From Malus domestica (taxonomy: Eukaryota > Streptophyta > Magnoliopsida > Rosales > Rosaceae): 64,000 nt of DNA. Shown here piece by piece: positions 1-64,000 of this stretch; the stretch's first letter is position 1, and each line of letters starts with the position of its first letter. Below the pieces are notes generated by a model, which worked only from the letters and a program-made list of their open reading frames with translations, searched no databases and was not told where the DNA came from. Location of the stretch: contig NC_091675.1 in the NCBI RefSeq assembly GCF_042453785.1, forward strand, positions 51,098,501 to 51,162,500, read 5' to 3'. Both the position numbers and the translations under genes were made by a program.

Positions 1-227
1 GACCAATTTTGTCATGTATAAACAACTGCAAAAGATGAAATTGCTAGGACTTGAGGGAATAAGATAATTACCGTATCACATCTCAATAAAGATTTTCAGA
101 GCAATGATAAAGCAAAAAGACTCAGCATGGCATAGATAGTAAAGGAGGTCGTGGGTTTAATTCTACTTCTGCAATTTGAGCTCCACAAGTTGAGCCCTAT
201 AGCACTGGAAAGAGGCCCACATATGAA

Positions 228-478
228 GGGGAGTGTTAGAAAATAATTTAATTGTTGATCCCCATCATAATAGCTTCGAACTTTTTGGACAATATGAAAC
301 AGAAATTTCTGTCAGACCTGTTCAATTTTTTTTTTTATTTTAGGGAATTTTTATATGAAACATGTTTAATTTTAATTGGGATTACTGTTGCTTTATGGGT
401 TTATATTTCTTTACCATTAGGGTTTCCCTGTTGGCTTTATTTCTTTGTTGGATTTGGACTCTGTATTATTATCTGAAC
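228..478. mobile_element. possible LTR start after a polypurine tract
   Basis: A purine tract (GAAGGGGAG) at 225-233 is followed by TGTTAGA, as at the start of many plant 3' LTRs. A TCTGAACA near 471-478 could be the other end, but no partner LTR or target duplication is visible. This lies upstream of the first FANCM exon in the window and is probably intronic. Confidence 0.3.
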
Positions 479-728
479 AGAACTTGTTGTGGCTAAACTC
501 TGAAGACTCGAGTTTTAAGTTGACATTTGTAGATGGGAAATGGACAAAATGTTTGATTACTTACTATTTATACCAATGGTTGTATGTGCTCTGGCTACAA
601 TGATTTAGTTTTGAGTTTTTGACTTATGTTTGTGCTGATGAAACACTGGTTTGTATTGATAGCATATATTAATCGTCTGACTCAAAGTATTAGCTCTCAG
701 TGGTTGATAATTATATTTCTCATTGTAG

Positions 729-3700
729 AAACAAATGATCCACAGAAATCAAGGGTTATAATTTTCTCAAATTTTCGGGGAAGTGTCAGGTGCAACAATT
801 TCTGTGTTTAATTAATTTATGATGATTTTATTTTTATTTTGCTTGTTTTCTCAAGCTATTTATATATAAAATGTGGAAAACCCTTCTGAGTATACAGGGA
901 CATAATGGATGCATTAGCAAACCTTGGCAATTTAGTCAAAGCTACCCAGTTTATTGGTCAAAGTTCAGGTTTGAAGCTTCATTCTTCACTTTGTTCCTTT
1001 TCCCTATTAAATGTGATGTTTAATGAAAATTAGTTATCTTTTGTTGCCTAAATAAAAATTTATTGTAAGATGCAGTTGTTCTTAATTCTTTAACTTCCTC
1101 TCTTGTTTTATGTTCGCTTTTCTCCTTGATATTTTATTTTACTTTATATATACACTTGGTTCAAAACTTCAGAACAAAATTGTCATATCCAATGTCTCTA
1201 CTACATGGTCAACCTTTTCAACCATGTGTCCGGCATGTTGAACAGGACATGTTAAGAGTGAGTCTGATATGCAGGAAGACAATGGAGTTTTCGTCTGATA
1301 TTGACTTATCTTCTCCTTTTTATTATATTTCCTCTTATTTGTCCACTTCTCTCTCTCTCTCTCTCTCTCTGTGGCTTTCTCCCACTCTTCAGGTCCTTGA
1401 CCTCTTTTGAAATGAATTTGTGTTCAAGGCAAAAAGAAGATAATAATTGTTAAGAGATCTTCTTAGGAGACTGGAGTGAAATTGTTTCCTAGTTCTTAAA
1501 ATGGCATACTACAGCCAAGAATTTATGTATGTCTTGGTCAACATTTGCATTAGGATTAACTTACATAGTTGGCCTATTCCCTAATACCTCAAGCATTTGG
1601 GTTCTAGTTGTTGTCTAACATGGTATCAGAGCTCTGGTCTGAGGAACTCCTCAGTTCAAAACCTCCGATTCCTCTAACTCACTTAATGATTTACGAGGTG
1701 CAAGGTATGAGCTGTGTTTTTGGGTATTGTGAATTAGCTGGAGTAGAGCTTTTGGAAACAAGAATAGGCTTCTTGGTTTGTGTGGTGATAATTGGGATTT
1801 AATTTAAATAATTTGGTTCTGAATGATAGCTGTTAGTTGGAAACCGATTATTTTAAAATAGTTCTATAAACAGAATTTAGAACACTGATTATAAAATAAG
1901 TATATAAGCCTATAACAAAATTGGGATGGAAATTACCTGTGAAATTTTAGGGCCTCACAGGTTGCCTCACAATTATATTGGTTTGCGTGTCTGTTGTGAA
2001 ATATATTGACTATTATTTTCTTACAGGGAAAACATTAAAAGGCCAGTCACAAAAAGTTCAACAAGCTGTTTTAGAGGTAATTATGTTGTGCTTATTTCTT
2101 TTTGTAGCACCTTGCATTAGCTTATTTTCATCTCCCACAGAAATTTCGTGCTGGTGGATACAATGTCATTGTTGCCACATCTATTGGTGAAGAAGGCCTG
2201 GATATTATGGAAGTTGATCTGGTTATATGCTTTGATGCTAACGTATCACCATTGAGAATGATTCAACGCATGGGGAGAACTGGAAGGAAGCATGATGGAC
2301 GAGTTGATATCCTTTTCTCATATGACCAATGCATTTTATGTAGTCAGTTGTTAGTGAGATCAGTATGAATTATTCAATGAATTTCTTGCTTCCCCCCGAG
2401 TAAATCCTAAATCCTTGACAAGTCTTACTAGTTCTAGCCTGTGAAGGGTCAGAGTTGAAGGGTTACCATCGTAAGAAAGGAAACAGTAAGAATATGATGA
2501 AACACATGCGAAATGGGGGAATAAATAGCTTCAATTTCCATTCTAGTCCAAGGATGGTGGGATCTTCTAACAGATGCTGCATCTTTATAACTTTTAATCC
2601 TGCAGTCTATTTTTTAGCTGTTGATTGCATCAAATTTTATTGCAGATTCCTCATATTTTCAAACCCGAAGTCCAGTTTGTTCAGTTTTCAGTTGAACAAT
2701 TTATTCGTCGTGGAAAGAAAGTGATTGATGATAACACTGTTCAGACTCCTGTGATCGCAGAAACGTTAACTGTATCTGAGACTAACTTAATTGCCAAGTA
2801 TTTCCACCCTCATGGACTTACATGGAAACCATCTCTTATTGCCTTTCCTCACTTTCAAACGTATCCGTCAAGAGTATATAAAGTAATGCATTCACGTCGG
2901 ACAACCATGCTGATTGATATGATGCAATGTTTGCAAGGACTAACCTTTTCCAGGGACAGCAATATCTCTCTTGTTGAGGTTTGATTTTATCTATGTGGTT
3001 AAGTTGTTTTCCTTATTGTAATGTATTACATATTCTTGAGTTTTACAACTTTTACTTAATTGCTTTCAGGATGAATTCTATGCAGAGGGAATTGACACTA
3101 CCGAGCCACATGTCATTGACGCTGCTGAACATCATGACAACAACAGACAAGGTAACTCAAAGGGAAAATAGCTACAATAAACATATTTTGACATTTGGTT
3201 TGCATAAATGATCATTTTTCAGTAACGCGGCGACATATTGATCATTTAATAACGACACAAACAATGACATAACAACAACACGACGATGATATAATGACGA
3301 CTGATCATTTCTGCAACCAAGTGTCAAAATATGCTTATTGTAGCTAGTTGCCCCAACTCAAAAAGGGCTGTGTAACAAGAAAATTTGATTTCAAAATTCT
3401 TCTGTTTATTTTAAGGATTCATTCAGATTATATGCAGATGATAACTTTGAGGATGTGAAGAAATGTCCCACATCGGAAGTTTACCGAACCTTGCATGTGC
3501 TTGTAAGGTTGGGCTACTCCCCGTGTTGCCAATTGGTTTCATGGTGGAACCTCAACTTCCTTCAATTATTATGAAAAAATGAATTTTTTTTTTTTTTTAC
3601 TAGGATTAGTTTCATTGTGTCAAATGGAGTTCTGAGGTGCATTTAATTTGTCATACTTGCATCAATGCCCCGCATCAAACCTATGCAGGTTTACATTTTA

Positions 3701-6401
3701 ATCAAAATCCAGCTGAGCTTCTATAGTTTATCGTTCTTATATTTTCTTTTAAAGTTTATTTGAGATAAGTGAATATTATACTTCAATACTCGTTCTACAA
3801 GTAGTTCAGAAATTAAGCTCAGGATCACCAAGTCATTGGTTCATGATGTCTTTATATTCTCCTTTTTGTTTAAATTTTTATATTTCATCTTATATGCAAC
3901 CATAATGTAATACTGGATAATCTTATCATATTCTTTGAGCCATCTTGTTCTTTACTTCGTAACTTTGATTTTTTCTCACTTTTTGGTCCTGCGTATGCAT
4001 GGATGCCTGTTCAAAGTTGTTCTGAAATTCATTCCTCTTATCCCGATATTTTCTTGATATAATGTTGTTGTCTTCTGTATACTTTTCGTCTTCCGATGTA
4101 TATAGTAGTAGTACTACAGCTATGAGGTTGGTTATCTTTTCTTGGAGTTAACTAACACAAGGAATGGACTAAAAGTATCATAATGTTCACTCTTACCACA
4201 TTTTGTACTGTAAACTAATATGCATAATCATGCTACTAATTTGAAGTCATGATGCTGCACCGGATTCTTTAACTAATTCAGTCAATCAATATTGGAATCT
4301 AAGAATTTGAACCTTCTACCTGTTGGCTAGATAAGAAACCCCATTTTGTTTTCTGTCAGAGGGTATAAAAGAAATCCCTTGTAACAGAATACGAAGTTTA
4401 ATTAGGATTTGTTCTCATGTTTCAAATGAAATTGTAGAGAGGAATTGTTTCTTGCTATCCCCTTATCTATTTTATGTGCATAAAATATTATGGCTTAAGT
4501 CATCATGTACTTAAAAACTAAGCACCCATCATTTCTTCTTTTATTTAATTTTTTTTTTGGCTAGGGGAATTGAATGCAGAGAAGATGCAGGCTGTGCTAC
4601 CCATTTTCTTAGTATTGTACTTAAATCTTGAATATTTTGTTTCAGGTTTTCTGAATCCTGATGATTCTTTAGAGAAACAGTCGGAAAGAAAAGTATTGGA
4701 TTCTGAATTATCACCTAATAGTACATTGAAAACCAAGGAGAAGCATTACAGACTTAATTTCCCTGGTGAAAATCTTTATGAGCACTCTTACCTCTTTGGT
4801 TCAGATGTTGTAAATGTGGATGCTTCTGGAAAGGTCTTAATCACATCTGTTCCTGTATTTCGATGGAAAGACTTGTCACATTCCATGTTCACAAGTGAAA
4901 GTAGTATTAAGTTGGATAGCTTGAAGCAAAATTCTTACCATGGAAGGACTTCAGATGAAGACCACACAGAACTAACTACTCAAGGTGGTGCTAGTGGAGA
5001 TGTTAAAACTATTCAGATGAAAAGCATAAAATATGAGAATTCACTTAGCTCTAGATTGTGCAAGTCTGAAATCTGGACAGAGAAAACATTCAATGGTGCT
5101 GAAAAAATTCTTCAAACTACAATTTTGAAGGGAGATTTGTTAAGTAAAGGAGATAGTGTTTCCGACACACCTGATGTTCTGGAAAGCAAGGGATCATTGT
5201 TGCTCACAGATGAAGACAATAGTATTTTGAGAGATGGTGAGCTCAGTCCACGGCTTACTAATTTAATGAAAAGTGGAGTTGTTCCAGAGTCTCCTATCAA
5301 CACTAGTGGTTAGTAATGCACTTAGTAAGATTTCATTTTAATTCAAATTGGGATGAGTTTTCCTGAGATTGCTATTGTCCCCTAGTATGAAAATTGATGC
5401 TAACATATGATGCAGGACCATCAAATAACGCAAATGAGTGTGCAGTTCCTGTCCCCGTTTCACCTGCCCAATTACATCCTGAAAATAGTGAAAAGGTCAG
5501 TATGGAAAACAATGCCTGTGGAGGAAAAGTATCTGTTTCTTCTATGGATACTGAAATCCGAACTCCTTTCCATAACAAGAGTAATAGTGCCAGTATAAGA
5601 GGTTGTACCTCCGCATCACCAATTAGTGGAAGAGCCAATACTGTTTTAGCTGACCTTACAAATAGTTGTGGCAAAGATTGGAATTTAATTTCCGGAGACA
5701 AGTCGGAAAGTATAAAAGAGGCACGCAAGTTCAGAAGGTTGCACAAAGTTGGGGATCGTTGGAAAAACAGGAAACCAGAAAGCGTGACAAATAATATGGG
5801 GTCAACAAAAAACCTTGCCAGATCATTTTCTAAAACTGGTTCCCCCCATTCGAAGCACAATAGAGGTACCATGAATATTAATTGAGCTGCTAGTTTCCTT
5901 TCCGTAATTTGAAGTGCAACCACACCATGTTTTTTAGGACTGCCTTTAAGATGCGAATCTTTTTATGTGACCTATGTACCAATACATTGCTTTTGTTACT
6001 TAGGTAAAAAGAATTCAGTTGATGATGTAAGGGCCTTCATCGAGGAGGAAGCTGAGTAAGCTCATACTTTTTTCTATATTACAATGATGCGGCGAAGTTT
6101 TTTGTTGTACATTTGTATAGTTGCAATTTCACCTAACAGAATAAAAGAATATTTACTGTTTGATTTTTTTGTTCTGTTTTTGTGGGTAATATAAAGCTTT
6201 TGTTGAAAACGAATATTTGAAATGATGTTACTCCACTGAAATTACTTAGGGTATCTTCAGAAGCTGGTATGTCTGATGACGAGGAAGATGATCAAGACAA
6301 CTATTCAAATGATAGTTTCATAGATGACAGAATAAATCCTACAGCTGCGGCTACTCAGTCTGCAAGTGGAGGAAATGATATGATGGCAATATACAGGTAT
6401 T

Positions 6402-6472
<71 letters not shown>

Positions 6473-8084
6473 TCCAACACACATGTGAATGGATGATCAA
6501 AGTTGTTCCCTTGGTCGTGGAGTGAGCAGTGTTTATTCTTCACAAACCATTACCGGTTTGACTGAACTACTTTTCATAATGTAGCCTTTCATATGAACTG
6601 GGTAGTTGTCAGAAGTTTTTTTGAACGTTAATATCATTGAATACTCCATCTTGGAAAATGTAGTAGAAGTGCATCCAACTTTTACTTTGTTTCACATAAA
6701 ACATCTTTCTGTGATCAAGTGACGTAAGGAGAAGCAGAGACTGATCCAAAGAGGTGCTTGTTCCAAAGTTTTTGATGTCTTTTAAGGAACTAGGAAAATA
6801 ATACCCAATTGCTATAAGAAATTAGGCATAACTTCACAAAAATTAAGCAGTTGATTATATTTGCCGCACCCCTCCCCTTTCTATAATTGGATATTTGATT
6901 TCTGCTATAATGGGCCAGGATTAGAAATTTTGTGATGATGTTGTATATTTTACCACATGTATATAGGCTGGTGAATCCATCCATGACTGCCTTTGATTAT
7001 CGAAATTTAACAATCTACGTTACTAGTGGAAATATGTTAGTTTTCATCATATATGCACAATGTGTCTGACCTGCTGACGTAGAAAGCCATTGTCTTAGAT
7101 ATCAGTATGTCAATGATTGTATTTGGGCTATTTCTATTAACCAGTAAAAGATTTTAGGATGCCTTGGGTTAAAAATAGATAAAAAACGGTTTCTTTTACT
7201 CTGAGATTAATCTTCTATTAGAAGCGGTGGCGGTTTATTCTTTAAGCTACTTTTACAACTAATAGGTTACTTGGATATGAGATTATTTAGCTGAACTTCT
7301 TTTCTCTCTCAAAATTTTTCTGAGTTGCAAACCGAAATGACAGTTGAAGTTTTTATGCCACATGTATTACCATCTACCAGGCCCCAATCCTCCTGCATTT
7401 GGCCGGTGAACTATGCCATCACTGTAGTTGCTTAGGTTTCTTTGTTTCCTTGCTCGTTGCTCTTCTTTTTTATTTGTTATCATCTCTTCTAGTTCTGTAA
7501 CCTGTATTAAAAATTTTATAAAAGTTTTCTTTGATTTCTTACAAAGACGTTCATTGCTCACCCAATCACCCATGGAGAGGCAGCCAGTTAGTTCTGCGGG
7601 ATATTCACCTGATTCTGTGGCAGCGACAACGAGGACAACTGAAACTGGAAGTTCCTGTGGCAAAACATCGTTCTCTCTCCAAACGCCTCAAAGTGATGGT
7701 ACAAATCAGTCAACCAGGATGGATTCAAAGTCCTTGGAAATGAACCGGGTAAGGGTAGACATACCTTGTACTGGTGGTGCTTCCCCAGAATACGAGAGAG
7801 ATGTTGAAAGCCGTAAAAGAAAATTGAGTTGTCATCATTCAAGATATCCTGCAGTCAACTTGGAGCGAGAGTTCTCGCTCGAGTCAGAGGCTGCAGGCAG
7901 AGACTTGCAGCGCATTGATGCAAACGATGACATGTTTGACGATCAGTTTTTCGAGGGTCTTGATCTTGACGCAATGGAAGCGCAAGCTACATTGCTTCTT
8001 AAACAGAAAACAGAAGCGCCAAGGCCGCAGGAGCAGCATCTGGTTCCCAAGTTGTTCGAGCCCACATTTGATCTTGGTATATAA
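729..8084 (+). CDS. FANCM: FANCM-like DNA helicase, 3' part (N-terminal half lies left of the window)
   Basis: Twelve exons join in frame: 729-789, 898-968, 2027-2076, 2141-2306, 2429-2556, 2646-2978, 3070-3151, 4646-5308, 5416-5865, 6004-6055, 6250-6396, 7547-8084 (stop TAA). Every junction keeps phase, and all introns are GT-AG except 2307-2428. The first exons give the end of the second RecA-like helicase lobe of a superfamily 2 DEAH translocase: [14 protein letters not shown], then motif V ([10 protein letters not shown]) and motif VI (QRMGRTGRK). These match the plant FANCM/Mph1/Hef family, which remodels branched DNA and limits meiotic crossovers in plants (family knowledge). Downstream exons encode [13 protein letters not shown] and then a long Ser/Asp-rich tail with an acidic stretch ([11 protein letters not shown]). 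Motifs I-III are outside the window, so integrity cannot be judged. No exon was found in 1-728. The two long introns (969-2026, 3152-4645) contain transposon debris. Confidence 0.9.
1613..1800 (+). mobile_element. LTR retroelement remnant with tRNA-Met primer-binding site
   Basis: TCTAACA at 1613-1619 is followed directly by TGGTATCAGAGC (1620-1631), the standard plant initiator tRNA-Met primer-binding site. About 180 bp of unrecognised internal sequence follows. It lies within intron 969-2026 of the FANCM-like gene. Neither the full LTR nor a target duplication could be defined. Confidence 0.5.
2307..2428 (+). other. U12-type AT-AC intron in the FANCM-like gene
   Basis: The intron begins ATATCCTTTT, matching the U12 5' splice consensus, and ends TTAC. 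A TCCTTGAC branch element lies at 2412-2419, its branch A ten bases from the 3' end. Removing it joins GTT-G to TA-GTT and reads [12 protein letters not shown] in frame. No GT-AG pair near these ends gives the expected reading through this conserved segment just after helicase motif VI. Confidence 0.88.
3162..3354. mobile_element. 193-bp foldback MITE, hAT-type (8-bp TSD AACTCAAA)
   Basis: Long inverted arms share the core TAGCTACAATAA (about 3167-3213 against 3303-3349). Direct repeats AACTCAAA lie at 3154-3161 and 3355-3362. The left TSD is bases +3 to +10 of the FANCM intron that starts at 3152, so the element sits right behind an active splice donor. Confidence 0.8.
3467..3565 (+). mobile_element. 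TRIM/LTR-like fragment in FANCM intron
   Basis: TGTCCCACATCGGA followed by a stretch ending near AACCTCAACTTCC resembles the start of common plant TRIM or copia-type LTRs. The opposite end and a TSD were not found. Called from resemblance only. Confidence 0.35.
6406..6471. repeat. compound (TC)n(AC)n microsatellite
   Basis: About 22 TC units run straight into about 11 AC units, a few bases after the splice donor at 6397 in a FANCM intron. The apparent reading frames here come only from the repeat. Confidence 0.95.
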
Positions 8085-9597
8085 TAAACTTACAGGAAAA
8101 CACATCTAATTGATATTGTTTCTCACTAATTGAGATTGTTTATCAATGATTGGTTGCAATTTATTTATTTATTTATCGTTTATCCAAAATGACAAAAGTA
8201 CCTTTAAATTTTGTCAGGTCATATTGCCCATTGCTTATTAAATTGAGGATATTTTTTCTCATTTTGGTCCCGTATTTAACAGAATTTTTTCTCGAAATGA
8301 TCAAAATAATTGATGGTGGACAAATTTAGGGACCATTTCTATCGATTTCAAATTTCAGGGACCAAAGTGAAGAGTTATGTTAATCTCACTAACCATTTCA
8401 GTTAAAATGGCGCCAAAGAATGACTTTGATGGGTGCGGGCGTGGTCATTATGTTTTTTAGTACAACGATATATTTTACACTAAGGGGAGGGGGAGTTCGG
8501 TTAAGCCACACAATGAGCAGCTTAATTTGGCATTGAATTTGTCATTCACGAGATTCAAACTTAAGATCTTTCACTTGCTCATTGGTAAGATATATAAAAA
8601 AAAAAAGGTTTAGCCGACTCCTCTGGAACTTTAATCATAAGTAGGAATGATTTTCAAACGGATTGGATCAGAAACAACATTTGCTATTTTCATTCCAAAA
8701 TTTTGGAATAGGATCAAATTGGGTTAAAATTTTCGAATTCGGAATCTGAGTAACTTTGAAAATTCCAAAACATAATTTAGAAATTCATATAATTACAGGA
8801 AAACCTCTATAAATGAATAATGTTGGGACTATAAAAGTTATTACTTTAGAGAGGTTATTATACATCGATAAATGAATATTTATTAATTTGTACAGAATTT
8901 TATATTTTGCTCATTTTTCTTTTTTGTGATAAGGTACAAGTATCTTATAAAAAAACTAAGATACATGCAAATTATGTTTTTGAATATTCTGGAATTTTAC
9001 ATGCAATTTATTGTTCTATTTAATGAATGGTATGAGCTTATATATAAATTCAATTAATTTTTTTGTTCTACTAATATGCTTATCCTTTTTAATAAAGTGT
9101 ATGATTAATAAAAAAAAACAAACAAAAGTGTTATAAACATTGTATTTAAGTGTGATTGTGTAAATTCTAGATTAGATTTGCTACTAGGCTACTAGCTATT
9201 ATTCCCTATTAGGACTTGTATTCCTTAGAGGAGAATGATTATTTCCTCTACACAACCGTACACACACATTTCCAAAACTAACCATAAAATATGTAAGTTA
9301 TTACAAAATGCATAATTTGAGTAAATAACTATAAAATATCATAATTTTTTTTATCGGAATAAGTTCGGAACACTTCGAAAAAATTTGGATCGAAAATTCA
9401 AAATTATCAGACCTTAGATGCATTCCAATTTTTATTCCAAAATTTCCGAAAATATTCATATTCGGAATTTTTGGGTTTAGATTCGGAAACAAAAACGCCA
9501 TTTCTAACTTGCACACTTAATCTTAGGCTAAGTTTGGTATCCCATTGGAAATAATTTCGTATGTCTTTACTTAGGGGATGAGAAATGAAAATTTTCC

Positions 9598-9794
9598 TCC
9601 AGGAGGATCCTTACCGAATCTTCCAATCACATCTGTTCATTGTACATCGTACGGTCAAAAATCATAGTAACTTTTTTTATTTAAAATTAAATATAAACAA
9701 TACCTGTTAAAAAATTGAACACACAATGTACGATAAATATATGTGATTGAATAATCCCCGCAATCCTCACAAAGAGGATCGGGGAGGATCCTCT
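9598..9794. mobile_element. GGATCCT-ended MITE family, copy 1
   Basis: Ends are AGGATCCT-like inverted repeats. The interior contains TTATTTAAAATTAAAT followed by an ACAATGTACGAT-type segment, shared with copies near 11146-11352 and 19636-19832. The precise TSD is unresolved. Confidence 0.6.
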
Positions 9795-10282
9795 CTCAAT
9801 TTCCCACCTATATTTAGTAATGATGAGAAAGGAACATGAAACTACTACTTGGAGATATTGACATTTTCAATTATCATTGAGGGTAGGTTAGTCACCAAAA
9901 AAAGTAATAAATGCTCTATTTTGGTTTCCCACGAGGAAGGAAACTTTCCTCTCTATTTTTTCATGACCAGGAATTTGTTTCCCAAGCCTGCCCTTATAAA
10001 ACATGGGAAATACAACACTTTCCCATTCCCAATATCACTTTTCGTCAAACCAAACACACCCTTAGTTTTTTCTTGAAACTAAAATATCGTCACTTTGCAC
10101 TTTGAAATTCTATTTTCTCCACTTTGGCAAAATTCTGTCAAAAGTGCTAACTTGGAAGGATAATGGTGCAAATTCATCATAGTTGGTAATTCGGACCCGA
10201 TTTCTACTGGGAGCTCGATCTCCTAAGAAAATTCGGTCTCAGGCGAAAATTTTGATTTCACGTTAAAAATTTGATCTCCTTA

Positions 10283-10677
10283 AAACTCGATCGATTGCGG
10301 GTTTAGTGATTAGGGCTTAGGTCTTAGTTTCATGACTCAAGATTTGGTTTCTAGCGAGGCTCCCTAGAAAAACCAATCTCAAAAGGAAAATAAAATCTTT
10401 CTTTTTGATGTCTAAGTCGAACCAGACGTTGGTTGAAGATAGATTTCTAAAGAGACTGTTTGTACCCAATATTACACGTTGAATGAATAACTCGATCGAT
10501 TGCGGGTTTAGTGATTAGGGCTTAGGTCTTGGTTTCATGACTGAAGATTTGGTTTCTAGCGAGGCTCCCTAGACAAACCAATCTCGGACAGAAAATAAGA
10601 TCTTTCTTTTTGATGTCTAAGTCGGATAAATTTCTAAAGAGACTGTTTGTACCCAATATCACACGTTGAATGAATAG
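10283..10677. repeat. two-unit tandem duplication (206 bp and 189 bp)
   Basis: Unit 1 (10283-10488) and unit 2 (10489-10677) both start AACTCGATCGATTGCGGG and end at a GTTGAATGAATA motif. Unit 2 lacks a short piece around the GTTGGTTGAAGATAG segment. Confidence 0.85.
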
Positions 10678-10850
10678 AATTCTAAGACGTTGAATGAAAG
10701 AACTGTTAAGATAATTTTATGTGGATGTTATTATGATTTCTTTTATAATCATAGTACTTGTGTCGGGAGGTTATCTTGACGTCTATTTATCAATATCAAG
10801 ATGGTGTTGTCAAGTGTCAACAATTGGGATGATTTGGGTCCATGCATGTC

Positions 10851-11064
10851 CTGGATTCTCTGCCCTCCCACTTCCCATACACTTACATCCCCTCCTATTT
10901 GTGCTGTCATGGTTAAGCCACGTCAACATTTTATATTAATGTTGTTTTTTGTCTTATTATCTCTATAAAAAAATTAATATAAAATGTTGACGTGGCTTAA
11001 CCGTGACCGCATAAAATATGAGGGGATATGAGTGTATGGGAAGTGAGAGGACAGAGAAGCTGGG
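10851..11064. mobile_element. foldback MITE (TTGTCTGCCCTCC family), copy A
   Basis: Near-perfect inverted arms contain GGTTAAGCCACGTCAAC and its complement around an AT-rich centre. The ends (TCTCTGCCCTCC / AGAGGACAGAGA) are more diverged than in the other copies. No clear TSD. Confidence 0.7.
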
Positions 11065-11145
11065 TCCTACCCATATATGGTTTATTAGTGATGCAGCTTT
11101 TCAAGGGATAGTCATCACCACCAAAGAATGGTCGGTTATCACCAA

Positions 11146-11352
11146 ATAGGATCCTATCGGGATCTTCTTTGTAAAGATCTCAGCTGTCTATTCATCTGTT
11201 ATCATGCGGCTAGAAATTATTTTGAATTCTTTTATTTAAAATTAAACACAAACAGTAACTAACAAAAACTAACCACACGATGTACAATGAACATACATGA
11301 TGAAGTGATCACCATAATCCTCACAAAAAGAATCCAAAAAAGATCCTCATCC
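11146..11352. mobile_element. GGATCCT-ended MITE family, copy 2
   Basis: Shares the TTTATTTAAAATTAAA core and ACACGATGTACAATGAAC segment with the copies at 9598 and 19636, with GGATC-type inverted ends. Confidence 0.55.
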
Positions 11353-12134
11353 AGTTATCACCACCGGGTCCCAATCATTATTTGTGAGATAAATCCTTGA
11401 TCTAAATAATGTTTAACTAACGATGGGAATAATGATTAGGATGTGGTGGTGTTTGGTAATGATCATCACGTGTCTTTTTCTGAGGCCATAAGCGTTGGTT
11501 GTGCATGGGATTATCCACTAATTGGCAAATGATTAACATAGCTTTGCATGTTTCACAAATATAGTTGAAGCTGCCGAATTTGATGCAAAAGATCTTAAAT
11601 TTAATAGTGAATTGCGTAGCCTTGTCTTTAGGTTCTAAAACCCTAGGCCGAAAGTGTTCATTTCTCGATCATAGTTGCTTGGTGCAGAAGTCAACAATGC
11701 GTTTCATCACCACATCATCACATTTAATCATGGCTACTGATTGAGTTTGATTTATTCAATTTCGATGAGCATAAATAAAGATGTATGCGTGAAAGTCATT
11801 TTCTCTTTTTTTTTTTTCCAATAAATTTAGCCCTGTAGTCCTCCACAAGCATTTTTTTTAATAAACGATATTATCCACACTAAGAGAACGAGATGAGTCT
11901 AACCTCATAATAGACTAGCAATAATGTGATTCAAATTCGTCTTTTAGGGAGAATCAAACCTAAGATTTCTCACAAGTGAAGATGAATATTACTAAATACT
12001 ACTAGATCATAATACTAAATAGATTATTCCGACTTTTAGAGTCTCATAATCACCCTAGTTTTTCTCTATATCCACCATTAGATGTACCCATACCTTGGTC
12101 TATTCTCCTAAACAGAGGAAACACTGTCATAATC

Positions 12135-12355
12135 GGACTTGGATTGTCTTCCCTTCCCATCCCATGCCCTTCCCATTCCCTCATATTTTTATGGTCACGG
12201 TTAAGTCACGTTAATATTTTATATTTATATTACTTTTTGTCTTATTATTTCTATAAAAAAATCAATCTAAATTGTTGACGTGACTTAACCGTGATCACAT
12301 AAAATAAGAGGAGATGAGAAGGGCATATGATGGGGAGGGCAGACAATCCAAGTCC
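12135..12355. mobile_element. foldback MITE, copy B, Mutator-type (9-bp TSD GTCATAATC)
   Basis: The 221-bp element has ends GGACTTGGATTGTC / GACAATCCAAGTCC and identical 9-bp flanks GTCATAATC at 12126-12134 and 12356-12364. A 9-bp TSD with long inverted repeats places the family with Mutator-like nonautonomous elements. It lies about 0.55 kb upstream of the invertase TATA box. Confidence 0.85.
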
Positions 12356-12533
12356 GTCATAATCACATGTAATTAAATATTTTCTTAATATTTAATTGGC
12401 AAGTACAAAAAACAGTGTTTTATATGAAAGAAGACCAATGGACTAAACAAGTTGATACCGGGTGTGCCAGTGGAGTGCGGGCAGTGAAACGTCCAATGCT
12501 GGGGTTAGAGATGGAGACTTACGGAGGTTCACA

Positions 12534-12881
12534 CGGTGTCGTTTCACCCACGTTGACAAATCACTTGTGCACTCTCACCGGCTATTCGCGGTCTGCTCTC
12601 TTACACTTATTTTGCCTTTTGTCCATTTTTAAATTAAAAGGAAAGGATTCTCTTCTGATCTCTTCCTCAAGGCTATCGGATCAAGTGATATGAATTTTTG
12701 AAATTTTATCTAACGGCTCATCTGTTTTGATCTCTTAAAAAGTTGTTGGATAAAATTTCAAAATCCCGAACCACTTGACTTGGTGAGTTTGGTGAAAAAA
12801 ATCCAGCGAGGATCTCTTTCCATTAAGAAAAAAATAAAATCCATAAACGGTGTCGTTTTTCCCACGTTGGCAAATCCATCG
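12534..12881. repeat. direct repeat in invertase promoter enclosing a degraded MITE
   Basis: The motif ACGGTGTCGTTT...CCCACGTTG.CAAATC occurs at about 12533-12568 and again at about 12848-12881. Between them (about 12641-12822) lies a GGAAAG-ended inverted repeat. The repeat may be promoter duplication or a coincidence of a motif common in plant promoters. Confidence 0.5.
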
Positions 12882-12911
12882 CCTGCTGCTCTCTTTCAGC
12901 TACCCTCCCAC

Positions 12912-12921
12912 GCTATAAATA
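12912..12921 (+). promoter_or_regulatory. TATA box of the invertase gene
   Basis: CTATAAATAG lies in a pyrimidine-rich context about 225 bp before the first 5'UTR intron donor (GTATAA at 13141). The spacing suits a transcription start near 12950. Confidence 0.7.
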
Positions 12922-13968
12922 GTAGGTGCGTTACCACTGGCTCTTTTTTTTCTCTTCTTTCTTCTCTTTCTCCTTTCTTCCAAGAAGCAAGCAAATCGCT
13001 CTACTGTTGTAATAATATTAATATTATATTATTACGTCATCTTTCCGACCAGTCCCCGGCGATATCGCCGGCGATAGCCCGATCACTCCTACGGAGACTC
13101 CACCTCCTCCGCCTCCTTTGACATTTCTCTGTCTCTCTGAGGTATAATCTCTCTCTTCTCGTTCTCTCTCCTTAATTTTTGCATTTTTCTTTGCTGAGAG
13201 AGAAGGTTCAGATCTGGTTTTCTTGTACGTTAATGCTAAATGTTACTTGTTGATCTTGATCTATCATTATTATAATTTATTATTATTAAATAAACATATA
13301 TGTTTAATTTTTTCTGCTGTAATGATTTAATCGGTCAGAGACTCTGTTATATAATGATTAGTACTATTCACACATTTTTTACTTTTCATGCACTTCTGTT
13401 CATTTTTACCGATATTCTCTAATTCATTCGATTCAACACCTGAAAATTAATTTGAGTAGTGTGAGAAGTAAAAATGAGTGTGTGTGGATTACACCACCTA
13501 TGTAATCTGTAATTTTTTGTTTTGTTGCATATTTTTGTACAGAGTTTTGAAAAATGATTGTTCATCCTAATAATATTTTACTCATGGATAATGATGGGAG
13601 ATAATTTTTCAAACCAAATTTTATATACCATATGAGGTTGTTGTTGATGATTGAATTATTATTTAACTATTAATTAACGTGCTTAATTTTTGTTGGTGAC
13701 AGATTGAATGATTCACTGGAGTTGCTTTCTCTCTGTTTTTTTTTTTTTAATTTAATTTTATTTCTGAAAGGTTTATGTGATTTTGTTTTTCATGTAAATT
13801 GTGTGTTTTGCCTGATAAAATAATAAATAAATTGGTCTGGTAGGAGTTGAACGCAACACAACACAACACAAACAGCTTTCAGATCTGTTGAGACTTGAGA
13901 AGTGAAGCAAGTCATTTTGTTCGATTGGAATCTGTTGAAGTTCGAAGAAGAAGAAACGGACCGAGGAA

Positions 13969-16900
13969 ATGGAAGGGACCAAAGAGTTTGGGCTACGAAA
14001 TGTGAGCTCGCACTGCTCCATTTCGGACATGGATGACTACGACCTCTCACGCCTTCTCGACAAGCCCAGGCTCAACATTGAGAGGCAGAGGTCCTTCGAC
14101 GAGAGGTCACTCAGTGAGCTCTCCATTGGCCTCACAAGAGTCGGCTTGGACAACATGGACAGCACCTACTCCCCCGGTGGAAGGTCTGGTTTTGACACCC
14201 CTGCTTCCTCTGCACGCAACTCGTTTGAGCCCCATCCAATGGTTGCTGAGGCATGGGAAGCTCTCCGCCGCTCTTTGGTCTTCTACCGCAACCAGCCTAT
14301 GGGCACCATTGCCGCATACGATCATGCCTCTGAGGAAGTTTTGAATTATGATCAGGTCAACTTTTCACAATTGTCAACCCTTGCTTGCCTTTTGTTTTCA
14401 ATTTCATTTTGTGTGAGATTATGCAATAATCTATCTGTTTTTGAAATAATAATTCTGGCAATCAAATCAACTTGGGGAAAATTGGTTCGCCCTCCGGATT
14501 GATAGACATTCTTAATATCTGCTAACTGCTATCAGTTGAAATATGTAATTAGACTCGTGAGGTGAGGTGACGACGCCAGAAGCTTATTGATCCTGCAAAT
14601 GTCGCTTGTTCTCTTTGATTTTGGCATAATATTGGATATAAAAAGGAATTACACCCTTGGGAGAAGGCAAACAAAGCTCTAAAACATTTATGTTTTAAGT
14701 GTTCAGTTAAGCGAGCATTAAATCTTGACATGATTCTTGTTGTGTTTAGGTTTTTGTCCGAGATTTTGTACCTAGTGCTCTGGCTTTCCTTATGAATGGT
14801 GAGCCGGAGATAGTTAAGAACTTCCTCTTGAAGACCCTGCAGCTTCAAGGATGGGAAAAAAGAATAGACAGGTTCAAGCTCGGGGAAGGTGCAATGCCAG
14901 CAAGCTTCAAAGTTCTTCATGACCCTATCAGAAAGTCAGATACAATCATTGCAGATTTCGGAGAGAGTGCAATTGGACGAGTTGCTCCTGTTGACTCTGG
15001 TTTTTGGTGGATTATACTGCTCCGTGCATATACAAAATCAACTGGGGATTTATCTCTCGCAGAAACAGAAGATTGTCAAAAAGGAATGAGGCTTATATTG
15101 AGTCTATGTCTCTCAGAAGGTTTTGACACGTTCCCGACGTTGCTTTGTGCTGATGGATGCTCCATGATTGACCGTAGAATGGTAAGTTGCACTTCATTTT
15201 CAAAGGAATTTCTTTTTTCGAAAAGAAACTTAATTGCCAGTGCAAATAAGAAGTAGCTTGAGAAGTCCTTTTAGGCTATCATAAGGTCATTAATCTTTAG
15301 TCTTTCTGTCCCTAACCGTTATAAGATTACAGGTTTGCAACTGTGGTTTCTTTGCTAGGTTTAATTTCAAATAGATGATACACTGTTTAAATGTGGTTGG
15401 AGTGCACATGAAATTGGATGTTGTGTATGTAGCACATTACCCTTAGTTCTTACGTTAAATATTACAATTCTGAGAAGTAACAAGGCATAGTTTGGGGTTT
15501 ACATGAATTGACCCACAAGATGAATTATCTGAATAATATGTGTGTGGGAGCGTGTGGACTGATGGTTAATACTCGGTGACTAATTTATTGTGCCTGAAGG
15601 AATATATCACTAATAGACTTCTCGTATAGCAATCTGTCTGCGTATGGGTTGTCCCCTAGTATCGTTTTTATTAGCAGTATATTCTTGCTTTCTTCATTTG
15701 AAGACAACAATGATAGCTGTACTGACATTGATTAAAAGTGGCTTCAATCAGTGCTCTAGCTTATAAAGAAATTGAAACTTTTTTTTTTTTTTTTTTTTGA
15801 AAGGAAACGAAAGAATTTTATAAAATGGAAAGAATTTTATAAAATGGAAAGAATTTACAAAAGAGGAAAATAAAGTGTTGAAACTTGAAAGTCATGTTCT
15901 TGCGGTTCGATTTGTTAGTGTCTAATGCCTTATCCATTGACATGTATGGATGGGTAGCCGACTAAGTTCCACCCATAATAAAAGTGAATATGATTTGTAG
16001 TCTCAATAGATGAAGGTTTAGAAGCTCATGAAGGATATTATTTATTTATTTATTTTAGTAAAAGAATAAAAAAAAAAGAGAAAAGGATAATTCTTGTCTG
16101 TTATGAAGGTTTATAGGTTGAAGTTTTTAGTAAAAGAAAAAACGAGGAAGGAAACATTTTTGTATTTCTTACATGGTATATTATGCATTTTATTTCACTG
16201 TTTATATATTATTGTCCATTAGTCTTCACGTTTATGCAGGTTTGTAGCTGGCTTCAAGTTTTCTTGTCTGCCTGATTGCTTTATTTCTATATCATGGTTT
16301 TAATATAACCTTAAAAAATGTCTTATCTTATTTCACATTTTATATGGTTATCCAGGGGATTTATGGTTATCCGATTGAAATCCAAGCTCTGTTCTTTATG
16401 GCATTGAGATGTGCATTGGGAATGCTGAAACCTGATGGAGAAGGAAAAGAATTCATAGAGCGAATTGTCAAGCGTTTGCATGCCTTAAGTTACCACATGC
16501 GAGTTTACTTCTGGCTTGATTTCCAACAATTAAATGATATATACCGTTACAAGACTGAAGAGTACTCGCACACAGCTGTAAATAAGTTCAATGTCATTCC
16601 TGATTCCATCCCAGATTGGGTATTTGATTTTATGCCAAGCCGTGGTGGCTACTTTATCGGCAACGTGAGTCCTGCCAGGATGGATTTTCGATGGTTTGCT
16701 TTGGGTAACTGTGTTGCAATTCTATCTTCTCTTGCAACCCCAGAGCAATCAGTGGCTATAATGGATCTCATTGAATCTCGTTGGGAAGAGTTGGTTGGAG
16801 AAATGCCGTTAAAAATATGTTATCCAGCAATAGACAGTCATGAGTGGCGAATCGTAACTGGTTGTGATCCCAAGAATACCAGATGGAGTTACCATAATGG

Positions 16901-18080
16901 AGGATCCTGGCCAGGTTTGTCCTTCTACTTGAAGTTTCTATGTTATTGCTGCAAATAAAATTCAAAATGAATAGTTGTGATGGTAGATCATTTTATTATT
17001 ATTTGCGTTATGGATTATAACTTGGTGGTTTCCAAGGTGGAAATCAGTTTTGGACTATGGATGTTTTACTTAATGGAAGATTTCTTGCTTAGATGAGCTT
17101 TCAAAAGCACATTTTAATTAGAGTGTTCAAGTAGTATGAAATAGCAGCCTTGTTTTGTTTTCATTACAAGTCTTTGACTTTTGAACTGAATACTCATCCT
17201 GAAAAAGTTTGATATCTCTTTCTGCAAGTTTGTTTTCGGAAAACAGTGGTGGTATATTTCACGCAGTTATCTATTTTTTCAATTTCGTAAAAGAACCAAG
17301 CAGGCTTCGTGCCTAATATACTCGATTCCCTTGCCTAGCATTGGGCTGCATTCCCTTGCCCAGCCTTGTTTTGTTTTGTTTTGTTTTCATTACCTGTTAT
17401 TGCCCCCATTATCTACCCCAGGACTGGTCTAGATGAAGTTTCCACTTCGAAAAAACCACACCAAGATTATTACCATACATATCAACAACAAAGCCTTATC
17501 CCACTAGGGGGGTCGGTTGTATGAATCATAGAACGTCGCTGCACTGAGTGCGTCAAGTCTTCCGTTAGTTCCAAGCACTCCATGTCATTTCTTAAAGTCT
17601 CTTTCAAGTCTTACCGGGTCTTCTTCTATCTCATTTGGCCTACCTCTGTCTCATAATCGCATTTTTTAACCGGAGCATCTTTAGGTCATTGTTTCACATG
17701 TCTAAACCACCTTAACCAATTCTCTCTTATAATCGCATTACCATACATATCCTTTTAATATTTTTGTCTTTCAAATTGCTGCAGTGCTTTTATGGATGCT
17801 GACTGCCGCTTGCATCAAAACGGGAAGACCACAAATTGCAAGACGGGCAATCGAGCTTGCTGAGAGTCGTCTGCTAAAAGATTCTTGGCCAGAATATTAT
17901 GACGGGAAACTAGGAAGATATATTGGTAAACAAGCAAGGAAGTACCAGACATGGTCGATAGCAGGATATCTGGTTGCAAAGATGATGCTAGAGGATCCGT
18001 CACACTTGGGGATGATTTCGCTCGAAGAAGACAAACAAATGAAGCCAGTTATTAAGAGATCGTCGTCTTGGAATTGCTAG
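13969..18080 (+). CDS. CINV: cytosolic alkaline/neutral invertase (GH100), 557 aa
   Basis: Four coding exons join in frame: 13969-14355, 14750-15181, 16356-16914, 17785-18080 (TAG). The enzyme hydrolyses sucrose to glucose and fructose at neutral pH in the cytosol; glycoside hydrolase family 100 is plant/cyanobacterial. Sequence support is extensive: [15 protein letters not shown] and RQRSFDERS near the N-terminus, typical of CINV1-type enzymes; [13 protein letters not shown] and [11 protein letters not shown]; then [62 protein letters not shown] and the C-terminal [15 protein letters not shown]. Length equals the usual ~550 aa and no transit peptide is visible, which supports the cytosolic class. 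A 5'UTR intron (about 13141-13843) precedes the start, and the first in-frame ATG after its acceptor was chosen. Intron 15182-16355 is plain; intron 16915-17784 carries a short retroposon. Confidence 0.95.
17484..17736 (-). mobile_element. 253-bp RTE-LINE/SINE-like insertion (15-bp TSD)
   Basis: Identical 15-bp flanks ATTACCATACATATC lie at 17469-17483 and 17737-17751. On the minus strand the element ends CTAGTGGGATAAGGCTTTG plus TTG units, the 3' end typical of plant RTE LINEs and Au-like SINEs. It sits in the last intron of the invertase gene, opposite to transcription, about 50 bp from the acceptor. Confidence 0.8.
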
Positions 18081-18899
18081 AAGCTCAAAAAAGCTAAACC
18101 AAAATTGCAGGAAAAAAAACAAGAGGAAAATCAAAAGGTGAGAGATACTCGTAATTTCTTTGCTACACAATTCTTTCGGGAGTTTGTATTCGTAGTAGCT
18201 TTGATCGACAATGTGATTTTGTACAATAGTGTTTGCTGTGCTGAGACTGCTTATTGTTTTCAAATAAATTTGAACATTTGGCCTTCTATGTTTAAAATTC
18301 GATGGAACTCGGCAATGCCTGTGCTGCTAAAAAAATTAATAAGCTCAAGACTATTGGTTTTGTTTTTTTACTAGTTTACTTGTAATTTCTGTAATTTGAA
18401 TTTCTATTTTCTTTTTATAATTTTTTGTGTGCATCTCATTCACTCCCATCCTCTCACACTTTGCTTTTTGTTTATAAAAAGATATCAATTTAAGATATTG
18501 ACGTAGCTTAATTCTAACCGTCTTATTAGAAGGGGAGGGAAGGGGAGAGAGATTAGGACGGGAGAGAATTCTCCTCCTAGTTTCCCGTGGGATCATGTAT
18601 ACTCGGGATGACTTTTTTTGGAGTGATAAAAAAATTCTATCGCATGCAGCATCATAGGCAAGTCTTGCCCATTTAAGGAATATGGAGGAGGTATGTGTCC
18701 TCGGACATAGAAGACATTGGGGATGCAAAAAAGGAGTTTCAACTTTCATGGCTTTCATCTAGAGAAGTTGAAAGTCCTTACTTTTGGTGGGTCAGCTTGG
18801 CTTACAGCGGTTAGGAATGGAAAAGATGAGGCTGTTTTTGCAAGAAGCACAGAAATAACTACAGGATGGGTTGGGCAGCCACTTGGACTCACTGTATGG

Positions 18900-19118
18900 A
18901 CAAGGATTGTCTGCCCTCCTATTTTCGGTGCTCTTCCGTGCCCTTCTGTTTTGTGTGGTCACGGTTAAGCTACGTCAAAATTTTATATTTTTTTTATAGA
19001 GATAATAAGATAAAAATAAATAGTAATATAAAATGTTGACGTGACTTAACCGTGACCACACAAACAAAAGGGTACCGAAGGGCACCGAAAATGGGAGGGC
19101 AGACAATCCTTATCCTCC
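18900..19118. mobile_element. foldback MITE (TTGTCTGCCCTCC family), copy C
   Basis: Inverted ends AGGATTGTCTGCCCTCC and GGAGGGCAGACAATCCT with the shared CACGGTTAAGC core. The TSD is not clear. Confidence 0.8.
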
Positions 19119-19635
19119 AATTAAGCTAATTAGTCGACATACACTCAGAATATAATATCTTTAATTAAACAGTCGAAAATCGATCGCTGGAGGTCCAAGT
19201 AAAAGAGAAAATGCAGGAGGAAAATGAAGCTAACCTGGAGAAAGGGGCAGTCTTTCAAAAAGTACATTTTCATAATTTTGTTCCACAAGCAATGTTTTCT
19301 GTAGGGTACTGTTTGGTACGTGAGACGGGATGGAATGAAGTGGGACGAGGCGTTCCGTCCCACATTTGGTGTGCCTAAAACGGGGACGAATTTTGGGTGG
19401 ATTTTCGTTCCGCCTCACCCCTTGGAACGACTTGTTCCACATCCATGGAACATAAAATTATAACCTCTCCGTCTCCTTCTTCTTCCTCCTTGTTTCCATC
19501 CAAGGGCATCTTTGCTCCCTCTCCGTTCCATCTCGTCCCGTTCCGTCCTGTCTGCATACCAAACGATACCTAGATTTTGTATTGCTACTGCAAGAAATCA
19601 TACATGTATGATCATGCACTTGCACTTGTGCTAAG

Positions 19636-19832
19636 GAATCCGGATCCTCTTTCTGAGGATCTTGGGAATCCGTAAATCATATTTGTTCATCATAAATCAT
19701 GATCGGTCATAAATTATTTTAAATATTTTTATTTAAAATTAAATACAAACAGTACCTGATAAAAACTGACTGCACAATGTATGATGAACTGACACGATTT
19801 ACAAATCTTCAAGATTCTCTCCAGATCTTTTT
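19636..19832. mobile_element. GGATCCT-ended MITE family, copy 3
   Basis: Shares TTTATTTAAAATTAAATAC and the TGCACAATGTATGATGAAC segment with copies 1 and 2; ends are GGATCCTC- and AGATCT-like. Confidence 0.6.
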
Positions 19833-20606
19833 GGTGAGGTAACTACCAAGAAATGAAATTCAGGGTCAAGAGTATTAAAAATTTAATTACCGCCGTGATG
19901 ACGACTGACTGGATTGACTGGATTGACTGAGGAGGAGAGGAGAGGATAACTAAGCTTAAGTACTCGGCGGGGTTCCTTTCTTTTTCACACTAAAATAAGA
20001 TAAACCAAAACTTAACAACTAAGCTTTTGTTCCAAAAATAAATAAATAAACTAAGCTAAGTATTAATCTGTTGCCTTGTGCTCACGATAGATTGGTGGTC
20101 CTGCACTACCCTTAGCAGAGGTTCTTCTAGTGGTTAGTTTGGAACTCCTCAACTAGAACTTGAGGAGAAAATTTTCAATGTTTTCAGAACGCGAGTTGAT
20201 TGTTCATATGTCATAATGTAATTAGTGAAAAATATATTTATAAATGCTTCATTACTTGTACATTGATATGTGGTGTACTTGTATTTTAGAAAAACTAAAA
20301 AATTTCTCTAACTCGAAAGTTTAAACTCTCACAAATACATTTTTCTTCAGATTATTATAACTTTCCATTTGACTTGGTAGGCCAAAAGTAATTGCATTCC
20401 CATTTGACATTTGGATAAGATTGCACCTAATTTTCATCCAAAATTTCAAAATTAGATTGAACGAGATCACACTTTCTCCATTTTTTTCATAAAATAAAAA
20501 GATTGTGATACTCACATACTATTTTTTACTTTTCACACATTCTTATTAATTTTAAGCCATTGATATTTTTAATTCACTTGATTTGACGGTTGAAATTGAG
20601 AAGCAC

Positions 20607-20820
20607 GAGGATTGTCTGCCCTCCCACTTCTAATGCCCTCCCGTGCTCTCCTGTTTTGTGTTGTCACGGTTAAGCCACGTCAACATTTTATATTAATTTT
20701 TTTTATAGAGATAATAAAATAAAAATAAATAGTAATATAAAATGTTGACGTGGCTTAACCGTGACCACATAAACATGAGGGCACGGGAGGGCACCGGAAG
20801 TGGGAGGGCAGACAATCCTT
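20607..20820. mobile_element. foldback MITE (TTGTCTGCCCTCC family), copy D
   Basis: The best-preserved copy, with near-perfect palindromic arms ending AGGATTGTCTGCCCTCCC / GGGAGGGCAGACAATCCT around an AT-rich loop, and the same GGTTAAGCCACGTCAAC core. It lies just upstream of the F-box gene leader. Confidence 0.85.
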
Positions 20821-21138
20821 CAGAATGGTGTATAAGAATAAAAACGAGTATGTGAATTGCCTTACACGAAATAAAATAGTATTAAATTTGAGGGACACAC
20901 ATCAACCGAAGAGAGAGAGGGCACGGGGCACCAGCTGGCGTTGTGAGTAACGGAGGACGGGCATTTCTCCTTTGGTTTGGTCGTGGTCTTGGTCGTCCCT
21001 TTGTCGTATAAGTGGTGGTAGTGGTAACTGGTAAGTAGCTTTTGCTTCAGTTTTCATTCTCTTTACAAAATTCCGAGACGCAGACGTTGTGAATTTCGAT
21101 CACCTTCGCCCGACGAATCAATCACAATCATCAATCAG

Positions 21139-21654
21139 GTAATCCCATGATCCCATTCCAATTCCAATCGCAGGGAATTTGAGATATGATCCCAATTCCC
21201 AACTCTTTTTTTTTTTTACCATTTCACTTTCACTTCCTACAATTGAATTAATTCTTCTTGATTCTGGGTTCTCCTTTTTGAAAAATTTACTCAAAAGGCT
21301 GCGATCCTCCGCGCAACGGAAAGGTTGCTTCTTTGTGACTGAAAGGTCACATTTTTGCGGAAAGGTTAGCTTGGGGCGCCCTTTTTTACTGAACTAGTGT
21401 TGAATTTCCCTCTTCTTTTTTTCCTGCTTGCGATTACGAACTAGGGAGGGAGGGCCGGCTGCTTGCTTTGTGGACCACCGGTCCTGCCACCGTGGAGGAG
21501 ATGTTTCGGTGTGGTGTGATGTGGTGTTTGTCAAATAAATAGTTACTTGCTCTTTGCTAGTCAGTCTGTTTCTGAATTGAATTTGATCAACAAAAGTCAA
21601 GTCGTAGTCTGTCTTAATTAATGGCTTCGTTACTATTACTATCCTGAAATTATA

Positions 21655-21692
<38 letters not shown>

Positions 21693-22794
21693 GCTTTGTT
21701 TGGCAATCTCGCTCTAAAAGGACACCGAGGATTGGTTTGGATCATTTTATATATGATGAGGAGGAGGAGGAGGAGGAGGCGACAATTATATGGTGTAGTG
21801 TAGAATTGTGAGAGTTTCTGTTTTCTTTGATTCATGTCGATTGCGATTGGTGGGGTGCTGTAGTTGGATGATTATTATTGTTGTTAGTTTGTTACGCAAG
21901 CTGCGATAGTTTGTATCGTTTTATCCTTATATCCTTGTGCATGGTAGCTTGTTTTCTGCTAGATGTCTATGCAGAGGCAGTGCTTCAACCTATTTTTGTG
22001 AAGTAATCGGTGGCCACTAGGATGCAGGAAATATCCTCAGGAGCTCTGTGCAGAGGTTGGGGGTTAAGTTTCTAGAGTGGCTGTTGAGGTGTTGCGGAGA
22101 AGCTCTGACACTTCTCATTTGTGCACATAAATCTGGCATCCTAGTGCATAGTTGGCTAGATTTTAGAGCCTTTTTTACTAGGGCACACTCCCCGTCATGA
22201 ATTATATTCTTAATACCTTTTGAGCTTCTTTTGGTCCTAAGCAAGCTAGATGTCATCCTAAGTAGGACCTTCTGAATAGCATGCCCCCAGCTTAGTCGTA
22301 CCTGGTCCTTTTATACTGGCTTAACTCAAGAATGATTGTAGCTTGTAGCGGTACACGTGGTGTGCGCTCATTGGTCACAGTATGAACCGTTATCTGGGTT
22401 GTATTCCTTATTTAGGCCCTGCAGGGGTTGATGAGCTTTTGGGCAATAATTGGTATGTCTGGTACGCTAGCCCAACAGAGGAGGCTTCCTCTGTGGGTTT
22501 CCAAGTCGAGGCTTCACCTACCTCATTTAATGCAGGGCGAGATCGTGCATAGCTTTCCCGTGTTGGTTTGAGGGGTACTGTCAAAGCGGCTTCCTTCAGT
22601 TCGCGTGTAATATTCTCATTGGGCAGTGGAAATAGGTTTCTACACAGTATGTTTCATGACTTTTCATTTGATGCTTCCTGAAAGCTGCCAAGCCATTGTT
22701 ATCCTCACTCTCTTGTTCTATTTTTTGTTTTTGGCTTATTTAATTCTTACTTCATTTGGAAATGAATGTTTGTAACGTCATCCTTTATTTGCAG
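21139..22794 (+). other. 5'UTR intron of the F-box gene
   Basis: CAATCAG|GTAATC at 21138/21139 and TTTGCAG|GTGTC at 22794/22795 frame a 1.66-kb leader intron. It contains a (TA)n microsatellite (about 21659-21690) and a short GAG run (about 21758-21778). The leader exon probably spans about 20940-21138. Confidence 0.65.
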
Positions 22795-22823
22795 GTGTCA
22801 AGTGCTTAAACTAAAAGGCCATA

Positions 22824-24083
22824 ATGGAGAAATTAATTGGAAACAAGAATGCAGGCTTATTAAGGTTAGTGGAGGAGAGATCGTTGACCAAGAAATTAGA
22901 GGAAGAGAAAAAACAACGGCCAGAAGCACAAGCCCCTTACCTCCATAAAGATTGTATATCAAATATCCTTGTGCGACTTCCTCTCGACTCTCTTCAAAGG
23001 TCAAGGTTTGTCTGCAAGCCTTGGTATAACATAATTAAAAACCCCAAATTCATTGATGCTCATCTCCATCGTACTGAATCTGTTTTGATCTTTCTATCAC
23101 CAATTCCAAAGGACAGTTTATACCCTTATTCTAAGGCTTCTATACCACGAGAGAAGCCAAACACTGTCTCGGTTGAACTAAAACTTCTTAATCCAAACCC
23201 TATCCCCATTTTCGGCCATCCTCTCATAAACTCTCCAATGTTTTCTGTCCAGTTTCTGGACTTCAAAAATGATAAGAGTGAGATAGGAGAGTACAATTTA
23301 AAATGTTCGGGCAAGATCAGAGCCACCTGCAATGGTCTAATTTTGCTTGATAACATGGTGAAGAAAGGAGGACTAGCAGTCATGAATCCTGTGACTAGGA
23401 AGCTGATTGCACTTCCTCTGGGTACTTTATCTCGTCCACATCGTGAATCCTATGGTTTTATACTGAATGATGTTACAGGTGAATACAAAGTAGTCCACTT
23501 GTTTCGGGATGAGTTGGGGTTTGACAGCTGTGAGATTTTGAGTCTTTGGACACAAGCATGGAGAGAGGTAAATGGCCCTCCATTCAGGCTCCTTCGTTGG
23601 TTTGGATATGCACCTGTTTCAGCCATTGGAGCTCTTCACTGGATTCCTCAAGTTGACCGCAGCGATTACATAGTATCTATGGAAGTTGAGAAGGAGAAGT
23701 TTCACCAAATACCGCTCCCAAAACCCAGCCGAACTCATGACATGATCCTTGAAATGGGTGGCCTTTTGAGTTTTGTCATTCATGAGGGCATGAACCATAT
23801 CGACATTTGGATCTTGAAAGGTTTGTGTGGGGAAGTCTGGACAAAGAATCACAGTATCACAGTGGGTTCCGTCATAGACATGGTTCCTCTTTTCAGTTTA
23901 AGAATCAAGGGAGATATTATTTTCAAGAGAGACGAAGATGGCTCGTTGTATGCTTACAGTTTTCGAGACCAAGAGATGAGGAAGGTCGACATGGTAAATG
24001 GATGTATCCGGCGGTCTTACATGCCTCATGTCAACACCCTCGTTTCATGGATGGAAGCAAGTCAGGACATGTCTGATGATTGA
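22824..24083 (+). CDS. F-box protein with F-box-associated domain, 419 aa
   Basis: A single coding exon. Residues about 40-82 form an F-box (DCISNILVRLPLDSL, then RFVCKPWYNIIKNPKF), the module that binds SKP1/ASK in SCF ubiquitin ligases. The rest is an F-box-associated (FBA) domain of the plant type: CNGLILL, VMNPVTRKLIALP, GFILNDVTGEYKVVH, WREVNGPPF, GALHWI. The N-terminal ~38 residues are Lys/Glu-rich and unusual for this family, which normally starts close to the F-box. The ATG at 22824 is the first in frame after the leader acceptor at 22795. The target substrate cannot be inferred. The ORF is intact. Confidence 0.9.
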   Translation: MEKLIGNKNAGLLRLVEERSLTKKLEEEKKQRPEAQAPYLHKDCISNILVRLPLDSLQRSRFVCKPWYNIIKNPKFIDAHLHRTESVLIFLSPIPKDSLYPYSKASIPREKPNTVSVELKLLNPNPIPIFGHPLINSPMFSVQFLDFKNDKSEIGEYNLKCSGKIRATCNGLILLDNMVKKGGLAVMNPVTRKLIALPLGTLSRPHRESYGFILNDVTGEYKVVHLFRDELGFDSCEILSLWTQAWREVNGPPFRLLRWFGYAPVSAIGALHWIPQVDRSDYIVSMEVEKEKFHQIPLPKPSRTHDMILEMGGLLSFVIHEGMNHIDIWILKGLCGEVWTKNHSITVGSVIDMVPLFSLRIKGDIIFKRDEDGSLYAYSFRDQEMRKVDMVNGCIRRSYMPHVNTLVSWMEASQDMSDD

Positions 24084-24478
24084 TCTTTCAGCAATGGTGT
24101 GTACATAGAAAACATGGACTATCAGCTTAAACTTGAATCTCCCTTTTGTATCTTTTATATACACTTTGGTTTTACCCCTTAATCTATATTGCTACTATTT
24201 GGGTTGATCGCAAAATTGTCCATGAGCTTGTCCCCCCTCCCCTTTCATTTTCACTCTCGACTGGAGTGGCATTTTAGTTCTTTGCGTCAACTCCGTCTAT
24301 TTTTTCTGTTAAATGAAGGGGTAAACAATTCAAAATTTTATCTTACAATCTTATATTTGGTAAACTTTTCGTTTTACAGGTACAAAAAACGAGTGTAAAA
24401 TGCATTTGGTAGATCGTTTTTAAAGAATTGAACTTACAAGTAAAAAGCACAACTAATTTTTCCATTAGATAAAATTAA

Positions 24479-24631
24479 AGGAAAACTAATGAAAAGGGCT
24501 TGAAAACTTTGCGTTTTAATGATAATGACAAAATAAAGGGTAAAGTGAATAGTACCAGGATTGACTTTTTAGGGTAAAAATATGGTTTTTCGTTAGAATG
24601 AACAGTACCGGATGCTTTTCGTAAAATTCCC
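24479..24631. mobile_element. 153-bp Mutator-type MITE (9-bp TSD TAAAATTAA)
   Basis: Begins AGGAAAACTAATGAAAAG and ends CGTAAAATTCCC (imperfect inverted repeats). Flanked by TAAAATTAA at 24470-24478 and 24632-24640. The interior holds GTGAATAGTACC and GAACAGTACC, hallmarks of the family. Confidence 0.85.
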
Positions 24632-25577
24632 TAAAATTAATTATAGTGAATTTCTCCCTATAATTTAGGTCCTTGATTCACCGGAACAATATTCTAAGAA
24701 ATGGGCATGGTTCGAGATGGACCGCTATCCCCAACCCAGGCCCATTTTCACTCACATTATTCGATTCGGATGTGACAAAAATTCTAAAGGATATCATACC
24801 AAATTAATTTTGGATGACTTGGTTCGGGCAGGTTGGACCTAAAACCTAATCATTAGCCCAATTATAACAATAAAAATCTATAATTTGCCATATAACTTTT
24901 ATTTTCTAGCATCAAACCATCCTAAAAATTAAGATGTTATCAAGGTTCAAAGGCTAGTAACAAATATAGTTACAACTTAAGAGTCAAATAACTTCATAGT
25001 TTCAACCTTCAATTTTAAGTACGAGGTCGTATTTTCTTCCTTTGTAAGTGAGAGATTATAAATTTAAATTTTGTGGATGACGAGTTCGATAGCAATTTAT
25101 TCTCCTACCCCTTAATGTAAAATAAATATGTAATGGTCAATCAAGTTCGGTTTAAGGCAGTTCACAAAGCTTAAAATTGTAGCCAACCCAATTGTTACAC
25201 TTCTTAATTTTTAAACAAACGATATAATCTACACTAAGAGGAGTTGGCTGATTTTGAGTTGTTTAACTTGTTATTTGAAGTCAAAATCAAACCAATTTAC
25301 TCCCCTTACCACTAAAAGGGTGAGTTTATAAATGTATCGTTGCATAAAAAATTAAACTAAAATGATCATTTTTTATATAATAATATATTTATACTAAAGT
25401 CTTCCATAGTGGACAAGAAATTGAGTGTGATACTAATAATATAAAAATCAAACTCCTATAGCAGCTAAAAATCCGAGTGTTATGAGTTCTTATTTTTAGT
25501 TTAATATATTGAACTCATATATGAGATACCTATACAATATATACCAAAAGAGAGAAATGAAGTAACCAATCATAAAA

Positions 25578-25721
25578 AGGAAAACTAACGAAAAGTCCAA
25601 AAAAACTTCCCTTTTAATGAAAAGCCCTTTTTAAAGGTATAGTAAATAGTACAAGGGAAATGTATAAATGTGGTTTTTCATTAAAAGTGAACAGTACCAT
25701 GAGTGTTTTATTAAAACTCCC
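25578..25721. mobile_element. 144-bp Mutator-type MITE, same family (9-bp TSD ATCATAAAA)
   Basis: Begins AGGAAAACTAACGAAAAG and ends ATTAAAACTCCC, with ATCATAAAA at 25569-25577 and 25722-25730. Homologous to the copies at 24479 and 38079. Confidence 0.88.
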
Positions 25722-25952
25722 ATCATAAAATAGAGAGAAAACAAAAGTAAACGGGTCCCACATTTAATATATCAAACTCATCCTACAATGGCAATAATGT
25801 AATTCGACTCAAACTCACGGTGTATGAATTTCAAACTCCATTAATACCTATGAGATTAAAACTTAAGACATTTCGGGTAGGCCTTTCATAGTAAGCTGGA
25901 AGCAATGAGTGTGATATAAATATATTAAACTCATATAGGAATTACGCTCTTA

Positions 25953-26912
25953 GAGCAAGTCCAGCGGGGACAAAATGTCCCAGCCCTCAGTCCAAAAAAC
26001 AAGCCAGGCCTCTGTCAATTTGCTCCAGCCCACCCTTTTGCCTGGGACGCAGCCCAAGCTGGTCTCCAGGCCAGCCCAAATTTGACTGAGCAAGGAACCA
26101 GGCAATTGGCCTGGCGCGTGCCCTTCACGCGGCCTTCATGGCGAGTAGCTGACAGAGTTTCAGAGATTGGGCCCGCCTCGCAGGCGCACTAACACCTAAC
26201 CCCGGGTAGGCGACGTGGCGAAATGTATTCCGTTGGATTTCCAACGGCTAGTTTTTGTAGACCGTTGGATTTCCAACGGTAAAAAAAAATTAAATTTGAC
26301 TTTTAAAATGGACCGTCCGATCACAGATCAACGGTCCACGTTAATTAACTAAATTAAAATTTATTAAAAAATACAGAAAAATTATTAAAAAAATACAGAA
26401 TTTTTTTAAAAAAGTTATTATTTTTTCTATAAATATCTAACCCTCATCTTCCACCTTACACCACATTTCAATATTTTCTACACTTCCTACCAAAGCTTTC
26501 ATATACTTTTTGTGTGAAAAAAAATACCAAAAAGCTTGTGGTTGAAGAATAAAGTGTATTTGATGAGTTTATGTAATTTCATTTTAGTGTGTTTTTTTTT
26601 ATAGTTTATTTGATGAGTTTATGTAATTTTATTTTAGTGTGCTTTTTTTAAGTTTATTTGATGAGTATGAAATTTTATTTTAGTGTGTTTTTTTTTAAGT
26701 TTATTTGAAATTTTATCCGAAATTGGTTAAAAATCTTATCCGAAATAAACTTAAAAAAAAAAACACACCAAATAAATGCGCTCGGTGCCAGCGCATTTTT
26801 TTAGGGGTGGAGATGCCTTGGTCTATTACTGTTCACTCCAGTCTATTACTGTTCACTTGAGTGGATAAATGCGCTGGGTGCTGGCGCAAAGTCCTTAGGG
26901 GTGGACTTGCTC
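25953..26912. mobile_element. 960-bp PIF/Harbinger-type nonautonomous element (TTA TSD)
   Basis: Terminal inverted repeats GAGCAAGTCCAGC / its near complement ending GGACTTGCTC are flanked by TTA at 25950-25952 and 26913-26915. No transposase ORF. A TATA-like TCTATAAATATC (about 26428) followed by a leader-like CT/AC-rich stretch suggests retained promoter sequence of a larger parent. GC-rich outer arms contrast with an AT-rich centre. Confidence 0.75.
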
Positions 26913-27655
26913 TTACAGCGGGTTGAAAAATTTGAGTGTGATACCAATATATTAGACTCACACTAATGTAGCAGTAGCAAACTCAAGTTGTCTGATTCTT
27001 ATATATAAGTATCACACTCACTCAAAATTTTATGGAAGGCCTCACAAGTTAAGAGGAATATTCATAAAATAGAACTGTAGTAATAAGTGGTAGACGGCTA
27101 TCGCAGTAGGCCTCGTTTGGTTTTTATTTTTTATTTTTTTTACCAAAAACTAATTCACTTTAAAGTTAAGCAATAAAAAGTGTTTGGAAAAAAAACAAAA
27201 ACTTTCGCTTATTTTGAAAGTAATGTCCTCTAGATAGTAGCTTGTAAAAAGAGCTTGTAAGTTGCTTTTAATAGCTAATTTCATAAAAAAACAGAGTTGA
27301 GCTTTTAATGGATATTTTATACCCTTCTTTAATCATTCTACATTTATTTCTTTGTTGAAGAACAAAGTGACGTTACCTACCACTACAACCACTAATCACT
27401 AATCTTGCACAATCACCACCATTACCACCACCCATCATTGCACTAAATGATAGAAATTAATAAAGTTGTAGAGAAGATAAAAAAATGTACGCAGATAGCT
27501 TCACCCCTATTCCATGTCTTTGGAAAGATTACAATCCCATGTTTGGTGGTATGGATGCCCACCCCTAGATAATAGCCGAAGCCAAATCTTTACATATTAA
27601 CGCTACAGTTGAACTTAACGGTGGATGTGAAGCTCTGCGCGGTGAAGTCCACCCG

Positions 27656-27700
<45 letters not shown>

Positions 27701-27708
27701 CGCGCAAG
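27656..27708. repeat. (GA)n plus short GC dinucleotide run in adenylate kinase leader
   Basis: About 19 AG units followed by CGCGCGCGC, ending 12 bases before the ATG at 27720. It probably lies in the 5'UTR. Confidence 0.95.
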
Positions 27709-27719
27709 GGAGAGGGAGA

Positions 27720-30700
27720 ATGGCTTGCAATGTAAGTGTAGTCCACCAAGCAATGGCATCCGCCGTAGCGCAGCCTAACAAAGCTCCTCCTCAGCTCCCC
27801 TGCGCACATCTGTCTTCGTCTTCCAATTCAAAGCCCAAGCCTTTCAAGCTCCTTCGATCCTCCCAATCTTCTTTCGCTTCCACCTTCTCCCCCTCTCGCC
27901 CTCAAACCCTAATTCCCTCTCGTTCCAGCAAAGCTCCCAATTTCCTGGTACGCATTTACCCTCCCACCACAATTTCTTGTTTTTGTTTATTTTTTTTGTT
28001 AATTTTATTGATTATATTGTTGTTTAATAGGTTGTAGGTTGTGGCAAGGTGGAGCCGCTAAGAATAATGATATCGGGGGCGCCTGCTTCCGGTAAAGGAA
28101 CGCAGTGCCAGCTGATTACTCAGAAAGTGAGTTCTTGCTATTACGAAATTTTATGCTTAATTGTTTTGATTTGCTGGTTCTATCTGCAACTTGGGACTTT
28201 TGCTACTCGAAAGCACAACGATACCAATGTTTTATTTGCCTCAGAGGAGTCCCATTTTGTAAAATTTTCATGCAGTTTTTGTTTGCCTAAGATATAATGG
28301 GTGTGCACGTAAAGCAATTGATTGATTTCGGATGATTGTATGTGTAATGTGTGTATCTTCATGACGCTGAAATTTGAGGCCGGAGAAGTTTTCAAATCGT
28401 TATGAATTTATAGCATTGTTTATATAAGTTACTACTTACCACTTTATGTCATGATTTTCTCATGACAAAAGCAGATTGAATCAAGTCATCCTCTATATGC
28501 AGTATGGTTTAGTGCACGTCGCTGCTGGAGATTTACTTAGAGCAGAAATTGCTTCTGGGAGTGAAAATGGAAGGTGTGCAAGGGAGTACATGGAACAAGG
28601 AAAATTGGTTCCGGATGAAATAGTTGTCATGGTAGGGAGTACATGGAACAAGGAGAATTTATTTATGTTGACATTTTGTCATGCTAGTGATGATTCCTTG
28701 GTTTTAATCCTGTAGATGGTGAAAGACCGTCTATTGCAGCCAGATTCTCAAGAAAAAGGTTGGCTTTTGGATGGATACCCTAGGAGCTCATCGCAAGCAA
28801 TTGCTCTTAAGGAATTAGGCTTCAAGCCGGATCTTTTCATTCTACTAGAAGTAAGGATTAGTTTTTGTTGCTGTTGGCGTTTACTGTTTTATAATTGTTC
28901 AAACATTGTACATAAAATAGGAGATAGTCTTGAAGAAGCATCGTTGCCTATTTTAGTTCTTTTATTTGATTTTTTTTTAGTTTATAAGCCAGGAAAATTG
29001 TTTTACATCACGAATTTTAGCTTTTCTGATGCATAGAGAGGAAAAAAAGAACAATGGAAATTTTCGTTTGTTGGATGCAAAAAGTCAGTGTGAGCTTCAC
29101 AACTGTTGTTAACCATCTGACTTTTGATTTGCAGGTCACAGAAGATATTCTTGTTGAGAGAGTTGTTGGAAGAAGGTTAGATCCTATTACTGGAAAGATA
29201 TATCATTTGAAGTATTCTCCGCCAGAGACCCAAGAGATAGCGTCAAGGCTCACCCAACGTTTTGACGATACAGAAGAAAAGGTAAATTTTGAATCATTCT
29301 TCCAATTCATAATACTTTGACTTCAAGGTGATCAATTATCATTGTTCTCTTGTTTAATAGATTTTCTTAATTCTTTGATAGTCCGTGTAGGTTTTTATTC
29401 AAGTATAGCCACTTAGCGACTAAATTATATTTATTTTTATTTTACTTCGATGAAAGGTGAAATTGCGATTACACACTCATCATCAGAATGTGAAGGCGGT
29501 ACTTTCAATGTATGAAGACATAACAGTTAAGGCATGTATATAATCTCTCTCTCTCTCTCTAATGTGTGTATGTGATGCCTCTTGTCTAAAAAAAAAATTG
29601 CATATATTTATTTACACAATGTACATATCCGTGTAGTACTCAATATGTGTATATACTTGTACACCCTATGTGCATGTTCTATTTATTCTTATATGTGCAT
29701 GCTATTTACTTGTATACCTGTTGTCTATTGATTTCTAGTCTTCTGGTAATATGATGTGAAATCAACTTAGGATATCAATGTTTGTTGATAGCTAGTCTTC
29801 GGTGGTTTAAACATTCTTGTCTCATCAACCATTTTATCATTTGTTTAATTTCATAGCTGGATATTAGAACAAATGATCCACATATTTGGGGTGTCCAACT
29901 ATATCCTTGCCTGAACATGTGCTATTGACGCTAGTACTTTAGGTTAAGGATGACAAATATTGGCCGATATTCTGATAGTTCAGCCAATATATTGATATTT
30001 TCCTATAGAGATACAAATAAGGGGTGAAGCAATTCCTTCCTCGGTATCTCTGCTATTGTTTGTTTCTGCAGGATTAGCTTCACACCCTTTCTTGGCCTGT
30101 CACCACAGGCGTCAAGTCCCTGGATAGATTCCAGTTATCCTTTATTATCGTTTAATTTCAACTTTTATGTATTTTTGCTTCCTCTAGTCTACCAAATTCC
30201 GCTGCCCAATCCCATCCTACCTCATCTTACATGTCCACCATGAACCCAAAGACCCACCTACCAGCATGAGCTAGCTGAACCTAAATACTGTGGAGGCTGG
30301 AGACCAGCCAACCCAATGGAGACCTCATATTTCCTGAAATTTTTGCAGTCCTATCAATATCATCTTTCTAAAGCATTATTCTAATCAATTGGGAGTGCTT
30401 TATATATCATCCATTTGCTAATCATGGTTGTCATTGAGACTGCCTCCACTATAAGAATAAAGTCACACGATGGGAAAGTGTCTTCAAATTCAACACCTTG
30501 ATTATAATCTGCAGGAAAGGAATTCCAGGAAAGTATATCCTTGTGCTTATCATATAGATGATATCTAAGTAGCTTAAAACAACACGTGTGTCTGAAGCCA
30601 AGAGGAGGTGCTGTTCCCTTCTCATATTCCCATTTCAGATTGTCAATCTTCATATATCCAAGAGGCAGTGCTGATTACCCAAGGGTAGAGTTGTAAAATA

Positions 30701-32353
30701 AAAGTTATTAAAAGGTCAGTAGGGAAAGGGGTTATTTATTTGTTAGTGTTGTTTATTTTATATTTTGGAGAGGGTGGGGAGGAATAGAAAAAGGAAAAGG
30801 AAGAATCACTTCACCTCACTCATTTCTTATTCTTTTTTAACAATTTATTAAGTGTTTGTTTTCTTGATCTACCTCATAATGGTACAATTATGCAATTGCA
30901 AGTTTGCACCAGCATAGTCCACCATGACAAAAGAGTTTTCAGTGTGCCGGGAACATTGCCCGATACATCAAGTGTCATAATATAAATGGTTGAAATTATT
31001 TTTTAAAAGTATCCAATCACTTGTAATATGACACTTGGTGTACCGGGCCGTGTTCCCGGCCCACTGAAAAGTCTCTTCACCTTGACAGCTAAGTCTAGTT
31101 TTCTGATAACATAAACGGTGTAAAGTCAAGCCTAGTAGCAGGCTCCATGGGCATATTCTTTTCCTGGGAGAAAAAAAAATCCTACTAAACTGTCTTTCTC
31201 CAAGGTAACTAACTATATAAAAAATTGTGTCATATTGTATCATGATATCATCAAGTGAAGGATTCTAAATAAACAGACCTGTTCTCGTAGACCCCAGGGT
31301 CCAAGGAAATTGTGGTCACCCCCATTTCAATCTCAATCCAGATGGTCACTTAACTTTTTTATTGTACTTTCTCCTCCACTGTTAAATTAAGATCGAACGG
31401 TGGATCACCATGATTTCCTTGGGCCTTGGGGTCTAGGAGAATGGGAGTCCCTAAATAAACATATGCATAGGTTGATCATGGTATCATAAAATTTGTAGAT
31501 GTATAACTTGCTGGGGTTAATTGAATAGTTTTTATTTTTTATTTATTTTTATCCTGTGAAAAGTACTGCAGAATTTATTTCTTGACTGTTGACACCCCTC
31601 CCTCTTCACATTGCTGATGCCTTTAACCAAGTCATTTTGTTGTGCTTATAAGCTTAAAGCAAATTATGATCGTTATGAGATGGCAGGAGTTTGACATGGG
31701 ATCATTGTCAAATAGTTAGAATGGATTATGTTTTTTATTTTTGGGAAAATTACACCAATACCATCTGATCTATAGCCGTTGTTTCCGTTTTCCACTTGGA
31801 AAAGAATTGAGTGAGTTGGCCACCTCATTACAATTTTGCTGCACTGTGGCACCTATAGCCTACCTCCCGCCAAACTTTTTCGTCCAAAAAGTTGCACATG
31901 ATTCGCAGGTCAGCCTGTTTGAAGGGTATTTTGAGTTCTAAGATGTCAATACACACTCTGTTGAAAGGGTCATGTGATACCCACTCTGTTGAAAGGGTCA
32001 TGTGCAAAGTACATGCAACTTTTTGGACAGAAAAAAGAACAGAGTTAGTCATAGGTTGCCTATTGCAATTAGATCCGGGTAGCAAATTGCAACAAGGCCT
32101 AAAATACAGGTGCTATTTGCATAATTTTCCTTTTATATTTTAACTTATGCTGGCAACCTTTGGGATGAGTTGCACACTGTATGATGAAAATACTGTATCC
32201 ATTTGATTGTGGATTATGTAACTTGGATTGTACTTCTGTTTGCTTCAGATTAATGGAAGTCATGCCAAGGAGGATGTGTTTGCCGAAATTGACAGCGCGC
32301 TGACTAGACTTGTTGAGAAAAGAAAGTCGACTTCAGAATCTCTGGCGGCATAG
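27720..32353 (+). CDS. plastid-type adenylate kinase, 304 aa
   Basis: Seven exons join in frame: 27720-27947, 28031-28126, 28503-28631, 28716-28850, 29135-29281, 29457-29531, 32249-32353 (TAG). The enzyme interconverts ATP + AMP and 2 ADP. The first ~76 residues are Ser/Pro/Lys/Arg-rich and poor in acidic residues (SSSSNSKPKPFKLL), as in chloroplast transit peptides. Exon 2 supplies the P-loop GAPASGKGTQC; exon 3 AAGDLLRAEIASG of the AMP-binding region; exon 4 GWLLDGYPRSSSQA; exon 5 the lid approach VVGRRLDPITGKIYH. The C-terminal exon encodes INGSHAKEDVFAEID. This fits the AMK2/ADK plastid class of plants; plastid location is inferred from the leader and class. The last intron (29532-32248, 2.7 kb) starts with GC rather than GT and holds two MITEs. 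Confidence 0.93.
30936..31070. mobile_element. 135-bp foldback MITE in adenylate kinase intron
   Basis: Inverted arms TTTTCAGTGTGCCGGGAACA... and ...GTTCCCGGCCCACTGAAAA, with internal matching CAAGTGTCATA / TATGACACTTG. Both outer ends are clear; the TSD is not. Confidence 0.75.
31276..31450. mobile_element. 175-bp inverted-repeat MITE (11-bp direct flanks CTAAATAAACA)
   Basis: Arms TAGACCCCAGGGTCCAAGG and CCTTGGGCCTTGGGGTCTA are near complements. CTAAATAAACA occurs at 31265-31275 and 31451-31461. A 9-11 bp duplication fits a Mutator-like nonautonomous element. Confidence 0.8.
31951..32006. repeat. two tandem copies of a ~28-bp unit
   Basis: The unit CACTCTGTTGAAAGGGTCA occurs twice in direct succession in the adenylate kinase intron. 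Confidence 0.85.
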
Positions 32354-33782
32354 AAGGTGAAGTGCTGCTATTCTTACAAGTTTAGTTCAAGTCAATAATT
32401 TTGCACAATTTGGTTGTTAGGCTATGCTTGCAATCTCCTGCGAACGGAGACCCAACTTCTTCATGTCTTATGGAAAGGTCAGCCCAAAAAAAGAAAAGAA
32501 GGAAGTAAATAAGTTACACTCATATTGTGTTAGACCACAGTTATTTATTTTCAAGGCATATGAGTCAGCTTAAATTCCGAGTACATTTGTTTTATAATCA
32601 CAACTCGGAAAATATTTTGAATCAAAATTGGAGCGATATGGAGAAATATTGTGCATTTTCTTTTTCTATCCCGGTATTTGGCTAAGCGACACAGTGGGTC
32701 AATTATATTTATGTGTTGAATTTGAACCTTTGAATTAGAGATTTGAAGTTTGGTACTACGGTGCATCAGCCCAAAACTAGCTCAAAGGGTTATTACAAAC
32801 AAGGAGAGTCCTAACTACGCTCGTCGTATCATCAAATAAACGACAGTGATACCTGAGATCCATATTATAGCAATATAGCCACAATTAGCAAGGTCATCGG
32901 CAATTATGCACATGAATTAATTGCTGTCCCAAACCCATCTCATGTACAATCTAGTATTATCACTCAATGAATGAAGAATAAGGATTTCGGGTCCGTTTGG
33001 CGAGCTGGATGAGATTGGGCTTTAGGGATAGGATTTGATTGACGTAGATTGGTTAAGTTTTGTAAGACAGAACTTGTAACCCATTTATAAGGATATGTTA
33101 TTTAAATCACTCTATTGTGGCTCATATTTTGCCACAACAAACAATAGACAGAACTCAAGTTTATTTTAATTGGTCACAACTTATCCTAACCAACCCACCA
33201 AATAAGGCGAGGGTTTACGGTTTAGGGTTTTGTTTTGTTTAAGTAATAAAGATGAAAGAGAATGATCGCTTTGCTTGTTTTTGTGGGCCAAATATTAGAT
33301 ATTATACTTTTTCTTCCTTTTCAGTTTTATTCTATTAGGTGTTTTTTAATCAATTTATATTAGATATACATTGAGTACTTAGAGGAACAAGTGGTACAAA
33401 ATCGAGTGATGTTGCGTTTTGGAATTCATACAGCTGACTTCACTTAATGAGATAAAGTTTTATTGTTATTGTTGGTGCTTTATTTTTTGACTTTTCCTCC
33501 AATTTGACTTGTTCTCGAAGGAGAAAAGAATTCAAAGCTAAACCATTTGAATGAAACAAAGACCAAGTTGAAGAAAAGAAAAGGTCCTGGCTTGAAATCC
33601 AGTGGTTGCAATTTACACATATAATTATTATATACACTTTTTGCCTTGACCAATCAGCAAATGCCAAGAAGATTAAGAAAACAAAAAAAAGTCCAATATA
33701 TGGATAAAAAATTGGAAAATGAGAAGGAAATGAATGGTTTTTGCTCTACAAAAATTGACACCTTCGTGGCACCATTACATCG
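32354..33782. other. intergenic, adenylate kinase to CCR3-like gene
   Basis: The convergent 3' flanks of the two genes. AT-rich; no further gene or defined element is seen. GGGTCCGTTTGGC at about 32990 resembles a MITE end but no partner was found. Confidence 0.6.
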
Positions 33783-36185
33783 TCACGTGGATTCAATCGA
33801 GGAACTGGAACGAGAGTGAGAAGGGTGTGCCAAAAAATAAGCCGACGCGTGTTCCAAGCAACTGACAATGTAAGTCATGTTTGGCCTGTCACTACCTTGT
33901 AATCTTACACAGTCCGCTGCCAAGTACCCAACATATGCCACTGCCTCTATTTCAAACGGCGTTGGGGGTGCCACTCTTGGATCCAAAATCCGGTGTATGT
34001 CGTCATTCGCAATGTACGGCACGACAAAATCAACAACATTTCTTGGCATCCCGTTCTCATTTTTGTGAATTGCGTTGTAACCGGACAACAATTCAAGCAA
34101 CACCACTCCGAAGCTATAAACATCACTCTTGGAAGTCAGACGATGAAGCCTATAGTACTCCGGGTCCATGTACCCAAATGTGCCAGCCGCACCAAGCGAA
34201 AGGGGTGTTTCTTCATCCTCCGGCCCCATCAAAGATAGGCCAAAATCGGCTACCTTGCCCCGCAATGTGTCATCCAACAGTATGTTGGATGACTTAATGT
34301 CGCGGTGTATGACTGGTGGGACTGCATACACATGTAGGTACTCGATCCCTCGGGCTGCATCAAGAGCCACTTCGATGCGCTTGGCCCATGAGAGCAAAGG
34401 GGAGTGTGGGAGCTTGTGGAGATGGTCATGGAGGGAGCCATTTTCCAGGTATTCATACACGAGTATCCGCTCTTTTGCATCTTCGAAGAATCCAAGTAAT
34501 TGAACCAAGTTCTTGTGGTTGAGGCGTGAAAGGGACTCGAGTTCGTTTACAAAAGCACTGTCCTTGTCCTGCTGGCGCCTTGTGTAGCCTCCGTGTGATG
34601 AAGAGATTGACGTCTCAGCACGCTTGATGGCCACTTTTCGACCATCATCTAATGTGGCGTGGTAGACAGAGCCATAGCTGCCAGTTCCGACCTTGTGTTC
34701 TTCGGAGAAATTGGAGGTGGCTTCGAGTAGTAGTTGCAGTGGAAATTCCTCCAAGGAAGCCCCATTGCTCACCAAATGGCTTAGCCGCTTCTCTAACACC
34801 GGTGTCCCTGCCATTGCCGCTGCACCTTGCTCGGCTTGTAACTGGAGCTGGTCATCCAAGGGGCCTGAGTCATGAACACGGGATCCTCCAACTCCAGTTT
34901 TACAATAGTTGAACACAATGAAACATACCGACACCACCAAAGCTAAGGACCCAACACAACCGACTACAAGAAAAGCAACCATTTTTCGGCTCCACTTACT
35001 ACTCCCTGATTCTGATGGCAGCGATGGTGAGGGCACCGGCCCTGGCCCTGGCCCTGGCACCAGCAACGTTCCATCATTCTGCTGACAAGGTTGGCAGACT
35101 TCATATCCTTGTTCACAGAATCTACCATAGCCTGGCAACGGATTGCTACAGTGCGGACATTCGCTTGTACATGACCCCGGCTGCACATCACTTCCGAATA
35201 CCATGAAATTGTTTGAGACGTTAAAAACTGGGTTGCCCCAACAATACAAGGAAAAATTGTATGATGAAACTCCGCAGAAGACGCTGCGTTTTGCTTCAAT
35301 TGCGGTGAAGTAAGTATCTTTCAGAGTATCAGGCAAGCTGAAGTTATTTCCCCCCCAACAAACAACCGTTCCGTTGGGCCTGAGAGCACAGCTGCGGTTT
35401 TCTCCCAAGGCCAGAGACGTGAATCTGCCTTGAGGTTTCTCACCCTTCATATCTCCCCAGCAATCCAAACTGCTATCGGCCAATGAGATGGCGCACGCAT
35501 GACCGAAACCTGCACTCACAGCTCGGTAAACATTCCCGCCATTGATAGCGCTGGGCTCCTTCCCAACCACCAAATAATTGCTTCCTAAGCAAGTAACATT
35601 TCCGACTTGTGATACTCCGCATACAAAATTTTCTCCCACCGCGATGCTTGAAAATCCGTAGTTGTGTCTACTGATCGTGCTATTGTTAAACCAATCCCAT
35701 TGCCAGCACTGGAGGCGACTACTAGTACTAGTCTCATTCTCAATAAGGCCGCAAACGTGAGAATTTCCGGCAACAAGTTGCTTGAGAGGGGGGCCGTGGT
35801 AGATGCGCTTTTGGGGCATGTAAGTACGATTGCCAGATAACCTCCAGCAGCTCAAAGACGAATTTGTATTGGAGGAAGAAGACGGCAGGGGCCTCAAGGC
35901 GCATAAGAAGCCATGTCCGGCAACTATAGCAGTGAAGGAAGAAGAAGCGCTCTTGTTGAGAGGAATTTGACTGCCACCGCCATTGCTTCCGGTTGCAGCT
36001 GTAGGAAACTTGAAACGAGTACAATTGAGAAAGGATTTCTGGTTTTGGGGATGTATGAGTGCGCAGATTAAGGTCTGGTTATGATATTCCGAAATCGAAA
36101 CGGTGGAGGAGAGTGAAAGAGGAAGGAAAGTAAGCAAGGAGAAGGCGATGATGAAAAGTATTAAAGAAGAAGAAGTAGCAGCCAT
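33783..36185 (-). CDS. CRINKLY4-related receptor-like kinase (CCR3-like), 800 aa
   Basis: An intronless gene on the minus strand, start ATG at 36185. A hydrophobic signal peptide (about residues 1-27) is followed by the crinkly-repeat beta-propeller ectodomain with repeated G..(V/T)CGL and LQCW/LDCWG patterns. A Cys-rich TNFR-like segment follows (about 337-367: CTSECPHCSNPLPG...CEQGYEVCQPC), then a Pro/Gly linker (VPGPGPGPVPSPS) and a transmembrane helix (about 402-426). The kinase has a glycine loop GTGSYGSVY (about 499), VAIK lysine, HRDIKSSN catalytic loop (about 627) and DFG (about 647), so it looks catalytically competent. CR4-family kinases act in epidermal and organ patterning; the role of this subclass is less defined. 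A 30-bp piece of this gene (35351-35380) reappears at 37666-37695. Confidence 0.93.
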   Translation of the reverse strand: MAATSSSLILFIIAFSLLTFLPLSLSSTVSISEYHNQTLICALIHPQNQKSFLNCTRFKFPTAATGSNGGGSQIPLNKSASSSFTAIVAGHGFLCALRPLPSSSSNTNSSLSCWRLSGNRTYMPQKRIYHGPPLKQLVAGNSHVCGLIENETSTSSRLQCWQWDWFNNSTISRHNYGFSSIAVGENFVCGVSQVGNVTCLGSNYLVVGKEPSAINGGNVYRAVSAGFGHACAISLADSSLDCWGDMKGEKPQGRFTSLALGENRSCALRPNGTVVCWGGNNFSLPDTLKDTYFTAIEAKRSVFCGVSSYNFSLYCWGNPVFNVSNNFMVFGSDVQPGSCTSECPHCSNPLPGYGRFCEQGYEVCQPCQQNDGTLLVPGPGPGPVPSPSLPSESGSSKWSRKMVAFLVVGCVGSLALVVSVCFIVFNYCKTGVGGSRVHDSGPLDDQLQLQAEQGAAAMAGTPVLEKRLSHLVSNGASLEEFPLQLLLEATSNFSEEHKVGTGSYGSVYHATLDDGRKVAIKRAETSISSSHGGYTRRQQDKDSAFVNELESLSRLNHKNLVQLLGFFEDAKERILVYEYLENGSLHDHLHKLPHSPLLSWAKRIEVALDAARGIEYLHVYAVPPVIHRDIKSSNILLDDTLRGKVADFGLSLMGPEDEETPLSLGAAGTFGYMDPEYYRLHRLTSKSDVYSFGVVLLELLSGYNAIHKNENGMPRNVVDFVVPYIANDDIHRILDPRVAPPTPFEIEAVAYVGYLAADCVRLQGSDRPNMTYIVSCLEHASAYFLAHPSHSRSSSSIEST

Positions 36186-37395
36186 AGTGCAGAAACTTTC
36201 ATGGTAGAGGGAGAGGCAGAGAGATGAAGAAGAAGAAGAAGAATGAGAGAGAAGGGATGAATTAAGTTTGTGGTGGCAGTTTCAATTTAAACATGTAGAA
36301 GGTGGAAGAGTCGGAGAGAGTGGACCAAAGACTCGTTTACACGCTTTTGAGAGAGTGTTTTTGAGGACCAAAGACCGAGTCCCTTTGAACACCTTAACTT
36401 TTGTATGCATGTATAGAGACAGTAGGGGAGAGAGAGGGGAGCGTGTGGGTCAAGGACTCGATTACATCCAACATAACAAAGGATGGACAATTATTTCTTA
36501 ATTTTCTTTCTTAAAAAGTCTTGCTAATCTTGTTCTAAACAGGGAAGTAAACTTAACCTTAGTTTAGTGGAAGAAGAAGGAAAGACTTTTTTTCTTATAT
36601 TTATTTATAAATATCAAGTACAAAATACGGAAAACAATTAAGAGAATACTAGGTATTTTTCTCATATTTTCTTTTTCTATTTGCGTGTTGAGAGTGAATT
36701 TCACATCAAAAAAAAAAGAAAAAACTTTGCATGTACTTATAAAAATTTGAGTTATCTCCTATGTTACCAACAATGGTTTTAAAAATGAGCCTTGTGATGC
36801 GCCTAGGCGGTCTTCGAGGCGGGGTGGTGAGGAAAAGGCCTTTGCCTTGTAGGAGTAGGTTTAAACTCACTTAGGGTGGTCGAGGTGCACCTAAGGCATC
36901 AACTGGGGCGTTTTCTTTTCAAGGTTAGGGTTTATCATAGTGGAGAAATTTTTTTATTTGATTGCTGATTATTCTTCTATAATTAATTTTGACTCTGTAT
37001 GTTTGATTTCGACTCTATATATTTGATGTCGGTTTTATTGTTATATGTATTAATAATTTTAGCTCCTATGAGGTTTCGCCTCATGCCTCAAGGTTTTCGC
37101 CTAGACAGGGCTATCCATGAAACGCCTTACTCGCCTTCTCCTTTAAAAACATTGGTTACCAATTCATTTTATATTGAAAACTCAACTTCCATAATTGCCC
37201 AGCTAGATAAAATGACAAACACACATGATGCAAGGAACAACACTATTAAACTTTATGGTACATTTAGTAATCATATAAATGATATTAAATTCTTTACTTA
37301 CTCACATTACAAGCATTATGGAAGAAAAAATTCACTCTTGCATCAAACTTTTGAACCTTGAAATTAGGTAGCTACTGCTAAAACAGCAACTCATC
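36186..37395. other. 5' flank of the CCR3-like gene and first copy of the duplicated spacer
   Basis: GA-rich leader (36215-36260) and promoter side of the kinase gene. From about 36366 to 37668 the sequence is duplicated further right (37696-38545 plus 43858-44467). Contains the intact hAT-type MITE 36771-37154. No independent gene. Confidence 0.75.
36771..37154. mobile_element. 384-bp hAT-type MITE, uninterrupted copy (8-bp TSD GTTACCAA)
   Basis: Ends CAATGGTTTTAAA / TTTAAAAACATTG (13 bp with one mismatch). GTTACCAA lies at 36763-36770 and 37155-37162. The interior has GCGCCTAGGCGG-type sequence common in plant dispersed repeats. Its duplicate at 38265-43962 is split by the LTR element. Confidence 0.85.
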
Positions 37396-37668
37396 GGTAC
37401 TGGGTGAGAAATCCTTGACTTTTTGTCGTTACCGGTATTGTTCCCGGACCGGAAACTTCAAGGATCAACATCCGCAAGCATCTTTATAACCTCCCGCATT
37501 GTCGGGCGCAACGATGGTAGCTTCGTAGTACAAAGAACAGCAACCTTCAAGACCTTGATCATGTCATCCTGGACACTTTCATCTGCCACTTTTTCATCGA
37601 GAATCTTAACAACCGCTTCACGGTCACTCAGATGCGTTGAAACCCAGTAAACAATATTTTTCCTTCCC
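37396..37668 (-). pseudogene. duplicated 3' fragment of the CEPR2-like receptor kinase
   Basis: This matches the last ~260 bp of the CEPR2-like coding region (44204-44467). The reading frame VSTHLSDREAVVKIL...MREVIKMLAD is retained, but a TGC-to-TGA change truncates it right after ADVDP. Homology ends abruptly at 37665-37668 in a run of C, where 30 bp of CCR3-like coding sequence begins. No promoter or kinase core, so it is a nonfunctional by-product of the tandem duplication. Confidence 0.9.
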
Positions 37669-37695
37669 CCCAACAAACAACTGTTCCGTTGGGCC
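37666..37695. other. 30-bp filler at duplication junction, from CCR3-like exon
   Basis: 29 of 30 bases match 35351-35380 in the same orientation. It joins the CEPR2-like 3' fragment on its left to a copy of the CCR3-like 5' flank (from AAAGACTCG) on its right. Confidence 0.85.
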
Positions 37696-38078
37696 AAAGA
37701 CTCGATTAAGTCCCTTTGAACACCTTAACTTTTGTATGCATGTATAGAGACAGAAGGGGAGAGAGAGAGAGAGGGGAGCGTGTGGGTCAAAGACTCGATT
37801 AAGTCCAACATAATAACAAAGGATGTACAATTATTTCTTAATTTTCTTTCATAAAAAGTCTTGCTAATCTTGTTCTAAACAGGAAAGTAAACTTAACCTT
37901 AGTTTAGTAGAAGGAAAGACTTTTTTTCTTATATTTATTTATAAATATCAAGTACAAAATACGGAAAACTATTAAGAGAATACTAGTTATTTTTCTCATA
38001 TTTTCTTTTTTTTTATTTGCGTGTTGAGAGTATGAATTTCACATAAAAAAAAAAACTTTGCACGTACTTAAAAAAAAA

Positions 38079-38232
38079 GGGAGTTTTAACGAAAAGCACA
38101 CAATACTGTTCACTTTAACGAAAAACCACATTTTTACACTAAAAAGTCAAACTAGGTACTATTCACTTTACCCTTTATTTTGTCCTTATCATTAAAGCTC
38201 AAAGTTTTCAAACCCTGTTCATTAATTTTCCT
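38079..38232. mobile_element. Mutator-type MITE, third copy of the 24479/25578 family
   Basis: Begins GGGAGTTTTAACGAAAAGC and ends AATTTTCCT in A-rich flanks, with internal GTACTATTCACTTTACCC. The matching place in the other duplicate (near 36741) lacks it, so it inserted after the duplication. Confidence 0.75.
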
Positions 38233-38545
38233 TAAAAAAATTGAGTTACCTCCTATGTTACCAACAATGGTTTTAAAAACGAGCCTTGCGATGCGCCTAG
38301 GCGGTCTTTGAGGCGAGGCGGTGAGGAAAATGCCTTTGCCCAGCAGGAGTATGTTTAAACTCGCTTAGGGTAGTCGAGGTGCACCAAAGGCATCAACTGG
38401 GGCGTTTTCTTTTCAAGGTTAGGGTTTATCATAGTGGAGAATTTTTTTTATTTGATTGTTGATTATTCTTCTATAATTAATTTTGACTCCGTATGTTTGA
38501 TTTCGACTCTATATATTTGATGTCGGTTTTATTGTTATATATATT

Positions 38546-38911
38546 TGTTGATGCACAAAACCGGAGGGGTCTTGGAACAACGTAAATCCGACCGTAAATC
38601 TGCAAGAAAGTAAATAACACAGATGTATCGTGGTGCACTCCAATGTTTGGGCTACGTCCACACTGATATTGTATTTCTCTGTTTGTGAGAGGATTGTGAG
38701 GGAGAGAGAGCTTGAATATGAGAGTGAGGCTTTGGGGATCTCAGGCCTAAGAATTGGCCTCCCCCAATGAGGAGAGTGATGAGTCATTTTATAGAATAAG
38801 GGCTCCTTACTTATTACATATTTGCCCATTCATTTATTACATAATTACATTTGAGTCATCCGAGTATTTATACGAGGTCTAAATACAGAGGCCCTAAGTA
38901 TGGTATAAACA
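38546..38911 (-). repeat. 3' LTR of the gene-carrying element
   Basis: TGTTGATGC...TATAAACA on the plus strand. Adjacent TSD ATATT on the left, purine-rich GGAGGACTAC (minus strand) on the right. Confidence 0.9.
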
Positions 38912-39125
38912 GTAGTCCTCCAAGTCTTCAGTCAAGAGACTTTTTTGGTTGGAGACTTGAAATTTAGTTCATGTGTGGGCCGAAGTAACTAGATGTCGTC
39001 TAGAACTGATACTCGATATGAGGCAGTGCCCAATCTGAAATGATGCTCAACCAGAAGTAGCACATGTTGCGAGGCTGCTCTGCTTGTGGCTTATGTTGCC
39101 TTGGTTGGTTTGGCTTGTGGCGTTG

Positions 39126-39660
39126 AAGGTGAGAGAGTCCCTTTTATAGAATAAGGGCTCGATCCTCAATACATAAGTGATGGGCTAAGAGTTGATGCTC
39201 GCGGCGAGGCAGTTGCTCAGTAGGCGGCGATGCTATCTAATGATGATGATGGAGTGCCTTTTATAAAATAAGGGCTCGCTCCTCAGTACATGAATAATGG
39301 GTTATGAGTGATGCTCGCGGCGAGACGGTTGCTCAGTTGGCAGCGATGCTCTCTAATGAAGGTGAGGGAGTCCCTTTTATAAAATAAGGGCTCACTCATC
39401 AGTACATGAATAATGGGTTATGAGTGATGCTCGCGGCGAGACGGTTGCTTAACTGGCGGTGATGCTTTCTAATGAAGGTGAGGGAGTCCCTTTTATAAAA
39501 TAAGGACTCGCTCTTCAGTACATGAATAATGGGTTAGGAGTGATGCTTGCGGCGACGCGGCTGCTCAGCTGGCGGCGATGCTCTCTAATGAAGGTGAGAG
39601 AGTCCATTTTATAAAATAAGGGCTCGCTCCTCAGTATATAAATAATGGGCTAAGTCCCCC
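39126..39660. repeat. 116-bp tandem repeat, about 4.6 units
   Basis: Units begin near 39126, 39242, 39358, 39474 and 39590. Each contains GAGTCCCTTTTATAAAATAAGGG and GATGCTCGCGGCGAG. They lie between the 3' LTR and the host-gene fragments of the LTR element. The segment ATAGAATAAGGGCTC also occurs in the LTRs, so the array may derive from LTR sequence. Confidence 0.85.
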
Positions 39661-39825
39661 AAGTATTTTTCATGAGGCCCAGTTGAGGCCCAATATATGG
39701 TACATAATGTAGTCCCCCAAGTCTTCAGTCAATAGAGTCTGTTGGCTGGAGACTTCAAATAGAATCCATGTATGGGCCAAAGTGGCGGTTGTTCGGATGC
39801 GGTATTTGTATACCCTGCACTGAAG

Positions 39826-40110
39826 CTTTGCAGGTGAAACTTTGCAAGTGAAGCTTTTGAAGCTGGAGCTTTGTAAATGAAGCTTTTGAAGCAGGAGCTC
39901 TCGAAGCTGGAGCTCTGTAAATGAAGCTTTCGAAGCTGATTGACATAAGTGATGCTCATGGATGTTGACATGAGTGATGCTCATGAATGTTGACATGAGT
40001 GATGCTCATGAATGTTGACATGAATGATGGTCATGAATGTTTATGTATGATTGACATAAGTGATGCTCATGAATGTTTATGTATGATTGACATGAGTGAT
40101 GGTCATGTAT
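39826..40110. repeat. two short minisatellites inside the LTR element
   Basis: 39826-39938 holds repeated AAGCTTT(T/C)GAAGCTGGAGCT units. 39939-40110 holds ~25-bp units TTGACATGAGTGATGCTCATG, some with an inserted TTTATGTATGA. Confidence 0.85.
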
Positions 40111-40120
40111 AATTTTGGAG

Positions 40121-40387
40121 TACTGGACGTACTTTTGATCATCTGGTTGGTGATAATAGCGGCAGGCTGCCGAATAATTTTTTAGAGTATTGGGCGTACT
40201 TTTGATCACCTGGTTGGTGGTAATAGCGGCAGGCTGCCGAATAATTTTGGAGTACTGGGCGTACTTTTGATCACCTGGTTGGTGGTAATAGTGGCAGGCT
40301 GCCGAATAATTTTTTGTAGTACTGGACATACTTTTGATCACTTGGTTGGTGATAATAGCGGCAGGCTGTCGAATAATTTTTTGTAGT
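40121..40387. repeat. ~66-bp tandem repeat, four units, interrupted by a solo LTR
   Basis: Units start near 40121, 40188, 40252 and 40320 (TACTGG.CGTACTTTTGATCA...GGCAGGCTGCCGAATAATTTT). A further partial unit resumes right after the solo LTR at 41513-41553. Confidence 0.88.
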
Positions 40388-41507
40388 TGTTGACCCTAAA
40401 AACTACCAAGCCTACGTGATGCGCAAGCCGAGTAATCTATGAGCTAACTACGTCCTTCGGTTGAATGCGGGGCATGCTAACTCGTCGGCCAAGGAGTAAA
40501 ATATGCTGATGTTGTGATGAGTGCGCGGCCGACTTCTGCGTCTTGCAGTTACGACCGAGGAAGGAACACGTCTCGACCTCTTGGGTTCTCGAACCTGAAG
40601 ACAAGACTACTATTCTTACGAAGCTCACAAATCGTCGTCGTCGGATTCGGTCACATTGATGGTATTCGTCAGAGTAAACTCACGCTGAATCGACACCAAA
40701 GTGTAAGGACACAAATACTCAAGCGGATATATGTCTTAACAATAAACGTGGTTTGGCCGTCGGAATGCCGAACTCTAAATCCCACTTGAGAGTATCCAAT
40801 CATAAACTAACTCGACGTGCAATGTGCCGAGCCTAATAAACTGTAACACCTCACTTTGCCAAGAAGGCTAATGAGATGACCTCAACCAATAAGGATTCGG
40901 GAATCCTTTTCAACCGAGACTTGGATAGATAACCAGTCACCCTTGACGCAGTGCTATCTATGCCGACTGAAGATGCTGCGAGACCGGCTGGTTCTACGGT
41001 GACAGTGCTATCTATGCCAACTAAAGATATCACCGGTTGCCTTCACAGTGCTGTTTATCCAAACTAAAGGTGTGTCGGCGAAAAAAGAAAAGGAAAAAGT
41101 CTTAAGGCTGTTGAGAGAATTTGCACAGGGCAGTTGTGTGTTGAATTGAAGGGGGTTTGAATGATGCACAGCCTCCTCTATTTATAGCATTAGGTCTTCT
41201 CTAGATCGAGTTATATCCCTACTCGGATTATGACTCCTTATTCTAACCAAACACTATCTTGACCAATCCTATTTTCACTATGACTATGAACCCGATCCTT
41301 TACCAAGCCGCATTCACTTCCGGGTTATAAATATCTATATCTTGCTGAGACTCCTTATTGTGCCAAGATTCAATTACTCGTCTTGCAGCACGACTCGGCC
41401 GACCTAGGTTAGGAAGCCCATGAACTAAACGATCCATGATAACTTTTCGTAAGACCTTCCGGGCCGAGAATAGAACTCGGCCCAAACCATTATTTTGGTC
41501 CCAAACA
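40388..41507. mobile_element. 1120-bp solo LTR nested in the gene-carrying element (TSD GTAGT)
   Basis: TGTTGACCC...GGTCCCAAACA, with GTAGT at 40383-40387 and 41508-41512. Removing it and one GTAGT restores a normal tandem-repeat unit (TTTTTTGTAGTACTGG), which confirms the boundaries. The interior has promoter-like TCTATTTATAGC near 41178-41189. No internal domain remains, so it is a recombination product of a full element. Confidence 0.92.
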
Positions 41508-41723
41508 GTAGTACTGGATGTACTATTGATCACCTGGTTGGTGATAATAGAGGGTCTGGTTCTTTTGGGCATATGGGCCTTCGCCCTCCACATAACATTC
41601 CAGCCCATTATTTTGGGCTTGCCTTTTTTTTTTATTATTATTTTTTTATTACCCTTTGATGGGGTTTATATGTTTCCGAAAAAAATAAATCACATCATTC
41701 AAAAACAAGAAAAGTAAATCACA

Positions 41724-42227
41724 TCATTCTGGTGGGGTATTTATTCCTTGCTTTTTCTTTTTGCTTTTACTTTTCTCTTTTTGCTTTTGGTTTCTGCTTT
41801 CTACTTTTGTTTTTGTTTCTTCTTTTCTGCTGCATGGTCCACGAATCCACCCCAAAGGCTCCATAATATTCTCCCACACTGGAAAGTGGAGACGTTTGGT
41901 GCCGACAAAATGATGGGGCATCGTCTGGTGCGCTTGCCTTGATTGAGGTGAAAAGTGAAGGGGCACGTCGCTCGGACACGTGCCATAAGGAACTCCCAGA
42001 ATACGCAGGGGAATGAGCATTTCTTGATCCCGCTGGGTTATCCCGTGACTAACCTTGAGTTTCAGGTCAAAGATCAAGTTGTCTTCGGCGCTGAGATCAT
42101 TGAAAACGCCAAAATCCCAGCAGAGAAAAATCACCACCGGAGAGCCCATCTTTGGGTGGTTCCCTGTTATCGGACCTTCCGTGAAGCCCCCACGAAACCT
42201 GACTCGACGATCTAAGTCGGATTGCAA
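41724..42227 (-). other. unassigned 167-codon open frame in the LTR element
   Basis: An open frame in the element's sense orientation, reading through a Lys/Gln-rich tail (KQKEKSKSKKKKQ). The frame opens without a clear ATG and I recognise no domain. It lies next to the syntaxin fragment, so it could be a fourth captured host segment or nonfunctional sequence. Confidence 0.3.
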
Positions 42228-42236
42228 TTCATGCTG

Positions 42237-42349
42237 TTAGAGATCTGCTGCTCCTTGCGCCTGCACCAACATTGCCATGTCCAGGAACACCTGGTGTAGC
42301 TCTTGCAGGTTCCTCTCCATGTCCTTTACGGCGTCGTGTCGCTCTTTTC
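42237..42349 (-). pseudogene. captured Qa-SNARE (plant syntaxin) fragment
   Basis: The frame reads [12 protein letters not shown], then [14 protein letters not shown] and VQAQG before diverging to AADL and a stop at 42237-42239. This is the SNARE helix of SYP1-type plant syntaxins, including the central glutamine of the zero layer (HQVF). Only about 33 residues remain; the N-terminal Habc domain and membrane anchor are absent. It lies in the sense orientation of the LTR element, 3' of the TM9SF fragment. Confidence 0.85.
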
Positions 42350-42499
42350 TCTCTCTTTCTCTCAATATCTTTGTCCACCAAGACTCTGTAGGAAACTAAA
42401 ACTTCGCAGATCTCTCAACGCACCGTGAGTGAGTGAGTGGGTGAGTCGAGAGGAGCGAGTGAGGGCTGAATTGAGCAGTGGGTCGGGGACGAGTTGGCA

Positions 42500-42644
42500 T
42501 CTAGAACTGGGGTTGTGAAACGGGCCGACCTTGTTGGCATACAGAGGGACTAAATCTCCTTCTTTGTAGCGATGATTTGACCCGTCGGACCTGACTAGAT
42601 CTGTACCGGACAAAATTAGCAAAGCAATGATGCAGTGTACTGAG
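42500..42644 (-). pseudogene. captured TM9SF/TMN endomembrane protein fragment
   Basis: The frame reads CIIALLILSGTDLVRS (end of a signal peptide), then HRYKEGDLVPLYANK and VGPFHNPS, the invariant start of the mature lumenal domain in transmembrane-9 superfamily proteins. Homology stops after HNPS, where family members continue with a Tyr-rich segment. About 48 codons are present, in the element's sense orientation. With so little of the family's ~600 residues left it cannot function as a TM9SF protein. Confidence 0.85.
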
Positions 42645-42689
42645 GAATCATTACGAGATCTTCGCCGGAGCTAGTAGAGTCTTCCTCTG

Positions 42690-43349
42690 TCATTCTCTCA
42701 TTCCAAGAGCTTTCTCAACTCCAAAACTCCCCTTCCTATCCTCTAAACTCTCCAAAACATGTCCGATCCTGGAATCTGGTGTAACCAAACCCCTATGAAT
42801 TTCAATGTCTCCGACCGATCCCGCCTCAACTCTGCTCTCCGTTCCTCCTCCCATTCCCAAATCCATCCAAAACACCAACCCAACAAAAAATAAGTAAAAC
42901 CCAACAAAACCGATCGCTTGCCACATATAAACCTCGGCGCTCAGATACACATAGAACAAGAACAGCGTCGCCGTCAGATAAAACATCACGTCCCTTACAA
43001 ACGGTGCCGGCTTAAGCGGAAAGGGCGCGGCGTAAATCGCTATAAACCCTACCATGAATGCCGACACGAAAATACCGGTGGACAAAATCGTGCCGAACCC
43101 GGTTCAGTACTGCCCCGTCCGAACCGCTGCGACCGAGGTAAAGACGCCAGGGGTGCCGTTTTCGAGCGCGTGAAGGGTGACGGCGGCCATGCTGGTGGTC
43201 AAATCGAGGGCAAAAACGAGTTTGGTGGTGACAAGAGAGAAGTGATCCTGGGCTGTTTTGATGAGGATGTAGATGAGGAGGAGGAGAAGGATGAGAGAGA
43301 GAGAGAATTCAGGTTTTGAAAGAGGAGGAGAGAGAGATGGCCATGCCAT
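42690..43349 (-). pseudogene. captured cation/calcium exchanger (CCX) fragment with premature stop
   Basis: Frame 43349-43104 reads FSLVTTKLVFALDL, SMAAVTLHALENGTPG and SVAAVRTGQY, then TGA, then continues without shift through TGFGTILSTGIFVSAF, VGFIAIYAAPF, FLFYVYLSAEVYMW and VGFYLFFVGLVFWMDLG to about 42690. This is the first exchanger repeat of plant CCX proteins. The stop is where family members have Arg, consistent with CGA-to-TGA. The family's ion-binding GNG.PD motif reads ENGTPG here, so key acidic and glycine residues are lost. The second repeat is absent. Confidence 0.88.
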
Positions 43350-43465
43350 TTAGCAAGCAAAAAGCTCCAATCTTCCCGACTTTGGTTCTTGGGTTTCTGT
43401 GATTTTGTAGATTCACGGCGGAGGTAAAAAAAATGAAAGAGAACCCACATAACTTTTCATATCGA

Positions 43466-43485
43466 TTCCCACAGATGGCGCCAAA
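43466..43485 (-). other. primer-binding-site-like motif of the LTR element
   Basis: Directly next to the 5' LTR on the minus strand: TTTGGCGCCATCTGTGGGAA. The TGGCGCC start resembles primer-binding sites of Tat/Athila-type gypsy elements. Confidence 0.6.
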
Positions 43486-43852
43486 TGTTGATGCACAAAA
43501 TCGGAGGGGTCTTGGAACAACGTAAATCTGACCGTGAATCTGCAAGAAAGTAAATAACACAAATGTATCGTGGTTCACCCCAATGTTTGGGCTACGTCCA
43601 CACTGATATTGTATTTCTCTGTTCGTGAGAGGATTGTGAGGGAGAGAGAGCTTGAATATGAGAGTGAGGCTTTGGGGATCTCAGGCCTAAGAATTGGCCA
43701 CCCCCAATGAGGAGAGTGAGGAGTCCTTTTATAGAATAAGGGCTCCTCACTTATTACATATTTGCCCCCTTCATTTATTACATAATTACATTTGAGTCCT
43801 CCGAGTATTTATACGAGGTCTAAATACAGAGGCTCTAAGTATGGTATAAACA
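43486..43852 (-). repeat. 5' LTR of the gene-carrying element
   Basis: 367 bp, near-identical to 38546-38911, flanked on the right by TSD ATATT (43853-43857). Confidence 0.9.
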
Positions 43853-44181
43853 ATATTAATAATTTTAGCTCTTATGAGGCTTTGCCTCATCCCTCAAGGT
43901 TTTTGCCTAGACGGGGCTATCCATGAAACGCCTTAGTTTCGCCTTCGCCTTTAAAAACATTGGTTACCAATTTATTTTATATTGAAACCTCAACTTCCAT
44001 AATTGCCCAGCTAGATAAAATGACAAACACACATGTTGCAAGGAACAACACTTTTAAACTTTATGGTACATTTAGTAATCATATAAATGATATTAAATTC
44101 TTTACTTACATTACAAGCATTATGGAAGAAAAAATTCACTCTTGCATCAAACTTTTGAACCTTGAAATTAGGTATCTACTG

Positions 44182-47100
44182 CTAAAACAGCAACTCATCG
44201 GTACCGGGTGAGACATCCTTGACTTTTTTGTCGTTACCGGTATTGTTCCCGGACCGGAAACTGCAAGGATCAGCATCCGCAAGCATCTTTATAACCTCCC
44301 GCATTGTCGGGCGCAACGATGGTAGCTTCGTAGTACAAAGAACAGCAACCTTCAAGACCTTGATCATGTCATCCTGGACACTTACATCTGCCACTTTTTC
44401 ATCGAGAATCTTAACAACCGCTTCACGGTCACTCAGATGCGTTGAAACCCAGTAAACAATATCTTTTCCTTCCCCGTAATCCTCTTCAATTGGTCTCCTA
44501 CCAGTTACTAGCTCTAGCAGCACAACACCGAAGCTATACACATCGCACTTTTCGTTCACTTTAGCAGTATATGCCAGCTCTGCAGGAAATCAGTTCAAAA
44601 TGTTTGAATACATGCATGTTGTGAAGATTTTGGATACAATCTGAATTGAATGAGACGGTCCAATATAAAAAATGAAAGCAACATCAAATCTCGTGAGCAG
44701 ATTAAAATTCTAGAGTTGTAGAAAACGTCGCAGAGAAATTGATACAAGCATAGTTGAAGTAAGAAACCAAGGCTAACGTATGTGACCAACAACGATGGAA
44801 GGATAAAAGTATGTGCTTTTGTAGATTTGAAACTCACCGGGAGCAATATAGCCATGTGTGCCGGCGAATGAGCTGTAATCAGAACCCTTCTGAGAATTTT
44901 CTGCAATCTTTGCAACCCCAAAATCAGCAACTTTTGCCTCATAATCGTCGTCGAGCAGAATGTTGGTGGATTTAATATCCCTGTGAATTATAGCTGGTGA
45001 ACAATCATGGTGCAGATAAGCAATCCCCCGAGCTGCTCCCAAAGCAATCTTATACCTCTGGCACCAATCCAATTCGGGCTTCCCGCATTTAATCTCTCTG
45101 TGAAGCGCTTCAAACAAATTACCATTTGCCATGTACTCAAACACGAGAACTCTAGATCCGCCCTTCACTAAACAAGCGTATAGCTTCAGTATATTTTTAT
45201 GCCTTATCTTCCCCAAAATGTCCATCTCTGCCATCAAAAGCTTCATGCCATCTCCTTTCCAAAGTTGTTTGACAGCTACCGTGCCACGACCTTTCTTCAA
45301 ATCTATGCGGTAAACTTTCCCTGTACTACCACTTCCAATCAAATTTTCTTCTTCCAAATCGCATATCTCATCTGCATCTATTTCCAACTGGTGGAAAGAT
45401 GCAAGTTTCCATTTCGGATCTTTCTCCTTCCCTGCTTCCAAATTATTTTCTCTGTCAACCGCCTTCCCAAGCTTGAAATTCTTATAACTGACAAGCAGTA
45501 ATCCAGCAAAAACAGCAACCAACGCTGATGCTATAATAATGAACAAAACCAGTTTACTTTCAAGCACCCTTTTTCTATTCGGCTTTTCAGTACACGTGTT
45601 CATCCCAGAATTTGTGCGAGTTCTGGAATATTGATCGATGCAGAGTCCCTTGTTTCCGGCGAAGGCTTTGTCTCCTCCCATGGTCAGAAGATCAGATGGT
45701 ACTCTTCCAGATAACTGATTCCCAGACAAATCTATAGAACTTAGCTTCAGTTTCGCCAAAGCTTCAGGAATCAAACCCATGAGGTGGTTTTTCGAGAGAT
45801 TTAGAGAGTTCAAAGAGCTCATTAGTGATAATGTACGAGGGATATTACCAGTTAAAGAATTCGAAGCAAGATTCACGTCCACCAACTTAACACAGTTTCC
45901 CAATTCTGATGGTATTGATCCTGTCAAAGAATTGAATTCGAGATGCAAAGATGACAGCAGCTTTAGAGCACCCATTTCAGAAGGAATTTCACCAGAAAAG
46001 TTATTACTGCTCAGATAGAGCTTCTCCAAGTTCAATAGGTCCCCAAGTTGCGGTGAAAGATAACCTGAGAAACCATTGTTCTGCAATATCAACTGATTCA
46101 AGCTGGTAGAAAACCCAATGCTGGGGGATATCTCTCCGCTGAAGTTGTTATCACTAAAATCAATCATTGTCGCGTAGGGAAGTGACCAAAACTCGGCTGG
46201 AATCTTCCCAGACAAACGGTTCTGATTGACTCTCAGCCGCTGTAGAGATTTACAACGAACATAAGAATCTGGAAACTCCCCAGAAAAATTGTTGTCCAAA
46301 GCAAGCAAGAAATTTAACCTGCCGTTTTCACAAAGAAACCTTGGGAAACCACCTGAAAACTGATTCTCGGATATGTCGATGCTTTCCAAAGGTGAGAATC
46401 TACCAAAATTGGTCGGAAATTCCCCAGAAAATCTGTTTCCGTAGATTGAGACTGATCCAAGGTGTTTCATATCGCCGAACCCAGCAGGGAATTCCCCGGA
46501 GAAATTGTTCCCAAATAACTGAAAAACCTTCAAGTTCTTGAGATTTCCCATCTCCGAAGGCAACTTCCCATAAAACTTGTTTGATGAGATATCAAATTCC
46601 CTTAAGAGGGTGAGACTAGCAAGCCCTCGTGGGATTTCTCCAGTCAAATTGTTTTGAAAAAGTTCAATCTTATTGAGGTTTTGTAGATGGGAAATGGACT
46701 CAGAGATCTTCCCAGAGAGCTTGTTTCTCGACATATCCAACGTCTCCAATGCCGTCATTTCGTAAACAGATTCCGGAATCTCTCCTCTCAACTGGGTAAA
46801 CCCCAGATGGAGCCAAGTTACGTGGGTCAAGTTTTCAAGCCCCTCAGGAATTTCACCTTCATCAAACTCATTTTCCCCAAGCACGAGAGAAACCAACCCA
46901 GTCAGATTCCCCACCCAGGATGGGAATGCGGCGGAGAAGAAGTTTGTCGAAAGATCAAGAATCTCCAATTTTCCGAGGGCAGAAAGATCGGGGATTGCTC
47001 CCACCATTTTGTTGCCGGTGAGATTTAAAGTTTTAAGATTTGCGCAACGAGTGACTTGGGCAGGAAGCTTTCCGGTAATGTTGTTGGAAGGCAGTGAAAG

Positions 47101-47400
47101 CGTCACTAGGCTGTCAAGACCACCAATGGCGGGCGAAATCTCCCCCGAAAGGGACTTGTTATCAAGAGAAATTCCAATCACTTTTCCGCTAATCCCATCA
47201 CAAGCAACTCCGAAGAAGTTGCAGGGCGACCGGTCAGCGGTCTCTTTCCAGGAATCGAGAACATTCAGAGGGTCCTTGAGCTGCCTCTTCAACTCAAGGA
47301 CGGCTTCAGTTTCCGTTTGACTTCCGACCGTTAGAGGCAAACATGGCGGGAAAAGCAAACCGAAGAGAAATACAGTTGATAGCAGCAAGTACAGTGCCAT
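44182..47400 (-). CDS. LRR receptor-like kinase, CEPR2/HAESA-like subfamily XI, 986 aa
   Basis: Two exons on the minus strand: 47400-44838 and 44579-44182, joined phase 1 (APG|ELAYT becomes APE-LAYT, the kinase APE motif). The intron is 258 bp, GT-AG. The first ATG giving a signal peptide (MALYLLLSTVFLFG) is at 47400. An LRR N-terminal cap (DPLNVLDSWKETADRSPCNFFGV) is followed by about twenty plant-type LRRs with LSGEIP/LTGNIP spacing, a transmembrane helix (about 617-640), then the kinase: IGSGSTGKVYR (about 685), VAVKQLW, HRDIKSTNILLD (about 805), DFGVAK. Motifs are intact. This closely resembles CEPR2 (C-terminally encoded peptide receptor), but the ligand assignment is by family resemblance. 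Its 3' end has been tandemly duplicated (37396-37668). Confidence 0.93.
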
Positions 47401-48368
47401 TGGCAATACAGTAATAGGTACTACTAGTAGGGGTAAAATGGTCAATTAAGGACAACGGAGCTTTAAATTTTGCGACCACCACCACCACCACCACTACCCC
47501 TACCCCACGCCGATGCTCTTATTTGAACTTGAACAAGTTCTGAGTAAGCGGAAGGAAACAGCTGTGCAGAAAAAGACCACAAGTCAATGTCTCTGACTGC
47601 ATTATCTTGATAATTTATAATTTAATAATTATTATTATTATTATTAAAAAATACACGGTTAAATTAAAATTATTAATTTATAATTTATAATAATCTTTAC
47701 TAATTGATAAAACATTCATTGTTAATCAAAACGCTATAAAATTATCAATTTAACACTTTAATTAAAAGAGAACATGAATCAGAAATATGGGGCAGAAATG
47801 TAATTTTACACAACTAAATTTTGCTGTTTTTTTTTTCAAAGCCTCACCTACATATAATTCTAACATATTTTTGATTAAAAAAAAAAAAATTCCTGCTCCT
47901 ACATTCTCTATCACTCTCTTCCTCTCTCCTATTTAAAAAACAAAAATAAAAAATTTTCTTATGCACTTTGCGTGTGCCCATATGCTAGTATTTATTAAGC
48001 AGTGTTAGTAATCAATACCAACTAAGGGGACGTTAAAACGTCAATTTTGTCTGTAGCTGTGGATTCTCTTGCTTGCATATGAGAGTTATGGTTACTGTAA
48101 ATTAAGACAACTTCATAATTGATTACCCTTGCAAGTCACTCATTAGTCCATCATTTCTTTTGCATATTTTCTTTTTTATTTTTAAAAAGGGATAAGCTGG
48201 TGGTTTACATTAATCCATCATTTCGAGACCTAGAAAGGTTTACATAAATATTTCAGCTTCTTTCTGATTATCATTGCGTGTTTCACAAGTGCTAAAGATC
48301 GAATTCAAGACATGCCATATGAAATACAGGCATGAAATTCTCCCTAGTCACTGGTCACCCGTGATGGT

Positions 48369-48540
48369 TTTTTCTTGTGCATATTTGAGGTTTATGTTAT
48401 AATTATACTACCTACTAGTTAATCAATTAAATTTTTTAAAGATGGTATCTCCTTTTTTCTTTTGCATATCTGAGGTTTATGTTATAATTATACTGCCTAC
48501 TAATTAATGAATTAAAAAATTGTAAAGATGGGATCTCCTT
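48369..48540. repeat. 86-bp tandem duplication
   Basis: Two units, both with GAGGTTTATGTTATAATTAT and ending ATCTCCTT, with a few differences. Confidence 0.85.
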
Positions 48541-51101
48541 CATCGCATTAAATACTATCGAATTTGAGCTATGGTTCATGAACTTAAAATCGGTGAGTAT
48601 TTGTTCTTGAATTTATCATAATGTGGAGCGATTGTCATTTTGAGTAATTTAGTTGGAACTTCCGCCAAATACCACTAATTTTGAATGGAAGTTCTAACCG
48701 TGTTATGCAAAAGAGTCATTGCTTCTTGTTGTGACAAGTTTAGAAATCAGTACGCGCATATTGTTGTGACAAGCCTAATTTCCTCAAATTTCTTAATTAG
48801 GACTTTAACTAATTAATAAAAATTAAAGAAAGCAAAAACTAAAATTTTGCAATTAGCAACAAATTAATTTAAAAAAAATTAAATCCACACTCGTGAGAAG
48901 AATGGCCACACACATATATATTGATATTTTGAGCCAGAAAAATAGCTTAATTTTGGATTAATTTTGGGTTTCTTTTTCAATAATCAAATCAGTGTTTTAT
49001 TGTTGACCAAGACAAAACTTAGTTTTTAGATAGTAATCCAATCATTAATCAAGCAGAAGCAGTCATAAATTGAAAGAAAAATTTGAGAAAAAAAGAATTA
49101 ATACAAGAGAATCGAAAATAACATTTAGAGCAAATAGATGTGACAGATGAGATGAGATTAGAGTACCTGATGGTGATCAGTTCCAAGTGAGAGGTAGATC
49201 ATGTGGAGAGGAGGAAGCAGCATCGTCAAGTGTGGGCAACCAATGCCTCATCTCATCTGATGAAGAACCGATTAACAGCAGCTGGGAATTGGATCAACCA
49301 ACTGGATGAATTTGGTGGCCAAATTATACAGAAGAGAGCATGCTGTATAACTTTACTTTGTGTATGTTTGGCTGACGAGATACATATTTATACATATATG
49401 TGTGTATATATATATATATATATGTATATGTAGTTTATGTATAGATATTGAACAAGTGTTGAGCATGCATATGGTGATGGTCCATGGATATGGATGGAGA
49501 GTGGAGAAATGATATCTGACACTTCCTTCCTACCCACATGTTTCTTGCTTACTAACTTCACCACTCACCACTCAGTAATCTTTCAGCTACCTAGACAGAC
49601 AGCGGTCGGTGGAGGAAGCAGAAGGGAAAAGGAAGAGAGAGAGAGAGAGAGTAAATAGTTCCGGCCGTACGTCGTCGAATTATTAAACTTTAGAGATGAT
49701 GAGGTGACGAGTGGGGGAGGGAGGCAGGGATGGAGAGAGAGCAGAGACAAAAATGCTTTACGAGCACTTCTTGGAAATTAGTGACCTCCTCGAAAGCCAC
49801 GAAAAGTAATTATTGTAATATGATATTATTGAATTTTGAGTGGATGATGATGATCCCAAATTCAGTTGTGTGAGGTACCGGTGGGGAAAAGATAAACTTT
49901 CATTTAACGCTGCTGTGGGATCAGGAAATATTATTAGAGAGTCGATGACAATAGTGTGCACAGCGCCTAAATTTTTGGACACTTATATCACGTAAATTGA
50001 CATTTTATCGAGTTTTTGATTTGGTAGGCTTAAAGATATTTATCAAGTCATACTGCACGTTTGTTAATAATTTTTGAGCGAGTATGTCGTCTGATGTTAA
50101 TAGCTTATGAACGAGCATGTAGACATATGTCAACATATGTCAAGTGAGTGTATCGAAAGATGTCCATATCAACTTATACAAAGGTATAAGGCTAGCAGAT
50201 ACCCTGCCCGTGCTTATAAAGGATATTCGTCGAACAACTGGAGGACAAATTTTCAAGGACATCTCAGATTTTCTAAGTGTAGCACCCAGCTCTTGAAGAA
50301 TATCTACACTTGGAGGGTTCAGATGACCCCGCCTTGCTCCAAAGTGGATCTATCCCTAATGTAAAGTATACAATGATTGAGTATGTAATATCTTAAGTCA
50401 CTAATATAAAACCTTATAAAAAGATATTATAAATATCATGATAACAATGTACTTAATGTATATATATCTTTACCCTCAACAACTATCTTATGAGATTGAA
50501 ATATTACCCGAAACAACTGTCTTATGAGATTGATGATTACTATTTCCATGTGATGTGTAGTACAAAAGAATATTAGTGGAACCAACAAATGCCGTATGGT
50601 TGGTATTTAAGGACGAGTTTATCCCTTTCAAGCTAAGCTAAAATAAGACAAACTTATTAATTCTACGCAAAAACAAAGTGGAAGTTAACGAGCCTACCTA
50701 CCATGATCAAATTAAGGTTTTTCTTTTTTTAAAAAAACCAAGGAAAATACAGTTTAAACCACTCTCTTGAGTATCCTTTAATTTTTCAACAACAAAAAAC
50801 ATCTTCTTTAATTTACTCAATTGAAATACAAAAAATAAACAAAAGTGTGAAGTAGGCGTACGCAAATCATTATAAAAAATAAAACAAGATAATACAATTA
50901 TGAATTTGAAACAACTAAGACATGTGTCAAATCAATTACACCAACTCAACTTTTTTAAGAGAAAAGTATTAAGGAAGAAAATATAGAAACCTAAGCACGT
51001 ACTAGCATGCGAACAACTAGGGCTTGTTTCGTAACTATTTTATGTTTTGTTTTTAGACTGTTTTTTTTTTTTTTATATATGTGGAAAATGTAAAGGATTA
51101 A

Positions 51102-51476
51102 GACCTAGTTTGGGAGTGAGGTGCTTAAAAAAAAAGCACCTATGAAAAAAAGCTGTGAGGGTTTTAGGTGTTTGGTAAACTGAAAAAAAAAGGGCTTATT
51201 TTGGAAGCTGCTGTGAGAATAAGCTGAAATCAAAGGAAAAAGCTGAAGCTGCTATTTGCAGCTTTGGAAAACTGGCTTTTTTTCAAAGCACATGGAGCTA
51301 CAGTGCTCCTTTAATGAAAAGACCCACTATCAGACTGCTTTTTTTTCCAAAAGCACTTTTACAAAAAAGTTTACCAAACGCTCTGCTGCTTTATTTCACA
51401 GCCGCTTATTCTCACAGCACAACCGCTTATTCTCACAGCAGCTTTTTTTCAAAGCACAGCAATACCAAACCAGCCC
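51102..51476. mobile_element. 375-bp inverted-repeat MITE, PIF/Harbinger-type (TAA TSD)
   Basis: Ends GACCTAGTTTGG / CCAAACCAGCCC with TAA at 51099-51101 and 51477-51479. The interior carries many AGCTGCTGTGAGAATAAGC-type segments on both strands. A related fragment lies near 62050-62135. Confidence 0.75.
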
Positions 51477-52623
51477 TAAGGAAGATGAAGAAACGCTGGT
51501 GGATGAGTGGGAAAGAAATAAAAAAGAATGGACGAAGAAAAAAAAATTGAAAGTGAAAGCAAACTCGAATATATATTTTGTTTTACTTTTTACTCTTTAG
51601 TGTTCTTTGTGTATCCTTGTTCGAGCATTTCTTCTGTTTTTTCAGTTAAAATGGTCTTTAAGATTGTCATAAAATATCACTTGGATCATTGACAATTAAA
51701 ATCGATAGAATTGATTATTGAATTTGTCAAACATAAATCATTTTTGTCTTTTTGTGAAAATCTGTCAACATACTCGTTAAGTTGAGGAATTGGTTTGACA
51801 AAAAAGTCCTTAAAAGATGGTCACGTGGTCGTTTAGTGACAATTTAACAAAAATATTTATAAATTTTTCACGAAAAGACCAAAATAATGTATGGTGAACA
51901 AATTAAAAAACCAATATCAATTTTCATTATCAATGTCCAAAGTGAAAAGTCATGCTAATCTCAGAAAGAAGCCCGTTTCCTCTTCATCTCTACTTTCTAC
52001 CTTATACTTCTTCACATCTCAAGTACAAAAACATGAAAATTAAAAACTATAAACCTGTATATATATACAAGTGTTACTTGGTGATTGTTTTAAGGAAATG
52101 AGCTCTGCTTAGTACTTCAACTCACATAAAATTTGAACTTACTTCGATCAAGCCAGGGTGCCGACATTAATTTGGAATTTAGATGTCACATTGTTAGTTG
52201 GTTCCACATGGTCCCACGAAAGAATCATTTATAAGGACTCGACATACACTCTCATCATACAACCATCTCTATCAGATGATCTGTGTCAAAAACTCGTCAT
52301 TACATAGGTAATGTGATCAAATAGTAATACAACAGAAAGCTACGGAATACGGCGAGCTACGCTTACCCTAAACCCCACATACCGTAAAAAGCGTGCGAAT
52401 GTCGATGTACTATTGACACTCGATGAACCGGTATAGACATAAGTAGGTTCTACATGTTCAAAAATCGACGGAAACTACCTGAAATGTATAGATGGCCTTC
52501 TTGTACAATCCTATCTTTCGTGAATCATCTACGATTTTTCGACCCCATGTAACGGAAAAAATATAAAATCCAGCTCCTTCCCTGTTTTTTCTGTGTGATT
52601 AAAAATTTCCATGGTCGCACAGT

Positions 52624-55600
52624 TCAGGAACCTCCATGACGGCGATAGAGTACCGACCGATAAATGGCAGCAACATGGAAGAACACAATGAGCACTATGA
52701 AGAAATCATCCAAGAGACCGGCTATACCAAATATTGCTGCAGGAACGCTCAAAACAAGGACGATGTATTAATAATAGCACAACAACGACTCCACAAGAAA
52801 AATACAACTAAGTTGAAAGCATAAGAAACACCTTCCGGGATGAAGTCAAAAGGACTGAATAGGTACGCAGCACCCATTATCATCTGTATATTTAAGAAAA
52901 CAAAATTTTTAAAACGGTCAGAACTTCGTAACGAACATGCAGTATACAAGATACTTCAGATTAAAGATGAGTTCTCACATAACGTTACTGCCAACCACAT
53001 AAACTGCATTAACAGCTGCATGAGAGTGCAAGATATAAGAGAAGTGATCGCATATTGTGTCAATTACTTAACTGCAATCCAAACACGAGCCCTTATAACA
53101 AGGGGAAGAGATCTATCAGGATTAATTAGTTCTCGCAGCAGCCTCCGCAGGAGAAAAGGAAGGTCCTGCGCTCTCTGTTCAAAAGAGGATTGCCATTTAT
53201 AGAAACAGATTAGAAATGGAGGAGTGGTGATCTACTATCTATATCAACTACGAAACGATCTTCAATGTATGGAATAAAGATACTTTTTCAGGAGTTAAGA
53301 AACCAAAATGGCATCTGAGGAAAAATTCTGTTCCTTACAGGAAAAGAAGATATAAACACTTTACTTCTCCAGGAGTCTTAAAATAAAGAATTAATTTGTT
53401 TTGAAAGTGTATTCTTTTCATGCAGTTGGACGAGTACAGAAACTGCATATATTTTTCAACAAAAAACATATCTAATCATATTATTCAACAATGGTGGGTG
53501 TGTGTGCGTGTGTACATGTCTGTGTATTATAGAGGCTGCTCCAATTAAGAGGGACACCCTTGCAACTCCCACTTCCCATTGAACCTCAATAATTCAAACA
53601 GTCTAATTATTAGGTCTCCCCTCAAAGATCATCCTTGCAAAATATCACTGAAATCCGAAACGGTTGACTACTAAATTAAATGTTTGTCACTTTTAGTGTT
53701 TTCTTGATGTACCATGTTTGTCTATTTTCTTGACTCAAACTAGATGGCTAAATGGTCAGATTTGTCTCATATTTTAAGAAGATGATCTTTGAGTGAAGAA
53801 CTAATAAATAGATTGTTCGGATTATTGACATAAATAAGAAATGGGCCCCACAAGGTTATTTGATGTATAGATATATTCATTTACCTGAAGAAGACTTCTG
53901 GAATGACCTCCAAAAACACGATTGTACCTTTCAACCTTCCTTAGAATCTCTGCAACCTCCGGCCTATCAAGCTGCCTTGAAGACGCCCTACTTGGAACCA
54001 ACAAAGTGATGGGACGACGACACAGTGGGCATTTACAAGGGCGAACTGCCGATCCATGATGCCAAACAAGCATAATACAATTTCCTGAAGAAAGGGAGCC
54101 AACGATGCATTATCAGCCTTTATTTTAATGATTACTCAATTGGAGTTCAAGCCTTGTAGATTATATGTAATGGAATCTGATACTTGCATGTTTGTATGTT
54201 GTAAGAGTCCTGCTAATTCTACTTACACTCAGAGTGTTATACTTGATCCGTTATCTGTGGCTGGTTTTGAGCATGTGCGATAGGTGCCCTTAGCATAGGG
54301 CCCCCAATCTGTAAAGGACCCCTAAAAGATGATATCATCTACATATGTACCAACTTGGTTTGTGGCAAAAAAAGCTTCATCTTTGGGAAATTTATAGGTT
54401 CTGCATGAATAAGAGAAATATGACACCCATACGCATAAGAGAAATCACTTTTATGTTTTTAGTTTGGTTCTACTGGCTTTGCTCTAAATTTTGATTTTTT
54501 CCATGATTTTTTGTTGACTTGAACTATAATTCAATTAATAATACTTCATTTAAATTCCTTACTAATACAACCATAGACATATAAATTAGCTTTGTAGCAG
54601 GAGTTTTATACAAGGGTTCATTTGCTATCTTCCGCACAGAGCCCCTAAATCTCAGAGGTGACACAGTATGCAGTGAATGCTAAATAGAACATCACGCCCA
54701 TTCAGTTCAGAATATTCTCAATATGCATGTTGGGGATTTTGTAACCACTTCGTATATCCACAATCTCTATAATCTATTGAAACAAAGCAATTCCAAGCAT
54801 AGATCACTTTTACGTACAATAGAAGCAGTAAACTTGTCAAACATCAAAAGTCCTTATGGTGCGCTTGGAGAAGGGGATTTTTAAGTTCCATGTAACGTAT
54901 GATAAATTTGTTAAGAATGCACTACAAAAAATAGATAAAGGGACTTGAAAATCACTAGATGCAATACATTTGATAGAACTTTCAAATAACTCCTTGAAGG
55001 TGTCATTTAGTGGTGTTTCAGTAGTAGCTTAACAGTGCTTGAGTAGTTCATTGGTAGTGTTCTTGTGATGCATTTTAACAATAGAGCTTAAATTGCCTTG
55101 GCACTCGAAAGTCTCTCATCCAAACATAAGGTTAAAGCCTAAGCGGGAGATGTTCTATAACCAAAGTCAAGCGAAAAACAGCATTGCGCCTCTATATGAA
55201 TGATGAATGAGTTAAGGATCTGTATAATCAAGTTCAAATGATCATTATATATATAAATATATAGGCACCATGGGCATCCGCGGGATTTATAACCAGACTT
55301 GGAATTGTGCTTGGAAAAACTGGCTATATCAGATGTTAAATGATAGGCGGACCAAGAATATCAAGTCCATTCTACTTGGAATGAAACATACATTGAGCGA
55401 AGAGGGGAATTTTTTTTACATATAAGTGTTTCCTTTTCAACATTTTTAAGATGCAAGTCTTGGAAACCTACACGAACGTGTTCTTCCTATTTACAGAACT
55501 CTGCAGAGTATAATTACATGTACAAAATCACATCCTGTTTTGACTTCTCTTGATATCAATAAGAACAAGAGACTAACAGTCCATAATGAATATGACCGGT

Positions 55601-56198
55601 TTCTATGATATCAAATGATAATGACTGGATATCTACAGCGATTTCTCCAAGAGCTCCATCTTCGGCCCCCTTCTTAGTTTTCACCAAACTTTTAAGTTAG
55701 CATAGCTAAAGCTAAATTGGACTTGTTTCAAGGGGAAAACATCATATAATTGGTCGAAATAAACACCCAATTTGGATGTGGATTATAAGTCCCTTCGCTC
55801 TAAAGAGCAAATGATATCGAAAGCCGCCGCTACTAAAATCTTCTGAGTAATCAATCAAGTCTTTCAACACAAGCATGCTTAAATGATCAATCAATCGAAT
55901 CAAAACATGAAAAAGCATGCTTGAGCAAAATACAAACAGAAGCAGTTGAAACAAAATAAAATGCATAAAATACAGGTGAATGCAGAAATTGAAGACGAAT
56001 TGGGTTTAGGGTTCTTTTATATTGCACAAAACCAAGAGCAACATTGGTTGTCTGACAGAAATGTAAGCGAGGAAATAGGAATGAGAGTGAGGGAGGAAGA
56101 AAGGTACCGCAAAACCAGTGAGAGCAATTGGCCTGACAAGGAGTGTCGAAGTTGCCATGGCAAACCGAACACAGATCGCCGCCTGGAGGGCCGTCCAT
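52624..56198 (-). CDS. RNF170-like RING E3 ubiquitin ligase with DUF1232, 185 aa
   Basis: Five exons on the minus strand join in frame: 56198-56108, 54084-53885, 53174-53073, 52883-52832, 52736-52624 (TGA). The RING finger is split over exons 1 and 2: CSVCHGNF...CQANCSHWFCGNC then CKCPLCRRPI, giving all expected Cys/His ligands. Exon 3 reads RAQDLPFLLRRLLREL; exons 4-5 give a DUF1232 segment (MGAAYLFSPFDFIPE, then AIFGIAGLLDDFF) with hydrophobic helices and end YRSVLYRRHGGS. This architecture matches plant RNF170-like proteins, ER-membrane ubiquitin ligases by analogy with animal RNF170. The plant substrate is unknown. The short exons 3-5 would be missed by ORF length alone. The start ATG at 56198 has only a few in-frame residues before the RING, as is usual for this family. 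Confidence 0.9.
53586..53831. mobile_element. foldback MITE in RNF170-like intron
   Basis: Arms CTCAAAGATCATCC and GATGATCTTTGAG, extended outward by TCTAATTATTAG / CTAATAAATAGA and TCAATAAT / ATTATTGA. The TSD was not identified. Part of the right arm is 54 bases past the donor of exon 2. Confidence 0.65.
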
Positions 56199-56691
56199 TC
56201 CGATCTCTCCTTCGCTTACCCCGCCGTTCGTCTCTTAGATACTCTGTCCCCCATTAATCATGACGTGCCACGCAAATGGATAAACACGTATCGCTTTTTG
56301 TTTTGGATATTAACTTTTGGAAGAAGAAAATAATTCAAATTTAGAAAGGCAAAAAAAAAAAATTATAAATTGACATCCATTACCTGCGAGGACTTACAAA
56401 CCTTGTAATCTAAAAATTTTGCGTGGAAAAGAAAAATTTAGAATTTGAAATCTCCAATCCATAAGCTTAAATTATATATAAATAAATGTCATTTTCACCA
56501 TTATATGTCACCAACACTTACCACCTGCCACCACCACTCACGATTATCTTCACCATCATAGTTGTCGGCACCACTATATACAATTGTGACCCCTGCCACT
56601 ACCACTGCCAATATCACAACCTGCCGCTACTTCACACTATCATCATCATCATCATCATCACTACTACCACTTCTGTCACATTTTCTAACTA

Positions 56692-56699
<8 letters not shown>

Positions 56700-56726
<27 letters not shown>
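56700..56726. repeat. (TA)n microsatellite
   Basis: About 13 TA units; similar runs occur at 58567-58600 and 59197-59219. Confidence 0.95.
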
Positions 56727-56729
<3 letters not shown>

Positions 56730-56851
56730 GACTATATATACACATTAAATATTTAAATTTCATTATTCTTTTAGGTTAACCAAACAAGAAAAAAAATTAA
56801 AATTGGAATTCTTTACTAATCTTAAATTTCTCATCTAACATATTAATTTTT

Positions 56852-58093
56852 GGGTTTTTTATCACAAATGGTCCCTGAAAATTGACCCTCACCATCAAGA
56901 TGGTTCCTGAAATTGAAAATCAATCAATTTAGTCCCTGAAAATAGGTGTCGCAAATCAATGCAATCCTTCCATCACAATTATGTTAAAAATTCCGTTAAG
57001 TGCTGATGTGGCACATAAATGGTCCTTAAAATTGACATGTGACATCAAAATGGTCTCTGAATTAAAAATCAATCAATGTAGTCCCGCAAGTAAGTGTCCC
57101 AAATTAATGTAGTCATTTTGTCACAATTCTGTCAAAAATTATGTTATATGATGATGTGACACATAAATGGATAACACATTAAATTAAAAAAAATTACAAA
57201 TAGGTTTAATAATTTAATAGTTAATAAAAAGTTGTGAACACAAAAACCTAGTCATGCAATCACCTCCGATCCCAGTACACATTCTTCTATTTATTCTCTA
57301 AAAAAAATCTCAATACACCCATTTTTACACACTTCGACACCCTTCACTGAATTGAACCTCAATCGAGGTCATCTTTGGTGACGACTTGACTAATTGGAAA
57401 CGACTTCTGGGACATCATCGCTAACATTTAAGCGATCAACATCCTCACAACCTTAATCTTGGAGAGCTTGTTTGACGCTTCCTTTGTGGTATGGTGACTC
57501 AAAGAACAGCGATGTATGTCTTGAGATAATGAGGTTATAACTGAGGTGCGTCTATTGTTGGTTGAAAACTATTTCCAAACCCTTTATTAGGCCTTAGTTA
57601 AACCTTGTGCATTTGAGAATTTATGGAAAGGATCTCTCTTCGGAGTAGGTCCTGCTATAAGAAAAAAATTATATTGTGCAAAAATGTATTTAGACAACTT
57701 TTTTAACTAATTATTAAACCCACATCAGCATATAACATAAAATTTTACAAAATTGTGGTGGAATGATCATATTGATTTACAATACCTATTTTCAAGGACT
57801 ACATTAATCGATTTTCAATTTTAAGGATCATCTTGATGATGTGGGTCAATTTCAGGGACCATCTTGATAACGTGAGTCAATTTCATGGATCATTTGTGAT
57901 AAAAACGTGTAAATCTTGTAGGGCCCATTTATGTGCCACATCAGCACTTAACGGAATTTTTAACAAAATTATGACAAAAGGACCATATTGATTTGCGACA
58001 CCAATTTTCATGGATTACATTGATTGATTTTCAATTTCAATGACCATCTTGATGGTCATGGACAATTTTATGGACCATTTGTGATAAAAACCC
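56852..58093. mobile_element. 1242-bp Mutator-type element with long inverted repeats (9-bp TSD TTAATTTTT)
   Basis: Arms of about 330-390 bp begin GGGTTTTTTATCACAAATGG and end with its complement. TTAATTTTT lies at 56843-56851 and 58094-58102. Both arms contain GTGCTGATGTGGCACATAAA or its complement. The central ~500 bp (57180-57700) has no transposase signature; its TCATCTTTGGTGACGACTTG-type sequence is unlike the arms. Confidence 0.85.
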
Positions 58094-58122
58094 TTAATTT
58101 TTTTTTTGGAGTAGTCCAAATA

Positions 58123-58563
58123 TGACACACCCCGACCGAGATCAAGGCATGCTGGCCGTCACGTGAGAGTGACGTAGCCATGTGCACAGTGCGGAATCAA
58201 TAATGATAAGAATGATATGAATAATTAAAAACCAAATTACTAGAGTGCACTACTAAACAGAAAGTGTTAGGAGTTAGTTACAACAGTAAACACTCCTAAT
58301 CAGAGCATAAGTCTAGGTGCAGTCCAGTAGGTCAAGTACTAGTTATACAGTACCAGGAATGTCCTACTATTATTTAGACAAGTCAGAACAGCCGACGTCC
58401 TCGAGCCACCAACAACAAGCTTACTTAAAACCTGGAGGGGCGCAAAACATAAAACGTGAGTGGGCAAAAACAAATGTTTTACAAAACCATTTCATTTAAC
58501 AATACTAACCCCTCGCTGTAAAACATATATAATTTTTCCCAGAATCAAGATATAAGCATATAC

Positions 58564-58604
<41 letters not shown>

Positions 58605-60626
58605 GTATATGTATATATGTATATATGAAATCATATCAATTCAATTCATGCTTCACATAATCATATTCATATGCATGCCATGCCAAGATATAACAGAGTA
58701 AGCAATTCAAGTAAGAATAATTTCATAGAAATATGATATGTTAGCCGGAACCCCTGTGGTAGTCTGTACGGCTGAATTCATAGCTCAAAAGTCAATCTAG
58801 CCGAAGTTGCTACAATGACTTACACGGCAATATACTGCACATAAGTCGGAACCACTAATAAAAGGTTTGTACGACAAGATTTGGTGTAATATAATTATTC
58901 TCAATTTTACTCTCTCATAATAGCTGGGCGATAAATCGCTAGTCACCTACGAATCAGAACCATAAATAAGGTCTATACGATAAGACTGTGCACTTAAGTT
59001 GGATCCAATATGAGCATATAGTGCGGGAGGTGACATAAATAAACAGGCCTGTACATCATATCTCTGGCTAAATCACAATCACCCTAAGTGCAGTTTTATG
59101 AGCTCAACAGTATTCAATCACATATCACATCATCGATGATTCACATAACCAACCATGACTTACTTGAACTTACATGTGCCTCCACAACACCACATTTATA
59201 TATATATATATATATATATCACACACCAATTCATACACGAAACATAATTGTATATGCATGGCATTTATGGCATATTATCATTTAAACATATTTTTCTGGG
59301 AAAATACCAAGTATATAAATATATACTGAAAACCAAAAGCCCACTTACTGGCATGTCGACGGGTCGTAACCCCCGAGTCGCCCGTGGATACGCTCGTCCT
59401 CGGGATAAGTCTCACCTATATGTGAATTAACTATAAAAACGTTATTTTAAAGCATATAGGAAAAACTAGCTAATAACTTTTCATACAAAGCTCAAAACGG
59501 GTATATGAATATACCACAGTGACCTACACAACCCCAGGATCATCCCCATATTTTTAAAATAATTTTTCGACCGTCCATGCACCGCAGAGGCACGGCTCTA
59601 CGCGCCCCCACGCGGCGCCAAACCTGACGGATTCCCTAACCACCGTTAAGGAATATTCTGTTAAAGCCTAACATATTCCGTTACATTTAACTGACGGCGT
59701 CAGAATATTCCGTCATAATTGATGGAATATTCCGTTGTCTTCAACCTCAGACTCCGGTGACCATCGCCGTCACCGGAAACTGGGAAAATCTTTAAACTCA
59801 CTATTCTCACTTGTTTTTCAACCATTTCCTACGAAATTACCACCAAAATGAAGCTTAGGGTTCATAGAATCACGTTATACCTATTTGAAGCTTCAAATTC
59901 CACAAGATCACGTCGGAGCAAGCACGAAAATCCGGTGACCTCTGCAACTCCTTGAACCTGGGCTTTCCAATGTCTAATTTTCACCAACGATGCACCCCGA
60001 CCATCGAGGGAAGGTCCTTGAGCTTGCTACAATCCTAGAAATCGAAGAAATTCACGGGTTTAAAAGTTGGTGAACCGTGCCACCCTCGGAGGTTCGATTT
60101 CCATGGTTTCCTTACGTTCAAACTTAGCCAAAACTCATCCAGAACACTTAGGAGGAAGATAAGATACCTTTAGGAGCCTTGAAATGGTTTGAAACCTTGA
60201 TGATCACCACGGTGGTACTGTACCTCGACGGACCTCTTGGTTTCAAGGGTTTTTCTAAAGCTCTACGTTCTAAAATTGTATGGATGAACTCGTATCGCCT
60301 CGAGGAATACAATGGTGAGCTTAATACCTTCGATCTGTGAAGTTTAAAGTGATTTTGGTGCTTGTCCGTACATATGAAGAGGAGAGAGAGTGAGTCCGAG
60401 AGAGAGAAGAGAGAGCACGAGAGAGAGAGAGAAAGGATGTGTGGTCCAGATTTTTGGGTCACCAATCAAAACAAACAATTTCCTTACTTCCAATTGGGTC
60501 CAAAAACTTAGGAAAATAATGAATGGGTCCAATATCCAACTTAAATCACACCACATACTTTAACGTCCAAGGGTAAAATTGCCATTTTCCGTCATCGAGA
60601 ATAATCTTCCGGGATGGGCTGTGACA
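58123..60626. mobile_element. 2504-bp solo LTR (TSD AAATA)
   Basis: TGACACACCCCGACCGAG...GGGATGGGCTGTGACA with AAATA at 58118-58122 and 60627-60631. No second LTR, primer site or coding domain. Length suggests a gypsy-type LTR. Contains microsatellites at 58567-58620 and 59197-59219 and repeated AATATTCCGT(C/T) motifs near 59650-59735. Inserted 20 bp from the Mutator-type element. Confidence 0.88.
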
Positions 60627-61019
60627 AAATAGGTGATAGAAAGGGCCTGCAATGCCACGTAAGGTGATAACAAGGATACTAACAAAAGATTGTAACTTTG
60701 ACGGACTACAACAATATAATGAAATTGAAATCCTAAATTTTTTACATGACATTGCAATAAGATATTGTATGAAGTTGCAATTTGACACAAATTTGATACC
60801 GCAAAAACTATAATTTACCCTTGGAATTTCATTGACCCTTGAATTGTACTAGATTGTAGCCATGCCGCGTGTGTTCATAATTTGAACTTGGAAGTGTGAC
60901 AAGAACAGAGTTTAAAATTTATTCGATACGGTTGATTTTCCATGGAAATATCCAAAAAAAAAAACTAGAGAAAGTATGGAAAATGGGTAACTTCACCTCA
61001 TATCGAAAAAACTCTTAAG

Positions 61020-61190
61020 TTTAGGTGTGCCAATCTTTTTATTTAAACTCTTAAGTTCGGACATATTTGGTGTGCCAATCTTTTTTTATTCATACCTGGC
61101 GGCAATCTTAAGTTTAGGTGTGCCAATCTTTTTATTTAAACTCTTAAGTTCGGACAAATGGCACACCCACTCACACATTCGGTTAAAAAT
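61020..61190. repeat. short direct repeats upstream of the LON-domain gene
   Basis: Three copies of CTTAAGTT(T/C)(A/G)G...GGTGTGCCAATCTTTTTATT in 170 bp. Confidence 0.8.
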
Positions 61191-61221
61191 AAAAACTCTT
61201 AAGTTTGGACTGGAAAACGGC

Positions 61222-61764
61222 TTCTTTAAACTCAATCTTTTTATTTTTCAGTCCGAACTTCGCGGCGGAAGGGAGCACTATGCTCTAACCGATTTGGCTA
61301 CGATTATGTCTGCTGTTGTTTTTGAACATCATTATATTTGTGTGATTTAATTTAGTTAATATTTGGATTGCTTGGAATGATTAATTCTTTTGTTTGTGTT
61401 TATTTCTTACAGTAAGCACTATGCTCTATAGTTCCATTGGTTTCAGTTTTACCAGGAAGAAACTGAAACGATGCCGCCACTTGGCTCCTTCAAACGCCAC
61501 CCCCTTGGTGGAATTGGAGCTCCCGCTCCTTCCCTTTCCCTTGAACGAGGTTTTCACTTCAATTTCTCTTTCTTTAAACTCAATCTTTTTATTTTTCAGT
61601 CCGAACTTCGCGGTGGAAGGGAGCACTATGCTCTAACCAACTTGGCTACGATTATGTCTGCTGTTGTTTTTGAACATCATTATATTTGTGTGATTTAATT
61701 TAGTTAATATTTGGATTGCTTGGAATGATTAATTCTTTTGTTTGTGTTTATTTCTTACAGTAAG
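61222..61764. repeat. 195-bp direct repeat flanking the first LON-domain exon
   Basis: 61222-61416 and 61570-61764 are nearly identical, offset 348 bp. Each ends TTATTTCTTACAGTAAG, a splice-acceptor-like sequence. The coding piece 61421-61551 lies between them. Confidence 0.9.
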
Positions 61765-63435
61765 AACAATTATTTCTAATTTTCGAAAAACTGGTTTTCG
61801 AAATTACAGGTTCTAGTTCCCTCTGAGAGTAAGGCATTGCACTTATATGAAGCAAGGTATCTAGCTCTACTGGAGGACGTAATATATACTTTCATTGCTA
61901 CATTTTCTCCGATTTGATGACAGCATGAGTTTTGAGTGTTGAGCAAGTAAGGTGGAAGAAATTTTGTTAGAATAAACGAAAGAGTAACATACAACCGCGA
62001 AAGTATATTGAAACAAGAACCAACCGTGCGATAAGTTTTTAAGAAGATGCTTTTGCTGCTGTTGTTCTTCTATTTTAGGTGCTTTGCTTTTACGAGCAGC
62101 TTTTTGTAAGCCACAGCATACCGAATCAGGCCTTCTTGGCTCTGAATTATATGAGGTCGGAAAAATTCATGGAGATTTAAGTCAAATTGGTCTTGCTAGG
62201 GAATTTGTGAAGTTACAGTCGGCAAGCTACTGAAAGTCTGTTTGGTTACTTTCGCAAAGCTGCTATTGATAGGTAGAAGCACTTAGTGAGATAGTCGTAA
62301 GTGTTGTGAAGATATGATGTAAAATGAAGATGGTCTGCCGACTTTCCTCAGACAAATACCTGTCAATTGGCACATTAACATCGTAGCTATTGTGCTTATC
62401 TATAATCAAGTAGTTTTCTGTAAAGTTATATACCATTGATAGTAATAATGTGCAGCACCTGGAAAGAACGACATGATTGCTCTTCGGATGAGATTATAGA
62501 ACACAGAAATATAAGTCCATTTGAATTTTATAAATTGTTCGTTTGAATGCTTTTGAAAAGCATAGACAGAGACACCCAAATTCAAAAAAATTAAAAACCG
62601 GGGGATTTCTTGTATGCATTAAGAAATGTCCGAGTCCTTTGGTGCTAATGGTGAAATTCGATGGTTCAGTTAGTGTAGGTTTTCCATGGCAGCTGCAGGT
62701 GCTCATCACATGTCACATATATGGAAGCCCTTTGGTTCACCTTGAATGTTTTTCGATGTTTAAATCAAGCAATGTGGTTAAAACCCAAATATCTTTATGC
62801 CAAAGGACTGTGACTTGGTTTAACAACCGACACCTATTCAAGCCAAACAGAAGGGACTCCGGTCTTGTCCACCATTATTTGGCGCCTGCTTTAGAATTAT
62901 TAACATATATAAATTCTGTTATTTTGTGTAGTTGTAATTCCCGTATGTTTGTCAGTATATGTAGCCCTGCGTGTGCACAACTGCGGGTCATTTTATGGTG
63001 AGAATCACAAATTGTCGTACACCCAATCACTCATTCATGCTACTTTTGTATTTAGTATAACATGAATCCGAAAGGTGACCTGTTAGGGAGATCCTATGGT
63101 GTGGTTTGGGATGTCAGAAAAACTATTTGTATTCATCCTACTTACAGTTTATTCTATTTGTTGCAGTCGTTGACAAGGAAGAAGCTTTTTGTGCATTTTG
63201 TGTTGGATCCTATCATCATTGACAATTTATCAGGAGAAGCATCCTTTGCAACCAGAAATGGTTGCTTGGTTTTCATAGAAAATGTAAGCTTCTGAACTTC
63301 AATGTAATTTCCAAATATTTAAAGGACCTTAAGAACTAAAATCATTCCAGTACTCTGCAGGTTGAGCGTTTAGAAGTTGGAGCACTAGTCTCTATTAGAG
63401 GAATTGGTCGTGTAATTATTGTGAAATTTGTGCAG
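61421..63435 (+). CDS. LON substrate-binding-domain protein, 5' part (continues past right edge)
   Basis: Exons join in frame: 61421-61551, 61810-61878, 63167-63283, 63361-63435, with GT-AG borders. The product reads ELPLLPFPLNE|VLVPSESKALHLYEARYLALLED|SLTRKKLFVHFVLDP..., ATRNGCLVFIEN|VERLEVGALVSIRG. This matches the N-terminal LON (PUA-like) domain of plant chloroplast-type 'ATP-dependent protease La domain' proteins, which lack the protease part. The first ATG at 61421 gives only 43 residues before the domain. The family normally has a longer N-terminal transit region, so another 5' exon or a truncated start is possible. No further exon is found between 63436 and 64000. The first exon is bracketed by a recent 195-bp duplication. 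An open frame at 62543-63001 in intron 3 has no clear homology. Confidence 0.75.
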
Positions 63436-64000
63436 GTGAGAACTCAGAATACAATGAATTAAAGAAGAATTTCCTAATCACAGAGAAATCGATCACTTGC
63501 CAAATCAGGTTATTAATTTCTTTTTGGAAAGGAAGATACTTTATTAATTGCACTTACATTGCATGGTTTAGTAACGGTGAATACATGCACCCTGCATTTT
63601 ATCCACAAAAAGTTAAAAGCTCGCACATGCCAGTAATAAAAGCAAGAATATTTAGTAATATACTATAAATTGGTACCCCGCGCGTTGCTGCGGGATTAGA
63701 AATTGTAAACAAAATTATCATAGACGATTAATATTATTTATATTAAAAATGTTAGAAGATTTTAACAAACAAAGGATTTAATCTATACAGTCCACACACA
63801 AACAATCGTAGAACTTGTGTCTCTACATAAAAAAAATAAAAAAAATAAAAATCAAAGTCATTCACTGAAGCACCTAAAGTTTCCCTCCAGTACTCTTGTT
63901 TGTGAAGAAAGCAACCTAGGCAAAGGAAAAATATGAAATATTAAAATACATGCAATTAATTTATACATCAACATGTTTATACTACCAAAAAAAAAAGGAT

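Follow-up and report, generated by a model that had tools for sequence, protein, structure and literature searches.

Within the window analysed here, a stretch of 64,000 nucleotides from Malus domestica, positions 38546-43852 on the minus strand are occupied by a complete LTR retrotransposon of 5,307 bp that has no recognizable gag or pol and carries, inside 1.4 kb of its interior, fragments of four host gene families, three in element sense and one reversed. We favor, with a probability of roughly 0.55, the explanation that these fragments were gained by reverse-transcriptase template switching on cellular RNAs and were then copied along with the element. A preliminary description of this DNA had reported an LTR element without gag-pol in which three or more host genes are represented by fragments; the fourth, added here, derives from the C2 domain of a phospholipase D (PLD).

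Architecture of the element and its insertion site

The assignment rests on direct repeats with TG...CA ends, a target duplication with a corresponding empty site, and a primer-site-like motif. The 5' LTR (43486-43852, 367 bp) and the 3' LTR (38546-38911, 366 bp), both on the minus strand and bounded by TG and CA, agree at 352 of 366 aligned bases with one gap column (K2P 0.039), as befits the intact pair first noticed, and the 5' LTR contains a promoter-like core, CCCTTATTCTATAAAA, from 43742. Both flanks carry the 5-bp target duplication AATAT in element sense (minus strand, 43853-43857 on the 5' side and 38541-38545 on the 3' side), which is the ATATT previously read on the plus strand. Two bases inside the 5' LTR lies a primer-binding-site-like sequence, TGGCGCCATCTGTGGGAA (43466-43483, minus strand), containing a TGGCGCC motif, in line with the primer-site-like motif mentioned earlier; 100 shuffled controls gave a mean of 0.00 matches to it. 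Its partner may be a tRNA-Lys-like molecule, and no tRNA gene was found within the window. A polypurine-tract-like sequence, GAAGACTTGGAGGACTAC (38912-38929, minus strand), precedes the 3' LTR. The Rosaceae 'TGTT' and 'AACA' families, considered as possible relatives, end in TG...TT and AA...CA respectively, unlike the TG...CA of this element.

Six-frame Pfam scans of 41500-43485 and 38912-41506, with stops read through, recovered no gag, protease, reverse transcriptase or integrase, in keeping with the absence reported before, and the element shows none of the gag and pol domains of an autonomous Gypsy or Copia element. The sole match above cut-off in these regions was Na_Ca_ex; below cut-off were C2 (0.0036) and the weak matches TgpA_N, DUF4131 and GAD-like. 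The 3' part of the interior holds repeats, all on the minus strand. A 116-bp tandem array (39124-39649, 4.5 copies) contains an exact LTR-like CCCTTATTYTATAAAA core in four of its units, and next to it lies a relic of a polypurine tract and LTR start (39653-39783) related to 38854-38986. A second array, of 67-bp units (40113-40387, with a further unit at 41508-41553), is split by a solo LTR of another family (40388-41507, minus strand as read; 1,120 bp, TG...CA ends, target duplication ACTAC), a later insertion that had gone unnoticed. The sequence of these tandem repeats is promoter-like. Once the solo LTR is subtracted, along with a single copy of the duplication flanking it, the element measures 4,182 bp, and its interior 3,449 bp rather than the present 4,574 bp.

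A duplicate of the flanking locus at 36378-37669 (minus strand; identical at 1,234 of 1,282 aligned bases, with 183 gap columns) provides the empty site: the target is present once, as AATAC, and both the element and its contents are missing, an absence that cannot date the individual pieces. For this site, as distinct from the genome at large, the duplicate excludes the possibility that the gene segments simply lie together at an ordinary locus. Searching the window with one 23-base probe turned up no additional copy of the LTR, and an LTR pattern gave 0 matches in each of two collections other than plant ones (viral_contigs and genome_contigs). A TM9SF pattern in viral_contigs, likewise not a plant collection, retrieved 2 stretches, neither of which was confirmed.

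The four gene fragments and their decay

Protein searches among 5.8 billion proteins bear out all three families named in the preliminary description, namely CCX, TM9SF and Qa-SNARE. The largest fragment (42690-43349, minus strand, in element sense) derives from a cation/calcium exchanger of the CCX5 type, as indicated by Na_Ca_ex in Pfam (2.6e-14), NCLX in the PDB (3e-10) and CCX5 itself in the protein search (E 2.6e-89; 7,999 candidates scored, 258 proteins at E<=0.001 and 120 of them listed); three antiporter models of NCBIfam also matched, all under their cut-offs. It opens with a MAWPSLS start, followed by an apparent loss of about 70-85 codons and then by 136 well-matched residues; there is one in-frame TGA, and the motif GNGAPD appears as ENGTPG. 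Among the matches listed the closest CCX5 comes from Prunus (77%, versus 72% for Malus).

This fragment is considerably decayed. It is identical to the Prunus protein at 114 of 136 residues, against 125 of 136 between Prunus and Ziziphus, and across the 136 codons conserved sites have undergone 18 replacements, including one to a stop. Since the divergence of the LTRs predicts 6.0, a third of that number (P 6e-5), the CCX fragment was likely aboard the element before the present insertion, although the excess would equally follow from a donor that was already a pseudogene. Ten of the 18 replacements are explicable only as C:G>T:A, where 14-29% are expected (P 3e-5 to 0.017, depending on the weight given to transitions), an excess resembling that in methylated, silenced elements.

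The second fragment (42506-42640, minus strand) corresponds to residues 9-53 at the N-terminus of a Malus TM9SF protein of the EMP70 family (P0122), with 42 of 47 positions identical. Malus also provides its nearest match (E 3.1e-19), and PF02990 is present in all 79 matches obtained from 92 candidates. Pfam yielded no EMP70 and the PDB no relative, each returning one unrelated match (0.32 and E 0.37, respectively). The homology stops after AACCCCAG; 3 of the 79 TM9SF models (P0149, P0189 and P0194) break exactly between the NP at this point and the following codon, and P0194 continues past the NP as if through a retained intron. Hence, an exon probably ends where the homology stops. Directly after the fragment, however, the sequence reads TT where an intron would begin with GT, and the C content of the stretch beyond, 45%, is not what plant introns typically show.

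The third fragment (42252-42344, minus strand, in element sense) encodes part of the SNARE helix of a SYP121-type syntaxin. The protein search matched it at E 5.9e-10 against a single-copy protein, with Malus again nearest (33 of 49 against P0203; of 67 candidates, 32 matched at E<=10, the weakest of them at 8.4), and the PDB search recovered syntaxin-1A (2e-6); Pfam returned no SNARE, only one unrelated match at 0.026. Arms of 17 nt around this piece (42232-42248 and 42406-42422) were considered as the scar of a strand switch and set aside by eye, as no inversion extends beyond them and part of one arm belongs to the ordinary coding sequence of syntaxin. Taken together, the TM9SF and syntaxin fragments differ from Malus at 4 positions, where decay at the CCX rate would predict 10.4 (P 0.023).

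The PLD fragment, overlooked earlier, lies at 41961-42233 on the plus strand, antisense to the element, with two frameshifts and one stop. When its frames were searched singly in the PDB, one had no match and another found PLD alpha 1 at 0.046; NCBIfam gave a single unrelated match (E 0.18). All the fragments are broken, the original proteins are not predicted as products, and no open chimeric frame was recognized in the element. By eye, AGATCT seemed to recur near the junctions, an impression that was set aside. No source was assigned to the segments 42693-42641, 42505-42345 and 41832-41960.

Origin of the cargo

Under template switching, the RNA of the element would have been packaged together with host RNAs in the particles of an autonomous partner, probably of Gypsy type, and the reverse transcriptase would have changed templates, so that short pieces came to lie downstream of the primer site and ahead of the tandem-repeat region. 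For the reversed PLD piece, the source would be either an antisense RNA or a template jump made while the plus strand was being synthesized. The stronger decay of the CCX piece, compared with those of TM9SF and syntaxin, suggests that capture took more than one round; the loaded element would then have been copied and inserted at its present site. By analogy, the soybean and maize precedents, whose pieces of three genes consist of exons only (PMC4717578, PMC13317346), argue for such a course. Against it we count the antisense PLD piece, an orientation that a review (PMC7264820) treats as unusual for retrotransposon transduction, the end of the TM9SF piece at the inferred exon end, the closer match of the CCX piece to Prunus than to Malus, and the fact that no other copy of the element was seen. 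The more specific proposal of a serial collector, which picked up its four host-gene pieces, including the one on the opposite strand, over two or more distinct rounds and remained mobile in between, is less likely than not.

The inferred exon end favors a template of genomic DNA or of RNA that had not been spliced, and makes capture at the DNA level a less likely but serious alternative. A break in a resident LTR element could have been mended by copying in short filler from several loci, irrespective of orientation, the patched element then retrotransposing. Filler DNA in plant break repair is the topic of published papers, and such an origin, though doubtful, would fit the mixed orientation of the pieces, their shortness and near abutment, and the end of the TM9SF piece. 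It fits less well with the missing GT and the 87 bases beyond it, which are not intron-like, with the failure to recognize an intron in any piece (judged from the sequence of the pieces themselves), and with the element sense of three of the four pieces.

It is unlikely that the four pieces had first been brought together by a Helitron or Pack-type DNA transposon, which the LTR element later captured or received as an insertion. Multi-gene cargo does occur in maize Helitrons and DNA transposons. The reported maize captures of gene fragments comprise 1,194 by Helitrons, 462 by other DNA transposons including Pack-MULEs, and at least 189 by LTR elements (PMC2774510). Here, the 18 pairs of inverted arms in 41560-43485 span only 10-22 nt, the longer ones imperfect (counted without a chance control), so we recognize no TIR transposon, of Pack-MULE or other type, that would enclose the cargo. 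It is very improbable that the gene pieces arrived later as insertions unrelated to one another, or that they reflect assembly noise: the solo LTR is a genuine later insertion, yet a target duplication of its own flanks it, the gene pieces showed no such duplication, they form one block near the primer site, the duplicate lacks element and contents alike (which cannot date each piece), and the CCX piece appears older than the insertion of the element.

Known relatives and implications

Maize Bs1 is an LTR retrotransposon in which parts of three host genes are found (PMC13317346). The apple element shares with it the possession of at least three such pieces and differs in having four, one antisense and all from other genes, with repeats making up much of the interior and no open chimeric frame recognized. 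Bs1 also reportedly keeps a gag remnant of its own. The soybean TRIM GmaRetroS15 is likewise comparable, being a non-coding LTR element with three gene pieces (one a 5'UTR), no introns and 5-bp target duplications; the TRIMs described with it measure 1.2-1.4 kb (PMC4717578), and at 5,307 bp, with a tandem-repeat region, our element is not of that very short type. A long interior without gag-pol recalls the LARDs (large retrotransposon derivatives), known as three families in pear, whose interior is conserved, non-coding and usually >4 kb (PMC4668562); here the interior contains gene pieces and measured 3.4 kb before the nested insertion, though it exceeds 4 kb at present. Tandem repeats near the 3' LTR also characterize Gypsy Tat/Retand elements, some of them non-autonomous (PMC11963269), a likeness in the repeats, no reverse transcriptase domain having been found in the present element.

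In the literature compared we found no report of this element or of an LTR element with these four genes. As a kind, the earlier suggestion of an undescribed gene-shuffling element was too strong, Bs1 and GmaRetroS15 carrying three pieces each. Four pieces with one antisense are rare, and the kind is already known. Among 425 intact maize LTR elements with gene pieces, the survey describes none with more than one standard nuclear gene (PMC2774510). If the serial collection is true, this element would surpass all plant LTR elements in the literature compared in its load of genes, and would be a record of repeated template switching. Its four pieces, two orientations and unequal decay offer a test of stepwise gathering from RNA versus repair of broken DNA, and of the pace at which exons, once captured, decay in silenced DNA.

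Element boundaries and an empty sister site

The minus-strand element (43852 to 38546) has the LTR pair, target duplication and primer-site-like motif given in the preliminary description. The LTRs are 367 and 366 bp long (43486-43852 and 38546-38911) and agree at 352 of 366 aligned positions (K2P 0.039); AATAT lies on either side in element sense, and the motif is 2 bases inside the 5' LTR. With substitution rates between 3.9e-9 and 1.3e-8 per site per year, this divergence gives an insertion age of about 1.5 to 5 million years. The upstream flank contains the 3' end of a gene for a receptor-like kinase. The match to a kinase is at about 44586-44281, and the first part of the gene, recognised by eye as leucine-rich repeats and kinase, lies in the open frame 44773-47445. 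This 3' end and the DNA downstream of it are tandemly duplicated, at about 96% identity. The duplicate at 36378-37669, a copy of 43853-44475 plus 37709-38540, lacks the element: the joined flanks match it at 1,234 of 1,282 aligned bases (600/619 and 634/663 by side; 183 gap columns), with the target present once, as AATAC. Hence, it represents a sister locus without the whole 5.3 kb, cargo included.

The four gene pieces

Protein comparisons bear out all three gene fragments proposed in the preliminary description, and a fourth, reversed piece was recovered. The CCX5 exchanger piece (43349-42690) matches Pfam Na_Ca_ex (E 2.6e-14). Of 7,999 candidate proteins scored against it, 258 match at E<=0.001, the nearest listed being from Prunus brigantina (77%); the Malus domestica protein P0049 reaches 72% over 74% of the query. 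It starts with MAWPSLS, as likewise does one of the 120 CCX proteins listed (MAWPS, Ziziphus P0005), and carries IKTAQDHF at residue 30, as against residues 103-117 in four relatives, an apparent deletion of 70-85 codons.

For the other two sense pieces the top matches are from Malus, which makes a member of the Maleae the likely host; the CCX5 piece, closest to Prunus, contributes nothing on this point. The TM9SF piece (42640-42506) best matches a Malus protein joining TM9SF to leucine-rich repeats (E 3.1e-19), followed by a Malus TM9SF protein (P0122; E 4.4e-19, 42/47 identical). In two Malus proteins (P0121 and P0123, from M. domestica, with 12 members, and from M. baccata) the TM9SF N-terminal part, the same region as in the cargo, is fused to leucine-rich repeats; these may be real chimeric genes or artefacts of annotation. 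The syntaxin (Qa-SNARE) piece (42344-42252) best matches a Malus model with two syntaxins in one (E 3.4e-21); against the single-copy Malus baccata syntaxin P0202 the E-value is 5.9e-10, and 33 of 49 residues are identical to Malus P0203. Neither short piece matched its own family in a Pfam scan, and a PDB search with the TM9SF piece found no relative.

The fourth piece, at 41961-42233 on the plus strand and thus antisense to the element, is a phospholipase D C2 domain, possibly of the delta type. In one frame it matches Pfam C2 below the cut-off (E 3e-4; 0.0036 with a longer query); read across two frameshifts it exceeds the cut-off (E 5.3e-5), with phospholipase D alpha 1 (6kz8, E 4.9e-6) as best PDB sequence match. 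More gene pieces may be hidden in the cargo zone at 41832-41960, 42345-42505 and 42641-42693.

Over 136 residues, the CCX5 piece and Prunus have 114 in common, Prunus and Ziziphus 125, and Prunus and Vitis 115. Counting only sites at which no more than one of up to eight references dissents, the piece has 18 replacements, one a stop (10 possible only as C:G>T:A, 4 A:T>G:C, 3 transversions, 1 ambiguous). By rough counts made without donor codons, these 18 exceed the 6.0 expected from LTR divergence (P 6e-5); the CCX5 piece was therefore probably aboard before the present insertion, unless decay had already begun in the donor. On the same rough footing, the TM9SF and syntaxin pieces together depart from Malus at 4 residues, 2 of them also found in other Rosaceae; the CCX rate would predict 10.4 (P 0.023), which weakly suggests capture at different times.

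Other features of the interior

A 67-bp array is split by a 1,120-bp TG...CA sequence (40388-41507) flanked by ACTAC at either end. This is a later-arriving solo LTR of another family; against the host-element LTR it scores 20 (shuffle mean 20.5, from another comparison by the same script). Towards the 3' LTR there is a second polypurine-plus-LTR start, with a score of 101 where none of 200 shuffles exceeded 30. After this relic come 4.5 copies of a 116-bp unit (the whole at 39124-39783); in four units the TATA-like core of the LTR is repeated exactly, which makes this a possible internal promoter array. Relics of this sort are compatible with recombination among related elements, and TRIM elements of a complex, multi-LTR build are reported from pear (PMC4668562).

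Origin of the pieces and precedents

The gene pieces were likely brought in when the reverse transcriptase switched templates onto cellular RNAs. This agrees with the LTR setting, with three pieces lying in sense order and with the precedents of maize Bs1 and soybean GmaRetroS15; the reversed PLD piece and the end of the TM9SF piece count against it. The main rival is filler repair at the DNA level followed by retrotransposition. The TM9SF piece ends exactly at the break point of 3 of 79 TM9SF models compared; should an exon end lie there, unspliced RNA or genomic DNA would be an equally good template. However, the piece is followed by TT, not GT, and the adjoining 87 bases are rich in C (45% in 42420-42508), a composition atypical for a plant intron.

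Capture of several genes by a plant LTR element is rare but has precedents, so that 'undescribed' is too strong a word for this kind of element. Bs1 holds pieces of three genes (PMC13317346), two TRIMs, with GmaRetroS15 as the example given, hold more than two genes (PMC4717578), and no multi-gene case was found among 425 maize elements (PMC2774510). With four pieces, one of them reversed, the element here extends the range of known multi-gene captures by LTR elements.
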